NCBI GenBank assembly: GCA_019635585.1
Contig: JAHBZE010000001.1
Span: forward strand, 124,001-188,000
Length of the DNA stretch: 64,000 nt
Origin: Xanthobacteraceae bacterium
GTDB lineage: Bacteria; Pseudomonadota; Alphaproteobacteria; Rhizobiales; Xanthobacteraceae
Direction: 5' to 3'
A model generated the notes under the pieces. That model ran no database searches, was not told where the DNA came from, and worked only from the letters and a program-made list of their open reading frames with translations. Positions 1 through 64,000 of the stretch are shown in pieces. The stretch's first letter is position 1. Each line of letters opens with the position of its first letter. The translations under genes and the position numbers were made by a program.

Positions 1-443
1 AGCGCTTCGCCGATCTCGAAATGCAGTTTCGGCTTGAATGCGAGGTTCGGAATGTTGCCGTGGCGGCGATACTCCTTGTTGCCGGTCTCGTCCTTGCCGT
101 CCGGAACGTCCGCGGCGGGCAAATTAGGAATCGCGGCAAGGATTTCCTCGAGTCTCATCTCCGCTGCCTGCTGCTCGGCTTCGAGCTTCGGCATCTCGTC
201 CTTGATGCTCGCGACCTCGGCCATCAGCTTCTGTGCGCGCGGCTCGTCCTTGGCCTTCTTCGCTTCGCCGACTTCCTTGGAGACTGCGTTGCGGCGCTCC
301 TGCATGGTCTGCAGCTTCGCGATCACCGCGCGGCGCTTCTCGTCGAGTGCGAGCAAATCGCGCGACTCGGCGCTCAGGCCGCGGCGGGCGAGCGCCTTGT
401 CGAAAGCCTCCGGGTTCTCACGAATCCACTTAATGTCGTGCAT
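1..443 (-). CDS. serS: Seryl-tRNA synthetase, N-terminal part (runs off the window)
   Basis: Cytoplasmic class II aminoacyl-tRNA synthetase that charges tRNA-Ser. Only the first 147 codons are inside the window; the catalytic domain lies beyond base 1. The visible part begins MHDIKWIRENPEAFDKALA, the typical SerS start, and continues into the charged helical arm (about residues 30-105) that forms the antiparallel coiled coil contacting the long variable arm of tRNA-Ser. The ATG at 443-441 is preceded by AGGA at good spacing. It lies 62 bp downstream of tatC on the same strand, the usual tatABC-serS order of alphaproteobacteria. The plus-strand frames over this stretch are shadows. Confidence 0.95.
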   Translation of the reverse strand, partial: MHDIKWIRENPEAFDKALARRGLSAESRDLLALDEKRRAVIAKLQTMQERRNAVSKEVGEAKKAKDEPRAQKLMAEVASIKDEMPKLEAEQQAAEMRLEEILAAIPNLPAADVPDGKDETGNKEYRRHGNIPNLAFKPKLHFEIGEA

Positions 444-505
444 CGCTATTCCTGCGTAATAGACTTTGATTACGCACGATTTTCTACTTCAAGTAAAACT
501 TGAAC

Positions 506-1330
506 TTAGGCGCTCGGCGTACTGGCTGGCGGGACCGAGACGTCGGTCGACGACGCATCGGCCTCAGCCTGTGCTGCCGCCCGCTTCTTTTCCGCCGCCG
601 ACACGAGCCAGATCGAGGCTTCGTAAAGGAGCAAGGTAGGCAGGGCAAGCGCAAGCTGTGAAATCACGTCCGGCGGCGTCAGCACGGCCGCTACGATGAA
701 GACCGCCACGATCGCGTAACGCCGGATCGAGCGCAGCCATGCCGCCGTCACCACGCCGATGCGCGCGAGCAGCGTCAGGATTACGGGCAACTGGAAGCAG
801 ATTCCGAAGGCGAAGATCAGGGCCATGATCAGCGAGAGATATTCCGAAACGCGCGGAAGCAGTTTGATCTCCGGCCCCGCCCCGATCTGCTGCATGCCGA
901 TGAAAAACTTCATCGCAAGCGGCATCGCGACGAAATAGACGAATGCCGCACCCAGCAAAAAGCAGATCGGCGTCGCGATCAGATACGGAACGAACGCGCC
1001 CTTCTCGTGCTTGTAGAGACCCGGTGCGACGAAGGCGTAAATCTGCGACGCGACGACTGGAAAAGAGAGAAACGCCGCGCCGAACAGCGCAAGCTTGATC
1101 TGCGTGATCAGAAATTCCTGCGGCGCGGTGTAGATCAATTCGATCTTGGCATCGACGCCGGCGGCAAGCTGATAGGGAAACAGCAAAATATTGTAGATGT
1201 ACTTCGCGCCAGCGAAGCAGATCACCATCATCACGATGAACGCGAGCATCGACTTGATGAGCCGCGAGCGCAGCTCAACCAGATGCTCCATCAAGGGCGC
1301 CTTTGAAGCGTCGATGTCGTCGTGGCTCAT
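506..1330 (-). CDS. tatC: Twin-arginine translocase subunit TatC
   Basis: Multi-spanning inner-membrane core of the Tat export pathway, which with TatB recognises twin-arginine signal peptides on folded proteins. The 274-residue product carries the cytoplasmic N-terminal signature ([15 protein letters not shown], residues 14-28) and six predicted membrane segments between about residues 30 and 240. It ends in a 30-residue Ala/Ser/Thr-rich tail that is longer than in enterobacterial TatC. Its ATG overlaps the tatB stop by four bases (ATGA), implying translational coupling. A Tat-type signal is visible on the sugar-binding protein at 58574-59896, a plausible client in this window. Confidence 0.97.
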
Positions 1331-1800
1331 GCGCCGCTGCCCTGCTTGCGGACCGGATCATTCGTGTTCGCGGCTGCACTTTCCGTTTCGGCGGAAGTCG
1401 CGGCGGTCGGCGCGATCGGCGCGGGTTCGATGTTCACGGGTTCGGGCTGCGGCGGCGCCGGAATTTGCGCGTCCACCTGTGCGTCGGTCGCGGCAGGTGC
1501 CGGTGCGGTGTTCGCCGGCGCCTCGATCGAATTCTGGATTTCGTTCGTGATGCTCTGCACCGGGTTTTCGATCGCGCCCTTGGCGGCGGCAGCGAGCTTG
1601 TCGGCTTCCTTTTTCAGATCGGCAAGTTCGGCGTCGCGCATTGCGTCCTGAAACTGGCCCTGAAACTCGTTCGCCATCGAGCGCACTTTCGACATCATAG
1701 TGCCGAGCGCGCGCAGGACTTTCGGGAGATCCTTCGGCCCAATGACAACGAGCGCGACGATCCCGATTAAGAGAAGCTCACTCCAGCCGACGTCAAACAT
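1327..1800 (-). CDS. tatB: Twin-arginine translocase subunit TatB
   Basis: Single-span Tat component that pairs with TatC in the signal-peptide receptor complex. The 157-residue protein starts [21 protein letters not shown], with the N-terminal membrane helix, the conserved GPKDLPK hinge at 22-28 and an amphipathic helix to about residue 75. The C-terminal half is a low-complexity Ala/Pro/Thr tail, which is normal for TatB and poorly conserved. It lies 58 bp after tatA and overlaps tatC by four bases. The hinge and longer tail separate it from TatA. Confidence 0.95.
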
Positions 1801-1858
1801 GCGCTGTTACCTCGCGGCCGTAATTGTGGTCCGCGAACGGCGCCGCTACCTCGCGGCG

Positions 1859-2080
1859 TCAGCCGACCTTCTGATCGTCGGTGCGGCGGACCACCGGCGG
1901 GTTCTGTTCGATGGTCTTGGGCGGCGTCGAGGCGGTGGGCTCGTCGTCAGCCATGCCCTTCTTGAAGGCCTTGATGCCCTTCGCGGCGTCGCCCATCAGC
2001 TCGGAAATCTTGCCGCGCCCGAACAGGAGCAGCACGATGACCGCGACAACAAGCCAATGCCAGATACTCAAACCACCCAT
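1859..2080 (-). CDS. tatA: Twin-arginine translocase subunit TatA
   Basis: Small pore-forming Tat subunit, 73 residues. It starts [21 protein letters not shown], a single N-terminal membrane helix ending in the conserved Phe-Gly hinge, followed by the amphipathic helix [22 protein letters not shown] and a short polar tail. A strong GGAGGA ribosome-binding site sits just upstream of the ATG at 2080. It is the first of the tatABC-serS genes on this strand, with 68 bp separating it from the ABC ATPase gene upstream. Confidence 0.97.
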
Positions 2081-2148
2081 GGAATCCTCCGCTGGCAGGT
2101 TAGCTTGGAAGCCGCCGGACCAGCCAATTTTCGTTACATCACACGAAC

Positions 2149-3234
2149 CTAGGGCCGTGGGGAGGCAAAAACAAGAACTTCGGCGCGGTCGATTTCCACG
2201 CCGACATCCTCGCCTTCCTTGCGGTTAACAGGTTCCCTGACCCGCGCAAGCACCGGCTCTTCGAGGCCCGGCATCGCAATTTCGAGGAGGTTGACCTCGC
2301 CGACGAAGCGGTGCGCGACAATCCGTCCGGGCAGTCCCTGACCGGACGATTTCAAGCTCAATCCCTGCGGGCGAATACAGACCACAGCCTCGCCGTCGCC
2401 GATCTCACCGGCATCGAAGGTTCCAAGCGGTGTCTCGATCCGGTTCCGGTGAACCCAGCCCGGAAACTCGTTCATCTCGCAGAAGAAGCGAGCGGCAAAG
2501 AGCGATTCCGGACGGCGGTAAATCATTTGCGGATCGCCGAATTCGACCAGCCTGCCCTCGTTCATCAGCGCTATCCGGTCGCCGACGCGCATCGCCTCTT
2601 CAGCGTCGTGGGTCACGATCACACAGGTCGCGCGCGCCTCGCGCAAGATCGCAAGTGTTTCGCCGCGCACGGTGTCGCGTAGGCGGCTGTCGAGACCCGA
2701 AAACGGTTCGTCCATCAGGATCACGGCAGGCCGGGGAGCGATCGCTCGCGCAAGTGCCACACGCTGCTGCTCGCCGCCGGACAGCATGTGAGGGTATTCG
2801 CCACCGCGATTACTCAAGCCTACGCGATCAAGCGCCAGTTTCGCCTGTCGCTCCGCCTCGTCGCGCGAAAACCCGCGCAGACCAAAGCAAACATTCTCGA
2901 GGTTGGACATGTGCGGGAAAAGCGCGTTGTCCTGAAACATCAGGCCGATGCCACGCCTCTCCGGCGGCACGAAAACCTTCGGCCCCGCAATCTCGAGACT
3001 GTCGAGCAATACACGGCCAGCGCTCGGGCGCTCCAGACCGGCTGCGAGCCGCAGCAGGGTCGTCTTCCCGCAGCCCGATGGTCCAACGAGACTCACAACC
3101 TCGCCGGGATCGATCGAGAGCGTCACGCCCCGGACGGATTCCGGTCCGCCGTAGTTGTGATGCACATCATCGAACGCGAGATGCGCGGCGATGGAAACCG
3201 GTGCGGGACTGCGCGGAGCGAGACGGGGCGCCAT
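2149..3234 (-). CDS. Orphan ABC transporter ATP-binding protein, FbpC/spermidine-type
   Basis: A 361-residue nucleotide-binding subunit of an importer of the iron(III)/spermidine/maltose ATPase type. Visible motifs are Walker A ([13 protein letters not shown]), a [17 protein letters not shown]-loop segment, the signature [14 protein letters not shown], Walker B ([12 protein letters not shown]) and the switch His in [11 protein letters not shown]-terminal TOBE-like regulatory domain covers about residues 240-361. No permease or binding protein lies next to it. It sits alone between scpB and tatA, a place where related genomes usually have no gene. Substrate unknown; Fe(III) is only a family-level guess. 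The start is one of several possible; the ATG at 3234 gives the full N-terminal extension. Confidence 0.85.
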
Positions 3235-3273
3235 AACGTCGCGAAGCTACCGTTTCTGGCGGCTGCCGTCGCG

Positions 3274-3954
3274 TTACTTGGCGCTATCCGGATCGAGTTC
3301 GGGATCGCCCTCCTCGAGCGGCTCCTCGTCATCGCGCAAGGTCGAGACGTCGTTCGGGATCGGCACTGCGAAGCCGGCCGGAAGGCGGTCGTCGAGGAAG
3401 CCGGCGCCTTTAAGTTCTTCCAGACCCGGCAAATCCTCAATCTGGTCGAGACCAAAGTGGATCAGGAATTCCTCAGTCGTTCCGTAGGTCACCGGGCGGC
3501 CCGGCACCTTGCGGCGGCCGCGCAGGCGAACCCAGCCGGTCTCGATCAACACATCGAGCGTGCCTTTGTTAATCGTAACGCCGCGGATTTCCTCGATTTC
3601 GGCGCGCGTGACAGGCTGATGATAAGCGACGATCGCGAGCGTCTCGATCGCGGCGCGCGAAAGCTTCTTCGGTGGCGGCGTATCGCGTGCAATGCGGTGG
3701 CCGAGGTCGGAAGCGGTACGCAGCGCCCACTTGCCAGCCACGCGCACGAGATTCACGCCGCGCGCGGCGTAATGGTCGGCGAGCTTTTCCAGTTCGGCCT
3801 TAAGATCGGTGCCTTCGGGCAAACGCGAGGCGAGCAGCTTCTCGTCCACCGGTTCGGCGGAGGCAAACAGGATCGCTTCCAGCGTGCGCTGGACGTCGTC
3901 GGTTTCGGGTTCTGCACCCACGATCGATAGCGGCGGTTTGCGCAACGCGGTCAC
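3274..3954 (-). CDS. scpB: Segregation and condensation protein B
   Basis: Winged-helix kleisin-interacting subunit of the SMC-ScpAB condensin, which compacts and segregates the chromosome. The 226-residue product contains LEAILFASAEPVDEKLLASR near residue 26, the tandem winged helices including the conserved AIETLAIVAYHQPVTRAEIE and VTYGTTEEFLIHFGLDQIEDLPGL segments, and an acidic C-terminal tail. Its ATG overlaps the scpA stop by four bases, so the pair is translationally coupled. The position upstream of tatABC matches the conserved alphaproteobacterial block, apart from the inserted ABC ATPase. Confidence 0.95.
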   Translation of the reverse strand: MTALRKPPLSIVGAEPETDDVQRTLEAILFASAEPVDEKLLASRLPEGTDLKAELEKLADHYAARGVNLVRVAGKWALRTASDLGHRIARDTPPPKKLSRAAIETLAIVAYHQPVTRAEIEEIRGVTINKGTLDVLIETGWVRLRGRRKVPGRPVTYGTTEEFLIHFGLDQIEDLPGLEELKGAGFLDDRLPAGFAVPIPNDVSTLRDDEEPLEEGDPELDPDSAK

Positions 3955-4763
3955 TGCTTGGTCTCCACCAATTGTAATTCAGGTCTCGGCTCGGGGCGAC
4001 GCTTAAGCCAGAGCGGCGCGAAGGCCTTCTCCTGCTGAAGTTCGAGGTACCCCTCTTTGACCATTTCGAGAGAGGCCGAAAAACTTGATGCCAATACGGT
4101 CGGGCGCATCTCCGGCTCGACCATGTATTCGATCAGGAAACTGTCGAGTCGTGCCCAGTCCTGGCCGACACCGACAAGGCGCTCAAGCGCTTCACGCGCT
4201 TCCTTGAGCGACCAGACTACGCGCTCTTTCACTGTATGGCGTGCGAGCGCTTTCTTCTGGCGCTGAACTGCGTAGGCCGAAAGCAAGTCGTAGATCGTGG
4301 CCGTATATTGCTGCGGATTGAGCGGATCGGTTTCTTCCGGCGCGCCGCGCATGAAGAATTCGGTACCGAGCTTGTCGCGGGTCATGAGACCCGCGCCTGC
4401 GCGGCGGATTGCTTCGAGATGTTGCAGGCGCGCGGCGAGATCGGCGGCGAGATCGGCGGCCGAAGGTTCTTCGGGGCCGGCGGGTTCGGGCAGCAACAGG
4501 CGCGATTTCAGGTATGCGAGCCACGCCGCCATCACGAGATAGTCCGCCGCAACCTCGATCCGGAGATCGCGCGCGCGCTGGATGAACTCGAGATACTGGT
4601 CGGCGAGCGCGAGAATCGAAATCTTCGCGAGATCGACCTTCTGCGTGCGCGCAAGCATCAGCAAAAGGTCGAGCGGACCTTCAAAGCCGGTCACGTCGAC
4701 GACGAGTTGCGGCTCGTTGCTTCCGCGTTCGGCTTCCGGCAGTTCGAAATCGCTGGTTTCCAC
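3951..4763 (-). CDS. scpA: Segregation and condensation protein A
   Basis: Kleisin subunit that bridges the SMC heads in bacterial condensin. The 270 residues include the diagnostic N-terminal motif FEGPLDLLLMLARTQKVDL (about 28-46), the ALADQYLEFIQRARDLRIEV helix that binds the SMC neck, and MAAWLAYLKSRLLLPEP. The C-terminal winged-helix part ends near LQLVETKQ. It starts 15 bp after nagZ and ends coupled to scpB, so nagZ-scpA-scpB is probably one transcript. Confidence 0.95.
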   Translation of the reverse strand: METSDFELPEAERGSNEPQLVVDVTGFEGPLDLLLMLARTQKVDLAKISILALADQYLEFIQRARDLRIEVAADYLVMAAWLAYLKSRLLLPEPAGPEEPSAADLAADLAARLQHLEAIRRAGAGLMTRDKLGTEFFMRGAPEETDPLNPQQYTATIYDLLSAYAVQRQKKALARHTVKERVVWSLKEAREALERLVGVGQDWARLDSFLIEYMVEPEMRPTVLASSFSASLEMVKEGYLELQQEKAFAPLWLKRRPEPRPELQLVETKQ

Positions 4764-4778
4764 GCTACTGATTCCGTC

Positions 4779-5780
4779 TCAAACCGTTTCGATCATAGCG
4801 GAAAAGCGGCTCCAAGCCTCGGCGACATCGAGCGGTTTTGCCCCGGAAGCGATCCTATCCAAGGCTTTCTTCGCACGTTCGGCCGCTTTGCCTTCGAGCG
4901 GCGGGCTGTTTTCCGCAACGCTACGCATTTCGTCCATCTTGCCGTTGCAATGAAGCGCGAGATCACACCCCGCCACAAAGGCGGCCTGCGTATTTTCTCC
5001 GATACCGCCGGAAAGCGCCTTCATCGAGACATCGTCGGTCATCAAGAGACCGTCAAATCCGATATTGCCGCGGATCACCTCACTGACAACGGTTGGCGAA
5101 ATCGTGGCCGGCAGCGCCGGGTCGATGGCCTCATAGATCACATGCGCCGTCATCGCGAGCGGCAGATCGTTCAACGCCCGGAATGGTGCGAAATCCGTCT
5201 GTTCGAGTTCCCCGCGGGACGCTGCCACTTTCGGCAATTCCAGATGGCTGTCGGCCAGCGCGCGACCGTGTCCGGGAATGTGCTTGACGACAGGCAGTAC
5301 TCCGCCTGCCATTAGGCCCTCCGCCGCCGCGCGCGCGAGTGCGGCCACTTTGCCCGGTTCGCTGCCATAGGCGCGGTCGCCGATGACGTCATGCGCGCCG
5401 GGAAAGCGAAGATCAGCGACGGGCACGCAGTCGACGTTGACGCCGAGCCGGAGTAGCTCGTACGCAATCAGCCTGGCACCGAGCGAGACAGATTCCCGGC
5501 TCGAAGAGGCCGTTGCAAGCTTCTCCGCGGCCGGGAAATCGGGCCAGTGCGGGGGGCCCAGCCGCTGGACACGGCCGCCTTCCTGATCGATCAGCACTGG
5601 CGCGTCGGCCCTGGCAACGATTTCGCGGTAACTGCGCACGAGTTCAGTTACCTGCTCCGGTTTCTCAATGTTCCGCTTGAACAGAATCAATCCCCACGGA
5701 CAAGTCTCTGAAAAGAAGCGCTTTTCTTCATCAGAAAGCTTCGTGGAAGCGCAGCCGGAAATGAACGCGCGAACGATCAT
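4779..5780 (-). CDS. nagZ: Beta-N-acetylhexosaminidase (muropeptide recycling)
   Basis: Cytoplasmic glycoside hydrolase family 3 enzyme that removes N-acetylglucosamine from anhydro-muropeptides during peptidoglycan recycling. The 333-residue length is normal. It shows LIDQEGGRVQRL (substrate pocket), KHIPGHGRALADSHLELP with the His/Asp pair of the mobile catalytic loop, and GLLMTDDVSMKALSGG with the nucleophile Asp. No signal peptide is present, as expected for a cytosolic recycler. It stands between the SPOR protein and scpA in the conserved order; in families with AmpR it links recycling to beta-lactamase control, but no such genes are visible here. Confidence 0.95.
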   Translation of the reverse strand: MIVRAFISGCASTKLSDEEKRFFSETCPWGLILFKRNIEKPEQVTELVRSYREIVARADAPVLIDQEGGRVQRLGPPHWPDFPAAEKLATASSSRESVSLGARLIAYELLRLGVNVDCVPVADLRFPGAHDVIGDRAYGSEPGKVAALARAAAEGLMAGGVLPVVKHIPGHGRALADSHLELPKVAASRGELEQTDFAPFRALNDLPLAMTAHVIYEAIDPALPATISPTVVSEVIRGNIGFDGLLMTDDVSMKALSGGIGENTQAAFVAGCDLALHCNGKMDEMRSVAENSPPLEGKAAERAKKALDRIASGAKPLDVAEAWSRFSAMIETV

Positions 5781-5835
5781 GCGCGGGCGTAGGCGGCCCT
5801 GCTCCGGCGGTCAAGAACGGCGGAAAAACTAGCTG

Positions 5836-7524
5836 TTAGTTGCGGGTCTGAACGATACAGCCCGCGCCCTGGGTCTTCAGGTTCTGGCAGAGCGCGTTGG
5901 CCTGATCCCGGCTCATGGGGCCGACCATCGCGCGATAGAACGTGCCGCGGTCACCGAGATCGACCTTGCGGATGTCAGCGTTCCGGCTACCGAAGATCGA
6001 GGCATACTGCGACTTCAGCTGCTGCCAGGCAGCCTGTGCCTCTTCCGGGGTCTTATGCGAAGCGACCTGTACGATGTAGTTGCCGCTCGTTGCCGCCGGA
6101 GGCGTGGGGTTGAGTGACGCCACATTCCGGTTCGGCGGCAATACATTCGATTGCGGACGCTGCGGAGCAACTGCAGGCGGCTCCTGCTGCTGCACCGGCG
6201 GGTTCGCATGCAGCGGCAGCGGCGCGTTGTTCTGTGGCGCCGAAGTACCGTCGGAGCGCACGGTGATCGTCTTCACCTTACGGGGACCTGTATCGGCTGG
6301 CGGCTGTTGCTGCTGGGGAGCGACCGCGGGGATGCTGGTTTGCGGCACTTGAGGAGCCTGCTGCGGCCGCGGCGGGGTGAACTGTTGAGGCCGCTGCGTC
6401 GTCAGATCGATCGGCTGCTCCTCGCGTTTCAGCGTCTGGGTCTCCGCGGCTCCGGCGATGCGATCCTGGATGGCCTTGTTCGGCGCAGCCGTGTTCGTCT
6501 GCGGCGCAGCCTTCTGCTCGACCTTGGTGGGCGCATTTGACTTGGTAATAACGGCTGCACGCTGTGGCGTATTGAAAACCGTGCGGTAGGCGAATACGCC
6601 AAGGAAGGCGACCGCGATCAGGCTCGCGACAATAATCCCCGAGACGATCCAGAAGCCTATGCCGCGCGCCGAACGGCGCACATCACCGTAAACGTCGTCG
6701 GCGTGGTCCGAGAGATAGGCGTCGTCCGAATATTCCGGATCGAAGTCATCCTCGTAGGTGTCGTAGTTCGGCTCGCGGTAAGCCTGCGGCTGGGGCCGCA
6801 TGCGGCTGTGGCGCAGCGCTTCTTCCGGAACATAGCGATCGCGATCCTCCGGCGTACGGGTCTCGCGCACCGGCTGCCGCCCAGCACGGGTGCGCTCGCT
6901 TTCGGAAAAATCTTCTCGACGGAAATTCTGCTCGGCATAGCGAGGATGGGCGTCGTGACCGTTCGGACGCGAAGGCTGCGCTGAACGCAGCGCATCGCTT
7001 CGAAACTGCGGACGCTGGGATTGAGACAGCGGGGCTTGCTGTGGCGGCACAGGCCGGGTGCTGCGAGCCGCTGGATGGATCGGGGCGCCGCGCTCATTTG
7101 CGGCGCTTGGCGCCGTAGTCCGAGCGCCTGCTGGCGCCGCCTGGGTGTGGGCAGCCGATTGCCGCGACGGAACCTGCGCGGGACGAGCTTGTGCCGCAGC
7201 CGGTCTGCCCTGCCCATTCGTGTGAACGGCACCGTTTCCGTTGGCTCCGTATGCCGCGCGGGGCTCGGCCATCGGAGGGCGCGAAACCCCATTGGCCTTG
7301 GGCGGAACGCGACGCTGCTGCTGTGTATTGAATTCTGCGAAGGGATCTTCCTGGCCGATCAGGCGCGCGAGCTCGGCCAGCGGGTCTTCCCCGCGGCGTA
7401 CTCGATACTGGTCCGCACCCGGCTGGGATTGCGTCTGAAGCTGTCCCGGTCCCCGCGAGGTCCGGTACATGGGGTGTTCGCCCATTTTCTCCCGATCGTT
7501 CCTCAACGTCCGCGCCAACGGCAT
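5836..7524 (-). CDS. SPOR-domain cell-envelope protein with one membrane span
   Basis: A 562-residue bitopic protein. The first 285 residues are a disordered cytoplasmic region rich in Gln, Pro, Arg and Ala. A single membrane helix follows (about 292-312, IGFWIVSGIIVASLIAVAFL), then a periplasmic Pro/Gln linker, and a C-terminal SPOR domain (about 483-562, starting NYIVQVASHKTPEEAQAA) that in this family binds denuded septal peptidoglycan glycans. That suggests a role in division or envelope remodelling. It sits between argS and nagZ, where alphaproteobacteria usually have such a gene. The ATG at 7524 has a GGAG site eight bases upstream; ATGs at codons 14 and 19 are alternatives. Confidence 0.85.
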   Translation of the reverse strand: MPLARTLRNDREKMGEHPMYRTSRGPGQLQTQSQPGADQYRVRRGEDPLAELARLIGQEDPFAEFNTQQQRRVPPKANGVSRPPMAEPRAAYGANGNGAVHTNGQGRPAAAQARPAQVPSRQSAAHTQAAPAGARTTAPSAANERGAPIHPAARSTRPVPPQQAPLSQSQRPQFRSDALRSAQPSRPNGHDAHPRYAEQNFRREDFSESERTRAGRQPVRETRTPEDRDRYVPEEALRHSRMRPQPQAYREPNYDTYEDDFDPEYSDDAYLSDHADDVYGDVRRSARGIGFWIVSGIIVASLIAVAFLGVFAYRTVFNTPQRAAVITKSNAPTKVEQKAAPQTNTAAPNKAIQDRIAGAAETQTLKREEQPIDLTTQRPQQFTPPRPQQAPQVPQTSIPAVAPQQQQPPADTGPRKVKTITVRSDGTSAPQNNAPLPLHANPPVQQQEPPAVAPQRPQSNVLPPNRNVASLNPTPPAATSGNYIVQVASHKTPEEAQAAWQQLKSQYASIFGSRNADIRKVDLGDRGTFYRAMVGPMSRDQANALCQNLKTQGAGCIVQTRN

Positions 7525-7548
7525 ACTAACACTCCGCGCGGAGGGCCG

Positions 7549-9309
7549 TTAACGCATTTCTTCGGCCGCTCTGACACCTAAAATGGCCAATCCTGAGGCC
7601 AAGACGCCCACCAAGCCGCTGACGAGACTCAACCGGGCCATGGTGAATTTAGGGTTATCTTCCATAATGAAGCGTAAATGAGGCGCGTCTTTTCCCTTGT
7701 TCCATAGGGAATGGAAGGTGCTGGCAAGGTCGTAGAGATAGAACGCGACCCGGTGCGGCTCATGAAATTCCGCCGCTGCCTCCACAAGCCGCGGCCACTG
7801 CGCGAGCTTCTTCACCAGCGCGAGTTCCGCCTCGTCCGAGAGCACCGTCAGGTCGGCTGCCGAAAGCGCGGACGCATCTGTGGACAAGTCCGGCATCGCT
7901 TCCTTCGCGTTCCGGAACACCGAGCGGCCGCGCGCATGCGCGTATTGCACATAGAACACCGGGTTGTCGCGCGACTGCTCAATCACCTTGGCGAGGTCGA
8001 AGTCGAGTTGAGCGTCGTTTTTCCGGAACAGCATCATAAAGCGCACCGGGTCGACCCCGACTTCATCGACGACCTCACGCAGGGTGATGAACTCGCCTGC
8101 CCGCTTTGACATCTTCACCGGTTCGCCGGCGCGCATTAAGCGCACGAGTTGGCACAGCTTCACGTCGAGCGCGACTTTGCCCGCGCCAAGCGCGCCGACG
8201 GCCGCGTTCATGCGCTTCACGTAACCGCCGTGGTCCGCGCCCCAGACGTCAATGAGCGTTCTAAAGCCGCGTTCGATCTTGTCGCGGTGATAGGCCATGT
8301 CGGCAGCGAAATATGTGTAGGTACCGTCCGACTTCATCAGCGGCCGGTCCACGTCGTCGCCGAAGGCGGTCGCGCTAAACAGCGTCTGCTCGCGATCTTC
8401 CCAGTCTTCGACCGGCGCGCCTTTGGGCGGCGGCAAGCGGCCTTCGTAAATGTGACCCGCCTTGCGCAGGAACTCGATGGTCTCGGCGACCTTGTCCTTG
8501 CCGCCCGAAGTCAGCGAACGCTCCGAGAAGAACACCTCGTGCCGGATTTCGAGCGCGGCCAGATCCTCGCGGATCATGTCCATCATCATGTCGATCGCGG
8601 TCTGGCGCACGAGCGGCAGCCAGTCGCCGTCCGGCTTCTGCAACAGCGTGCGGCCATACTTTTCCGCAAGCGCCTTTCCGACCGGAACGAGATAGTCACC
8701 GGGGTACAGCCCTTCCGGGATTGCGCCGATGTCGTCGCCGAGCGCCTCGCGGTAGCGCAGGAACGCCGAACGCGCGAGCACATCGACCTGCGCACCGGCA
8801 TCGTTGATGTAATATTCGCGCGTAACCGCATAACCCGCGAACGAAAGCAGGTTCGCGAGCGCGTCGCCAAACACCGCACCGCGGCCGTGGCCGACATGCA
8901 TCGGGCCGGTCGGGTTCGCCGAGACGTATTCGACGTTGACCTTTTCGCCCTTGCCCAGCCCGGAGCGCCCGAAGTCCTTGCCCGCGCCGATTGCGGCACG
9001 AAGCACTTCCAGCCAGAAGCCGTTTTCGAGCGCGAGATTGATAAAGCCGGGGCCGGCTACATCGGCTTTCGCGACATGCGGCGCGCTCTTGAGCTTCGCC
9101 GCGAGCTTTTCTGCGATGTCGCGAGGTTTTTGCTTGGCGTCTTTCGCCAGCACCATCGCGGCATTGGTCGCCAGATCGCCGTGGGTTTCGTCTTTCGGCG
9201 GCTCGACGACCACGCGCGAAAAGTCGAGGCCGGCGGGAATGGCGCCTTCCTTGACGAGCGCGTTCAGCGCGTCATGCACATGGCCGAGATAGATCGAAAA
9301 GACGTTCAT
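7549..9309 (-). CDS. argS: Arginyl-tRNA synthetase
   Basis: Class I synthetase charging tRNA-Arg; 586 residues, full length. The N-terminal Add-1 domain is followed by [19 protein letters not shown] carrying the HIGH-type motif (HVGHG), the Rossmann core, [11 protein letters not shown] as the KMSKS-like loop, and the all-helical anticodon-binding domain from about residue 460 ([16 protein letters not shown]) to the C-terminus. It lies 24 bp upstream of the SPOR gene and 29 bp after dgt, all on the minus strand, consistent with one transcript. Confidence 0.97.
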
Positions 9310-9338
9310 TTGCTTCTGTTTTCGCGAAGGCGCGGGAG

Positions 9339-10535
9339 CTAACGCAGATCGGGAGTCGAGTCAAAATAGCGCCGGTGCGCTTCGATCGCGAAGCGGTCGG
9401 TCATGCCGGCGATGAAGTCCGCGATCTGGCGCACGAGTGCGGTCTCGTCGCTGGCCAGCCGTTCCGCCTCCATATCTTTCGGATAGGCGAGAAAATGCGC
9501 GAAAAGATCGCGCACGATCGTCTCGGCGTCCGTCATGATCCGCATGACCCGTTCCTCGCGATACATGCGCGGCGTCAGGAACGCCTTGATCTGCCGGTCG
9601 GCTTCTTCGCCGGCCGATGAAAATGCGATTACCGGATCGCGCGCGTGGCGTACGTCGTCCGCGCTGTGTGGACAGAGCGCCGCAGCACGCCGGCCGCTCT
9701 CGCTCAGCGCATCGTCGATCAGCGCGGCGATCAGGCGGCGGATCACTTCGCCCGCGAGACGCTGCGGAGGCGCGATGGGATAGAGCTTTCTCACTTCGCG
9801 AAGAATGTCGCCCGCGAGCGACACCGGCTTCAGATCCATAATATCGAACAGCCCCGCCCGCATCGCATCGTCGAGATCATGCGCGTCGTAGGCGATATCG
9901 TCCGAGATCGCGGCGACCTGCGCCTCGGCGGAGGCGAAGGTCCAGTATTCGAGATCCCACTCGTCGCGCTGCTCGGCGAAGGCGAGCGGCAGGCCGTCAT
10001 CCTCGTAGCGGCCGATCGCGGAGCCATCTTCGTCGGTGAGCGGGCCGTTATGCTTGGCGATGCCTTCGAGCGTTTCCCATGTGAGATTGAGACCGTCGAA
10101 GGCGGCGTAGCGATGCTCGAGCTTCGTCACCACACGCAGGCTCTGTGCGTTGTGATCGAAGCCGCCGTAATCCTTCATGCAGAAGTCGAGCGCGCGCTCG
10201 CCGGCATGACCGAACGGCGGGTGGCCGAGGTCGTGGGAGAGCGCCAGCGCTTCCGCGAGATCTTCATCGAGCCCAAGCGAGCGCGCCACGGCCCGCGCGA
10301 TCTGGCTCACCTCGAGCGTATGCGTGAGACGCGTGCGGAAATGATCGCCTTCATGCGAGACGAAAACCTGGGTCTTGTGCTTGAGCCGCCGGAAGGCGGT
10401 CGAATGGATGATGCGGTCGCAGTCGCGCCGGAAATCGCTGCGGGACGGACTCGACGGCTCAGCGAAACGCCGGCCTCGCGAGCGCGCGGGATCGGAGGCC
10501 CAAGCCGCCCTCGGCGTAAATACCGATACCGCCAC
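9339..10535 (-). CDS. dgt: Deoxyguanosinetriphosphate triphosphohydrolase-like protein
   Basis: HD-superfamily dNTPase that removes tripolyphosphate from dNTPs. The 398 residues show the metal-binding HD elements: [19 protein letters not shown] (first His), [17 protein letters not shown] (His-Asp pair), and [19 protein letters not shown] (last Asp). [21 protein letters not shown] is the standard N-terminal block of the type 2 subfamily. It is the upstream gene of the dgt-argS-SPOR set and diverges from erpA across 85 bp. The true substrate range is not readable from the sequence. Confidence 0.93.
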
Positions 10536-10552
10536 GAGAATTTACCCCTGAA

Positions 10553-10580
10553 TTGACTTCGCCGCTCGCGCGCTTACCTA
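10553..10580 (+). promoter_or_regulatory. Putative sigma-70 promoter of erpA-xthA
   Basis: A -35-like TTGACT (10553-10558) and a -10-like TACCTA (10575-10580) with 16 bp between them lie 40 bp before the erpA ATG, inside the short dgt/erpA divergent gap. The spacing and matches are reasonable but not decisive. Confidence 0.45.
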
Positions 10581-10620
10581 TAGACCCTAACGCTTTGGTT
10601 TGGCTAAAGGAAAGCGCCTC

Positions 10621-10953
10621 ATGGACGCCAATACCGTCACCGTCACCGAAAGCGCGATCAAAAAGATCGCGGCGATCCTTGGTTCCGAAAAGGAGCCGTC
10701 GGTGCTGCGCGTCAGCGTCGAAGGCGGCGGCTGCTCCGGCTTCCAGTACAAGTTCGATATCCAGCGCGCACCGGAAAGCGAAGACACCGTGATCGCTCGC
10801 GGCGGCGCAACCGTCGTGATCGACCCGGTATCGCTGCAATATCTTGCCGGCTCGCAGATCGATTACGCGGACGAACTGATCGGCGCCGCGTTCAAGATCG
10901 ACAATCCGAACGCGACCGCTTCCTGCGGCTGCGGCACCAGCTTCTCGCTCTAA
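10621..10953 (+). CDS. erpA: Iron-sulfur cluster insertion/carrier protein (A-type, ErpA/IscA)
   Basis: A-type carrier that receives Fe-S clusters from the assembly machinery and delivers them to apo-enzymes. The 110 residues contain the three conserved cysteines: one in EGGGCSGFQYKF (about residue 40) and the C-terminal pair in ASCGCGTSFSL. I chose the ATG at 10621 because AAGGAAA lies eight bases upstream; an upstream TTG (10600) would add seven residues. ErpA versus IscA is not certain. Likely clients in this window include the Fe-S dehydratases IlvD (12590) and the 62276 protein. Confidence 0.92.
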   Translation: MDANTVTVTESAIKKIAAILGSEKEPSVLRVSVEGGGCSGFQYKFDIQRAPESEDTVIARGGATVVIDPVSLQYLAGSQIDYADELIGAAFKIDNPNATASCGCGTSFSL

Positions 10954-10969
10954 GTTCCGAGCGGGTTTC

Positions 10970-11761
10970 ATGCGGATCGCAAGCTGGAACGTAAATTCCA
11001 TCAAAGCACATCTCGGCGCGGTCACCTCTTGGCTCAAGGAACGCGAGCCGGATGTCGTCTGCCTGCAAGAGCTGAAGTGCGTGGACGAAGCCTTCCCGCG
11101 CGACGATATCGAAGCGCTTGGCTACAATGTCGCCGTCCACGGCCAGAAGACCTATAACGGCGTCGCAATCCTCTCGAAGCATCCGATCGACGAAGCGAAG
11201 CCCCGGCTTCCCGGCGACGACGAAGACGTTCATGCGCGCTATATCGAAGCGACCATTTCGACCAAAGACGGCGCGGTGCGCGTCGCTTCGATCTATCTGC
11301 CGAACGGCAATCCGGTCGGCACCGACAAGTTCAAATACAAACTCGCTTGGATGGATCGGCTTACCAAGCATGCACGCGACCTCCTCAAACTCGAGGAACC
11401 GCTCGTGCTCGCTGGCGACTTCAATATCATCCCGACCGCGCTCGACGCCGAGTTTCCTGAAAAGTGGACCGGCGACGCGCTCGCGCAACCGGAATCGCGC
11501 GCGAAATTCCGCACGCTCCTATCGCTAGGATTTACCGACGCGCTGCGCGCGACGCATGACGGCAAGGGCCTTTACACGTTCTGGGATTATCAGGCCGGTG
11601 CGTTCCAGAAGAACAACGGTATCCGCATCGACCATCTTCTCTTGTCGCCGCGCGCCGCCGACCGGCTGGAAAGCGTCGGCATCGACAAGAAGGTCCGCGC
11701 GGCAGAAAAGCCGTCCGATCACGTTCCGATTTATGCCGATCTGAGAATTGCGACGCGTTAG
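10970..11761 (+). CDS. xthA: Exodeoxyribonuclease III
   Basis: Mg-dependent AP endonuclease and 3'-5' exonuclease of base-excision repair, 263 residues. Conserved EEP-superfamily blocks are visible: MRIASWNVNSIKAHLG at the start, DVVCLQELKC with the metal-binding Glu, the Tyr/His region, LAGDFNIIPT with the catalytic Asp/Asn, and RIDHLLLSP ... SDHVPIYADL with the catalytic His near the end. It begins 16 bp after erpA and is probably cotranscribed. It ends 17 bp from the convergent exoR-like gene. Confidence 0.95.
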   Translation: MRIASWNVNSIKAHLGAVTSWLKEREPDVVCLQELKCVDEAFPRDDIEALGYNVAVHGQKTYNGVAILSKHPIDEAKPRLPGDDEDVHARYIEATISTKDGAVRVASIYLPNGNPVGTDKFKYKLAWMDRLTKHARDLLKLEEPLVLAGDFNIIPTALDAEFPEKWTGDALAQPESRAKFRTLLSLGFTDALRATHDGKGLYTFWDYQAGAFQKNNGIRIDHLLLSPRAADRLESVGIDKKVRAAEKPSDHVPIYADLRIATR

Positions 11762-11778
11762 CGCCGTCTTTCGCCGCG

Positions 11779-12603
11779 TCAGCGGGTCGCGCGGAGATGC
11801 TGCTCGAGATAAGCGCGTGCGATAATGCGGTCGTCTTCGGTCGTTTCGCTGACCGCGTCGTCGTAAGCCTTCTGAATCCACTCGTCGCCGTTGCTATGCG
11901 CCGCATCGAGCGCAAGCGTGAGCCACATCAGCCCGCGCGCAGCCTGGCGCGGAATACCGTCGCCGTGAACCATCATCTGGCCGAGCAAGGCCTGCGCCTG
12001 ATACTGGCCCTTGTTCGCCGCCGAGTAGAGCCAGCGCGCGGCCGTGCGCGGATCTTTCTGCGCGCCGCGGCCATCGAGATAAAGCCGCGCCAGACAATAT
12101 TGCGCGTCGGCATCGCCGAAATAAGTCGCGGCATAGCGGAAGAGCTGCGCCGCGCGGCGTGGATCGGACTTGATCTCGGTATTCGGAATGCCATCAAGGT
12201 GATAATTACCGAGCGCGACGAAAGCGTTCGCCACATAACGTGCCTGCGGCAGAAATGGCGACGTATCAGCGTTCTGCGCGGCGACCTGACTGAAATAGTG
12301 GAACGCCTTGTAGGGATCGGCCTTGACACCGTCGCCGTCGGCGTAGATGCGGCCGAGCTTCCACTGCGCGCCGGCGTGACCGTTTTCGGCGGCATATTGC
12401 AACGCGCTGATCGCTTTGACGCGATCCCCCGCGATAAAAGCCTGCGTGCCGGACTTGAACGCGTCGAGAATTGCCATCGGCTTCGCCGGCATCGCCGCGG
12501 GCTCCGGCCCACGCTTCTCCGGATCGAGCGCAATGGCGCTGCCGGCGCAGGTCAAGACCAGCGCGGCAGCAACCGATATGCGTATGGTGTCAGATATCCG
12601 CAT
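11779..12603 (-). CDS. exoR: ExoR-like periplasmic Sel1/TPR-repeat protein
   Basis: A 274-residue exported protein with a signal peptide ([25 protein letters not shown], about 1-25) and several Sel1-type repeats, for example GHAGAQWKLGRIYADGDGVK, GDADAQYCLARLYLDGRGAQ and GQYQAQALLGQMMVHGDGIP. The layout matches rhizobial ExoR, which binds and inhibits the ExoS/ChvI sensor kinase in the periplasm and so controls exopolysaccharide and motility. That function is taken from the family; no exoS or chvI lies in this window. Its ATG overlaps the 3' end of ilvD by 14 bases, so it is probably translated from the ilvD transcript. Confidence 0.8.
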   Translation of the reverse strand: MRISDTIRISVAAALVLTCAGSAIALDPEKRGPEPAAMPAKPMAILDAFKSGTQAFIAGDRVKAISALQYAAENGHAGAQWKLGRIYADGDGVKADPYKAFHYFSQVAAQNADTSPFLPQARYVANAFVALGNYHLDGIPNTEIKSDPRRAAQLFRYAATYFGDADAQYCLARLYLDGRGAQKDPRTAARWLYSAANKGQYQAQALLGQMMVHGDGIPRQAARGLMWLTLALDAAHSNGDEWIQKAYDDAVSETTEDDRIIARAYLEQHLRATR

Positions 12604-14320
12604 AAGTTTTTTCTTCGGCGGCTCCGCCAGGATGCGTTACCGCACCCATCCGCGCATCGCCGACCTGTTGCGCGTATTTCCAGAGATAGCCGGACTTTGC
12701 GTTGTTATCGCGCGGCTTCCAGGCTTTTTTCCGTTCGGCAAGTTCTGCGTCGCTCAATTTTACATTGAGCGCGCCGGTTTCGGCGTTGAGCTCGATGATG
12801 TCGCCATCTTTCAGGAGACCGATCGGGCCGCCGACGGCCGCTTCGGGACCAACATGGCCCACGCAGAAGCCGCGCGTTGCGCCGGAGAAACGGCCGTCGG
12901 TAATGAGCGCCACTTTTCCGCCCATGCCTTGACCATAGAGCGCCGCAGTCGTGGCAAGCATCTCGCGCATGCCAGGCCCTCCACGCGGTCCTTCATAGCG
13001 AATGACCAGCACGTCGCCTTCTTTGTACTTGCGATTCTTCACCGCCTCGAAGCACGCTTCTTCGCCGTCGAAGCAACGTGCCGGACCGGTGAACTTCAGC
13101 ATGGATTTTTCCATGCCCGCGATCTTCACGATCGCGCCTTCAGGCGCGAGATTTCCCTTGAGGCCGACGACGCCGCCAGTGACGGTGATCGGCTTGTTCG
13201 CCGGATAGACTACGTCCTGATCGGCGTTCCACTTCACGCTCTTCAGGTTCTCCGCGATCGTGCGGCCGGTAACGGTCAGACAATCGCCGTGCAGATAGCC
13301 GTGATCCAGCAGTGTCTTCATGATCAGCGGAATGCCGCCGACTTCAAAGACATCTTTCGCGACGTATTTTCCGCCCGGCTTCAGATCGGCGATGTAGGGC
13401 GTCTTTTTCATGATCTCGGCGACGTCGAAGAGATCGAACTTGATGCCGCACTCATGCGCGATCGCCGGAAGATGCAGCGCACCGTTGGTCGAGCCACCGG
13501 TCGCGGCAACCACCGCGGCGGCATTCTCGAGGGCTCTGCGGGTGACGATGTCGCGCGGGCGGATGCGGCGCTGCAGAAGCTCCATGATCTTCTCGCCGGC
13601 GGCGGTACAGAACTTGTCGCGAATTTCGTAAGGTGCCGGCGCGCCGGCCGAATACGGCAGCGCAAGACCGATCGCTTCGGAAACGGTCGCCATCGTGTTT
13701 GCGGTGAATTGCGCGCCGCAGGCACCGGCCGACGGGCAAGCGACCTGCTCGATTTCATCGAGATCCTCGTCCGACATTTCGCCGACCGAGTGCTTGCCAA
13801 CGGCTTCGAACATGTCCTGCACGGTCACGGTCTGTCCGCGGAATTTTCCGGGCAGGATCGAGCCGCCGTAGATGAAAACCGACGGTACGTTCAGACGGCA
13901 CATCGCCATCATCATGCCGGGCAGCGACTTGTCGCAGCCCGCGATTCCGATCAGCGCGTCATAGGCATGACCGCGCATCGTGAGTTCGACAGTGTCAGCG
14001 ATCGCCTCGCGCGACGGCAGCGAGGCACGCATTCCCGCATGGCCCATAGCGATGCCGTCGGTCACAGTGATGGTACAGAACTCGCGCGGCGTACCACCGG
14101 CGGCAGCGACACCCTTCTTGGCAGCCTGCGCCTGGCGCATCAGCGCGATGTTGCACGGCGCGGCTTCATTCCAGCACGAAGCGACGCCGACGAACGGCTG
14201 GTGGATCTGCTCTTTGGTCAGACCCATGGCGTAATAGTACGAGCGGTGCGGCGCGCGCTCCGGCCCCTCCGTCACGTGACGGCTCGGCAGTTTCGATTTG
14301 TCGAAAGTCTTGGCGTCCAT
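12590..14320 (-). CDS. ilvD: Dihydroxy-acid dehydratase
   Basis: Fe-S enzyme of valine/isoleucine/leucine and pantothenate synthesis, converting dihydroxy-isovalerate and dihydroxy-methylvalerate to the 2-keto acids. From the ATG at 14320 the protein has 576 residues. Candidate cluster-ligand cysteines sit at 49/56 (CWNEAAPCN), 129 ([12 protein letters not shown]) and 195/201 ([16 protein letters not shown]). The C-terminal [20 protein letters not shown] block is typical. The frame stays open upstream to 14545, but those residues do not resemble IlvD. A second family member at 62276 belongs to the sugar-acid branch, so this copy is the biosynthetic one. Confidence 0.96.
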
Positions 14321-14516
14321 TGTTCTTTTGCCTCTACCGCACCACCGCACAGGCAGACTCGCCTGCGCCCCCACAGCACGGCTCTTGAATTGTTCGAAAT
14401 CGGCGTCGTTTATGGCGCCTTCGCGGCGCGGAAAGCGTAGCGTGACGATCCGGCAACGGGTGTGGCGAAAGCGCCACATGGTCCTTAACCAAGAACGCAG
14501 TGCACAACGTAGAAAA

Positions 14517-15104
14517 ATGCCTAAACCCAAGCAACTGAAGACCAACTTCTTCGCGCGTAGCGTTCACCATGTCGCGCCGGAACTGATCGGTGCGACGTTA
14601 CTGGTCGATGGCGTGGGTGGAAGGATCGTCGAGGTCGAAGCGTACCACCATACCGATCCGGCGGCGCATTCCTTCTCCGGCAGAACCGAGCGCAACGCAG
14701 TCATGTTCGGCCCGCCGGGGCACGCCTATGTCTATCGCTCCTACGGCATCCACTGGTGCCTGAATTTCATCTGCGAGCCGGAAGGCTCCGCGAGTGGTAT
14801 CTTGATCCGCGCTATCGAACCGACGGCGGGGTTGCCTGCGATGCGGCGCAGACGCGGACTGAAGGACGAGCGCCTGCTCTGCTCCGGCCCGGGCCGGCTC
14901 GGCGAAGCGCTCGGTATTACGCGCGCGAAACACAACGGAATGTTGCTCGACCATGCACCCTTTCAGATATTCGCACCCGAAGCGCGACCCGAAATCATTG
15001 CAGGACCACGGATCGGGATTTCGAAAGCGGTCGAGCTACCCTGGCGCTACGGGCTGAAGGGCTCAAAGTTCGTGAGCAAGCGCTTTCCCGACGCGAGGCG
15101 TTAG
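14517..15104 (+). CDS. 3-methyladenine DNA glycosylase (AAG/MPG type)
   Basis: Base-excision glycosylase removing alkylated purines and hypoxanthine. From ATG 14517 the product is 195 residues, the normal length for bacterial MPG. It contains [22 protein letters not shown], the catalytic Glu block [20 protein letters not shown], the DNA-intercalating segment [19 protein letters not shown], and [15 protein letters not shown]. Upstream in-frame ATGs (14478 and earlier) add residues unlike the family. The stop overlaps the stop of the convergent methyltransferase gene by four bases. Confidence 0.92.
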
Positions 15105-15859
15105 CGCCCCTTCACTTTGAGCCAGTTCGTTCGCTTCTTGATCGTCATCACTGTCAGATAGGTGACGGCGCTCAAGGTGAAAACCACGGGCCAGATCGGC
15201 TCGTCATAAAACCATTCCATGAAGGTCTGGTTTTCGAGCAGCACAGCTTCCAGCAGTTCGACCACCGTGAAAGCTGCTGAAATCAAGAAGAAAGTATGAA
15301 ATTCACGAAGCAATGCCGTGCGCCATGAGAAAGGCAGTGCGGGTTTCTCGAAGTCATGAAGCCGCGGAAGAAATGCCGGCGTCTTCGCCGCCCACTCGCG
15401 ATAACTTTCTCCGTACTTGCCTTCGAGGAATTTCTCCTCCGCCATCATGATCCGCTCGTAATATAGGAAATAAGCGAGCCCCATCACGAGCGCGAGCAGG
15501 AAGCTTTTGAACAGCAGAATGAACGCTGCAAAAATGATAAAATTCGCAAAATAGAGCGGATGCCGAACCACCGAATACATGCCGGTGGTGTTTAGAGCAT
15601 TGGCATTTTGCTTCACCGCATTTCGGCCTGAAGTGCCCGCAGGCACGAAGCCGACGATCGCGACGCGCAGCGCGAGACCGGCAAGTGCCAGACCGTAACA
15701 GACGATGTCCCAACCTTCCTCGAAGCTGTTGCCAAAAGCATCGTTGAACCACGTCGAGTTGCGAAACGAGGTAATCGCCAACGGTAGGATCAGAAACGGC
15801 AGATAGGATCGCCAGCGGAATAGCCAGTTGCCCTGGCGAATGAGTTCTTGTTGCAGCAT
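15101..15859 (-). CDS. Isoprenylcysteine/phospholipid methyltransferase-like membrane protein
   Basis: A 252-residue integral membrane protein with about five hydrophobic segments. The central part [18 protein letters not shown] followed by [20 protein letters not shown] matches the C-terminal SAM-binding signature (RHPxY ... E.xL...G..Y) of the ICMT/PEMT family. It extends past that signature with two more hydrophobic helices (about 190-245), which is longer than minimal members. The substrate cannot be named. It starts 61 bp after the NTF2-like gene on the same strand. Confidence 0.75.
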
Positions 15860-15920
15860 GGGTCGGCCCCCGGCATTCGGATACCCTGCCTTCCGCCCGG
15901 ATTAAGGCAGCCGTTTGGCG

Positions 15921-16340
15921 CTAATTCTGCAGCGCGTCCCGCATGGCGGCCGTGTCGAAATACTCGAAGAAGGAGACAATCTTGCCTTTGGAGAAGCGAA
16001 AGGCGTCGGCTTTTGGCGACCAAACTGTTTTTCCGGACTTGCGCGCACGCCAGCTGCAGCGGCCAAGCATGACTACGCGCTCGCCCTGCGCAACGAAATG
16101 CTCGGGCCGAAATTCGATCATTTCCCAGTCGCGGGTGATGCCCTCGAAATAGCCGCGGAGCGTCATCTTGTTTTCGTGCATCGTCATGTAGGGCGCGGAC
16201 TGCACGGATTGCGCGATCGATCCGAACTCGAATGCGTCAGCAAACAGCGCCATCCAATGATCGACGCTCTTGCCTTTGGTCTCGTGCCAAAGGCGATAGG
16301 CTTCCTTCAAAACGGCAACGTTTTGCGTCTCGTCGGACAT
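15921..16340 (-). CDS. SnoaL/NTF2-like protein of unknown function
   Basis: A 139-residue protein of the cone-shaped alpha+beta barrel fold shared by SnoaL cyclases and ketosteroid isomerases. Supporting features are the N-terminal helix LKEAYRLWHETKGKSVDHWMALFADAFEF, the FEGITRDWEMIEFRPEHFV strand region, and GRCSWRARKSGKTVWSPKADAFRFSKGKIVSFFEYFDT at the end. No catalytic residues allow a specific assignment. It lies 90 bp downstream of valS on the same strand. Confidence 0.75.
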   Translation of the reverse strand: MSDETQNVAVLKEAYRLWHETKGKSVDHWMALFADAFEFGSIAQSVQSAPYMTMHENKMTLRGYFEGITRDWEMIEFRPEHFVAQGERVVMLGRCSWRARKSGKTVWSPKADAFRFSKGKIVSFFEYFDTAAMRDALQN

Positions 16341-16430
16341 CCCCCAACCTCCGACTCGTAATGGACAATAACACGCGCAATCGCTCCTAACTACGCTTGT
16401 GTCCGGCTTACGACATAACTTTTCGGGGAT

Positions 16431-19178
16431 TCAGGCGGCACCTTTCAGGCGCTCCAGCGCCTCCAGAATTTTCGTCTTGCGTTCTTCTGCCTCGCGCCGG
16501 CGTTCTTTCTCGAGTTCGAGGATTTCCTCGGGCGCACGCGCGACGAAGTCCTTGTTTTCGAGCTTCTTGTCGACGCGGGCGATGTCGGCGTCGCACTTGG
16601 CAATTTCCTTCTCCAGCCTCGTACGTTCGGCGCCGAGATCGACAACACCCGCGAGCGGAAGCGCCGCCACCTCGCCGCGTACAAGCAACTGCACCGAACC
16701 TTTCGGTGGCGTGTCGGCAAAGGTGATTTCGGACAGGCGCGCCAGGCGCTTTAGCGCCTCCATCCATCGCTCTGCGCGCGCTTTCGTTTCCGCGCCAGCG
16801 ACAAGCTGCAACGGTATCTGCGTGCCACCGGGAATATTCATTTCCATGCGCACAGAGCGAACGGCGGTAATCAGGTCCACCACCCAGCCGATTTCAGTTT
16901 CCGCCTTCGCGTCTTCCAACCCGAAGAGCTTTGGCCATTGCGCGAGCGCAAGCATCGAGCCGCGCGGCGTCCCCTCCTCGCCTTTTACCCGCCAGAGTTC
17001 TTCGGTGATGAACGGCATGAAGGGATGCAGGAGCTTGATGATCTCATCGAGCACGAAGGCGGCGGTTGCCTGCGTCTCTGCTTTCGCCGCGCCGTCGGCG
17101 CCGGTCAGCAGCGGCTTCGATAGCTCGACATACCAATCGCAGAAGATCGACCAGACGAAGCGATAGGCGGCGCCGGCCGCCTCGTTGAATTTATAGGTCT
17201 CGATCGCTTCGGTGACTTCACGGATCGCTTTCTCGGCTTCGCCGAGAATCCACTTGTTCAGCGTTTCGTTCACCGACTTCGGATCGAAACCGGCGTCTCG
17301 CTTCGCGCCGTTCATTTCAGCGAAGCGGGCGGCGTTCCAGATCTTGGTCGCAAAGTTGCGATAACCCTCGACGCGCGAGGTTGCGAGCTTGATGTCGCGG
17401 CCCTGCGCCGCCATGGCGGCCAGTGTGAAGCGCAGCGCATCCGCGCCATACTGGTCGATCAGTTCGAGGGGGTCCATGACGTTCCCCTTCGACTTCGACA
17501 TCTTCGCGCCCTTCTCGTCGCGAACGAGCGCGTGAATATAGACGTCCTTGAACGGCACCTCTTTCATGAAGTGCAGCCCCATCATCATCATGCGGGCGAC
17601 CCAGAAAAATATGATGTCGAAGCCGGTGACAAGCACGGTCGTCGGATAAAAGCGTTTCAGCTCTTGCGTTTCGTCGGGCCAGCCGAGCGTCGAGAACGGC
17701 CACAGCGCGGACGAGAACCATGTATCGAGCACGTCTTCATCGCGCGTGAGCGTTTCATCCTTGCCGTAGTGCTTCTTTGCTTCGGTCTTCGCATCGTCTT
17801 CGTTGAGCGCGACGAAAACCTTTCCGTCCGGTCCGTACCATGCCGGAATCTGATGGCCCCACCAGAGCTGACGCGAAATGCACCACGGCTGAATGTTCTC
17901 CAGCCAGTCAAAATAGGTCTTCTCCCAGTTCTTCGGGATGAAGGTCGTGCGTCCGTCGCGCACCGCGCGCAGCGGCTCCTGCGCCATGGTCTTCGCGTCG
18001 ACGTACCACTGGTCTGTGAGGTATGGCTCGATCACAACGTTCGAGCGGTCGCCGTGCGGCACCATGTGCACGTTCGGCTCGATCTTCACCATCAACCCGC
18101 GCGCCTCGAGCATTTCGACGATGGCTTTGCGCGCCTTGAAACGATCCGCGCCATCAAGCGCGAGCACTTCCTGAAGATCGGCGCCGCCTGCGCCCTTCAT
18201 GAAGTCCTCATTGTTCTTCAGCGCGAGCTTCGCCTCGATCGTGAGGATATTGATCAGCGGCAGGTCGTGCCGTTTGCCGACTTCAAAGTCATTGAAGTCG
18301 TGCGCGGGCGTGATCTTCACCGCGCCGGAGCCCTTCTCCGGATCGGAATATTCGTCGGCGACGATCGGAATCTTCCGGCCGACCAGCGGCAAAATCACGT
18401 TTTTGCCGACCAGTCCCTTGTAGCGTTCGTCGTCGGGATGAACGGCGACAGCAGTATCGCCGAGCATCGTCTCGGGCCGCGTGGTCGCAACTACGATGAA
18501 CTCGTCCGAGCCTTCGATCGGATACTTGATGTGCCAGAGGTTGCCCTTGACCTCGACCTGCTGCACTTCGAGATCCGAAATCGCGGTCAGCAATTTCGGG
18601 TCCCAGTTCACGAGGCGCTTGTCCTTGTAAATGAGACCCGCGCGATAGAGCTCGACGAAAACCTTGAGAACGGCGCGCGAAAGCCCCTCATCCATCGTGA
18701 AGCGCTCGCGGCGCCAATCGCAGGACGCGCCAAGACGCTTCAACTGGTTGATGATGGTGCCGCCCGACTCCGCTTTCCATTCCCAGACACGCTCCAGAAA
18801 CTTCTCGCGGCCCATTTCGCGGCGGCCCGGAAGCTGGCGCTCCATCAACTGCCGCTCGACCACCATCTGGGTCGCGATGCCGGCGTGATCGGTCCCCGGC
18901 TGCCAGAGCACGTCACGCCCGCGCATGCGCTCGAAGCGCGCAAGGATGTCCTGCAAGGTATTGTTCAGTGCGTGACCCATGTGCAGCGAGCCGGTCACGT
19001 TCGGCGGCGGGATCACGATCGAATACGGCGCCGCATGCTTGCGCTCAGGACGCATGCAGTTGAACGCGCCGGTCTCTTCCCAAGCGCGATAGATGCGGTC
19101 TTCAATTTCGGCGGGTTGATAGGTCTTTTCGAGCATGGGAATTCCGGCGCCACCGGTCGTGGGCGCATTATTGGCCAA
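16431..19178 (-). CDS. valS: Valyl-tRNA synthetase
   Basis: Class I synthetase for tRNA-Val, 915 residues. It shows [21 protein letters not shown] with the HIGH-type motif at 66-69, the CP1 editing domain (around [20 protein letters not shown]), KMSKSKGNV at 559-567, and a C-terminal coiled-coil arm (about 845-912, rich in Glu/Lys/Arg) that binds the tRNA elbow. The ATG at 19178 gives a short extension; ATG at codon 15 ([16 protein letters not shown]) is equally plausible. The PopZ-like gene ends 69 bp upstream. A very long plus-strand frame opposite this gene is a shadow. Confidence 0.96.
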
Positions 19179-19247
19179 GTCGAGTACGCCCGGCTTGGCC
19201 CGCGCCTAAAAGCCAAAGCAGCGCCGACAAGTCAACAAAAGCAGGAT

Positions 19248-19850
19248 TTAGCGGCCGCCGCGGGAAACCCGCTCGATCTCCGCGCGCACCATGCGCTCGA
19301 CGAGACCCGGCAGGTTATCGTCAAGCCAGGCCTTGAGCATCGGGCGCAGCATTTCACGAACCAAGTCCTCGATGGTGCGCGAATTCTCGGAGAGGATGGT
19401 CGTCGCCAGCGAGCCGAAGGCCGCGCTCACGGCTGCATTCGTTTCCGCCGACAAGAGCCGCTCGGCCGGAACCGCGGGTGGCGGCGCGTAGGACTGCGGC
19501 TGCGGCCGCATGGCGGCTTCGTGCACAGCCTCCTCACGGAAAACCACGTCGCCGGCGGGAATTTGCTTGAAGTTCTGTTCGGCGTTCGGCACTTCGACAG
19601 GATCGCTCAATTCAAGAATATCCGTCTCGTCAGCGGCTTGGTCGGCCAGCATGGCGTCAATATCGTCCTGGCTCATCGCAGCGGCGGGTTGATTGGCCGC
19701 GGGCGCGGGCGGCAACGGTTGTTGCCGCGGGGCATGCGCAACGGCCGCCTGGGCTTTCACAGCGTCAGGGTTGTCGTCCGCAATAATCCGCCGGATGGAG
19801 GCGAGGATTTCCTCCATCGAAGGTTCCTGTGCACGCGCACTCTGAGACAT
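19248..19850 (-). CDS. PopZ-like polar organising protein (DUF2497)
   Basis: A 200-residue protein with the three-part layout of alphaproteobacterial PopZ. The N-terminal helix SMEEILASIRRIIADD (about 11-26) binds client proteins. A Pro/Ala/Glu-rich acidic middle follows (about 30-135). The C-terminal oligomerisation helices include IEDLVREMLRPMLKAWLDDNLPGLVERMVRAEIERV. In the family this forms a cell-pole condensate that anchors the chromosome origin and cell-cycle kinases. It lies between tolC and valS, a gene order shared with Bradyrhizobium-type genomes. The 140 bp before it may hold its promoter; I see no clear -35/-10 there. Confidence 0.85.
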   Translation of the reverse strand: MSQSARAQEPSMEEILASIRRIIADDNPDAVKAQAAVAHAPRQQPLPPAPAANQPAAAMSQDDIDAMLADQAADETDILELSDPVEVPNAEQNFKQIPAGDVVFREEAVHEAAMRPQPQSYAPPPAVPAERLLSAETNAAVSAAFGSLATTILSENSRTIEDLVREMLRPMLKAWLDDNLPGLVERMVRAEIERVSRGGR

Positions 19851-19990
19851 GGTACCGCCGCCCGCCGCAATCCTTTGGCAGCGCAGGGAGAATCACTCCA
19901 CGCGCCATGGGGCACTATGGCATCGCGACTCTACATGGCAAATGCCGAGGGGTGCTTAGACCCAGCTATTTGAGATGCGGCAAAGCGACT

Positions 19991-21379
19991 CTATTTGCCG
20001 TCCGGCGTCCGCAGACCGAACCAGCTGTCCCGAACCTGATCGTAATGAGTCTCGGGCTGATAGGTCTGGGCAACCTGCGCAAGTTTCAGCTGCACCAGCG
20101 AAAGCTTGCCGAGCGCGGCCAGCAGCGAATAGGACGCGACGACGCGGTCGCGCTGCGCGGTGATCAGTGCGGAACGCGCGGTGACGAGTTCGGCCTGCGC
20201 GTTCAACACGTCGAGCGTCGTGCGCTGCCCGACGCGGTATTCTTCGCGCACACCATTCAGCGCGATTTCAGCGGCGGCAACCTGCGCAACCGCCGCTTCG
20301 ACCTGGAACTTCGACGCCGCGACAAGACCCCAGGACTGGATGACCGCCGCACGAACCTGATCGCGCGCAATGTCGCTTTCAAGCTGACGCTGACCGGTCA
20401 GTTCCTTGGCCTGACGGATGCGCGAATATTCCGCGCCGCCCTGATAGATCGGCACGGTCAGCCGCAACGCAGCGGTCATGTCGAAAGTGTTGTTCACGTT
20501 CGTGCTCGGATCTGAGAAGCGCTGCGCGCTCGCTTCCAGATTGAGCGTCGGCAGCAGCGAGCCTTCCGCGACCTTGACCTGCAACTGCGCTGTGTCGACG
20601 CCGTGGCGCGTCGCCATAATTGCCGGATGCAGGCCGAAAGCTTCGGCGATCGCGGCATCGAGCGAACTGAGATTGATACGGTCATAGGGACGCGCGGGCT
20701 TCAGCACGCCGGGATCGCTGCCGATATCGCGGCGGAAGATCGCGCGCGAAGCGTTTAGGTTTGCCTGTGCAGCACTCAAAGCGGATTCGGCCGCACGCAA
20801 CCGCGCCTGCGCCTGCGCCACGTCGGTGCGCGTCAGTTCGCCGACCTGAAAGCGGTCGTTAGTCGCGCGCAATTGTTCGTTCAGCGCCTGCACGTTCTGT
20901 TGTTGCAACTGCACGATCGCGGTGTCGCGGATCACGTTCATGTAGGCGACGACGGCGTCGAGCAGCACGTTCTGTTCGGTGTTCCGCAGCGTCTCCCGCG
21001 CGGCGAGCACCTGGCTCTCCGCAGAGCGAACGAGATTGCCGGTCTGGAAGCCGTTGAAGATGTTCTGCTGCGCGGTGACACCGTAGCCGCGCGGATAGAC
21101 CTTCGAATTCAACACGCCGACGTTCGGCACATTGGTCCGGGTCTTGTCCCAGCCGGCCTCGGCATTGCCGAATACCTGCGGGCGGTAGCCGGCGAGTGCC
21201 TGCGGCACCTGTTCGTCCGTGACACGGACGGCAGCGCGCTGCGCGTTAATGGTGGGGTTGGCGAAATAGGCGTTCACCAGCGACTGCTCGAGCGTCTGGG
21301 CCGCCGGTGCGACCGTCGAGGCAGCCAGTATGGAAGCGGCGCCGAAAAAACGGATGGCGCGCAAGTATTTGGATTTCAT
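19991..21379 (-). CDS. tolC: TolC family outer-membrane efflux/secretion channel
   Basis: Outer-membrane trimeric channel for tripartite efflux and type I secretion. The 462 residues begin with a signal peptide (to about residue 27, ending APAAQ) and show two internally similar halves of the OEP domain, such as LEQSLVNAYFANPTINAQRAAVR, DVAQAQARLRAAESALSAAQ and TLDVLNAQAELVTARSALITAQRDRVVASYSLLAALGKL. Length and repeats match TolC. No inner-membrane pump or adaptor gene is adjacent, as is usual for a shared TolC. It lies 189 bp downstream of pcm on the same strand. Confidence 0.93.
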   Translation of the reverse strand: MKSKYLRAIRFFGAASILAASTVAPAAQTLEQSLVNAYFANPTINAQRAAVRVTDEQVPQALAGYRPQVFGNAEAGWDKTRTNVPNVGVLNSKVYPRGYGVTAQQNIFNGFQTGNLVRSAESQVLAARETLRNTEQNVLLDAVVAYMNVIRDTAIVQLQQQNVQALNEQLRATNDRFQVGELTRTDVAQAQARLRAAESALSAAQANLNASRAIFRRDIGSDPGVLKPARPYDRINLSSLDAAIAEAFGLHPAIMATRHGVDTAQLQVKVAEGSLLPTLNLEASAQRFSDPSTNVNNTFDMTAALRLTVPIYQGGAEYSRIRQAKELTGQRQLESDIARDQVRAAVIQSWGLVAASKFQVEAAVAQVAAAEIALNGVREEYRVGQRTTLDVLNAQAELVTARSALITAQRDRVVASYSLLAALGKLSLVQLKLAQVAQTYQPETHYDQVRDSWFGLRTPDGK

Positions 21380-21568
21380 CGACGACTTACAAAACCCGCG
21401 CCTCCGTCTCTCGCGGCGGTCGGGGGTTCCCCTGATCTAAACCGGACAATAGTGGACGGACCGCCCTTGGCAAACCGCCGGAGGGCCGCAACAAGGCCTT
21501 TCCTCAACGAGTGCAGCCTCCCCGCCACACCCACCCGTGTGGCAGCGCATTTCGCTACGGAATAGGCC
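21380..21568. other. Intergenic region between pcm and tolC
   Basis: The 189 bp upstream of tolC on the minus strand are GC-rich and hold no convincing gene. They probably contain the tolC promoter, but I cannot pick out a clear -35/-10 pair. Confidence 0.4.
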
Positions 21569-22231
21569 CTAAAAGACGAAAGTTTTCGGCGCCTCGAAGC
21601 CCGGAAGCGGGGGAATAGCGGCGTCAAACAGCCGCCGTGCACTGACGTGTCCAGCGCTCCGCACGTAGAGCATGGCTCTGGCGGCTGTGCCGTTGCGAAT
21701 CACGGCGGCGAGCCGGCCGCCCTCCCGCAACTGATCCGTCAGCGCTTCCGGAATTTCCTCGACCGCGCCCCCGACCAGAATCGCGTCATAGGGAGCTGCG
21801 GCAGGCCAGCCGGCATTCGGCTTGCCGGACACGAGTTCGACGTTCGAACCGCGCAGCAATTTTTTGGCGGTCGCCGCAAGCCCCGCATCCTCCTCGATGG
21901 CAACCACGCGCCCTGCCACCCGGCTCAGCACGGCGGACGAATAGCCGCTCGCGCAACCGAGATCGAGCACTGCCGACGAGGGCTTGATTTCAAGTGCCTG
22001 CAACAGGCGCGCGAGCACCATCGGCTCCATCAGGTAGCGTGCGGGCTTACCACCGGAGGCTTCCAGCACGCACAGATCTTCGTCGATATAGGCGAGCGCT
22101 GCGCGCGCTTCCGGAACGAATTTCTCGCGAGGCACATCGAGCATAGCGCCGATCAGCGCGGCATCGGTCACGTCGTTCACGCGGACCTGGCCATCGACCA
22201 TGGCCCGCCGCGCTTGCGTAAAATCGATCAT
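21569..22231 (-). CDS. pcm: Protein-L-isoaspartate O-methyltransferase family protein
   Basis: SAM-dependent methyltransferase of the PCMT family, which repairs isoaspartyl residues in aged proteins. From ATG 22231 it has 220 residues: MIDFTQARRAMVDGQVRVNDV, then VPREKFVP, the SAM-binding VLDLGCASGYSSAVLSRVAG, VVAIEEDAGLA and DAILVGGAVEEIPEAL. The first SAM motif reads DLGCASGYSSA rather than the strict GxGSGY of classical Pcm, which is common in the divergent alphaproteobacterial copies found beside tolC. The frame extends to 22312, but the extra residues look non-homologous. Isoaspartyl activity is therefore probable rather than certain. Confidence 0.85.
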   Translation of the reverse strand: MIDFTQARRAMVDGQVRVNDVTDAALIGAMLDVPREKFVPEARAALAYIDEDLCVLEASGGKPARYLMEPMVLARLLQALEIKPSSAVLDLGCASGYSSAVLSRVAGRVVAIEEDAGLAATAKKLLRGSNVELVSGKPNAGWPAAAPYDAILVGGAVEEIPEALTDQLREGGRLAAVIRNGTAARAMLYVRSAGHVSARRLFDAAIPPLPGFEAPKTFVF

Positions 22232-22393
22232 CGGAAGGTACTTCTTGGAACCGGCTTCCGGGCAGAATTGGTCCAATGGGCCGCAAAAGGCAAGCGCGGC
22301 GGATTCTCTCACCGCCTGCCTCTCGTCAATTGCCCGGTAACGACCCCTTTGCTACACCCCACGCCAATCCGCGGGCCTGTTCGCGGTGGGGAT

Positions 22394-22467
22394 GGCCACG
22401 TGGCGGAGTGGTTACGCAGCGGACTGCAAATCCGTGTACGCCGGTTCGATTCCGGCCGTGGCCTCCA
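22394..22467 (+). tRNA. tRNA-Cys (GCA)
   Basis: A complete cloverleaf: acceptor GGCCACG (22394-22400) pairs with CGTGGCC (22457-22463), the anticodon loop is CTGCAAA with GCA, the TpsiC arm contains GGTTCGATTCC, and the discriminator T is followed by an encoded CCA. It is 74 nt long including CCA. Confidence 0.97.
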
Positions 22468-22491
22468 TTCCCTTTTTCAGAGATCGATTTT

Positions 22492-22911
22492 GTGACGAAC
22501 GTTCCCGAGGGTTTCGAGCCGTTCGGCCGCAAAAGCCCGGTGACCGAGCCGTGGGAGCCCATCTACTGCAAACGGACACCGGAGGCGGTAATTCTCGCCG
22601 TTCGGCTCGCCAAAGCGCACACCAACGCTCGCGGTTTCGCGCATGGTGGCTTCATCTCCGCACTTGCCGATAATGCCATGGGCAATTCACTGGTGGTGTC
22701 GAAGTTGGACACTGAGCGGCAGAGCGCCGTGACCGTGAACCTCTCCGTGGACTTTCTGGGCTCGGCGCAGATCGGCCAATGGGTCGAGTTCACCACCACC
22801 TTCATCAAGGCTGGCTCGACGCTGTGCTTTACTCAGTGCTTCGTGACTGCCGACGGCGTCCCCGTGGCCCGTGCGAACGCTACCTTCAGGGTCGTGGATC
22901 GGACAGGTTGA
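22492..22911 (+). CDS. PaaI-type hotdog-fold thioesterase
   Basis: A 139-residue acyl-CoA thioesterase of the PaaI/YbgC superfamily. The hotdog signature ARGFAHGGFISALADNAMGNSLV carries the conserved His-Gly-Gly and Asp, and VTVNLSVDFLGSAQIGQWVEF forms the central strand. There is no ATG between the tRNA and the conserved region, so I place the start at GTG 22492, only 24 bases after the tRNA-Cys CCA end, with a weak AGAG upstream. It is probably cotranscribed with the tRNA. Acyl substrate unknown. Confidence 0.85.
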   Translation: MTNVPEGFEPFGRKSPVTEPWEPIYCKRTPEAVILAVRLAKAHTNARGFAHGGFISALADNAMGNSLVVSKLDTERQSAVTVNLSVDFLGSAQIGQWVEFTTTFIKAGSTLCFTQCFVTADGVPVARANATFRVVDRTG

Positions 22912-22977
22912 AGAAGGCCGCTTGGCAAGCCCGGCCGAAGCTGTTTATAGGTGCCCCGCGCGGCTTATCCGCGCCGT

Positions 22978-23052
22978 TCCGCGGTAGCTCAGTGGTAGAG
23001 CAATCGACTGTTAATCGATCGGTCGTAGGTTCGAATCCTACCCGCGGAGCCA
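22978..23052 (+). tRNA. tRNA-Asn (GTT)
   Basis: Acceptor TCCGCGG (22978-22984) pairs with CCGCGGA (23042-23048). The D arm GCTCAGTGGTAGAGC, the anticodon loop with GTT, the TpsiC arm TAGGTTCGAATCCTA and an encoded CCA are all present; 75 nt. Confidence 0.97.
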
Positions 23053-23081
23053 ATTTCACTGAGCGCGCTCGACCTCAGCGT

Positions 23082-24286
23082 TCACCGGTACAGCAAACTT
23101 AGTTCATCCGGCGCGGCGCTAGTTCGGTTCATGTGGTTCGCAAACTGGGCAGCCTGCGGATATTCGAGCTGCGTCGCCACGAAGTTCTCAGTTTCGCTTC
23201 CGTAACGCCGCCCGATCGCACGCAGCGTATCGTCGAGAGCGATTGCCGGCCGGCGCCGGTCGAATCTTGAGACCAGAGTTTCTATCGGCCAGTTTGCCGC
23301 GACCACGTCGGGCACAACGCGCAAGCCACTTTGGGTTGTAACCGGATTCTTCGTCGGTGCGAATGTAACAGCACGCGAACGATAGGTCCGCGACCATGAA
23401 TCCGCGACCAGGGCGAGCGAGACTTCATCGACACCGGCTGCGAGTTCGATACCGAATTTCTCCCAATTCCAGAAAGCACCGAGATTTTGCATTGCCGTGA
23501 TCGCGAAGGGGCGATTGAAGCGGAACGTGTCGCTCGCATGCCGCGCGTCCCAGCTTTGAAGCCCAAGACCGCGCGCGATTTCTTCCGCTTTCGGGCGGCC
23601 CGCGATTGCCTCGATCAGCGTCAGCGCCATCGGCATGGACGCGGAAATGCCGGTGGTCGTGACCACGCCGCGATCGGCGACGATGCGGCGGTTTTTATGT
23701 AAACGACTTCGGGATGATCGCGGCGTAGCTCATCGACAAAATACCAATGCGTGGTTGCGCGCTTTCCATCGAGCAATCCTGCGGCCGCCACGACTTTCGC
23801 GCCGGCACACACGCCGATGATGACCGCGCCATTCTCCGCCTGCTGTTTGAGCCAGCGCATCACCGCCGGATCGTCGTCGCGGCTCATGGCCGGAACGATG
23901 ACGTAGTCCGCGCCCTGCGGATTCTTCGCGTCGAATTGCTGGATGGTTGCATCCGGCTCAACTTTCAGCGCCGGATAGAGCGAGACAGGGCCGCTCTCGG
24001 TACTGAGCGCGACGACCTCAGCAATATCGGCGCGCTTCAGGATGCCATAAGGCATCAAGTAGTCCGTTGTCTCGGTCGCGTTATTGAGCCCGATAACCGC
24101 GACCAGCGGACGCGAGCGCTTTTTCGGCTTGAGTTCCGCGAGCAACGCGGCGGATTCCGCGTGGGGAATTGGGGTGGCCGTCATGTTCGCGGGTGCGGGC
24201 GGCAGCGTTGCCACCCAAACGGCGAAGCCGCCAAGGCCCAAAATCAATATACCGAGGAAAGCGATCAGTATTCTGCGCAAAGTCAT
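23082..24286 (-). pseudogene. DJ-1/PfpI family membrane-anchored protein, interrupted by a one-base frameshift
   Basis: Two minus-strand frames together make one protein. The first starts MTLRRILIAFLGILILG at 24286 with a membrane anchor or signal, then a DJ-1/PfpI (GlxA-like) amidotransferase domain with the nucleophile region VIIGVCAGAKVVAAAG (Cys160) and ATTHWYFVDEL. At residue 198 it leaves the reading frame in a run of five A residues (positions 23692-23696). The second frame continues the expected sequence NRRIVADRGVVTTTGISASMP to 23082. One more A would restore a 400-residue protein. As read, the product would be cut short. Sequencing error, recent inactivation and ribosomal slippage are all possible. 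No AraC-type HTH is visible, so it is not a classical GlxA regulator. Confidence 0.8.
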
Positions 24287-24426
24287 TACGGGACCCCTCG
24301 CTTGCGCACCACCAGCGAACGCGAAACGCGTAGGCGGGCAAATCGTTGCAATAAGATTCCTGCGGAAATCGCGATCGATGACGAGAGCGCCCATCGGTTT
24401 CGGCGCCGAGCCAGTTATGTTCCGTC

Positions 24427-25842
24427 ATGGCCGTCCGCCCCGCACTCGTCTGGTTCCGGAACGATCTTCGTGTGGAAGACAATCCGGCGTTACATGCCGC
24501 CGCGGCAAGCCGTGCCCCGTTGATTGCGCTTTACATTCTCGAAGAAGCCAGAGAGTTGCGCGCAAGAGGCGCGGCATGGAACTGGTGGCTCGCCGGCTCC
24601 TTGCGAAACCTCTCCGCGAATCTCGCCAAATACGGCGTACCGCTTACCCTTCGCCGCGGCGATCCGCGAAAGATCGTCGCGGAAATAATGCAAGAGTCCG
24701 ACATCTCCACGGCATTCTGGAATCGCCGTTATGCCGCCGACGAAACAAACGTCGACGTCGAGATCGAACAGCATCTTCTTGCGCAGGATTGCGCGGTCGA
24801 AACGTTTAACGCTTCGCTTCTTAACGAGCCGTGGGAAATCAAAAGCAAGGCCGGCGGCCCGATCCGCGTTTTCACACCGTACTTCCGCGCAAGCGAAGAA
24901 CGCGGCAAGCCACGCAAAATAATTGGCGGCATTGAAACGGTCCGGGCAGCAAACCCGCCGCGAAGCGAAGCACTCGAAGGCTGGAAGCTCGAGCCGTCGC
25001 GTCCCGACTGGGCGGCAGACATGGATGCATCGTGGACGCGTGGCGAGCACGGCGCGAAGCAACGTCTTCACGACTTCGTCGGAGGCGCGTTGAGAGAATA
25101 CGCCGACGCGCGCGACCGTCCCGACATTGACGGCACTTCGCGGCTATCGCCCTATCTCGCGCATGGCGAGATCAGCCCGCACCAGATCACAGCCGCATTG
25201 CCGTCACGCGGGAGCAACGCCGACAAATATCGCGCCGAACTTGGCTGGCGCGAATTTTCGTACCATCTGCTGCACCACTATCCCGCGCTGGCGCGCGAGA
25301 ACTTCCAGCACCGCTTCAACGCGTTCCCCTGGCGCGACGATACGATCGGCTTGAAGCGCTGGCAGCGCGGATTGACCGGCTATCCGATCGTCGACGCGGG
25401 CATGCGACAGCTCTGGCGCACGGGCTGGATGCACAACCGCGTGCGAATGATTTGCGCATCGTTTCTCATCAAGCATCTGCTCATCGACTGGCGTCTGGGC
25501 GAACAATGGTTCTGGGACACGCTCGTCGACGCTGATCCCGCGAACAACGCTGCGAGCTGGCAGTGGGTTGCCGGCTCCGGCGCGGACGCGGCGCCCTATT
25601 TCCGGATATTCAATCCGGTGCTTCAGAGCGAGAAATTCGATCCCGAGGGCGCTTATGTCCGGAACTGGATTCCGGAGATTGCTCTGCTTCCTAACCAGTT
25701 CATTCACAAGCCGTGGGAAGCGGCGCCGCTCGAACTCGCTGCTGCGAAGGTAGTGTTAGGGAAGACTTATCCGGACCCCATCGTCGATCATCGGGAAGCG
25801 CGCGAACGTGCGTTGCACGCATTCCAGAGTCTCAAAGGCTAA
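24427..25842 (+). CDS. phrB: Deoxyribodipyrimidine photolyase
   Basis: Light-driven repair of cyclobutane pyrimidine dimers, class I photolyase/cryptochrome family, 471 residues. The N-terminal antenna domain starts RPALVWFRNDLRVEDNPAL. The FAD-binding half contains YRAELGWREFSYHLLHHYP, LTGYPIVDAGMRQLWRTGWMH and NRVRMICASFLIKHLLIDW. The block DTLVDADPANNAASWQWVAG is the photolyase signature around the lesion pocket. The spacing of the conserved Trp residues is intact. It diverges from the DJ-1/PfpI gene across 140 bp. Confidence 0.95.
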   Translation: MAVRPALVWFRNDLRVEDNPALHAAAASRAPLIALYILEEARELRARGAAWNWWLAGSLRNLSANLAKYGVPLTLRRGDPRKIVAEIMQESDISTAFWNRRYAADETNVDVEIEQHLLAQDCAVETFNASLLNEPWEIKSKAGGPIRVFTPYFRASEERGKPRKIIGGIETVRAANPPRSEALEGWKLEPSRPDWAADMDASWTRGEHGAKQRLHDFVGGALREYADARDRPDIDGTSRLSPYLAHGEISPHQITAALPSRGSNADKYRAELGWREFSYHLLHHYPALARENFQHRFNAFPWRDDTIGLKRWQRGLTGYPIVDAGMRQLWRTGWMHNRVRMICASFLIKHLLIDWRLGEQWFWDTLVDADPANNAASWQWVAGSGADAAPYFRIFNPVLQSEKFDPEGAYVRNWIPEIALLPNQFIHKPWEAAPLELAAAKVVLGKTYPDPIVDHREARERALHAFQSLKG

Positions 25843-25914
25843 CGTTGCTTCGCTCCTCCAGTGCAGCTACGTTGAATTCGATCTACTCCGCAAATTATCT
25901 GTAAATTATCGCTT

Positions 25915-26958
25915 ATGGATTATCGCAAAGACATCGTCGATGCCGTCGGCAACACCCCGCTCATTCAGCTCTGGCGCGCAAGTCAGGCGACCGGCTGCAA
26001 TATCCTCGGCAAGGCCGAATTCATGAATCCGGGTCAGTCGGTGAAAGACCGGCCGGCGAAGCAAATGATTCTGGAGGCCGAGAAACGCGGCGAACTCAAA
26101 CCCGGCGGCGTAGTGGTGGAGTCGACTGCGGGCAACACCGGCATCGGCCTTGCACTGGTAGCGAATTCGCGCGGCTATCGCACGATCATCGTAATTCCGA
26201 ACACGCAAAGCCAGGAAAAGAAGGACATGCTCCGGCTTTGCGGCGCCGAGCTCGTCGAAGTACCGGCACTCCCCTACTCCAACCCGAACAACTATCAGCA
26301 CGTCGGCAGACGCCTAGCCGACGAGTTGCGAAAGACCGAGCCGAACGGCGTGTTGTTCGCGGATCAGTGGAACAATCTCGACAACCGCAAAGCGCATTAT
26401 CTTTCGACCGGACCGGAAATCTGGCACCAGACCGAAGGTAAGGTCGATGCTTTCATTTGCTCGGTGGGTACCGGCGGCACGCTCGCGGGCACTTCGCTCT
26501 TCCTCAAAGAGAAGAACAAAAACATCCTTATTGGTTGCGCCGATCCGCATGGCGCGGCGATGTACAACTATTTCAAAACCGGTAAAGCCGAAGCCACTAA
26601 AGGCGACAGCGTAACCGAAGGCATCGGCCTTGGACGCGAGACCGCGATGATCAAGGACATCAAGGTCGACCGGCCCTACTCGATTCCGGACGAAGAAGCA
26701 CTGCCATGTGTCTTCGATCTACTCGAACACGAGGGGCTCGTGCTGGGAGGCTCTTCCGGTATCAATATTGCTGGCGCAATTCGCCTCGCGAAGGAGATGG
26801 GCCCCGGCCATACCATCGTGACCGTGCTTTGCGACTACGGCACGCGCTATCAGACGAAGCTGTTCAATCCGGAGTTTCTCCGCGCGAAGAAACTGCCGGT
26901 TCCAGCGTTCCTTGAGCGCAAGATTCCTGTCCCGGGCCCTGACAAGATCTTCGTCTGA
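25915..26958 (+). CDS. cysK: Cysteine synthase A
   Basis: PLP-dependent O-acetylserine sulfhydrylase making cysteine from O-acetylserine and sulfide. The 347 residues start MDYRKDIVDAVGNTPLIQLWRA. The PLP lysine is Lys44 in GQSVKDRPAKQM. The substrate loop reads ESTAGNTGIGLALV (Thr-Ala instead of the common Thr-Ser-Gly-Asn), and the phosphate cup is SVGTGGTLAGTS. It is longer at the C-terminus than E. coli CysK and belongs to the variant seen in many alphaproteobacteria. It begins a run of sulfur-related genes (sseA, ETHE1-like, metC). Confidence 0.92.
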   Translation: MDYRKDIVDAVGNTPLIQLWRASQATGCNILGKAEFMNPGQSVKDRPAKQMILEAEKRGELKPGGVVVESTAGNTGIGLALVANSRGYRTIIVIPNTQSQEKKDMLRLCGAELVEVPALPYSNPNNYQHVGRRLADELRKTEPNGVLFADQWNNLDNRKAHYLSTGPEIWHQTEGKVDAFICSVGTGGTLAGTSLFLKEKNKNILIGCADPHGAAMYNYFKTGKAEATKGDSVTEGIGLGRETAMIKDIKVDRPYSIPDEEALPCVFDLLEHEGLVLGGSSGINIAGAIRLAKEMGPGHTIVTVLCDYGTRYQTKLFNPEFLRAKKLPVPAFLERKIPVPGPDKIFV

Positions 26959-27063
26959 ACTTGCGGCGGTTGACGCCTCTGCCAGCTTATTCTTAGGTGA
27001 CGCCCCGAGCGAGCGGCCGCACTCACGCCCTCGCCTTTCGCCGCTGGAAATTTGAGGCTCACC

Positions 27064-27576
27064 ATGCTCGACACCGCCAAGCTCACCGAACTCAAGCGCA
27101 AGATCGCGGAAAACCCCGGCGTCGTGATTGAATTCGCGGCGAAGGAGCATGGCGTCACCTGCCAGACCATCCTCGAAGCGCTGCCGGATGAAATGCGGAA
27201 ATTCGCGCCCGGCGACAAGTTCATCGAAACGATGGACGACATCGCAACCTGGGGCGACCTCACCACCATCATCAACACCGACGACGGCATTTTCGAAATC
27301 GGGGGCGCGATGCCGAAAGGCACGCTCGGCCACGGCTATTTCAACCTCGGCGGCTCGGCCGGGCTTCACGGCCACCTCAAGCACGACCGCTGCGGCGCGG
27401 TCGCATTCGTCGAACGTGAATTCAACAAGAAGAAATCCGTCTTCGTCGCCTTCGTGAATATCGATGGCGGCATCATGTTCAAAGTCTTCGTCGGACGCGA
27501 CGAAAAGCGCGAGCTCAAGGAAGATCAACTCGCAAAATTCCGCTCGCTGCGCGACAAATTGTGCGGGACGGCCTGA
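27064..27576 (+). CDS. HutX/ChuX-family heme utilisation protein
   Basis: A 170-residue cytosolic protein of the HutX/HuvX family, which in characterised members binds heme and passes it to the degrading enzyme HutZ. Family blocks are ATWGDLTTIINTDDGIFEIGG, MPKGTLGHGYFNLGGSAGLHGHLKHDRCGAVAFVER and FVNIDGGIMFKVFVGRD. The ATG at 27064 is preferred; a TTG at 27052 would add four residues. No heme importer or hutZ is next to it; it sits between cysK and sseA. A heme function is inferred from the family only. Confidence 0.82.
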   Translation: MLDTAKLTELKRKIAENPGVVIEFAAKEHGVTCQTILEALPDEMRKFAPGDKFIETMDDIATWGDLTTIINTDDGIFEIGGAMPKGTLGHGYFNLGGSAGLHGHLKHDRCGAVAFVEREFNKKKSVFVAFVNIDGGIMFKVFVGRDEKRELKEDQLAKFRSLRDKLCGTA

Positions 27577-27635
27577 GGCAGTTGCGATCCCTCGCCGCCT
27601 GCCTGAAAGTTGGCGGACACTGACCGGAGCCGTGC

Positions 27636-28490
27636 ATGCCTGCGAAGAATTTCGTCACCTGCGACTGGCTTGAAGCGGAGCGCAAGAAGCCAGATCTCGT
27701 TATCGTCGATGGCTCCTGGTATCTGCCCGCGATGAAACGCGACGGCCGCGCGGAGTATCATGCCGCGCATATTCCGGGTGCGGTCTATTTCGACATCGAC
27801 GAAGTCAAAGACATCAACTCGACGCTGCCGCATATGCTGCCGCCGCCGGAAGTGTTCGCGCTGCATATGGCACGGCTCGGTATCTCCGACGGGCAGCGCA
27901 TCGTGGTCTATGACGGCGCCGGCCTGTTCTCAGCGCCGCGCGTCTGGTTCACGTTCAAAATTTTCGGCGTGAAGGAAGTTTATGTGCTCGAAGGCGGCCT
28001 GCCTGCGTGGAAGGCGAACAATCTGCCTATCGAGAGCGGCAGCGTCGTTCGCAAACCCGGAAACTTCACGCCGAAATTCTCGGCGGATGCCGTTGCAAAC
28101 CTTGAGCGCGTCGATCAATCATTGAAAGACGGTTCCGCGCAGGTCATCGACGCGCGGCCCGCGGGACGCTTTCGCGGCGAAGACCCCGAGCCGCGCGCGG
28201 GCGTCGCATCCGGTCACATTCCAGAGAGCATCAACGTGCCCTCGGGCAGCGTGGTGAAGGATGGCAAGCTCGCCTCGGCCAACGAGATCGAAAAGATATT
28301 CGGCGACGCGGGTTACGATCCGAACAAGCCAGTGATCGCAAGCTGCGGCTCCGGCGTTTCGGCGGCGATCCTTTGGATGGCACTCGAAGAAATAGGCAAG
28401 TCTCCCGCCGCGATCTATGATGGCTCCTGGTCGGAATGGGGCACCAATCCCGACATGCCGGTCGCGACCGGCCCCGCGAAGAAGCGCTGA
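27636..28490 (+). CDS. sseA: 3-mercaptopyruvate sulfurtransferase
   Basis: Two-domain rhodanese that moves sulfane sulfur from 3-mercaptopyruvate to an acceptor. The 284 residues comprise an inactive N-terminal rhodanese domain (VIVDGSWYLPAMKRDGRAEY, HIPGAVYFDIDEV) and a catalytic C-terminal one. The active cysteine is Cys237 in the loop ASCGSGVSA; the CGSGV form is diagnostic of mercaptopyruvate rather than thiosulfate sulfurtransferases. The stop codon is eight bases before the ATG of the ETHE1-like gene, so the two form an operon that makes and removes persulfide. Confidence 0.93.
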   Translation: MPAKNFVTCDWLEAERKKPDLVIVDGSWYLPAMKRDGRAEYHAAHIPGAVYFDIDEVKDINSTLPHMLPPPEVFALHMARLGISDGQRIVVYDGAGLFSAPRVWFTFKIFGVKEVYVLEGGLPAWKANNLPIESGSVVRKPGNFTPKFSADAVANLERVDQSLKDGSAQVIDARPAGRFRGEDPEPRAGVASGHIPESINVPSGSVVKDGKLASANEIEKIFGDAGYDPNKPVIASCGSGVSAAILWMALEEIGKSPAAIYDGSWSEWGTNPDMPVATGPAKKR

Positions 28491-28498
28491 CGAATACC

Positions 28499-29362
28499 AT
28501 GCCCGGCAATCCCGTCGTCTCCGGATTCTTTCACGAGCCCACGTTCTCCATCTTCTATCTGGTCGAAGATCCGGCGACCAAGCGCGCCGCGATCATCGAT
28601 CCGGTACTCGACTATGACGAAAAATCCGGCCGCGTTTCCCATGAGAGCGCCGATGCGCTGCTCAAGGAAATCGAAAAGCGCGGACTTATCGTGGAATGGA
28701 TCCTTGATACACATCCGCATGCCGATCATTTCTCGGCTGCGGTCTATCTAAAAGAGAAACTCGGTGCACCGGCGGCGATCGGCGAACGCGTGATCGAGGT
28801 GCAGAAACTGTGGAAGGAAATCTACAATCTGCCCGACTTCCCCTCCGACGGCTCGCAATGGGACAAGCTCTTTAAGGACGGTGACGCTTTCAAGATCGGC
28901 TCGCTCGACGCGCGCGTGATGCTTTCGCCGGGACATACGCTCTGCTCAATCACCTATGTAGTCGGCGACGCAGCGTTTGTGCACGACACGCTGTTCCAGC
29001 CTGATTACGGCACCGCGCGCTGCGATTTCCCGGGCGGAAGCTCCTCGCGGCTTTACGATTCGATCCATCAGATTTTGATGCTACCCGATAGCACGCGGCT
29101 CTTTACCGGCCACGACTACATGCCCGGCGGAAGGCCCGTGCAATGGGAATCGACGGTCGCCGAACAGAAGAAATCGAACAAGCACTTCGCCGGCAACCCG
29201 ACGCGCGAGGAATTTGTGAAGACGCGCGACGCACGCGACCGCACGCTGCCGATGCCCAAATTGATCCTGCATGCGTTGCAAGTAAACATGCGCGGCGGGC
29301 GGTTACCCGAGCCGGAAAACAACGGCCGCGTTTATCTGAAAATCCCGATCGGCGCGCTTTAA
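28499..29362 (+). CDS. ETHE1/Blh-like metallo-beta-lactamase-fold persulfide dioxygenase
   Basis: A 287-residue MBL-fold protein. The metal-binding motif THPHADHFSAA (His72, His74, Asp76, His77) is followed by LSPGHTLCSITYVVGDAAFVHDTLF and LFTGHDYMPGGR, which carry the further ligands. The asparagine-to-alanine-rich YLKEKLGAP context and CDFPGGSS segment resemble the mononuclear-iron persulfide dioxygenases ETHE1 and Blh. These oxidise glutathione persulfide to sulfite. An upstream in-frame ATG (28436) lies inside sseA and is unlikely. Coupling to sseA supports the sulfur role, though glyoxalase II-like activity cannot be excluded. Confidence 0.82.
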   Translation: MPGNPVVSGFFHEPTFSIFYLVEDPATKRAAIIDPVLDYDEKSGRVSHESADALLKEIEKRGLIVEWILDTHPHADHFSAAVYLKEKLGAPAAIGERVIEVQKLWKEIYNLPDFPSDGSQWDKLFKDGDAFKIGSLDARVMLSPGHTLCSITYVVGDAAFVHDTLFQPDYGTARCDFPGGSSSRLYDSIHQILMLPDSTRLFTGHDYMPGGRPVQWESTVAEQKKSNKHFAGNPTREEFVKTRDARDRTLPMPKLILHALQVNMRGGRLPEPENNGRVYLKIPIGAL

Positions 29363-29366
29363 GCAA

Positions 29367-30125
29367 TCAGTCCAGTATCTGCGAAAGGAAGCGCTTGGTC
29401 CGTTCGTGCTTCGGATGGGCAAAAAATTCTTCCGGACGGTTGATCTCGATGATCTGTCCTTCGTCCATGAAGATAATGCGATCCGCCACCTGACGCGCGA
29501 ACGACATTTCGTGCGTCACGATCAGCATCGTCATGCCGTCCTCGGCGAGACCCCTGATCGTATCGAGTACTTCCTTGATCATCTCGGGATCGAGCGCGGA
29601 TGTCGGCTCGTCGAACAGCATGATCTTCGGATTCATGCAGAGCGCACGCGCGATCGCAACGCGCTGCTGCTGGCCGCCGGAAAGCTGCGCCGGATACTTG
29701 TTCGCCTGCTCCGGGATGCGTACGCGGGTCAGGTATTTCATCGCGATTTCTTCGGCTTGTGCCTTGGGACGCCGCCGCACCCAGATCTGCGCGAGTGTGC
29801 AGTTCTCGAGAATCGTCAGATGTGGAAACAGATTGAACTGTTGAAACACCATTCCGACATCGGCGCGGATCGCATCAATGCTGCGCAGATCGGAGGTCAA
29901 TTCGACGCCATCGACGATGATACGTCCTTCCTGATGTTCCTCGAGCCGGTTGATGCAACGGATGAGCGTGGACTTGCCGGAACCTGAAGGTCCGCAAATC
30001 ACGATGCGCTCGCCGCGCTTCACGGTTAGATCGATGTCGCGCAACACATGGAACGAGCCGAACCACTTGTTGACGCCGCTCATTTCGACGGCGGACGCGC
30101 CTTGCACACTTGCCAGATCGCTCAT
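29367..30125 (-). CDS. aapP: General L-amino acid ABC transporter, ATP-binding protein AapP
   Basis: ATPase of the polar amino-acid transporter family, 252 residues. Walker A is [13 protein letters not shown], the signature is [16 protein letters not shown], Walker B is [13 protein letters not shown], and the switch His lies in IVTHEMSFA. It overlaps the stop of aapM by four bases and closes the aapJQMP operon. Its 3' end faces the ETHE1-like gene with only four bases between stops. In rhizobia Aap takes up and can release a broad range of L-amino acids. Confidence 0.95.
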
Positions 30126-31498
30126 GTCCGGTTTGTCTCCATACGCAACTGACTGGCGCCGGCGCGGCGCTCCAGGAACAGCGAATAGCGCGACATCGCG
30201 AAACAGAATGCGAAGTAGATCGCGCCCGCGAAAGCAAAGCCGGTGTAAAGCGTCGTCGGTGACGCCCAGTTCGGATCGGAAAAGGCGGAACGGATTTGCC
30301 CCAGCAGATCAAGGATCGCGACGATCTGAACGAGCGTCGTATCCTTAAATAAGCCGATGAAATTATTGACGATTCCGGGTATTACATTGGTCAGTGCCTG
30401 CGGCAAAATGATGAGAAGCATGGTCTGCCAGTAGCCGAGACCGAGTGCGGCAGCACTTTCGTACTGTCCCTTCGGCACGGCAGCGAGACCGCCGCGCACG
30501 ACTTCGGCCATATAGGCACCGGAGAACAGCGCGACGCCGATCAGCGCGCGCACGAGACGTTCAATATTCGCGCCGCCCGGCAGAAACAGCGGCAGCATGT
30601 AGGTCGCGAAGAACAGCACCGTGATCAGCGGCACGCCGCGCCAGAATTCGATAAAGGCGACGCTCGCCCATCGCACGAGACGCATTTCCGAGCGGCGCCC
30701 AAGCGCAAGCAGGATTCCGATCGGCAGCGCCGCAACAATGCCGGTAACGGCGACGACAAGCGTTACGAGCAACCCGCCCCACTCGCGCGTTTCAACCCAG
30801 GAAAGACCGAAGTCGGCGTCCGTCGGCGCAATGAGAAGCGCGAGTAAAGCGAAGAACCCGACCATCACTTTCAACGCGGTCGAAATCGGCGTCCCAAAAA
30901 CTCGTCCGATCAAGGCGACCGCGAGACTCAGGGCCAGCGAAGAGAATGCATAGTCAAGCCAGAACGCCGCGCGCATTCCGTGCCAGACGAAATCGACATG
31001 ATCCTCCAGGCGAATGACGTAGCCGAGGATGAAATGCTCCGGGTTTAGATTACCGCCGGTGAGCAGCACGAAGGACACAACCGGATAAACGACAAAGAAC
31101 AAAAGCGCGTTTAACCGCTTCAGCGGCGCCGAAGGAATGGCGAGCGGCACGAGCAATACCGCACCAAGCGCAAATACGATGTTCGGACGCCATAACTGAT
31201 CGAGCGGGTAGAAGCCGTAAATGAACTGATTGAACTTGGCGGCAACGAACGGCCAGCACGCACCGGTAAGCACGTGAGCGCAGGCGTCCCGGTTCTCGCC
31301 CCGCCAGACCGCATCGAGGAACAGAAACCGGATCAGCGGCATCGCAATCAGCACGAAGGCGGCGAAACCGATCACCGTCATTGCGATGTCGCGCGGCGTC
31401 GCGAACAGGCGCTGCATGACCCACGCCTTGGCGCCAGTCGCGGCAAAGGGCGCGGCGCGTGGTGGGAGTGTCTGTTCGCGGACAAAAGCGGCCGACAT
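30122..31498 (-). CDS. aapM: General L-amino acid ABC transporter, permease AapM
   Basis: Inner-membrane permease of the HisMQ family. The C-terminal transmembrane domain from about residue 245 holds the EAA loop [24 protein letters not shown] that docks the ATPase. The 458 residues exceed the roughly 390 I expect for AapM. The N-terminal half has an unusually large hydrophobic region, with several extra helices between residues 110 and 240. Start ATG 31498 lies one base after the aapQ stop. It should form a heterodimer with AapQ. Confidence 0.92.
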
Positions 31499-31499
31499 C

Positions 31500-32687
31500 T
31501 TACCGCTCCTTCAGCGCGATGCGCCGGTTGTAGATATTCATGGCAAGTGAGATCACGAGCGAAATGCAGAGATAGACCAGCATCGTGATGCCGAGAATCT
31601 CGATCGCCTGCCCGGTGTTGTTCAGCGTCGTGCCGGCGAACACGCTCACGAGGTCGGGATAGCCGATACTGACCGCGAGGGACGAGTTCTTGATCAGGTT
31701 CAGATACTGGCTCGTCAGCGGCGGCACGATCACACGCAGCGCCTGCGGGACCACGACAAGGCGCAACACCTTGCTGCGCCTGAGCCCGAGCGCGCTCGCC
31801 GCCTCCGTTTGACCGCGCGGGACGGCAAGAATGCCCGCGCGCACAATCTCGGCAATGAAGGCTGCCGTATAGGTCGCAAGCGCGATCAGAAGCGCAAGAA
31901 ATTCCGGAATAATCCGCAGGCCTCCGACGAAGTTGAAGCCTTTGAGAACCGGCTGGTCGATCGAAATACTTACACCGAAGTAAAAGAAACATACGAGCGG
32001 CAAGCCGAGCACCAGCGCGAGATTGATCGGCCAGACCTGGACCAACTTTCCAGTCGCAATAGTGCGGCTACGCGCAAGCCACGATACGATTAGCGCGAGC
32101 AGTACGCCGACCGCAGCCGCGCCGAACACGAGACCGCCGCCCTCGCCGAACACGAATTTCGGCACGGTGATACCGCGGTTATTGACGAAAATTTCGTTGA
32201 ATATGGAAATGCTCTGCCGCGGCACCGGAAGTGCCGTCAGCACCGCTAGATACCAAAATAGAATCTGGAACAGGAGCGGAAGATTACGGATCACCTCGAC
32301 ATAGGCCCCACACAGCCGGGAAATGATCCAGTTCTGCGAGAGCCTGCCGATGCCAACCAGAAATCCGATGCCTGTTGCGAGAATAACACCAAGCGCTGAC
32401 ACAAATAGCGTGTTCAGCAGGCCCACCAGGAATGCACGGGCGTAAGTGTTGTTCTCGTTGAATGGAATAAGCGTCTGACTGATGGAGAATCCGGATTCGA
32501 CCCAGAAGAAATCGAATCCGGTCACGAGCCGCTGGGCGGCGATATTCTGCCGCGTGGTGCGGAAGATGTACCAGCCGATCAATGCAACAAGCGCAACCAG
32601 CAATATCTGGATTATTGCCGAGCGCACGCGCGGACGGAAAATCCAGCTTGCCCGCGTGCCCGCCCGCCGAACCGGAACATCGGTCAT
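31500..32687 (-). CDS. aapQ: General L-amino acid ABC transporter, permease AapQ
   Basis: Second HisMQ-type permease, 395 residues, of normal family length. It has an N-terminal membrane helix (ILLVALVALIGWYIF), a first transmembrane-domain block from about residue 90 (NTLFVSALGVILATGIGFLVG), an inserted hydrophobic region at 185-240, and the EAA loop QTEAASALGLRRSKVLRLVVVPQA near residue 310. Start ATG 32687 is 42 bp after aapJ. It pairs with AapM. Confidence 0.94.
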   Translation of the reverse strand: MTDVPVRRAGTRASWIFRPRVRSAIIQILLVALVALIGWYIFRTTRQNIAAQRLVTGFDFFWVESGFSISQTLIPFNENNTYARAFLVGLLNTLFVSALGVILATGIGFLVGIGRLSQNWIISRLCGAYVEVIRNLPLLFQILFWYLAVLTALPVPRQSISIFNEIFVNNRGITVPKFVFGEGGGLVFGAAAVGVLLALIVSWLARSRTIATGKLVQVWPINLALVLGLPLVCFFYFGVSISIDQPVLKGFNFVGGLRIIPEFLALLIALATYTAAFIAEIVRAGILAVPRGQTEAASALGLRRSKVLRLVVVPQALRVIVPPLTSQYLNLIKNSSLAVSIGYPDLVSVFAGTTLNNTGQAIEILGITMLVYLCISLVISLAMNIYNRRIALKER

Positions 32688-32729
32688 CCGACGATCCTCC
32701 GGTTCACGGGCTCTTCCTTTCGCCGAAGT

Positions 32730-33743
32730 TTAGCGAACCGGCGGCGCGTACTGGATGCCGCCCTTGCTCCAGAGTTTGTTCAGACCGCGTTCGATCTTCA
32801 ACCGCGAGTCGGCGCCGACATTGCGATCGAAGATTTCGCCGTAATTTCCAACGCGGCGAATGATGCGGACGACCCAGTCGTTGGTCAGGCCGAGTTGTTC
32901 GCCATAATTGCCTTCGATGCCGAGCAGACGCTTCACGTCCGGCCGATCGGATTTCAGACGCTGTTCGATCGTCTTCTGACTGATGTCGTATTCCTCGGCA
33001 TTGATCATCGCGAACAGCACCCACTTGACGATGTCGAACCACTGATCGTCACCATGACGCACGACCGGCCCGAGCGGTTCCTTCGAAATCAGTTCGGGCA
33101 GGATCATGTGATCGTCCGGCTTGGAGAGCTTGAGGCGCTCTGCATAAATCTGCGATACGTCGGTCGTGAACACGTCGCAGCGGCCGCTCTCATATGCCTT
33201 GATCACTTCATCGGCGGTGTTGAACACCACCGCTTCGTATTTCATGTTGTTCGAACGGAAATAGTCGCCGAGATTGAGTTGCGTCGTGGTGCCGCTCTGC
33301 ACGCAAACCGTTGTGTTCGAGAGCTCGAGCGCCGAGGAAACCTTGGCGGCCTTGCGCACCATGAAGCCCTGAGCGTCGTAATACACCACGCCAACGAAGT
33401 TCAGGCCGAGCGAAGTATCGCGCGAACTGGTCCAGGTCGTGTTACGCGATAAGACGTCGATCTCGCGCGACTGGAGGGCGGTGAAGCGGTCCTTTGCCGT
33501 GAGCGGCAGAAATTTAACTTTCGTCGGATCGTCGAAGATGGCGGCGGCGAGCGCACGGCAGAAATCGACGTCGATGCCTGTCCAATTCCCCTTGTCGTCG
33601 GGCTGCGAGAAGCCGGCGAGACCGCCGCTGACGCCGCAAAGAACCGAGCCTCGGGCCTTCACGTCGTCGAGCGTCCCCGCGTGCGCGGCGCCAATGAATG
33701 CTACCGAAACAACCAGCGAAAATACGAACGACAAACGTTTCAT
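32730..33743 (-). CDS. aapJ: General L-amino acid ABC transporter, periplasmic binding protein AapJ
   Basis: Periplasmic binding protein, 337 residues from ATG 33743, preceded by GGGAG. The signal peptide MKRLSFVFSLVVSVAFIGAAHA is followed by GTLDDVKARGSVLCGVSGGLAGFSQPDDKGNWTG and LPLTAKDRFTALQSREIDVLSRNTTWT, the AapJ/BztA-type ligand site region. Upstream codons to 33848 are in frame but do not look like a signal sequence. First gene of aapJQMP, diverging from metC over 185 bp. This aapJ/metC arrangement is conserved in rhizobia. Confidence 0.95.
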   Translation of the reverse strand: MKRLSFVFSLVVSVAFIGAAHAGTLDDVKARGSVLCGVSGGLAGFSQPDDKGNWTGIDVDFCRALAAAIFDDPTKVKFLPLTAKDRFTALQSREIDVLSRNTTWTSSRDTSLGLNFVGVVYYDAQGFMVRKAAKVSSALELSNTTVCVQSGTTTQLNLGDYFRSNNMKYEAVVFNTADEVIKAYESGRCDVFTTDVSQIYAERLKLSKPDDHMILPELISKEPLGPVVRHGDDQWFDIVKWVLFAMINAEEYDISQKTIEQRLKSDRPDVKRLLGIEGNYGEQLGLTNDWVVRIIRRVGNYGEIFDRNVGADSRLKIERGLNKLWSKGGIQYAPPVR

Positions 33744-33904
33744 CAGATACTCCCGCCGACGGTCGCGGCTCTTGTTTTGGCTCTCGAACCCCGGCGAGTA
33801 TGGCAGACAATCGACAAGGGTGCGCGGGGTTTTCCCGGGCGCAATCACAGGCTAAAACGCAATACAGGTCAAGTATTTAGGGCCGCAAATGCCGGGGAAT
33901 GTTA

Positions 33905-33920
33905 CCGGCTCAGGAGCCGG
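33905..33920 (+). promoter_or_regulatory. Hairpin over the metC ribosome-binding site
   Basis: CCGGCT (33905-33910) and AGCCGG (33915-33920) form a perfect 6-bp stem with loop CAGG. The likely Shine-Dalgarno AGGAG (33912-33916) lies in the loop and the first stem bases, nine to thirteen bases before the ATG at 33929. This could damp translation initiation. It lacks the SAM-II riboswitch core. Confidence 0.4.
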
Positions 33921-33928
33921 AACGCGAC

Positions 33929-35107
33929 ATGACGAAGAAGAAACCCGATAACCGCGCGGCGTATCGTCCCGCAACTGCGCTCGTACTCGCCGGGCGTTCG
34001 CCGTTCGAATTCGAGGGCTTCGTCAATACCCCGATCTACCGCGGTTCTACGGTGCTCTACGAGACTTACGACGATCTCGCACATCACCGGAGCCGCTATG
34101 TCTATGGCCGCCGCGGAACGCCGACGACTGACGCTCTCGCAACCGCGCTCGCAGCAATCGAAAAGAGCGAAGGCGTGGTGCTCACGCCATCCGGTCTTTC
34201 CGCGATCAGCACCGCACTCTTGTCGGTCGTAAAGGCAGGCGACCATATTCTGGTGATGGACACGGTCTATCGCCCCACCCGTATCGTCTGCGACGGCGTC
34301 TTGAAGCGGCTTGGTATCGAGACGACTTATTTCGATCCGCTGATTGGCGCGGACATCTCGAAGCTGTTTCGCGAGAATACGAGCGCTGTCTTTCTGGAAG
34401 CGCCGGGATCGCAGAGCTTCGAAATGCCGGACGTGCCCGCGATCGCGAACGCCGCGAAGAAGCGCGGCGCAGTCAGCCTGATCGACAACACCTGGGCAAC
34501 GCCGCTTTATTTCCGCCCGCACGAGCACGGCGTCGACATCTCGATTCAGGCCGGAACAAAATATCTCGGCGGCCATTCCGACATCAATCTCGGTACGATT
34601 TCGGCAAGCGGCACCGCGCTCAAGCGCGTGCAGCAAACGCATGGCGACCTCGGCATCAATCCTGGACCGGAAGATGTGTTTCTCGCACTGCGCGGATTGC
34701 GCACGATGGGCGTTCGTCTCGAAAAGCACATGCAGAACGGAATTCGAGTGGCCAAGTGGCTGCAAGCGCAGCCGCAAGTATTACGCGTGCTGCATCCGGC
34801 GCTCGAAAGCGATCCGGGTCACGCGATCTGGAAGCGCGACTTCGACGGCGCCTGCGGACTCTTTTCAATTATTCTGAAGCCAGAATACGAGACGAAGATC
34901 GGCGCGTTCTTCGATACGCTCAATCTGTTCGGCATGGGTTATAGCTGGGGCGGATTCGAGAGCCTCGCCATCCAGTTCGATTGCGCTCCCTATCGCACGG
35001 CAACGGAATGGGCGCCGGGCGGCCCCGGCATACGGTTGCATATTGGTCTCGAGGATCCCGACGACCTGATCGAAGACCTCGCAGCCGGATTGAAGGCGCT
35101 CGGCTAG
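33929..35107 (+). CDS. metC: Cystathionine beta-lyase
   Basis: PLP enzyme of the Cys/Met metabolism family cleaving cystathionine to homocysteine, pyruvate and ammonia. From ATG 33929 it has 392 residues; ATG 33899 would add ten but lacks a spaced ribosome-binding site. Key parts are PIYRGSTVLYETYDDLAHH, RYVYGRRGTPTTDALATALAAIE, SLIDNTWATPLYFRP with the PLP Asp, and SIQAGTKYLGGHSDINLG with the Schiff-base Lys. The family overlaps with cystathionine gamma-synthase and cysteine desulfhydrase; the match to bacterial MetC and the aap neighbour favour the lyase. Confidence 0.9.
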   Translation: MTKKKPDNRAAYRPATALVLAGRSPFEFEGFVNTPIYRGSTVLYETYDDLAHHRSRYVYGRRGTPTTDALATALAAIEKSEGVVLTPSGLSAISTALLSVVKAGDHILVMDTVYRPTRIVCDGVLKRLGIETTYFDPLIGADISKLFRENTSAVFLEAPGSQSFEMPDVPAIANAAKKRGAVSLIDNTWATPLYFRPHEHGVDISIQAGTKYLGGHSDINLGTISASGTALKRVQQTHGDLGINPGPEDVFLALRGLRTMGVRLEKHMQNGIRVAKWLQAQPQVLRVLHPALESDPGHAIWKRDFDGACGLFSIILKPEYETKIGAFFDTLNLFGMGYSWGGFESLAIQFDCAPYRTATEWAPGGPGIRLHIGLEDPDDLIEDLAAGLKALG

Positions 35108-35110
35108 ACC

Positions 35111-35908
35111 TCAGACGCGCAGCTTGCCGACGAAGGGATGCGTGCTGGAAAGCCCGCCGTCCACCGGGAACGCCTGCCCGTTGACGTAAGATGCGTCGTC
35201 GCTTGCAAGGAAGAGTGCCATCGCCGCGATCTCTTCCGGCTCACCGTGGCGCTGCATTGGGTTGATCTGGCCAAGCTTGTGCGTCGTGCCCCTTCCCTTG
35301 GCGTAATCGAAGATCGGTTTCGTCATCCCGGTTTCGATCAGACCGGGACAGATCGCATTGATGCGTACGCCGGTGCCGGAGAGCGAACTTGCCGTCGTCT
35401 GGACGAGGCTGATGACGCCGGCCTTACTCGCGGAATACGGATGCCCGCCGGCGTTCGCACGCAGACCCGCGACCGATGCGGTGCAGACGATCGAACCCTT
35501 ACCCTGCTTCACCATCAGCGGCGCGACGTTTTGAATCGCGAGAAACGGTCCGATCAGGTTGATGCGAAGAATCTCTTTCCACATATCGACCGTCTGCTCC
35601 CACAGAGGAACCAGACCGCCGCTGATGCCGGCGTTCGCGTAAATCGTATCGACGCCGCCGAACTCCGAAACCGCTTTCGCGACGTAGGCTTTCACGTCCG
35701 CCTCGTCGCCCGCGTCGGCGGACATCGCAATCGCCCTACCGCCGTCTTTCCTGATCAGCGAGGCGGTTTCCTCAACCGCATCTTTCGCGCGATCGACGGC
35801 GAGCACCGACGCCCCCTCGGCGGCGAACAGCCGCGCCGACGCGCGGCCGATACCGCTCCCAGCACCCGTTACGATCGCGCGTTTGCCTTCGAGTCTCGAC
35901 TTGCCCAT
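35111..35908 (-). CDS. SDR family NAD(P)-dependent oxidoreductase
   Basis: Classical short-chain dehydrogenase, 265 residues. The nucleotide-binding motif is AIVTGAGSGIGRASARLFAAEG (TGxxxGIG), with Asp at the end of strand beta-2 (VLAVDRAKD) suggesting NAD preference. The structural motif is YANAG (NAG). The catalytic Ser is in CTASVAG and the Tyr/Lys pair is in YSASKAGVI. The C-terminus ASYVNGQAFPVDGGLSSTHPF is typical. It follows the HpcH/HpaI aldolase by 27 bp on the same strand, so it may act on the same aldehyde or 2-keto-acid route. Substrate unknown. Confidence 0.9.
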   Translation of the reverse strand: MGKSRLEGKRAIVTGAGSGIGRASARLFAAEGASVLAVDRAKDAVEETASLIRKDGGRAIAMSADAGDEADVKAYVAKAVSEFGGVDTIYANAGISGGLVPLWEQTVDMWKEILRINLIGPFLAIQNVAPLMVKQGKGSIVCTASVAGLRANAGGHPYSASKAGVISLVQTTASSLSGTGVRINAICPGLIETGMTKPIFDYAKGRGTTHKLGQINPMQRHGEPEEIAAMALFLASDDASYVNGQAFPVDGGLSSTHPFVGKLRV

Positions 35909-35935
35909 TGGATGCTCCGGGTAAAATGCGCAGCG

Positions 35936-36700
35936 TTACTTCTTGAATTTCGCGGCCAACGTATCGGCGCCCTTCGCAAGCAAGCCGAGATCGGATCCGA
36001 GCGCGACGAACGTATAGCCCCATTCGATATAGCGTCGCGCTTCTTCCTCCACCGGCGTCAGGATGCCCGCGGGCTTGCCGATCTTCTTCAGCCGCTTCGC
36101 AACATCCTCTATCGCTTTCTGCACATCAGGATGCTGCGGGTTTCCGATCTGGCCGAACGATGCGGAGAGATCGGCGGGGCCGACGAAGACACCATCGACG
36201 CCATCGACGCTTGCGATCGCTTCGAGATTGTCGAGCGCCTCGCGCGTCTCGGCTTGTACCAGCACACAAATTTCTGCGTTCGCTTTCTTTACATAATCCT
36301 TGATGCGGCCATAGCGCGCCGCGCGTCCGCTGGTGGTAATGCCGCGCACGCCTTCGGGCGGATAGCGCGTCGCAGCCACCGCGCGCTTCGCTTCCTCCGC
36401 ATTCTGCACGAATGGTACGAGGATCGACTGCGCGCCGATGTCGAGGATGCGCTTGATGAGCACGGTATCGTTCCACGCCGGACGAACGATCGGCGTCGCG
36501 GTACCCCGCTGCACGGATTGCAGTTGCGACATGACGGCCGGCAATTCGTTCGGCGAATGCTCGGTGTCGAGCAGCAACCAGTCGAAGCCGCTATAGGCGA
36601 CGATTTCGGTCACGATGTTGGAGCAGAGACTGTTCCAGAGACCGATCTGCAACTTGCCTGACGCGATCGCATGTTTGAATTCGTTACGCTGCAATTCCAT
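35936..36700 (-). CDS. HpcH/HpaI class II pyruvate aldolase
   Basis: Metal-dependent aldolase that splits 4-hydroxy-2-oxo acids to pyruvate (or another 2-keto acid) plus an aldehyde. The 254 residues from ATG 36700 show LLLDTEHSPNELPAV, the metal-site Glu in LVQAETREALDNL, the Asp in GVFVGPADLSASFG, and GVRGITTSGRAARYG. In-frame codons up to 36754 are not homologous. It lies between glpK (83 bp upstream) and the SDR gene. The physiological substrate, a keto-deoxy sugar acid or homoprotocatechuate intermediate, cannot be told apart by sequence. Confidence 0.9.
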   Translation of the reverse strand: MELQRNEFKHAIASGKLQIGLWNSLCSNIVTEIVAYSGFDWLLLDTEHSPNELPAVMSQLQSVQRGTATPIVRPAWNDTVLIKRILDIGAQSILVPFVQNAEEAKRAVAATRYPPEGVRGITTSGRAARYGRIKDYVKKANAEICVLVQAETREALDNLEAIASVDGVDGVFVGPADLSASFGQIGNPQHPDVQKAIEDVAKRLKKIGKPAGILTPVEEEARRYIEWGYTFVALGSDLGLLAKGADTLAAKFKK

Positions 36701-36783
36701 GAGACTTGAACGCTCCCTACGCCATCCGCTTTGGCGCGAACTGGCGGACGCCATTTCATACGGCCTGCTGGATTCCGCAAGGA

Positions 36784-38280
36784 TCAGTTCTGTCCCAGCA
36801 GGCTCCGTACCGATTTTTTCCAGCCTGCGAGCTTACGCTGCCGCATTGCGGTATCCATGCCCGGCGTAAAGCGGCGCTCCAGCCGCCACGAGTCCCCGAA
36901 TTGATCCGGCGGCGGCAAAAGACCGGCAGCGAGCCCCGCCAGATAGGCCGCACCCATCGCGGTCGTTTCCTTCACCGTCGGCCGGTCGACCGGCGCCGCG
37001 AGCAGATCCGCCAACCGTTGCATGGTCCAGTCGGACGCGACCATGCCGCCATCGACCCGAAGCACAGTCGCGGCACCTTTCGCCTGCGGCCAGTCGGCCT
37101 GCATCGCTTCCAGCAAATCGGCGGTCTGATAGCAGACGCTTTCGAGCGCCGCGCGCGCGAATTCCTTCGGTCCGCTATTTCGCGTGAGCCCGAACAGCGC
37201 GCCGCGTACTTCCGAATTCCAATATGGCGCGCCGAGACCAACGAATGCAGGCACGAGATAGACATCCTGCGCCGGGTCAGCTTCTTCTGCGAGCGGCCCG
37301 GTTTCGGACGCATGTTTCACGATGCCTAATCCGTCGCGCAGCCACTGCACGGCAGCGCCCGCGATAAAGATCGAACCTTCGAGCGCATAGGTGCGCTTGC
37401 CGTTCAACTGATAGGCGATGGTCGTGAGCAGCCGGTTCTTCGACGCGACCGGCGTTGCGCCGGTGTTCAGCAATGCAAAACATCCGGTCCCGTAGGTCGA
37501 CTTCATCATGCCGGGATTAAAGCAAGCTTGGCCGACCGTTGCAGCCTGCTGATCGCCGGCAATGCCGCGCACCGCAATCGCGCCGCCGAACAACTCGGTC
37601 ATCGTCGTGCCGAAATCACCGGCGCAATCGCGCACATCCGGCAGCACAGCACGCGGCACGTTCAGCAATTTCAAAAGTTCATCGTCCCATTCTCCCCGAT
37701 GGATATCGAACAGGAGCGTGCGCGACGCGTTCGTCGCATCGGTCGCATGAACCTCGCCGCCGGTAAGGTGCCACAGGAGAAAACAATCGACCGTGCCGAA
37801 GGCAAGTTCGCCGCGCTGTGCGCGGGCACGCGCACCCGGAACGTGATCCAGAATCCAGGCAAGCTTGGTTCCGGAAAAATAGGGATCGAGCAGCAAGCCG
37901 GTCTTGGCTGCGATCTGCTTTTCGTGACCTTCCTTTTTCAGTTGCTCGCAACGGTCCGCCGTGCGGCGGTCCTGCCACACGATCGCGCGATGGACTGCTT
38001 TGCCGGTCGCGCGGTCCCAGACGACGGTCGTCTCGCGCTGGTTGGTAATTCCGATTGCGGCAACGTCCTTCGCCAACGCCCTGCCCTTTTCCATCGCCTC
38101 ACGGCACACCGAAAGCGTGGTGCGCAGGAGATCCTCGGGCTCGTGCTCGACCCAGCCGGACGCGGGAAAATGCTGCGCGAATTCTTGTTGGCCGATTGCC
38201 GCGACCGTCATGTCCTCGCGAAACAGGATGGCGCGCGACGACGTCGTGCCCTGATCGATGGCAAGCAGGAATTTCGACAA
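36784..38280 (-). CDS. glpK: Glycerol kinase
   Basis: FGGY-family kinase phosphorylating glycerol with ATP to sn-glycerol 3-phosphate in the cytoplasm, 498 residues. It begins [20 protein letters not shown] (phosphate-binding), has [34 protein letters not shown], and the FGGY signature part [18 protein letters not shown] plus [15 protein letters not shown] and [16 protein letters not shown] in the ATPase half. No glpF or glpD is adjacent. It diverges from the sensor kinase gene across 65 bp. Confidence 0.95.
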
Positions 38281-38345
38281 ACGCGCCTCCCAGGTGCGGT
38301 ATTGGGCCGGTGTTTCCCCGGCTTGTCCGTGATATTAGCCAATCC

Positions 38346-40013
38346 ATGGTTGCGCGCGAACTCCCGCACAGCGCGGTTTCACAGCCCGCCAGCCGTTTCC
38401 GACAGGCGGCGGTCCCGCTGGCCTTTCTCGGCGCCTATGTGGGGCTCGAATGGCTGAGTTTTATCCACGAGTATAAGGGCGTGCCGATCACGCCCTGGAA
38501 CCCGGGGCTCGGCGTGCTGTTTGCGCTGATGATTCTCGGCGGCCCGGTCTATGCGCTGTTGTTGTTCACCGGCGTGGTGATTTCCGAAACGCTGGTGCTG
38601 AAGACCAACCTGCAATGGCCGATCATTCTCGGGATCGCCGCCATCATCGCGGCCGTCTATGGCGCCGCTGCCTGGCTCGCGCGGAGCCGGTTCACGCTCG
38701 ACATCAGCTTAAGGAAACTTCGCGATGTCGGCGTACTGCTTGGCGCCGGACTTGCCGGTGCGCTGTTCGCGACCTTGCTGCTCTCGCTACTCCTGGTCCT
38801 GGAGCCGAACCTGAGTTGGGCCGACGTCGTCATCGCGCTCACGCCGCTTCTGGTTGGCGACACGATCGGGATCGCCGTCGTCACCCCACTTGTCATGCGC
38901 GCGATGCATCCGCATCGGCTTCCGTTTCTCTCGGCAAAAGTGGCTGCCGAAATCGTCCTCTACGCGATGCTGATCGCGGGGTCGCTCTGGATTATCGCCG
39001 CTGCCGGCGCGGCGAACGGCGTTAAGCTCTTCTATCTTCTCTTTGTGCCCGTCGTGCTTGCGGCACTGCGTTTCGGACTTGATGGCGCTTGTGTTGCGCT
39101 GGCACTCGCACAACTCGGCCTCGTGGTCGTGCTCCGCTTTTTTTCCGCCGACGCGCAGACTTTCACGGAATTCCAGATCCTGATGCTGGTCCTGACCGTG
39201 ACCGGACTAATCGTCGGTGCGGTCGTAAGCGAACGCGAACGCTCCGAGGAACATGTGCGCGACGCCGAGCGCCGCTTCAAGGAAAAGGAAATGGAGGCGG
39301 TGCATGCCGCACGCTTCACGCTGGTCAGCGGCATGGCTTCCGCACTCGCACACGAAATCAATCAGCCGATGACGGCGGCTCGCGCGCTCGCACGCTCGGC
39401 GCAGGAACTAATCCGCAAACCGGACGCTGACTTCGCCCGCGCCGATACCAACCTCACGAATATGATCGCGCAGGTCGATCTTGCCGGCGCCATTGTCCGG
39501 CGCATGCGGGAATTTCTCCGGCGCGGGCATCCCCGCGTCAGCACTGTCGATGCCACGAACGTGCTCGACGATGCCTTGATGCTCGCCCGCTCCGAGGCGG
39601 CGGCAAAGGATATCCGTCTTGTGCTGAAATACGAGAATAGCCTTCCGCCGATTTATGGCGACCGGGTGCAGTTACAGCAGGTGGTCCTCAACCTGATTCG
39701 TAACAGTATCGACTCGATTGCAGGCGCAAAGCGCGGCGGCGAAATCGTCGTGAGTGCGCGGCATCTTTTCACACCCGATCGTATTGAATTTAGCGTATGG
39801 GATAGCGGCCCCGGTATCGGCGAGGAAATCGCGGAGCGGCTGTTCGAGCCCCTGATGACTTCGAAACACGAAGGTCTCGGCCTCGGACTTCCCATCTGCA
39901 CCTCCATTGTCGAGGCACATGGCGGAAAGATATGGCTTCAATCGAGCACGCCGGGGGCTACCGAGTTTCGCTTCACTATACCGGCCGGGGATAAACGGAA
40001 CGACCAAAGATGA
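38346..40013 (+). CDS. MASE1-type membrane sensor histidine kinase
   Basis: A 555-residue membrane histidine kinase from ATG 38346. The first 300 residues hold about eight hydrophobic helices with TPWNPGLGVLFALMILGG, typical of the MASE1 sensory domain. A short coiled linker follows without a clear PAS domain. The phosphoacceptor His336 is in SALAHEINQPMTAARAL. ATPase motifs are QVVLNLIRNSIDS (N box), DSGPGIGEEIAERLFEP (G1/F) and LGLGLPICTSIVEAHGG (G2). It is coupled by a four-base overlap to the FixJ-type regulator gene, so the two form a two-component pair. The signal is unknown. Confidence 0.9.
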   Translation: MVARELPHSAVSQPASRFRQAAVPLAFLGAYVGLEWLSFIHEYKGVPITPWNPGLGVLFALMILGGPVYALLLFTGVVISETLVLKTNLQWPIILGIAAIIAAVYGAAAWLARSRFTLDISLRKLRDVGVLLGAGLAGALFATLLLSLLLVLEPNLSWADVVIALTPLLVGDTIGIAVVTPLVMRAMHPHRLPFLSAKVAAEIVLYAMLIAGSLWIIAAAGAANGVKLFYLLFVPVVLAALRFGLDGACVALALAQLGLVVVLRFFSADAQTFTEFQILMLVLTVTGLIVGAVVSERERSEEHVRDAERRFKEKEMEAVHAARFTLVSGMASALAHEINQPMTAARALARSAQELIRKPDADFARADTNLTNMIAQVDLAGAIVRRMREFLRRGHPRVSTVDATNVLDDALMLARSEAAAKDIRLVLKYENSLPPIYGDRVQLQQVVLNLIRNSIDSIAGAKRGGEIVVSARHLFTPDRIEFSVWDSGPGIGEEIAERLFEPLMTSKHEGLGLGLPICTSIVEAHGGKIWLQSSTPGATEFRFTIPAGDKRNDQR

Positions 40014-40624
40014 CGGGACCGACGATCTACATTGTCGACGATCAGGAATCGGTGCGGAGTGCGCTCGGCGAGATGCTGAACGTCTTCGGCTTCCAGACCG
40101 AGAGTTTCGAGTCCGCCGACAGCTTCCTCGAAAAGCTCGATTCTTCGCGCCCCGCCTGCATTGTCGCGGACGTTCGGATGCCCGGAACGGACGGCATCGA
40201 ACTCGTCCGGCAGCTCGGAAAACGCGGCGTTTCGCTGCCAGTGGTGCTAATTTCGGGCCATGCCGATATTCCGATGGCGGTCTCCGCGATCAAGGCTGGC
40301 GCCGAGGAGTTCATCGAGAAGCCGGTCGATGACACGCAGCTCGTTGCCGCCATTAATCGCGGATTGGCGCGGCTCCATGACAATCTGGGCGCTTCGCGCT
40401 CCGGCGAGGAGTTGCGCGAGCGTTTTGCGCGCCTGACACCGCGGCAGACTGAAATTTTCGATCTGGTTGCGGAAGGTCTGACGAGCCAGAACGTCGCGGA
40501 CAAGCTCGGGATCAGCGTCCGCACCGTCGAGAGCTACCGCGCGGAAATCATGGAAAAGATGCAGGCGCAGAGCGTCGCCGTGCTGGTGCGGCAGGCCGTG
40601 AAGCTCGGCAGAGTAATCCCGTAA
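40010..40624 (+). CDS. FixJ-type two-component response regulator
   Basis: A 204-residue transcription factor. The receiver domain contains Asp10/Asp11, the phosphorylation site Asp54 in VADVRMPG, Ser82 in LISGHAD and Lys104 in EKPV. The C-terminal LuxR/FixJ helix-turn-helix runs from about residue 140 (LTPRQTEIFDLVAEGLTSQNVADKLGISVRTVESYRAEIM). It is the partner of the MASE1 kinase. A perfect inverted repeat lies over its stop codon (40617-40634), with a related half-site before the next gene. Confidence 0.93.
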   Translation: MTGPTIYIVDDQESVRSALGEMLNVFGFQTESFESADSFLEKLDSSRPACIVADVRMPGTDGIELVRQLGKRGVSLPVVLISGHADIPMAVSAIKAGAEEFIEKPVDDTQLVAAINRGLARLHDNLGASRSGEELRERFARLTPRQTEIFDLVAEGLTSQNVADKLGISVRTVESYRAEIMEKMQAQSVAVLVRQAVKLGRVIP

Positions 40625-40634
40625 AACTACGGGA
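40617..40634 (+). promoter_or_regulatory. Perfect inverted repeat at the end of the regulator gene
   Basis: TCCCGTA, spacer AAAC, TACGGGA: a 7-bp perfect inverted repeat spanning the TAA stop. There is no T-run after it, so it is a poor terminator. The 8-mer ACTACGGG in it recurs as its complement CCCGTAGT at 40708-40715 before the next gene. It could be an operator of the adjacent FixJ-type regulator or an RNA stem. Confidence 0.4.
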
Positions 40635-40730
40635 GGAATGCTACGAATACTCACGCGGCGGCCGTGTGACTAATTTCGATTCCTGACGCCGCGAGCCTTG
40701 TACGCGGCCCGTAGTTATCAGGAGCGAACC

Positions 40731-41075
40731 ATGGCGCTCTCAGGCTGCAAGCCTGAACGGCGACAGACCTTTTCAGCAGAACTGCGCGATCCGCGGACAC
40801 GCCTGAAAGTTCTTTTCATCCTCGGGGCGACTCCCGCCGCCGCGGTCGCGTTGTTCGCGCCGTCCGCAATCTCGCTGCCGCTCGCGAGCCTCGTATCGCT
40901 CCTTCTGGCAGGCGTCTTCGGCTTCTATGCCTGGCATCGGCGCACGGATCATCGCGCGCAGGGCCTCACCTTTCGCGACCTCGCGGGAATGCTTGCCCTG
41001 ATCGGATTCAGTGCTGGCGCAGTGTCCGAACCCGCCGCCGCCCTCGAATTATTCGGGATGGCCGCAACGAGATAA
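40731..41075 (+). CDS. Small membrane protein of unknown function
   Basis: I do not recognise this 114-residue protein. After about 22 polar residues (MALSGCKPERRQTFSAELRD) it has two adjoining hydrophobic helices (about 24-60, VLFILGATPAAAVALF and SLVSLLLAGVFGFYAW), a polar loop HRRTDHRAQGLTFRD and a third hydrophobic segment (about 79-97). GGAGCG stands five bases before the ATG. A TTG at 40698 would extend it by eleven residues. It lies between the response regulator and the structured leader of the TerC-family gene, and might be a target of the regulator. Confidence 0.65.
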   Translation: MALSGCKPERRQTFSAELRDPRTRLKVLFILGATPAAAVALFAPSAISLPLASLVSLLLAGVFGFYAWHRRTDHRAQGLTFRDLAGMLALIGFSAGAVSEPAAALELFGMAATR

Positions 41076-41090
41076 CCGACATCATCAACC

Positions 41091-41152
41091 AAGACCGGGC
41101 CCCTCTGGCAGTTCCACACGGACTGCGATGTCGGTCTTAACCAAGGAGAGGG
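41091..41152 (+). ncRNA. Pseudoknot-forming leader element (candidate riboswitch aptamer) of the TerC-family gene
   Basis: Three helices can form together. P1 is AAGACCG (41091-41097) with CGGTCTT (41132-41138). P2 is GCAGT/ACTGC plus CC/GG around one bulged T, loop ACAC (41108-41126). A pseudoknot forms between CCCTCT (41101-41106), inside the P1 loop, and AGAGGG (41147-41152), downstream of P1. About 20 pairs in 62 bases, all in a non-coding leader. I do not see the yybP-ykoY manganese riboswitch core. It may correspond to the published terC RNA motif of Alphaproteobacteria, whose consensus I cannot check here. Confidence 0.6.
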
Positions 41153-41215
41153 TCCGTGGACCTATTGTATCGAAAAACTGTTCGAACGCGTCCGGCTATG
41201 CCAGCCGATGATGTG

Positions 41216-41250
41216 CATGCGCGCCTTCAGGCTTGTGGAGGCGCCGCATG
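41216..41250 (+). promoter_or_regulatory. Start-codon-sequestering hairpin of the TerC-family gene
   Basis: CATGCGCGCC (41216-41225) pairs with GGCGCCGCATG (41240-41250) in ten base pairs with a single bulged C. The helix includes the ATG start (41248-41250), and the Shine-Dalgarno TGGAG sits in the loop and at the stem edge. This would block initiation and fits an expression platform controlled by the upstream pseudoknot. A smaller hairpin, CGGCT/AGCCG, lies just before it (41193-41207). Confidence 0.6.
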
Positions 41251-41928
41251 AACACGATCATGACGATCATGCCCGCCGATGCATGGGTGGCGCTGTTTCA
41301 GGTCATCATGATCGACCTCGTACTCGCCGCCGACAATGCGATCGTAATCGGCCTTGCGGCTGCTGGCCTTCCCCGTGAACAGCGCGCCCGCGCAATTCTG
41401 ATCGGTATCATCGCTGCAACGGTGCTTCGCATCGGCTTCGCCGCGATGACGACGCAACTTCTGCAAGTCGTCGGGCTTTTGTTTGCCGGTGGCATTTTGC
41501 TTCTGTGGGTCTGCTGGAAGATGTGGCGCGAGCTTCGCACCAGCGCACACGATGAAGACGAAGCAGTCGAGGCGATGACCGGCGAGGACATCAACAAGGA
41601 CGGAACCGTCGCCGGTTCCGCGCCGCGCAAGACATTCGCGCAGGCCGCATGGCAGATTGTCGTTGCCGACGTTTCGATGTCGCTCGACAACGTGCTCGCG
41701 GTCGCCGGTGCGGCGCGCGAACACCCTTGGGTGCTCGTGTTCGGTCTTGCCCTCTCGATCGCGCTGATGGGTATCGCCGCCTCTTTCATCGCCCGCATAC
41801 TCCAGAAATATCGCTGGATCGCATATATCGGCCTTGCGGTTATTCTCTATGTCGCGTTCGAGATGATTTTCCGGGGTGGCCTGGAACTGAAGCCTTTCGC
41901 GACCAGTCTCGCGGCGCGCTTTTTCTGA
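41248..41928 (+). CDS. TerC/YjbE family integral membrane protein (putative metal exporter)
   Basis: A 226-residue inner-membrane protein with about seven helices in two similar halves. Each half carries the TerC acidic motif: IDLVLAADNAIVIGLAAAGL near the start and VADVSMSLDNVLAVAGAA in the second half, with Asp/Asn residues thought to bind divalent metal. A cytoplasmic acidic loop DEDEAVEAMTGEDINKDG links the halves. Characterised relatives (YkoY, Alx, MeeF/MeeY) export manganese or load it onto exported proteins; the name of the metal here is inference. The ATG at 41248 lies inside a strong hairpin. Confidence 0.88.
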   Translation: MNTIMTIMPADAWVALFQVIMIDLVLAADNAIVIGLAAAGLPREQRARAILIGIIAATVLRIGFAAMTTQLLQVVGLLFAGGILLLWVCWKMWRELRTSAHDEDEAVEAMTGEDINKDGTVAGSAPRKTFAQAAWQIVVADVSMSLDNVLAVAGAAREHPWVLVFGLALSIALMGIAASFIARILQKYRWIAYIGLAVILYVAFEMIFRGGLELKPFATSLAARFF

Positions 41929-41939
41929 GACATCAACGA

Positions 41940-41975
41940 GGGCGCGGCTCGCCGGGGTCGCGCCCGTTTGCGTTC
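41940..41975 (+). terminator. Possible terminator after the TerC-family gene
   Basis: GGGCGCG (41940-41946) pairs perfectly with CGCGCCC (41959-41965), 12-base loop, followed by GTTTGCGTT, a weak T-tract. It lies 12 bases after the TGA and before the TusA-like gene. Could be an intrinsic terminator of modest strength. Confidence 0.4.
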
Positions 41976-42015
41976 ATACGCCCGGCTCTCCTATTGTCCG
42001 CGCCGGAGAGATGTC

Positions 42016-42243
42016 ATGACCGAGCGCGTCGTCGATCTTCGCGGCCTAAAATGTCCGCTACCCGTGCTGAAGGCGAAAAAGCTGATCCCTACGCTCGGGC
42101 GCGGCGAGCGGCTTACGCTCGAATGCACCGATCCGATGACCGTTATCGACCTGCCGAACTACGTCCGTGAATCCGGACATCGGCTTGAGCGTCAGGAACA
42201 ACGCGACGGCATTTACATCTTCACCATCACCAAGGTGGGCTGA
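42016..42243 (+). CDS. TusA/SirA-like sulfur carrier protein
   Basis: A 75-residue protein of the TusA fold. The conserved CPxP motif, DLRGLKCPLPVLKAKKLI with Cys13, is the persulfide-carrying site in TusA, YeeD and related proteins. The rest, LTLECTDPMTVIDLPNYV and GIYIFTITKVG, completes the two-layer sandwich. GGAGAG lies five bases before the ATG. Family members shuttle sulfur for tRNA thiolation, molybdenum cofactor or sulfur oxidation; which applies here is unknown. The next gene starts one base after its stop. Confidence 0.88.
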   Translation: MTERVVDLRGLKCPLPVLKAKKLIPTLGRGERLTLECTDPMTVIDLPNYVRESGHRLERQEQRDGIYIFTITKVG

Positions 42244-42244
42244 C

Positions 42245-43099
42245 TTGCGTGCGCGGCGTTTTACCGTCCTTCTTTTCGTTTTTGTTATCGGTATGAGCGG
42301 TCTGTCCAGCGCCCAGCCGAAATGGGACACTCTCCCGCCGACGCCGCAGCTTCCTGCGCCGACGAGCGCTGGTTACGTGAGCATGAAGGACGCCCGCATC
42401 TGGTTCGCGACGTTTGGCGACGACAAGCGCGATACGGTCATGCTCCTGCATGGTGGCGGCGGCAGCTCCGATTACTGGGGCTATCTTGTGCGCGATCTGT
42501 CGCGCGACCATCGCGTCGTTGTCATGGATTGCCGGGGCCAAGGCCGCAGCACGAACGAAGCGAAAGCGATTTCCTATGAACAAATGGCCGCCGACGCCCT
42601 CGCCGTTCTTGATCATTTAAAAATCAGGACCGCATCGGTCGTCGGCTGGAGCGACGGCGCGAATATCGGCTTCTATCTCGCGCTTCGTCACCCTGAGCGG
42701 ATTTCAGCGCTGGTTGCTTTTGCCGGAAACGCAACCCCGGCAGGTTATCAGCCACTTTCGCATGGCGCCGCTTTCGCCGCCTATGGCGCAAGAACCAAAG
42801 AAGAATACCGGCGGCTCTCGCCGCAGCCTGCGCGCCATGACGAAATACACGCGCTGCTTTCGGTCATGTGGAAATCGCAACCCACGCTGACGGAAAAGGA
42901 CTTTGCGTCGATAAAAGTTCGCAGCGCCATCTTTCACGCCGATCACGACGAAGCGATCCGCCGTGCACATGCAGAGGAAATAGCACGACAGATACCGGAC
43001 GCTTCTCTCGTTCTTCTAAAAGAAGTCGGTCATTTCGCACTTCTGCAAGATCCGGCCGCGTTCAACGCAGCCGTCCGAGCATTCCTGCTTCAGAGATAA
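42245..43099 (+). CDS. Exported alpha/beta hydrolase
   Basis: A 284-residue serine hydrolase. The oxyanion segment is VMLLHGGGGSSDYW, the nucleophile elbow is VVGWSDGAN (Ser136), the acid is likely in FHADHDEAIRRAH and the base in LLKEVGHFALLQDP. The N-terminus RARRFTVLLFVFVIGMSGLSSAQ looks like a signal peptide. It is only complete when translation begins at the TTG at 42245, one base after the tusA-like stop, so translation is probably coupled. ATG at codon 17 would remove the signal. The substrate is unknown. Confidence 0.8.
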   Translation: MRARRFTVLLFVFVIGMSGLSSAQPKWDTLPPTPQLPAPTSAGYVSMKDARIWFATFGDDKRDTVMLLHGGGGSSDYWGYLVRDLSRDHRVVVMDCRGQGRSTNEAKAISYEQMAADALAVLDHLKIRTASVVGWSDGANIGFYLALRHPERISALVAFAGNATPAGYQPLSHGAAFAAYGARTKEEYRRLSPQPARHDEIHALLSVMWKSQPTLTEKDFASIKVRSAIFHADHDEAIRRAHAEEIARQIPDASLVLLKEVGHFALLQDPAAFNAAVRAFLLQR

Positions 43100-43106
43100 C
43101 GCAAAT

Positions 43107-44012
43107 TCACGTCTTGAAGCGCGGATCGAGATAGTCACGCAAGCTGTCGCCGAACAGATTAAAGGCGAAGACCGCGAGGCTGATCGCAACACCGGGGAAA
43201 ATCACCATCCACGGCGCTTCGCGATAGAAGTCGGCGGCGTTGCCCGACAACATCAGGCCCCATGCCGCCGTCGGCTCGGTAACACCCAGGCCCAGGAACG
43301 ACAGCGAGGCCTCGAGCAGGATCGCCTGCGCGATGAAGGCGGTGAACATGATCAGGAACGGCGCGACTACGTTCGGCGCCATATGCCGGAAGATAATTCG
43401 CGAGTCCGAATAGCCGGCCGCCCGAGCCGCGTCGATATAAGGCATCACGCTGACCGAGAGCGCCGCCGCGCGCACAACACGCGCCACACGCGGGATGATC
43501 GGAATTGCGATCGCGATAATCAGGTTCACATCGACGCCGTAAATCACCGTCTTGCGGATCGCCGCGACTACCACCAGCGCCAATACGATGATCGGAAACG
43601 CGAGCAGGATATCGACGAAGCGTTGAATCCAGTTATCGACTCGCCCACCGAAATATGCCGACGCGATGCCGAGTACCGCACCGATGCTCGAACCGAGCAA
43701 CGATGACGAAAAGCCGATTACAAGTGCCGTACGCGAACCATAGATGATGCGCGAGAGAATATCGCGGCCATAAGCATCGGTGCCGAACAGATGGTCCCAA
43801 GAAGGTGCAGCGAGAATCTGTGCAAAGTCGATGCCCAGCGGATCGTACGGCGCAACGAGCTGCGGAAATAAACCCGCGAACATCATGATAAAGATCACGA
43901 CGAAACTCACGGCACCCATCGGTTGTTGGCGAATGAACGTCAGAATTGGGTTCGGACGCTTCGGCAGGGTCACCGCGGCATTTACTGACATTGTAGTCGC
44001 TGCGTTTGCCAT
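43107..44012 (-). CDS. Peptide/nickel-type ABC transporter permease (DppC-like)
   Basis: Inner-membrane permease of the OppC/DppC family, 301 residues. After the N-terminal helix PMGAVSFVVIFIMMFAGLFP come LFGTDAYGRDILSRIIYGSRTAL, the family signature before the transmembrane domain, and the EAA loop YIDAARAAGYSDSRIIFRHMAPN. The C-terminus FNLFGDSLRDYLDPRFKT is diagnostic. ATG at 44012 overlaps the dppB-like stop by one base. It is the last gene of the operon that begins with the fused ATPase at 48752. Confidence 0.93.
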   Translation of the reverse strand: MANAATTMSVNAAVTLPKRPNPILTFIRQQPMGAVSFVVIFIMMFAGLFPQLVAPYDPLGIDFAQILAAPSWDHLFGTDAYGRDILSRIIYGSRTALVIGFSSSLLGSSIGAVLGIASAYFGGRVDNWIQRFVDILLAFPIIVLALVVVAAIRKTVIYGVDVNLIIAIAIPIIPRVARVVRAAALSVSVMPYIDAARAAGYSDSRIIFRHMAPNVVAPFLIMFTAFIAQAILLEASLSFLGLGVTEPTAAWGLMLSGNAADFYREAPWMVIFPGVAISLAVFAFNLFGDSLRDYLDPRFKT

Positions 44013-44968
44013 CAGCTGCCGTACCGGATGCGCGGATCGAACACCGCATACAGCAGATCGACCACGAGATTGATGATGACGTAGAAGCCCGCGATCATAA
44101 TGACCATGCCTTGGATGAGCATAAAGTCATTGCGGGAGACGCTCTGCACGAAAAGTTGCCCAATACCGTTCAGGTTGAAGACTTGTTCGGTGACGACAAG
44201 ACCGCCGATCAGAAACGCAAATTCCAGACCCATTACGGTGATCGCGGGAAGCAGCGCGTTTCGCAGCGCATGGCGCGAAACAACCAACTTCTCGTAAACG
44301 CCCTTCGCGCGCGCCGTCCGGATATAATCTTCTGCCAGTACCTCAAGCAGCGACGAGCGGATCATTCGCGCAGTCACCGCGCAGTACCGGTAGCCGACAG
44401 CGAGCGCCGGCCAGATCAGTTGCGAGAGGTTAGCGACCGGATCTTCATAGATTGGTGTGAATGTTATCGGCGGCAGCCAGTTGAACAGCGAAAGCAGGCT
44501 GAGGCTGATAATCATTCCGAACCAGAACGACGGAATGGAAAGGCCGCCGATTGTCAAAATGCGAACGACGTAGTCGATCCATGTGTTGCGAAACAGCGCG
44601 GCAGCTGTTCCCAAGGGTATGGATATGAGTGTTGCGAATATGGTGGCAAGAATCGCGACCTCGAGCGACAGCTCGAGACGGATCATGATTTCCTCGATCA
44701 CCGGACGCTCGGTCCACATCGAGATACCGAGATCGAATCTTGCAAGGCCCCACATGTAGTCTGCAAATTGCACGTAAAGCGGCCGGTTCAGGCCGAGGCG
44801 CTCCCGCTCCTGCTGCATTACTTCTTCGGTAACGTTGCCGCCGTCGGCGCGCAGTTTCACTTCGACGATATCGCCCGGGACGATACGCAGCATGAAGAAA
44901 ACGAGGATCGCGACGCCGATCAGCGTCGGAATCGTGAGCAGCAGTCGCTTCAGCGTGTAGAGCAGCAT
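44012..44968 (-). CDS. Peptide/nickel-type ABC transporter permease (DppB-like)
   Basis: OppB/DppB family permease, 318 residues from ATG 44968 (an in-frame ATG at 44992 adds eight residues). It starts MLLYTLKRLLLTIPTLIGVAILVFFML, has GLNRPLYVQFADYMWGLARFDLG, an EAA loop EDYIRTARAKGVYEKLVVSRHALRNALLP, and ends in LVVDLLYAVFDPRIRYG. These are standard for B-type peptide permeases. It is 51 bp after the binding-protein gene and forms a heterodimer with the DppC-like subunit. Confidence 0.93.
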   Translation of the reverse strand: MLLYTLKRLLLTIPTLIGVAILVFFMLRIVPGDIVEVKLRADGGNVTEEVMQQERERLGLNRPLYVQFADYMWGLARFDLGISMWTERPVIEEIMIRLELSLEVAILATIFATLISIPLGTAAALFRNTWIDYVVRILTIGGLSIPSFWFGMIISLSLLSLFNWLPPITFTPIYEDPVANLSQLIWPALAVGYRYCAVTARMIRSSLLEVLAEDYIRTARAKGVYEKLVVSRHALRNALLPAITVMGLEFAFLIGGLVVTEQVFNLNGIGQLFVQSVSRNDFMLIQGMVIMIAGFYVIINLVVDLLYAVFDPRIRYGS

Positions 44969-45019
44969 CGGTAAACTCCTGCGGCCCGGCATTCGCGCCG
45001 GGCCGCAAGCTTTCGTTGA

Positions 45020-46603
45020 TTACTCGTTGAGCCAGACTTCGGCCAGGTCCTGACCGAGGTTGTGGCTCGGCGACATTTTCCAGCCCATGACCTTCTTATT
45101 GGTCAGCACGATGCGGTGCCACCAGAACAGCGGTTGCTGGTAGCCCTGCTCGAACAGCCGCTTCTCAAGCGCCTGGATGTACTGCTTGCGCTTGGCGATG
45201 TCGCTCTCGCGGAGCTGGAGTTCGTAATACTTGTCGATCTCCTCGTCGTTGTAGCGCGCGAGATTGAGCGGGTTGTTCTTCGCGGACAGGAACTTCGTCA
45301 ACGACAGCGTCGGATCGTCGTTAAAGAGGTTCGAGAAGTCGATCGCAACTTCGTAGTTGCCACTTTGCATCGCCGCGATATAGGGCGCGGTGTCCGATTG
45401 CTTGTGCTCGACTTCGACGCCGATCTGCCGCCACTGGTCGACGAGGAAGACGCCCGCCGGCGTGTACGGCATCGCGAGGTTACGATTCCAGAGCGTGAAC
45501 TTCAGATGCTCCTGTCCAGCTTCCTTCAGAAGGCGACGCGCTTCGGCACGAGCCGCCTTGATGTCCTTCGAGAACCCCGGAAGCTTCACGAGTTCGGCTT
45601 CAGGCGTTGCCAGCGGAGAGCCAGGACGCACGACACCGCCGACCGCGCGAAGCGTCGAGATTTTGGAGAGACCAACGCTGCCGCCCCAACGGTCAATCGC
45701 CATGAGTAGGGCCCTACGCACGCGTACGTCGTTGAAGGGCGGTTTCTCGGTGTTGAAGAGCACGAGCAGGTTCAGCGTCCAGCTCGACTCCTCGACTCGG
45801 AGATTCTTGCCCATCGCCGCGATCATACGGTCACGCTCGGCCGGCGAAACGCCGCGGAATTCTGCAAGCACCTGACCGCCCTGGAGCGCATTCAGCATCG
45901 CCGCCGCCTGCAAGGTGAAGATGCCGCGATAGCTGTCGAGATAGGGCAAGCCCTTCTTGAAGTAGTTCTCGTTACGCTTGCCGGCGACATGGCTGCCCTT
46001 CACGTGTTCGACGAAAACGAACGGACCGGTACCGTTGATTTTCGTGCGGGGCGATGTCGGGTCGGCTGCGAGATCTTTCGCCGAATAGACGCAGTTCCAC
46101 GGGCTCGCGAAGTGGTCGAGCATCGAGGAGTTCACGGCTTTGAGCTTGAAAATGACCGTGGTTGGATTCGGCGTTTCGATGCTGTCGATATCCGCGAAGG
46201 TCGCCTTGCGCGTCGAGACGACGCCCTTCGGAGGGTTACGAAGACGATCATACGTCGCCTTGATGTCTGCGGACGTGAACGGAGTGCCATCATGGAACTT
46301 TACGCCGTCATGCAGCGTGAAAGTGTAGGTGAGTTTATCCGGCGAAACCGTCCACGACTTCGCAAGATCGCCTTCCACGTCGGGGAATTTACTGAGGTTA
46401 TAACGGAGCAGTGTCGAATAGAACGGCGACGAGAAATGCAGCGTCGCGTAGGTATCGCTAGCGTGACAATCGTAGTGCGGAGTTTCCGCGCTGATTGCGA
46501 AGTTGAGGTTGCCGCCGCGTTTCGGCGTTTGTGCTTCGGCCTTCGGTCCTGCCGCGAGCAAGAATGCCGCGACACCCAAGAGACCCAGAAGTAGCCTTTT
46601 CAT
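45020..46603 (-). CDS. Family 5 extracellular solute-binding protein of the peptide-type ABC transporter
   Basis: Periplasmic binding protein, 527 residues from ATG 46603. The signal peptide MKRLLLGLLGVAAFLLAAGPKAEA is followed by KRGGNLNFAISAETPHYDCHASDTYA, the family-5 signature region LAKSWTVSPDKLTYTFTLHDGVKFHDGTPF, and RRALLMAIDRWG. The C-terminal lobe ends NKKVMGWKMSPSHNLGQDLAEVWLNE. Family members bind di- and oligopeptides, nickel, opines or short sugars; no residue set here decides the ligand. Upstream in-frame codons to 46669 overlap the preceding ATPase gene and are not signal-like. Confidence 0.92.
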   Translation of the reverse strand: MKRLLLGLLGVAAFLLAAGPKAEAQTPKRGGNLNFAISAETPHYDCHASDTYATLHFSSPFYSTLLRYNLSKFPDVEGDLAKSWTVSPDKLTYTFTLHDGVKFHDGTPFTSADIKATYDRLRNPPKGVVSTRKATFADIDSIETPNPTTVIFKLKAVNSSMLDHFASPWNCVYSAKDLAADPTSPRTKINGTGPFVFVEHVKGSHVAGKRNENYFKKGLPYLDSYRGIFTLQAAAMLNALQGGQVLAEFRGVSPAERDRMIAAMGKNLRVEESSWTLNLLVLFNTEKPPFNDVRVRRALLMAIDRWGGSVGLSKISTLRAVGGVVRPGSPLATPEAELVKLPGFSKDIKAARAEARRLLKEAGQEHLKFTLWNRNLAMPYTPAGVFLVDQWRQIGVEVEHKQSDTAPYIAAMQSGNYEVAIDFSNLFNDDPTLSLTKFLSAKNNPLNLARYNDEEIDKYYELQLRESDIAKRKQYIQALEKRLFEQGYQQPLFWWHRIVLTNKKVMGWKMSPSHNLGQDLAEVWLNE

Positions 46604-46661
46604 TTTATTCCTCCCATTAGCCCGTATCATTTCTGCGTAACCGTTTTTAGCGGTGCCTTTT

Positions 46662-48752
<2,091 letters not shown>

Positions 48753-48915
48753 CCCGAGACTCGATTGTTATTTCGTTGTTCTTGTCCCTCGGTCATTTAT
48801 ACCAAGGCTTTGGCGCATTTCCAGAATTCATCGCCCTTGTCAGATTGCCGCGTGCAATATTGCGTTGCGAAATCGAATGACTTCACAAAATTCTTCGATT
48901 GGCGCCCGCTTCTAA
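48753..48915. other. Intergenic region between two same-strand operons
   Basis: The 163 bp upstream of the fused ATPase gene are noticeably richer in A and T than the surrounding genes and should contain the promoter of the peptide-type transporter operon. A perfect 10-bp palindrome GCAATATTGC lies at 48854-48863. I cannot assign a confident -35/-10 pair. Confidence 0.4.
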
Positions 48916-50121
48916 TTATACCCGGTGAATTGCCCCGGAACGCGCCATGCTGTCGATTTCTACGTCAGTGAAGCCGTATTCGCGGAGAACTTCGCCAGTG
49001 TGTTCTCCAAAAATTGGTGCGCTGCGGTGAACTCCACCCGGTGTTTCTGAAAATTTTACCGGAGCGCCAAGCGTTTTTACCGTGCCCAGTTTTATGTGAT
49101 TCACTTCGACAACCATGTTCCGCGCGCGAGTCTGCGGGTCAGCTTGCATCTCCAGCACATTGAGTACAGGGCCCGCCGGCACCTTGGCGTGATCCAGCGC
49201 CTCCAGCCATTCCGCGCTGGTGCGCTTTCTGAATTCCGGCGCGAGCGCTTCGGCGAGCGCGACACGATTGATCAGTCTTCCCGAGGCTTCGCGGAAGCGC
49301 GGGTCTTCGGCGAGATCGGCGCGTCCCAGCAATTCGACTGCGCGGAGCCACGTGGCCTGGTTTGCAGCGCCGAGATTGATCCATCCGTCTTTCGTAGCAA
49401 AGGCTTCATAGGGCGCATTCAACGGATGCGCGGAACCCATCGGACCCGGTGCAACGCCGGTCGCGAGCGCAATCGCCGATTGCCAGAACGTGTGGACGAT
49501 GCCCGCCTCAAACAGCGAAGTATCGACCATCTGGCCCTTGCCGGTTTCGCTGCGCGCGTGAAGTGCTGCAAGGATTCCCATCGCGCCGAGAATACCGGCG
49601 GTAATGTCCGTCACCGGCGCGCCGACTTTCACCGGCGGGCGGCCCGGTCCCTCGCCGGTAATCGACATCAGGCCGCTCATGCCCTGCGCGATCAGATCGA
49701 AGCCGCCGCGATCGGCGTAAGGCCCCGTGCGGCCGAAGCCGGAGATCGCGCAATAGATTAGACGCGAATTTGCTTCTTTCAGCTTCTCGTAGCCGAAGCC
49801 CATGCGCTCCATCACGCCGCGGCTGAAATTTTCGGTCAGCACATCGGCGGTCTTCAGCAGGCGGCGAAGTACTTCTTTGCCTTGCTCCGTTTTGAGGTCT
49901 ACGGCGACGCCGCGCTTGTTGCGGTTCATCATCATGAAGGCCGCGGCCTCGTCGCCAATCTTCGGCGGCACCGTGCGGCGGGTGTCGTCGCCGTTCGGCA
50001 TTTTTTCGACCTTGATGACCTCCGCTCCCATGTCGGCGAGCATCAGTCCGCAGACCGGTCCGGCCATGACATGGCAGAGCTCGATTACCTTGATGCCCTC
50101 GAGCGGCCCTCGGCTTTTCAT
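48916..50121 (-). CDS. CaiB/BaiF class III CoA-transferase
   Basis: Family III CoA-transferase, 401 residues from ATG 50121, which overlaps the stop of the enoyl-CoA hydratase gene by one base (TGATG). It begins PLEGIKVIELCHVMAGPVCG, with FMMMNRNKRGVAVDLK, SGFGRTGPYADRGGFDLIAQGMSGLMSITG and the probable catalytic Asp172 in GAPVTDITAGILGAMGILAAL. Enzymes of this family move CoA between carboxylic acids (formyl, succinyl, carnitine and others). It is the last gene of the four-gene catabolic operon. Acyl substrate unknown. Confidence 0.92.
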   Translation of the reverse strand: MKSRGPLEGIKVIELCHVMAGPVCGLMLADMGAEVIKVEKMPNGDDTRRTVPPKIGDEAAAFMMMNRNKRGVAVDLKTEQGKEVLRRLLKTADVLTENFSRGVMERMGFGYEKLKEANSRLIYCAISGFGRTGPYADRGGFDLIAQGMSGLMSITGEGPGRPPVKVGAPVTDITAGILGAMGILAALHARSETGKGQMVDTSLFEAGIVHTFWQSAIALATGVAPGPMGSAHPLNAPYEAFATKDGWINLGAANQATWLRAVELLGRADLAEDPRFREASGRLINRVALAEALAPEFRKRTSAEWLEALDHAKVPAGPVLNVLEMQADPQTRARNMVVEVNHIKLGTVKTLGAPVKFSETPGGVHRSAPIFGEHTGEVLREYGFTDVEIDSMARSGAIHRV

Positions 50122-50900
50122 CAATGACCTTTGAACTGCGGCTTCTTCTTTTCGAGAAAAGCGCGGTAGCCGATCCGGAAATCCTCGGTACCGAAGCAAT
50201 CGAAACTTTCGTCGAGTTCGTCCTCACGCAGCGGCTTCGGCTCAAGTAAACGCCGAACGAATTTCTTGTGCCAGCGCGCGGCGAGCGGCGCGCCTTCGGC
50301 AATGCGCTTTGCCGTCGCGTAGGTTTCCTTTTCGAGTTCGGCATCCGGCACGACACGGTTGACGAGCCCCATGCGCAAGGCATCCCCAGCGCCGTAAATG
50401 CGCCCTTCCAGCAGCATTTCCATTGCGAAGGACGGTCCGACGATGTCGAGTAACGCTTTCAACTCCGCATAAGCGACAACAAGACCGAGACGATTGACCG
50501 GGATCCCGAAACGCGCACTCTCGTCGCAGATGCGAATATCGGTACGCCCCGCGATTTCGAGGCCGCCGCCGACGCAGGGACCGTGGATCATCGAGATCAC
50601 CGGATGCGGACATTCGGAAATTGCGACCAGCGCGGGATGGATCGCCTTGCCGTAAGCGCGCGCCGTAGGAATGTCGTAGCGCTCGTTTTCAAACTCGGCG
50701 ATGTCGGCGCCGGACGCGAAGGCATCTCCGGCGCCGCGCAGTACGATGCAACGAGTGTCGTCACGGTCATGCGCGAGTTCTTCGAATGCCGCGCGCAACT
50801 GCCGCCACATCGACAGCGATAGCGCATTCAGCCGCTCCGCGTTTTCGATCACCACCGTCGCGATCGGTCCCTCTTTCGTGAAAGTAACCTTTCCGCTCAT
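50121..50900 (-). CDS. Enoyl-CoA hydratase/isomerase family protein
   Basis: Crotonase-fold enzyme, 259 residues. Visible are the first oxyanion-hole loop AGDAFASGADIAEFE, the second HGPCVGGGLEIAGRTDIRIC, and the C-terminal EKETYATAKRIAEGAPLAARWHKKFVRRLL helix region. The usual catalytic Glu after the glycine loop is not certain: ARFGIPVNRLGLV aligns there. It may therefore be an isomerase, decarboxylase or hydrolase member rather than a true hydratase. Translationally coupled to the CoA-transferase. Confidence 0.9.
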   Translation of the reverse strand: MSGKVTFTKEGPIATVVIENAERLNALSLSMWRQLRAAFEELAHDRDDTRCIVLRGAGDAFASGADIAEFENERYDIPTARAYGKAIHPALVAISECPHPVISMIHGPCVGGGLEIAGRTDIRICDESARFGIPVNRLGLVVAYAELKALLDIVGPSFAMEMLLEGRIYGAGDALRMGLVNRVVPDAELEKETYATAKRIAEGAPLAARWHKKFVRRLLEPKPLREDELDESFDCFGTEDFRIGYRAFLEKKKPQFKGH

Positions 50901-50927
50901 AGCCGCGCTCCTTATCTACGGATCGCC

Positions 50928-51359
50928 CTACCCCGCGTCTGCAACGAACCCCGCTGCCTTGATGCCCGCGACTCCCGATGCTTCGTCGTTATCCGACGTA
51001 TCGCCGGAAACTCCAACAGCACCGATGATCGCGCCGCTTGCGTTCTTCACCAGCACGCCGCCGGGGACGGGAATGAAATCGCCGCCGAAGACGTGCGCCA
51101 GCGCCGCGCCGAAATGCGGCCGCTCGCGTACACGCGCGTCGACCGAACGGCCGCCAATCCCCATGCCGAGGCAGCCATGCGCCTTGCCGTGCGCGATCTC
51201 GAAACGGCGCAATGCGGAATTATCCTCGATTGCGCAGGCGACCATCGCGCCGCGCGCGTCGAGCACGACGATGCCCAGGGGTTTCAGCTTGGAGTCGTGC
51301 GCGTGTTTCAAGGCCCCGCTGATAATGGCTTGTGCCTTTTCGAGCGTCAGTTCCGACAT
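50928..51359 (-). CDS. GlcG/HbpS-family protein (DUF336)
   Basis: A 143-residue protein of the GlcG/HbpS/PduO-C family. It starts SELTLEKAQAIISGALKHAHDSKLKPLGIVVLDARGA and contains FGGDFIPVPGGVLVKNASGAIIGAVGVSGDTSDNDEASG, the conserved Gly-rich loop. GlcG lies in glycolate oxidase operons of other bacteria, and here the gene follows a large FAD/Fe-S oxidase by 31 bp, the same kind of context. Biochemical role unclear; heme or cobalamin binding is known for some relatives. Residues upstream of ATG 51359 (in frame to 51407) are charged and not family-like. Confidence 0.88.
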   Translation of the reverse strand: MSELTLEKAQAIISGALKHAHDSKLKPLGIVVLDARGAMVACAIEDNSALRRFEIAHGKAHGCLGMGIGGRSVDARVRERPHFGAALAHVFGGDFIPVPGGVLVKNASGAIIGAVGVSGDTSDNDEASGVAGIKAAGFVADAG

Positions 51360-51390
51360 CGTTTCTCTCCCCGTTCTTTCACTTTTATTT

Positions 51391-54321
51391 TTACGTTTGT
51401 TCTGCACTCAGGCTACGCGCCAGCACGCGCGCGACATGAACGGCTTCGCGCCCGGTGCCATGCTCGATCTGCTCACGGCATGACGTGCCGTCTGCCACGA
51501 TGATTGTCTTATCATCGGCCTTGCGCACCGCCGGTAGCAAGCTCAATTCACCCATCGCGAGCGAAACTCCGATCGTATCCTTGCCGTAACCGAAGCTGCC
51601 GGCCATCCCGCAGCAACTCGACTCCACGGTTTCAACGACGAGGCCGGGAACAAGCTTCAGCGTCTGCTGCACAGGGGAAAGCGCGCCGAACGCTTTCTGG
51701 TGACAATGGCCGTGCAGGAGTGCCTTCTCCGCGATCGGCTTCAAGTCTAGCTTCATGCGGCCTGCCGCTGTTTCCGCGGCGATGAATTCCTCGAAAAGTT
51801 TTGCGTTTGCAGCCAGCGCTTTCGCATCAGCATTATTTTTGAGGAGCGCCGGGATTTCGTCGCGGAAGCCGAAGATGCAGCTCGGCTCCAGACCCACCAC
51901 CGCCACGCCTCGCTCGACGAAGGGTTTCAACGCCGCAATCGTGCGCTCGGCTTCGGTTTTCGCTTCCTCGACCGCACCTACCGATAGAAATGTCCGGCCG
52001 CAGCAAAGCGGACGCTTGCCGGCTTTTGCGAAATGCACGCGATAACCCGCTCGCTCCAGCACGCCGACAGCCGCATCGAGATTCTCGCGATCGAAGTAGC
52101 GGTTAAAGGTATCGGCGAAAAGGACTACTTCCTTCGTGCCGTTTCCGCGCGCATCCGCGCTGTCGTCAAAGGCATCAAGACGCCATTTGGGCAGTTTTCG
52201 CTGCGCGCTGAATCCGGTGAGCCACTCCGACAATTTCGCCGCGCCGGGAATTACATCACGCAAATTCAGGAGCCAAGCCACGCGCTTCGCAAAGGGCGCA
52301 TAGCGCGGCAGCCAACCTACGAGCCGGTCGCGTAGCGAATAGCCATACTTCGCCGCGCGTGCGGCGAGCACTTCGATCTTCATCCGCGCCATGTCGACCC
52401 CGGTCGGACATTCGCGGCGGCAGCCTTTGCAGGAGACGCAGAGTTTCAGCGTCTCCATCATTTCGTCCGACGTCAGCGCATGTTTTCCGAGTTGACCGGA
52501 GATTGCGAGCCGCAGCGTATTCGCGCGTCCGCGCGTGACGTCACGCTCGTTCCGGGTCACGCGATAACTCGGGCACATCACGTTGCCCGCGCTGTTGCGG
52601 CAGGCGCCGTTGTTGTTGCACATCTCGACGGCGCCCTGAAAGCCATTCGCGCCGCCGGTGTATTCCGACCAGTCGAGCGTGGGGCGGAAATCCTCGAGAC
52701 CGTAATGCGGCCCGTATCGAAAATTTTCGCGATCGTCGAACTTCGGCGCGCGTACGATCTTGCCTGGATTAAAGAGCGGCTTCGGATCGAAGCGGTCTTT
52801 CACTTCCTCGAAGGCGCGCACCAGCTTCGAACCGAACATCGGCTCGTGAAACTCCGAGCGCACCAGTCCGTCGCCATGTTCGCCCGAATGCGAACCCTTA
52901 TATTCGCGCACCATCGCGAAGGCTTCTTCCGCGATCGCGCGCATGGCCTTCACGTCCTTCTCTTGCCGAAGATTGAGCACGGGGCGAACATGCAGACAGC
53001 CGACGGAGGCATGCGCGTACCAGGTACCGCGCGTACCATGCTTATGAAAGATTTCCGTCAGCCGTGCGGTGTAATCGGCGAGATGCTCGAGCGGTACAGC
53101 GCAATCCTCGACGAAAGAGATCGGTTTGCCCTGCTCCTTCATCGACATCATCACGTTCAAACCCGACGCGCGCAGCTCGGCAATCGCAGTCTGCAAAGCA
53201 GGATCGACAACGTCGACGATTCCGCCCCATTTTGCGCCCTGTTTGTCCCAGCCGAAGCCGAGATCGTTCATGACGTCGTGAAGATGCGAGAGGCGCTTTT
53301 TATTCTCGTCTTCGCCGGAGTCGAGCTCGACAAGAAGAATTGCATCCGGTTCGCCGCGCACGAACTTCTCAAGCGTCGGCCGGAACATCGCGATCTGCCG
53401 TGCAAGCTCAATCATCGTGCGGTCGACCAGCTCAACCGCGATTGGGCCGGTCTTCACGAGATGCTGGGCCGCGTTCATCGCCTCATAGAAGCTGCCGAAG
53501 TGGCACGCGGCGACGATACGCTTGCCGAGCACCGGCCAGAGCTTCAGTTCCACCTTCGTCGTGAAGGCAAGCGTGCCCTCGGAGCCAATTAATATATGCG
53601 CGAGGTTGAGATCGTTCTTCCCCGGCGTCAGCGCGTCGAGATTGTAACCGCCGACACGGCGCTGCACTTTTGGAAAGCGCGCTTCCACTTCGGCCGCCTC
53701 ACGGCTTCCGAGCGCGAGCAAGTCTTTCGCAAGCGATTTCAGCGGAGAGGAATCCGGAATGTCGGACAGGTCGCGGTTCGCACGGCCGAAATGGGCGGAC
53801 GAACCATCGGCGAGCACGGCATCGATCGAGATCACGTTGTCGCGCATCGTGCCGTAGCGCAGCGAGCGCCCGCCGCAGGAATTGTTGCCGGCCATGCCGC
53901 CGATGGTCGCGCGCGAGGCGGTCGATACATCCACCGGATACCAGAGACCGTGTTTGCGGAGTTGCTGGTTGAGATCGTCGAGCACGATGCCAGGCTCTAC
54001 GACGCAGCGCTTATTTTCGATGTCCAGTTCGAGCACGCGGTTCAAGTGCTTGGAGCAATCCACGACCAGCGAGTGATTGATGGTCTGCCCGCATTGGGAG
54101 GTACCGCCACCGCGTGCCAGCACCGTCACGCCTTCCTGATTGGCCAAACCAATCGATGCCTTCGCCTCCTCTATTGTGCGAGGCACAACGACGCCAACCG
54201 GCATCATCTGATAGTGCGAGGCATCCGTCGCGTATCGGCCGCGGCTGAAGGCGTCGAACAACACGTCGCCCGTGATCTCGCCGCGCAGCCTACGTTCCAG
54301 AACCGGCATCAGGACGTTCAT
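51391..54321 (-). CDS. FAD- and Fe-S-binding D-2-hydroxyacid dehydrogenase (YdiJ/GlcD-GlcF type)
   Basis: A 976-residue fusion. The N-terminal half is a PCMH-type FAD domain (VTVLARGGGTSQCGQTINHS, ATIGGMAGNNSCGGRSLRYGTMRDNV) with a GlcD-like C-terminal cap (GEHGDGLVRSEFHEPMFG). The second half has ferredoxin-type cysteines (CNNNGACRNSAGNVMCPSY and CVSCKGCRRECPTG) and two CCG heterodisulfide-type motifs (LCCGRTF, SSCCGMAGSFGYG). This is the layout of YdiJ, a D-2-hydroxyglutarate dehydrogenase, and of joined glycolate oxidase GlcD/GlcF subunits. Start ATG 54321 was chosen because the residues before it are not conserved. It diverges from the aminotransferase over 136 bp. Confidence 0.92.
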   Translation of the reverse strand: MNVLMPVLERRLRGEITGDVLFDAFSRGRYATDASHYQMMPVGVVVPRTIEEAKASIGLANQEGVTVLARGGGTSQCGQTINHSLVVDCSKHLNRVLELDIENKRCVVEPGIVLDDLNQQLRKHGLWYPVDVSTASRATIGGMAGNNSCGGRSLRYGTMRDNVISIDAVLADGSSAHFGRANRDLSDIPDSSPLKSLAKDLLALGSREAAEVEARFPKVQRRVGGYNLDALTPGKNDLNLAHILIGSEGTLAFTTKVELKLWPVLGKRIVAACHFGSFYEAMNAAQHLVKTGPIAVELVDRTMIELARQIAMFRPTLEKFVRGEPDAILLVELDSGEDENKKRLSHLHDVMNDLGFGWDKQGAKWGGIVDVVDPALQTAIAELRASGLNVMMSMKEQGKPISFVEDCAVPLEHLADYTARLTEIFHKHGTRGTWYAHASVGCLHVRPVLNLRQEKDVKAMRAIAEEAFAMVREYKGSHSGEHGDGLVRSEFHEPMFGSKLVRAFEEVKDRFDPKPLFNPGKIVRAPKFDDRENFRYGPHYGLEDFRPTLDWSEYTGGANGFQGAVEMCNNNGACRNSAGNVMCPSYRVTRNERDVTRGRANTLRLAISGQLGKHALTSDEMMETLKLCVSCKGCRRECPTGVDMARMKIEVLAARAAKYGYSLRDRLVGWLPRYAPFAKRVAWLLNLRDVIPGAAKLSEWLTGFSAQRKLPKWRLDAFDDSADARGNGTKEVVLFADTFNRYFDRENLDAAVGVLERAGYRVHFAKAGKRPLCCGRTFLSVGAVEEAKTEAERTIAALKPFVERGVAVVGLEPSCIFGFRDEIPALLKNNADAKALAANAKLFEEFIAAETAAGRMKLDLKPIAEKALLHGHCHQKAFGALSPVQQTLKLVPGLVVETVESSCCGMAGSFGYGKDTIGVSLAMGELSLLPAVRKADDKTIIVADGTSCREQIEHGTGREAVHVARVLARSLSAEQT

Positions 54322-54457
54322 ACAGCGCTTCCCCGCTGCATTGCATAAGGGGTGCGTCCGGAACGCTGCTTGACCGGGATGCAAGGATAATTCACAGGAC
54401 TGGCCGACTCTTCACTCGGTGCGTTGAAGCGCATCAAAGAATACCCGGGGGACACCA

Positions 54458-55654
54458 GTGGCGTCTAATCGTTCGCGCACAGCAGGCAGACATTTTCTCC
54501 AGATCCCCGGCCCGTCGCCGATTCCGGACCGCATCCTGCGGGCGATGGACATGCCGATCATCGATCACCGCGGCCCGGCTTTCGGCAAGCTCGCCCGCCG
54601 CGTGCTCGACGGCGTGAAGACGATCTTCAAGACCACAAACCCGGTCATAATCTTCCCGTCCTCCGGCACCGGCGCGTGGGAAGCCGCCCTCGTCAACACG
54701 CTCTCGCCCGGCGACCATGTGCTGATGTTCGAGACCGGCCAGTTCGGGACACTCTGGAAAAAGATGGCCGAGAAGCTCGGCATTGTCCCGGTATTCATCG
54801 CGAGTGACTGGCGCACGGGCGCCGACCCGAAAGCGATCGAAGCGAAGCTCCGCGAAGATAAAGAGAAGAAGATCAAGGCGGTCGCGGTACTGCACAACGA
54901 GACCTCGACCGGATGCGTCTCGCCTGTCGCCGAAGTCCGCAAGGCGATCGATGCGGCAGGCCATCCCGCGCTTTTGCTCGTCGATACGATCTCCTCGCTT
55001 GCGTCGATCGACTATCGCCACGACGAATGGGGCGTCGACGTCACCGTCGGCGGTTCGCAGAAGGGTTTCATGCTGCCGCCGGGCATCTCCTTCAACGCGG
55101 TCAGCGACAAGGCGCTCGCGGCGTCGAAAACATCGAAACTTCCGAAGTCGTTCTTCGGCTGGGAAGAAATGCTCGCAATGAACAAGTCCAATTTCTTCCC
55201 CTATACGCCGGCGACCAACGTTCTCTTCGGCCTCGCCGAAGCGATCGACATGCTCCACGAGGAAGGTCTCGAGAACGTGTTCGCGCGGCATGATCGTCTT
55301 GCCGAAGCGACCCGCCGCGCGGTGCGCACCTGGGGCCTCGAGATTCTCTGCAAGGAGCCGAAGCACTACTCTTCAACGATCACCGCGATCTTCCTGCCGG
55401 AAGGCAACAATGCCGACCAGTTCCGCGCGACCGCGCTCGAAAACTTCGACATTTCCTACGGCGCTAGCTTCGGTCCTTACGCGGGCAAGTATTTCCGCAT
55501 CGGCCACCTCGGCGACATCAACGACGGCACGCTTATCGGCGCGCTCGCGCTGACCGAAATGGCGCTCGGTGTCGCGGGCGTTCCGCACAAGAAGGGCGGT
55601 ACGCAGGCGGCGATGGATTATCTCGCGGAAGACGCGAAAAAGCGCACGAATTAA
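54458..55654 (+). CDS. sgaA: Serine-glyoxylate/alanine-glyoxylate aminotransferase (class V)
   Basis: PLP enzyme transferring an amino group to glyoxylate, 398 residues. It begins at GTG 54458 (GGGGA seven bases upstream): GRHFLQIPGPSPIPDRILRAMD. PLP contacts are in FPSSGTGAWEAAL, Asp176 in LLVDTISSLASIDY, and the Schiff-base Lys202 in VGGSQKGFMLPPG. The serine cycle of methylotrophs uses SgaA to make hydroxypyruvate and glycine. Here the neighbour on the other strand is a glycolate/2-hydroxyacid dehydrogenase that could supply glyoxylate. Phosphoserine- or alanine-type specificity remains possible. Confidence 0.88.
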   Translation: MASNRSRTAGRHFLQIPGPSPIPDRILRAMDMPIIDHRGPAFGKLARRVLDGVKTIFKTTNPVIIFPSSGTGAWEAALVNTLSPGDHVLMFETGQFGTLWKKMAEKLGIVPVFIASDWRTGADPKAIEAKLREDKEKKIKAVAVLHNETSTGCVSPVAEVRKAIDAAGHPALLLVDTISSLASIDYRHDEWGVDVTVGGSQKGFMLPPGISFNAVSDKALAASKTSKLPKSFFGWEEMLAMNKSNFFPYTPATNVLFGLAEAIDMLHEEGLENVFARHDRLAEATRRAVRTWGLEILCKEPKHYSSTITAIFLPEGNNADQFRATALENFDISYGASFGPYAGKYFRIGHLGDINDGTLIGALALTEMALGVAGVPHKKGGTQAAMDYLAEDAKKRTN

Positions 55655-55659
55655 GCTGG

Positions 55660-56646
55660 TTACGCGACGAAGTTGCCCTGCAACTCGTCCTCAATATGCA
55701 GCTTCACGATATCGTCGAATGTCTCTTCGGCGGTCGTGAAGCCGAGCGATTTGGCGCGTGACGTATCGAAGTTACGCGGCCAGCCCGACACGATCCGCAT
55801 GATGGTCTGATCCGGCTCGCGCCGGATGCGCTTTGTTACATTTTTTCCGGCGACCCGTTCCAGCCCCGCGATCTGCTCACCTACTGTTACCGACAGACCG
55901 GGCATCGAGAGGTTGATCCGGTTGTTCAGCTTCGTGATGTCGATGGTCGCCGCGTGCATCAAGAAGCCGATCGCGGAACGCGGCGACGCGTGCCAGTGCC
56001 GCACATCCTCGGAAACTGGCAGCGTCGCATCTTCGCCGTTTAGCGGCTCGCGGATGATGTTCGAGAAGAAGCCCGATGCTGCCTTGTTTGGCTTGCCCGG
56101 GCGTACGCAGATCGTCGGCAGGCGGATGCCGACGCCTTCAAGGATACCGCGGCGCGAGTAGTCGGCGAGCATCAATTCGCCCATCGCTTTTTGCGTACCG
56201 TAGCTCGTGAGCGGCGTTTCGAAGAACTCATCGCCGATGGCATCCGGGAACGGTGCGCCGAAAACGGCAATGGACGAGGTGAAAACCACACGCGGCTTGT
56301 AGCCGTCGCCGATCTTCTTGATCGCGTCTAGCAGGAAGCGCGTGCCGTCGAGATTGATGCGGTAGCCCTTGTCGAGATCGGCTTCCGCCTCGCCGGAAAC
56401 AATGGCCGCAAGGTGAAAGATCATGTCGGGCTTCGCGGCGATCAGTTTCTCCGCTTCTCCCGGCATGGAAAAGTCCGAAGCCGACGCGCTCACGGAAAAC
56501 GGCGCATTCGCTGGCGTCTGCGGCATGACGACGTCGTGCAGCGTCAGCTTCGAGATTTCGCGCGAGCCTATGCGCTGCTCTTTCAGCAAGCGTGCAGTGA
56601 GCTTGCGGCCGATCATGCCGGCCGCACCTAAGATCAACACATGCAT
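55660..56646 (-). CDS. DenD-like D-erythronate dehydrogenase (extended SDR)
   Basis: NAD-dependent extended short-chain dehydrogenase, 328 residues. The Rossmann motif is MHVLILGAAGMIGRKLTARL, the active-site Ser is in FTSSIAVFG and the Tyr-Lys pair in TSYGTQKAMGELM. The C-terminal part (IRREPDQTIMRIVSGWPRNFDTSRAKSLGF) matches the DenD family that oxidises D-erythronate at C2 in the four-carbon acid sugar pathway. The downstream kinase and decarboxylase of that pathway (OtnK, OtnC) are not in the window. It follows the permease gene by three bases in a sugar ABC operon. Confidence 0.88.
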   Translation of the reverse strand: MHVLILGAAGMIGRKLTARLLKEQRIGSREISKLTLHDVVMPQTPANAPFSVSASASDFSMPGEAEKLIAAKPDMIFHLAAIVSGEAEADLDKGYRINLDGTRFLLDAIKKIGDGYKPRVVFTSSIAVFGAPFPDAIGDEFFETPLTSYGTQKAMGELMLADYSRRGILEGVGIRLPTICVRPGKPNKAASGFFSNIIREPLNGEDATLPVSEDVRHWHASPRSAIGFLMHAATIDITKLNNRINLSMPGLSVTVGEQIAGLERVAGKNVTKRIRREPDQTIMRIVSGWPRNFDTSRAKSLGFTTAEETFDDIVKLHIEDELQGNFVA

Positions 56647-56649
56647 GGC

Positions 56650-57564
56650 TTATTCCTTGACCGCGCCCGTCATCGCCGAAACATAGTGCTCGACGAAGAA
56701 CGCATAAAGCACGACAAGCGGCAGCGAGCCGACCAGCGCGCCGGCCATCAACGAGCCCCAGCGATAGACGTCGCCGTCCACAAGCTCGCTCACGATCGCG
56801 ACCGGCACGGTCTTGTTTTGCACCGAGGTCGTCAGCGTCAAGGCGTAGATGAACTCGTTCCAGCAAAGCGTGAAGGAGAAGATGAAGGCAGAGATCAGGC
56901 CAGGCACGGCAAGCGGGAGGATGATCTTCGTCAAAATCTGCCAGCGGCTTGCGCCGTCGATCAGTGCACACTCCTCAAGCTCGAACGGGATAGTCTTGAA
57001 GTATCCCATCAGGAGCCACGTCGAAAACGGAATCAGGATGGTCGGATAGACGAGGATCAGCGCGAGCGGCGAATCGAACAGGCCGTAGAAGTGGATGACA
57101 GACGCGAGCGGGATGAAAAGGATCGACGGCGGCACCAGATAGGCCATGAAGATGGTGGCGCCGACGACCTGCGAGCCGCGAAATTTAAGCCTCGCTATCG
57201 CATAGGCCGCGAGCACGCTGGCAAAAATCGATAAGAATGTCGCTGCGGTCGCGACATACATCGTATTCCAGAGCCAGCGGGGATATTGCGTCCCGAACAG
57301 GAGCTTCTTGATGTGATCGAGCGTCGGCTCCACGACCCAGAACGGGTTGTAGGTCTCCATGTCGATCAGTTGCGCGTTCGGTTTCACTGAGGTCAGCGCC
57401 ATCCAGTAAAACGGGAACAGCAGGATCAGCATGATGAGCCCGAGCGGCAGCCAGAGCGTCACGATCCGCCGCGGAATGGACTCGAGATAGGTCATCCCCT
57501 CCTGCGTATCGGAGGTCAGCACCTGCGTCGTGGTACCCGGCTTCTCGGCGGCGGCGTCAGTCAT
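56650..57564 (-). CDS. CUT1 carbohydrate ABC transporter permease (MalG/UgpE-like)
   Basis: Inner-membrane permease of the carbohydrate uptake family 1, 304 residues from ATG 57564 (an ATG at 57576 adds four). Six helices begin with IVTLWLPLGLIMLILLFPFYWM. The EAA loop is FELEECALIDGASRWQILTKIILPLAVPG, and the C-terminus GALVGSLPLVVLYAFFVEHYVSAMTGAVKE is typical of G-type subunits. It overlaps the partner permease gene by eight bases and precedes denD-like by three bases. Confidence 0.93.
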   Translation of the reverse strand: MTDAAAEKPGTTTQVLTSDTQEGMTYLESIPRRIVTLWLPLGLIMLILLFPFYWMALTSVKPNAQLIDMETYNPFWVVEPTLDHIKKLLFGTQYPRWLWNTMYVATAATFLSIFASVLAAYAIARLKFRGSQVVGATIFMAYLVPPSILFIPLASVIHFYGLFDSPLALILVYPTILIPFSTWLLMGYFKTIPFELEECALIDGASRWQILTKIILPLAVPGLISAFIFSFTLCWNEFIYALTLTTSVQNKTVPVAIVSELVDGDVYRWGSLMAGALVGSLPLVVLYAFFVEHYVSAMTGAVKE

Positions 57565-58510
57565 TGCCTTCACCATGCTGCCACTTGCGCCGTTGCAGGC
57601 CGAACCAGGAGATCATGATCGCCGCCAGCAAAAACGGGATCATCGCGGTAGCGATCGCAGCGCCCTCGCCCAGCCGTCCGCTCAGGATGCCGCGCTGGTA
57701 TGAAAGCGTCGCCATCAAATGCGTCGCGTTCACAGGTCCGCCGCGCGTCATCGCCCAGATCAACTGGAAGTCCGTGAAAGTGAAGAGTACCGAGAACGTC
57801 ATCACCACCGCGATGATCGGCGTCAGCAGCGGATAGGTCACGTAACGGAAACGCTGCCACGCGGATGCGCCGTCAAGCGTTGCTGCTTCGTACAGCGACG
57901 GCGACACCGTCTGAAGACCGGCGAGCAGCGTGATCGCAACGAACGGAACGCCGCGCCAGATATTGGCGAAGATCAGGCTGGCCCGCGCCCAGTTGCCGTC
58001 GCCGAGGAAGTTGATGTTCTGCTGGATCAGACCCATCTGCCGCAGCGACCAGGAAATGATCGAAAACTGCGCGTCGTAGATCCACCAGAACGCGATCGCG
58101 GAAAGCACCGTCGGCACGATGAACGGGATCAAGACCACCGAGCGGATGATGGCCTTGAACGGCATGTGCCGGTTCAGGAGCAGCGCGAGATAAAGCCCTA
58201 CCGCGAACTTAATGGCGCTCGCGACGATCGTGTAGAGCAACGTGTTGAAGACCGAGAGCCAGAAGATGCTGTCGTCCCAAAGCCACTCGTAGTTTTCGAA
58301 ACCCACAAATTCGCCGGGGCGCGCGAGCCGCGCATCGGTGAAGGAAAGCCAGACGCCGAGGATCAGAGGCCACGCGAGAAAAAGGATCAGGAAAATCGCG
58401 GCCGGCAGCATGAACCAGATCGCAAGCCAGTTGCGATTGGTCTTCAGCCGCGACCATAGCGACGGTTCGCGGCTTCGCGAAACTTCAGCCGTTTCCTCGA
58501 CCGTGCTCAT
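57557..58510 (-). CDS. CUT1 carbohydrate ABC transporter permease (MalF/UgpA-like)
   Basis: Second CUT1 permease, 317 residues from ATG 58510 (an in-frame ATG at 58525 adds five). Hydrophobic helices begin NWLAIWFMLPAAIFLILFLAWPLILG. The EAA loop is SLYEAATLDGASAWQRFRYVTYPLLTP. Its partner is the MalG-like subunit, with which it overlaps by eight bases. It lies 63 bp after the binding-protein gene. Confidence 0.93.
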   Translation of the reverse strand: MSTVEETAEVSRSREPSLWSRLKTNRNWLAIWFMLPAAIFLILFLAWPLILGVWLSFTDARLARPGEFVGFENYEWLWDDSIFWLSVFNTLLYTIVASAIKFAVGLYLALLLNRHMPFKAIIRSVVLIPFIVPTVLSAIAFWWIYDAQFSIISWSLRQMGLIQQNINFLGDGNWARASLIFANIWRGVPFVAITLLAGLQTVSPSLYEAATLDGASAWQRFRYVTYPLLTPIIAVVMTFSVLFTFTDFQLIWAMTRGGPVNATHLMATLSYQRGILSGRLGEGAAIATAMIPFLLAAIMISWFGLQRRKWQHGEGND

Positions 58511-58573
58511 GTAAGCGGCTTCCAATCAGAAGAAATGAAGGCGGCGCGGTTGCCCGCGCCGCCGTTACTTATC

Positions 58574-59896
58574 TTAGCGGTAGATACGCTGCGCCTGACG
58601 TTCGGCGATCTTGATCGCGCCCTTCACGTCCTCGCGGCCCGTGCAGTAGTTCGCGAACATGTCGACCACGATGAAGTCGGCGATCGCAGCAGCCGCCTTT
58701 TCGCCAAGCGAACCTTGGCCAGCGGGCGTGAGCGTGCGCTTCGCGACGTCGCGATAGACCGTGTTCTTCGGATCCGCGGTCCAGATCGGGTTTTTGTCGT
58801 AGGCGCCGAGGAAGTGCGAGAGATAGCCCTGCGCCGCCGAGATCCACGGATTGAAGTTTTCCGCTTCCTGCATGAAGGCCGCGAAAGCCTTGCACGCCTG
58901 CGGCGCCTTCGTGAAGTTGAAGGTCAAGATCGGGAACGCAAGATGAAGCTCCGTCGGCTTGCCGATCGGCCCGATCGGCAGATACGCGTGATCCATATCC
59001 TCGGCGATCTGCTTCGCGTCCTTTTTCGCCGTGACGTAGATCGAGATGCCGTTCAGCGTGAGATAGAGATCACCCGCGACGAACGCCTTGTTGTTCGACG
59101 AGTCATTCCACGACGCGGTACCCGGAATGAAGTTGTCGTAGAGCTGCTTCACGTATTCGAGCGCCGCGGCCGTTTCCGGCGAGTTGATGATCACCTTGTC
59201 GTTCTTATCGACGAGGTTGCCACCGAAGGTCCACAGCGCCCAGTGCAGCCAGGTGTTTGCGTCGCCCGACGCGTGGCCGAGCGCCATGCCGGCCGGCGTG
59301 TTGTTTTTCTTGAGCGCCTTGACGAGTTCGAGGAAGCCGGCGGTGTCTTTCGGGAATTCCTTGAAGCCCGCTTTCTGCATCGCGCTGATGCGATAGTTCA
59401 TCAGGCCGCCAGTGGTCGCGACCGGGACGCAGATCCATTTTCCCTTCGACTTGCCGTAGGCTTCCGCCGACGGGAACCAACCGCCGTACTTCTTGCCGAG
59501 ATAATCCGCGACGTCGGTGACGTCGAGGCACTTTTCGGGGAAGAGATGCGGCAACGAGTAGAGGCCCCACACCATGTCGAGGCCCTGGCCGGTGTTCGCG
59601 GCAACCGACGCCTTCGGCTGAATGTCGTCGAAGGATTCGTTCGAGATGTTAACGGTGACGCCGGTCGCTTTCTGGAAGGCGTCCACCATCTTCATGAAGG
59701 CGACGTCTTCGGCTTCAACGAAACGGCGCCAGCGCAGCACGTTAATCTTGGCGCCCTTCTCCGGCTTCCACGGCGCTGCCTGCGCCCATGCGGTTGCGTA
59801 GTTGAACAGCTGATCGGCACCTACAGTCGCAATGGTTGCCGCGGCAGCCGAACCTTTCAGCAGCGAACGGCGGTTCATTTCAAACTTCTTGTCCAT
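58574..59896 (-). CDS. Carbohydrate ABC transporter substrate-binding protein with Tat-type signal
   Basis: Periplasmic family-1 solute-binding protein, 440 residues. The N-terminus MDKKFEMNRRSLLKGSAAAA is a twin-arginine signal (NRRSLLK), cleaved probably after the AWAQA near residue 40. The mature part contains INVLRWRRFVEAEDVAFMKMVDAFQKATG, ANTGQGLDMVWGLYSLPHLF and GDLYLTLNGISIYVTAKKD. GGGAGGAAA precedes the ATG closely. Second gene of the sugar ABC operon. The ligand is unknown but the flanking sugar-acid enzymes suggest an aldonic acid or similar. Confidence 0.92.
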   Translation of the reverse strand: MDKKFEMNRRSLLKGSAAAATIATVGADQLFNYATAWAQAAPWKPEKGAKINVLRWRRFVEAEDVAFMKMVDAFQKATGVTVNISNESFDDIQPKASVAANTGQGLDMVWGLYSLPHLFPEKCLDVTDVADYLGKKYGGWFPSAEAYGKSKGKWICVPVATTGGLMNYRISAMQKAGFKEFPKDTAGFLELVKALKKNNTPAGMALGHASGDANTWLHWALWTFGGNLVDKNDKVIINSPETAAALEYVKQLYDNFIPGTASWNDSSNNKAFVAGDLYLTLNGISIYVTAKKDAKQIAEDMDHAYLPIGPIGKPTELHLAFPILTFNFTKAPQACKAFAAFMQEAENFNPWISAAQGYLSHFLGAYDKNPIWTADPKNTVYRDVAKRTLTPAGQGSLGEKAAAAIADFIVVDMFANYCTGREDVKGAIKIAERQAQRIYR

Positions 59897-59934
59897 GATT
59901 TCCTCCCGTGGACGGTCTTTTTCAAAAGGCTTCG

Positions 59935-60996
59935 CTAGATTCTTTTTCCGGTATCCTTGGCGAAGAGGTGAGCTGCGTCCGCGCGCGGGCGCAGCGAAAT
60001 CTTGTCGCCAGGCTTCACGCTCTGGCGTTCGCGGAAAACGGCGATGACTTCCTGATTGCCGATCCGCGCGACAATCTGGGTTTCCGATCCGGTCGGCTCG
60101 ACGACCACGATTTCCGCCGGCAAACCGCCCTCGCCCATCTCGAAATGCTCGGGGCGAATTCCATAGACGACATCGCGGCCGCTATCGCCTTGCGGCATGG
60201 TTCTCAGCGGCAGCTTCTGGCCCTGCGCGGTTTGGACATAAGCCGAGCCGTTCGCCTGCAGCTTGCCGTCGAGAAAATTCATCGCCGGCGAACCGATGAA
60301 GCCCGCGACGAACTGATTGGCAGGACGATCGTAGAGATCGAGCGGCGCGCCCATTTGCTCGATGATGCCGTCGTGCATCACGACGATTTTGTCGGCCATG
60401 GTCATGGCTTCGATCTGGTCGTGCGTGACGTACACGGTCGTCGTCTTCAAACGCTGATGAAGTTCTTTGATCTCGGTGCGCATGGCGACACGAAGCTTGG
60501 CATCGAGGTTCGAAAGTGGTTCGTCAAACAGAAACACCTGCGGATCGCGCACGATGGCGCGGCCCATGGCGACGCGCTGGCGCTGTCCGCCAGAGAGCTG
60601 GCGCGGATAGCGCTCGAGTAGCGGCGTCAGGCCAAGGATGTTCGCGGCCTTCCTTACGCGCTCGTCGATCTCGCTTTTGCTTGCACCGCGCAGCATGAGG
60701 GAAAATCCCATGTTCTTCGCGACCGTCATGTGCGGATAGAGCGCGTAATTCTGGAATACCATCGCGATGTCGCGTTCTTTCGGGTGAACCTTGTTCACCA
60801 CGCGCCCGCCGATGGAGATCGTGCCGGAGGTTATATTTTCTAGCCCCGCCAGCATGCGCAGAAGTGTCGATTTTCCGCAGCCGGATGGTCCGACGAGTAC
60901 GACGAACTGCCCGTCCTCGATCGGAACGGAAACGCCGTGCAGGATTTCAACGTCGCCAAACGATTTGCGAACGTCCCGTATTTGCACGGACGCCAT
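59935..60996 (-). CDS. CUT1 ABC transporter ATP-binding protein (UgpC/MsmK-like)
   Basis: ATPase energising the sugar importer, 353 residues from ATG 60996. Motifs are Walker [20 protein letters not shown]-loop [15 protein letters not shown], signature [19 protein letters not shown], Walker [17 protein letters not shown] and the switch His in [12 protein letters not shown]. The C-terminal TOBE/MalK-like regulatory domain runs from about residue 235 to 353. It is the first gene of the operon; a perfect -35 box with an overlapping LacI-type operator lies about 100 bp upstream. In-frame codons to 61146 run through the promoter and are not coding. Confidence 0.94.
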
Positions 60997-61068
60997 TGCG
61001 ATCTCTCCCTGACGTGCGAGCAGTCGCCGCGTGCTCGCGATCGCTGCTTTCTTGGTCGCTTTCCAAAG

Positions 61069-61097
61069 AGTGTGGCCGCTCGTGGTAGCGCTGTCAA
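61069..61097 (-). promoter_or_regulatory. Putative promoter of the sugar ABC operon
   Basis: On the minus strand a perfect -35 TTGACA (61097-61092) is followed after 17 bp by CACACT (61074-61069), a 3-of-6 match to the -10 consensus. It lies in the 150-bp divergent gap before the ATPase gene, and its -35 overlaps the LacI-type palindrome at 61083-61096. Confidence 0.5.
61083..61096. promoter_or_regulatory. LacI-family operator, copy 1
   Basis: TGGTAGCGCTGTCA has the TGnnAGCGCTnnCA symmetry with a central CG typical of LacI-family sites. It lies between the regulator gene (61147) and the ABC operon (60996) and covers the -35 of the latter. Thirteen bases are repeated exactly before the dehydratase gene. 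Confidence 0.65.
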
Positions 61098-61146
61098 TCG
61101 GCGCTATACTGTGATATTCGGTGGCAGTCGCGATATAAGGCTGCAA

Positions 61147-62178
61147 ATGGCACGAAAGCGGTCAAAGGCAGGATCAATCCGGCTCACGGAAGTCGCGAAA
61201 CTCGCGGGTGTCAGCCCGATTACAGCTTCGCGTTTCTTTCGGAATCCGGAAGCGCTCTCTGTTAGCAAGCGCGAAAGAGTTGAAAGCGCTGCGAGAGAGC
61301 TTGGGTATGTGCCAAATTTAGCGGCGCGCGCGCTCGCATCGCAGCGTACAGAGGTGATCGGTGTCCTGGTCCCATCTTTGACCAACAACGTATTCAACGA
61401 CGTGTTACGCGGAATCTACGACGCCTCGGAAGGCAGCCGTTATTCGATCCAGTTTGTGAACACACGCTACAGCATCTTGCAGGAGGAGAAGCTCTTGCGG
61501 CTGTTCCAGGCACAGAAACCTTCTGGTCTGATCGTTACCGGCATCAACCAAACCGAGGCTTCCATCGACATCATGAAGGCGATGAATTGCCCCATCGTGC
61601 AAATCATGGAAATCGGCCCAGACCCGGTCGATATGATGGTAGGATTCTCTCATTATGACGCCGCTTTCGCGGCTGTTTCTCACCTAATCTCTCAAGGCCG
61701 TCGGCGGATCGGCATTATCGGTGCCCGAATGGATCCGCGCGTGCAGCGGCGCCTCGAAGGCTATCGTGACGCGATGAAACAGGCGGGCCTCGCCGACGCT
61801 TCGTTGGTCCTCACGACGCCGACGCCCACCGGAATGACGCTGGGCGGCACCCTCCTCGCCGACCTGCTCGCGAAGGTACCGGACCTTGATGCGGTTTTTT
61901 GCATCAATGACGACCTTGCGCTCGGCGCCCTGTTCGAGTGTCAGCGCCGTCAAATTCCGGTGCCGGAGAAGCTTGCCATTGTCGGCTTCAACGACATGGA
62001 ATTCATGGCGTCGGCATTTCCGTCGCTCTCAAGCGTGCGCACCAACCGCTACGAAATGGGCCGGGACGCTGTCACTATGCTAATCGACGCGATCGAAGGC
62101 CGCCGCCCGGAAAAGCCAGTCGTCGATCTCGGATTCGAACTGATGGTGCGGGAAAGCTCCGCGAGCAGGCGCGCCTAA
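61147..62178 (+). CDS. LacI family transcriptional regulator
   Basis: A 343-residue sugar-responsive regulator from ATG 61147. The DNA-binding helix-turn-helix is LTEVAKLAGVSPITASRFFRNPEALS, followed by the hinge ELGYVPNLAARALASQRTEVIGVLVPSLTNNVF and a periplasmic-binding-protein-like effector domain (QAQKPSGLIVTG, GRRRIGIIGARMD, DAVFCINDDLALGALFECQ, VGFNDMEFMASAFPSLSSVRTNRYEMG). It diverges from the sugar ABC operon and precedes the dehydratase gene. Identical palindromes on both sides of it are its likely operators. The closest functional class is gluconate/sugar-acid type, by context. Confidence 0.93.
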   Translation: MARKRSKAGSIRLTEVAKLAGVSPITASRFFRNPEALSVSKRERVESAARELGYVPNLAARALASQRTEVIGVLVPSLTNNVFNDVLRGIYDASEGSRYSIQFVNTRYSILQEEKLLRLFQAQKPSGLIVTGINQTEASIDIMKAMNCPIVQIMEIGPDPVDMMVGFSHYDAAFAAVSHLISQGRRRIGIIGARMDPRVQRRLEGYRDAMKQAGLADASLVLTTPTPTGMTLGGTLLADLLAKVPDLDAVFCINDDLALGALFECQRRQIPVPEKLAIVGFNDMEFMASAFPSLSSVRTNRYEMGRDAVTMLIDAIEGRRPEKPVVDLGFELMVRESSASRRA

Positions 62179-62206
62179 GCGCCACATCACCGCCGTTCAA
62201 AGAAAA

Positions 62207-62220
62207 TGGTAGCGCTGTCT
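62207..62220. promoter_or_regulatory. LacI-family operator, copy 2
   Basis: TGGTAGCGCTGTCT, identical over 13 bases to the site at 61083-61095, lies in the 97-bp gap between the regulator gene and the dehydratase gene, 55 bp before the ATG. Shared sites imply joint control of the importer and the dehydratase. Confidence 0.65.
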
Positions 62221-62275
62221 TTTGGCGAGGACTAGTGTATTTCCCTCGCCTTCGCGTCCCCTGCGGGAGAAATTG

Positions 62276-64000
62276 ATGTCCAAATCCGGAAACGGTTCCG
62301 ACAAGAAGCCGAAACTGCGCTCCCGTCTGTGGTTCGACGACACGCACGACCCCGCAATGACCGCGCTCTATCTCGAGCGCTATCTGAACTACGGCCTCAC
62401 CCGCCAAGAATTGCAATCCGGCAAACCGATCATCGGAATCGCGCAGACCGGAAGCGATCTTTCGCCCTGCAACCGGCACCATCTCGAACTCGCGCACCGT
62501 GTCCGCGAAGGTATCCGCGAAGCTGGTGGTGTGGCGATGGAATTTCCCTGCCACCCCATTCAGGAAACCGGGAAACGGCCGACCGCCGCTCTCGACCGCA
62601 ACCTTGCGTATCTTTCGCTGGTCGAAGTGCTGTTCGGCTATCCGCTCGACGGCGTCGTGCTTACAACCGGCTGCGACAAGACTACACCCGCCTGCCTGAT
62701 GGCCGCGGCGACCGTGAATATTCCGGCGATCGTGCTTTCCGGTGGGCCAATGCTGAATGGCTGGTTCAACGGTGAACGCACGGGCTCGGGCACAGTAGTC
62801 TGGAAATCGCGCGAGCGGCTCGCCGCGGGCGAGATCGACTACGAGGAGTTTATGGAGATCGTCGCGTCCTCCGCACCGTCGGTCGGCCACTGCAACACGA
62901 TGGGCACGGCCTCCACGATGAATTCGCTCGCCGAAGCGCTCGGTATGTCATTGCCGGGTTGCGCCGCAATCCCCGCGCCCTATCGCGAGCGCGGGCAGAT
63001 TTCCTATCTCACCGGGAAGCGCATCGTGGAAATGGTGTGGGAAGACCTGAAGCCTTCCGACATCCTGACCAAAAAAGCGTTCGAGAATGCGATCGTCGTC
63101 AATTCCGCGATTGGCGGCTCGACCAATGCGCCGATTCACCTGAACGCGCTCGCGCGCCATGTCGGCGTCGAACTGTCGGTGCAGGACTGGCAGCGCGTCG
63201 GTCACAAAATTCCGCTGCTCGTGAACCTGCAGCCGGCGGGCGCCTATCTCGGCGAGGAGTATCATCGTGCTGGCGGCGTGCCAGCGGTCGTGCGCGAACT
63301 GATGTCGAAGAAGAAGATTCATGAAGACGCGCTCACCGTGAACGGCAAAACCATGGGCGAGAACTGCAAGGCCGCCGCGCTACCCGACAAAGACGTGATC
63401 TGGTCCTATGACAAGCCGCTGGTTGCCGACGCAGGCTTCCTCGTGCTTTCCGGCAATCTGTTCGACAGCGCAATCATGAAGACGAGCGTGATCTCGAAAG
63501 AATTCCGCGACCGCTATCTTTCCAATCCGAAAGACCCGGATGCCTTCGAAGGCCGCGCCATCGTGTTCGACGGGCCGGAAGAATATCATTCGCGCATCGA
63601 CGATCCCTCGCTCAACATCGACGAGCACTGCATCCTGTTCATCCGCGGCACCGGGCCGATCGGCTATCCCGGCGGCGCAGAGGTCGTGAACATGCAGCCA
63701 CCCGCCGCACTCATCAAACGCGGGATCAAGTCGCTGCCCTGCATCGGCGACGGCAGGCAATCCGGCACTTCCGGTTCGCCGTCGATCCTGAACGCTTCCC
63801 CCGAAGCCGCGGCCGGCGGCGGGCTTGCAATTCTGAAGACCGGCGACATGGTTCGCATCGACCTGAAGAAAGGCGAAGCGAATATTCTCATTTCAGCCGA
63901 TGAGCTCGCCAAGCGTTACGCCGAACTGAAGGCTCAAGGCGGCTTCCATTATCCCGAACATCATACGCCGTGGCAGGAACTCTACCGCAACACGGTCGGT
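62276..64000 (+). CDS. IlvD/Edd family sugar-acid dehydratase (arabinonate/xylonate type), 3' end beyond the window
   Basis: Fe-S dehydratase turning an aldonic acid into a 2-keto-3-deoxy acid. The 575 codons seen are nearly the whole protein. It starts [20 protein letters not shown] after GGGAGAA. Candidate [2Fe-2S] cysteines are Cys65 ([10 protein letters not shown]), Cys133 ([15 protein letters not shown]) and Cys206 ([12 protein letters not shown]). [18 protein letters not shown] and [22 protein letters not shown] complete the family pattern. The SRLWFDD start and [10 protein letters not shown] sequence point to the pentonate branch rather than IlvD or Edd. The exact sugar acid is unknown; with the DenD-like enzyme and importer it forms a sugar-acid locus. 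Confidence 0.9.

Follow-up and report, generated by a model that had tools for sequence, protein, structure and literature searches.

The terC leader at positions 41087 to 41156 of the window, as we call the whole stretch of 64,000 nucleotides of DNA that was analysed, is a terC RNA that probably acts as a translational two-state switch, including, in the window's genus, a relay through a short leader open reading frame (ORF). Comparison of homologous leaders firmly supports a P1/P2 core with invariant loop strands, together with complementarity of its GGGCCCCUCU strand to a ribosome-binding site. The RNA family itself was already known; the comparison contributes a likely mode of action, a variant with a leader ORF and a broader range of regulated genes. 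The features of the locus are these:

40731-41075, forward strand: small conserved gene with no Pfam match, with homologues at the loci of relatives
41087-41143, forward strand: aptamer-like core of the terC RNA (Rfam RF03067; 54.1 bits, model positions 1-59 complete)
41091-41098, forward strand: 5' strand of P1, 8 bp with 41131-41138, from P1/P2 covariation in 50 sequences
41096-41106, forward strand: core strand CGGGCCCCUCU, comprising the end of P1 and the internal loop, and doubling as putative anti-Shine-Dalgarno and 5' strand of the alternative helix P-alt (minimum free energy (MFE) fold and homologues)
41108-41114, forward strand: 5' strand of P2, 7 bp with 41120-41126
41120-41126, forward strand: 3' strand of P2, partner of 41108-41114
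41131-41138, forward strand: 3' strand of P1, partner of 41091-41098
41143-41150, forward strand: Shine-Dalgarno sequence of the leader ORF, AAGGAGAG
41145-41156, forward strand: predicted 3' strand of P-alt, GGAGAGGGUCCG, over the leader-ORF ribosome-binding site and the G of its GTG start codon (MFE fold)
41156-41251, forward strand: leader ORF with GTG start and 31 codons, its TGA (41249-41251) overlapping the terC ATG (ATGA)
41216-41250, forward strand: hairpin within the leader ORF, predicted to bury the terC Shine-Dalgarno sequence and ATG (z = -3.33)
41237-41241, forward strand: terC's own Shine-Dalgarno sequence, GGAGG, read from the sequence
41248-41928, forward strand: terC, encoding a TerC-family membrane protein of 226 aa (Pfam PF03741, E = 2.2e-46)

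Membership in the terC RNA family is almost certain. The initial annotation had offered this family as a guess, and the Rfam covariance model bears it out, with 54.1 bits against a gathering score of 39.9 bits [E = 1.8e-8 for the 801 bases searched]; the likeness covers the full length of the model, in sequence, in P1/P2 and in the internal loop, and extends to the position before a TerC gene. The RF03067 model ends just after P1; the second hairpin, the leader ORF and the Shine-Dalgarno pairing lie outside it, and Rfam types the family as Cis-reg only. In a search of the open-licence literature, we found no assignment of a ligand or mechanism to the terC RNA. The same annotation rightly saw no yybP-ykoY core: RF00080 gives no match at E values up to 10 within 40800-41600, none at its cut-off across the window and none at E <= 0.001 in the window's own genome, and a yybP-ykoY identity was therefore rejected. 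No Rfam family other than the terC RNA and tRNA reaches its curated cut-off in the window.

In the window's own genome (3.2 Mb), which has three TerC genes, this copy is the sole RF03067 match at E <= 0.001. The terC RNA is found in 6 of 7 genomes of the genus and is common in the family (93 of 149 genomes), where, in contrast, yybP-ykoY is rare (8 of 149, with 4 over the cut-off); in samples that overlap one another, the order has it in 98 of 297 genomes, the class in 40 of 289 and the phylum in 64 of 398. The terC gene of the window is one that we take to be of YjbE type, the subfamily labels YjbE, Alx and YoaE being our own presumed assignments within TerC, the family that was tested. Upstream of it, the small conserved gene ends 11 nt before the terC RNA. 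Many YjbE loci have a homologue immediately upstream, and in L022, L024, L064 and L082 the homologue separates the RNA from terC; the product of the small gene is possibly a TerC partner. From this upstream gene context, the terC RNA may lie inside an operon. A consensus scan of 40600-41320, covering sigma-70 promoter types, found neither an intrinsic terminator nor a sigma-70 promoter (0.5 and 0.3 expected). Farther upstream (38055-40624) are genes for a MASE1 histidine kinase and a LuxR-type response regulator, and a LuxR-type regulator also stands upstream in several relatives.

Taken singly, the window leader has an unexceptional folding energy, not far below that of its shuffles (z = -1.56; 15 of 200 shuffles fold as well), and the case for structure thus rests on comparison. 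In an alignment of 50 copies, hand-chosen among 88 search-fetched loci, P1 and P2 covary strongly: standard pairs fill 93.8% of the cells in the 14 modelled pairs, cells changed on both sides number 157 against 52.1 in shuffles, and the covariation score is 0.566 against 0.205. Of the five measures, one stays at the level of the shuffles: the count of pairs changed on both sides (9 against 8.5, reached by 295 of 500). Changes on both sides occur in 6 of the 7 pairs of P2 and in 3 of the 7 modelled pairs of P1, of which the other 4 never vary, and in 26 of the 50 copies the bases of one P1 pair (columns 8/57) do not pair. The initial annotation would have given up its reading had P1 failed to covary; P1 does covary, in a helix of 8 bp rather than the 7 bp drawn there, while P2 has the 7 bp claimed for it, with one U-G pair or, in the register of that annotation, a bulged U. 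The inner P1 pairs and the internal loop do not vary among the 50 sequences, 23 columns being invariant, and the conserved loop (GCCCCUCUG / GAUG) is present in the window copy. Near-invariance of both loop strands would be typical of an aptamer pocket.

The loop strand had initially been placed in a 6-bp pseudoknot belonging to the aptamer. The complementarity is indeed there, between CCCUCU at 41101-41106 and AGAGGG at 41147-41152, but the MFE structure of the window leader extends it to 11 bp, in which 41096-41106 pairs with 41145-41148 and 41150-41156 and A41149 is bulged; in this ligand-free prediction the helix encloses P2, and P1 is lost. Because the predicted pairing is 11 bp long and uses P1 nucleotides, it resembles an alternative, covered state more than a static part of the aptamer. 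The initial annotation had also missed that the 3' strand of its pseudoknot is the ribosome-binding site of the leader ORF, with AAGGAGAG and a GTG at 41156. The near-invariant core strand GGGCCCCUCU is, in our model, better read as a built-in anti-Shine-Dalgarno sequence, and the alternative helix very probably covers the ribosome-binding site. P-alt is the MFE structure in the window leader (L001) and in the four genus relatives that have the ORF, with P1 probabilities of 0.00-0.21. According to the folding program, which cannot score pseudoknots, the fold constrained to P1 and P2 is 4.3 kcal/mol less stable than the MFE structure (-25.1 vs -29.4 kcal/mol), a gap that could be closed by a bound ligand or by co-transcriptional folding. 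The computed pairing over the ribosome-binding site would give the leader the layout of a translational riboswitch, and the complementarity of the core strand to that site supports the translational control that had been proposed from the start.

We envisage a resting state in which the GGGCCCCUCU strand would leave P1 and cover the ribosome-binding site of the leader ORF. With the signal present, which is probably either an ion (Mn2+ or Na+, for example) or alkaline pH, the same strand would be held in the P1/P2 core, the site would be free and translation would rise. In the window's genus, the freed site would start the 31-codon leader ORF, and ribosomes translating it would melt the hairpin over the terC ribosome-binding site and re-initiate at the overlapping ATG.

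Such a leader-ORF relay in the window's genus we consider probable. Against a 16S anti-Shine-Dalgarno oligonucleotide, the Shine-Dalgarno sequence of the leader ORF pairs at -11.8 kcal/mol and that of terC at -9.3 kcal/mol. The start-codon hairpin at 41216-41250 exists as initially described, with 14 bp and one bulge instead of the 10 bp counted then, and it contains both the GGAGG at 41237-41241 and the ATG at 41248-41250; lying within an ORF, it would be opened more simply by a translating ribosome than by a ligand directly. The terC Shine-Dalgarno sequence is predicted to be paired within the ORF hairpin in 5/5 genus loci with the ORF (shuffle z of -3.33, -0.79, -2.13, -1.47 and -0.75). The ORF has no Pfam match, and its peptide is not conserved, L072 and L073 differing in 4 synonymous vs 7 non-synonymous codons. 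This last point agrees with the view that the RNA controls terC directly, the leader ORF being an untranslated chance frame and the second hairpin an extra sequestering element or without a role, as does the sixth genus member, L028, in which terC itself starts at the place of the missing ORF. We nevertheless regard this view as rather unlikely, as five of the six genus members with the RNA keep the Shine-Dalgarno sequence, the GTG and the exact 4-nt stop/start overlap in spite of changes in length (96, 96, 78, 78 and 75 nt with the stop in L001, L010, L072, L073 and L110, all in frame), and some 100 nt separate the Shine-Dalgarno sequence covered by the RNA from terC, a distance too great for it to serve that gene. 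Across genera the overlap is not clearly above chance, a point on the side of the chance frame: the YjbE loci in which a Shine-Dalgarno sequence and a start codon stand well before terC number 26, and in 11 of them the frame stops close to the terC start (7.0 expected); loci of the window's genus make up 5 of these 11. The overlap was accordingly rejected as a family-wide rule, and we propose the relay for the window's genus only. By our reading of the locus list, the covered site is apparently terC's own in about 17 of 73 YjbE loci, L028 among them.

To what extent is the pairing with the Shine-Dalgarno sequence conserved? The 208 loci were fetched mostly best-scoring first and do not comprise all listed matches, so that weak matches are under-represented. 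A regular expression recovered 206 motif copies, with L119, L121, L130, L139 and L200 outside it and examined apart, and the ensemble count covers the 203 copies that are left after dropping identical leaders. P-alt was counted wherever the core strand pairs with the downstream region at a mean ensemble probability above 0.5, with the expectation taken from shuffles. By this measure P-alt is found in 114 of the 203 copies (57.5 expected), and the types of loci differ: it is present in 61 of 73 YjbE-type loci (23.4 expected), the other 12 falling short of 0.5, in 11 of 15 lipid-kinase loci (3.8 expected) and in 20 of 44 loci with other genes (11.8 expected); it is little above chance in YoaE-type loci (4 of 11; 2.5 expected) and at chance in Alx-type loci of the window's class (18 of 60; 15.9 expected). 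Duplex energies give P <= 0.05 in 51 of 73 YjbE loci and in 79 of 206 copies overall. Of 30 later loci (L273-L302), 22 fit the expression, with P-alt in 10 (7.6 expected); they were split afterwards into 16 from the window's order and class, in which P-alt is at chance (5; 5.1 expected), and 14 from one family of another class of the phylum, 8 of them outside the expression. These 14 (L283-L296; 8 genomes of 2 genera, 13 distinct leaders) show P-alt in 13 (4.9 expected); all 14 lead to an Alx-type TerC gene by tblastn, and in 11 the terC start is preceded by GGAGGGGC, which complements the core strand almost perfectly. Two groups thus appear to have a strong Shine-Dalgarno pairing, and in others it is missing or another pairing takes its place.

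In the YjbE loci the commonest partner of the core strand is GGAGUGGCCC (22 of 73), and a possible start codon follows just after the partner in 55 of 73. The core strand GGGCCCCUCUG itself is found in 207 of the 208 loci, which were chosen by an Rfam model that favours it. At its position 6 the partner is G in only 21 of 73 YjbE loci, and near-invariance in spite of such mismatches indicates that the strand is kept for more than the Shine-Dalgarno pairing. Covariation of the pseudoknot strand, on which the initial annotation had also counted, is no more than suggestive, because the core strand is almost invariant. We sought variants at its position 4 in 84,980 species genomes and matched 61 stretches, some of which, in distant phyla, are perhaps not terC RNAs; 37 pass a P1/P2 filter, and 35 are left after removal of duplicates. 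Apparent compensation is seen in L230 (GGGUCCCU with downstream AGGGACCC) and in L200 (GGGACCC with GGUCCC). Among 34 A/U variants that pass the filter, 23 fit their downstream strand better with the own base than with the swapped one, 9 fit it less well and 2 equally well [one-sided P = 0.010, uncorrected for kinship, in a test that favours U variants since U pairs with A or G], and an alignment test with position 4 masked gives mixed partners.

Another arrangement is seen in L003, L005, L011, L015, L017 and L019, all of YoaE type, in which the complement of GAUGUCGG comes directly after it and the two could form an alternative anti-P1 hairpin. In YoaE-type loci this other core strand, GAUGUCGG, pairs with the following CCGACAUC-like sequence in 8 of 12 at P <= 0.05. 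As a general device the hairpin of GAUGUCGG with downstream CCGACAUC was rejected, and since it is near-absent at YjbE loci (3 of 73) it was not used for the window.

The preQ1 and SAM-II translational riboswitches likewise have a core strand that doubles as anti-Shine-Dalgarno, and preQ1-II and SAM-II set the precedent for a pseudoknot that switches expression off. A main rival of our reading follows them, with P1, P2 and the helix between loop and ribosome-binding site coexisting in a ligand-bound RNA that represses. It accounts for a 6-bp complementarity to the loop alone, and the near-constant linker to the Shine-Dalgarno strand in YjbE loci (quartiles 10-12 nt) is also predicted by a true pseudoknot. 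We judge it unlikely on three counts. In 60 of 73 YjbE loci all three leading G's of the core strand are paired, two P1 G's included, and a downstream strand that complements both the loop and these G's favours competition with P1; the linker ranges over 7-47 nt in YjbE loci and measures 21-34 nt in the other class; and efflux-type genes would hardly be expected to be repressed when the signal is in excess. Unlike that of preQ1 and SAM-II, then, the Shine-Dalgarno helix of the window is apparently a competitor of P1, and the signal is predicted to turn expression on.

For the two-state switch that we prefer, the direction is argued from analogy. Like the terC RNA, yybP-ykoY controls a TerC-family gene, alx. 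On balance we lean towards a signal that turns expression on, because the yybP-ykoY elements controlling alx and mntP in E. coli are activated by Mn2+ and alkaline pH (PMC9603457). The Li+ riboswitches nhaA-I and nhaA-II also precede cation-transporter genes, including nhaA, and the ion turns expression on (PMC9646797). They differ from the case at hand in that the window matches neither at curated cut-offs and in that most terC RNA targets are TerC genes.

The genes that follow other copies suggest ion or pH homeostasis. For 228 motif copies we used tblastn against members with tested Pfam names to find the first recognisable gene that follows. The TerC clan comes first in 165 of them (Alx 74, YjbE 73, YoaE 12, DUF475 6) and a lipid kinase in 15, with TerC then seen in at least 6; the others are DUF4112 (8), F1-ATPase inhibitor zeta (6), zinc-ribbon (6), Na+/Ca2+ exchanger (5), P-type ATPase (5), TerB (4), CitMHS (2), a gene without Pfam match (2), ExoD (1), NhaA (1) and unassigned (8). 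In some copies the recognised gene is 250-420 nt off and another may precede it, as for ExoD in L167 and NhaA in L181. Examples of non-terC loci are L016, L023, L061 and L143 (CitMHS, Na+/Ca2+ exchanger, P-type ATPase and DUF4112) and L149, L167, L181 and L195 (F1-ATPase inhibitor zeta, ExoD, NhaA and TerB). A YegS-type lipid kinase gene stands between the terC RNA and the TerC gene in L029, L030, L032, L034, L036 and L043. In L188 and L197, near 1501-1720, two terC RNAs on opposite strands lie back to back about 100 nt apart, and one RNA of each pair leads to a DUF4112 gene. That the RNA is a pH- or protein-responsive element and not a sensor of a small ligand or ion is improbable given the near-invariant internal loop, typical on both strands of an aptamer pocket, although the Cis-reg typing would allow it and homologues of NhaA, the Na+/Ca2+ exchanger, F1-ATPase inhibitor zeta, ExoD and the P-type ATPase fit pH homeostasis.

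We tentatively suggest that the terC RNA may be the counterpart of yybP-ykoY in its own lineage, an on-switch for an ion or alkaline pH with a regulon for ion and pH homeostasis, a core strand that serves as anti-Shine-Dalgarno and, in the window's genus, a leader-ORF relay. Beyond TerC, members of the RNA family stand before genes for an antiporter, an exchanger, a P-type ATPase and an ATPase inhibitor. If the suggestion is true, the regulon would consist of the TerC subfamilies, DUF475, NhaA, Na+/Ca2+ exchanger, P-type ATPase, F1-ATPase inhibitor zeta, ExoD, TerB, DUF4112 and lipid kinase, and the comparison yields testable predictions as to which bases would switch, where the ribosome would be blocked and which ions or pH to try first.
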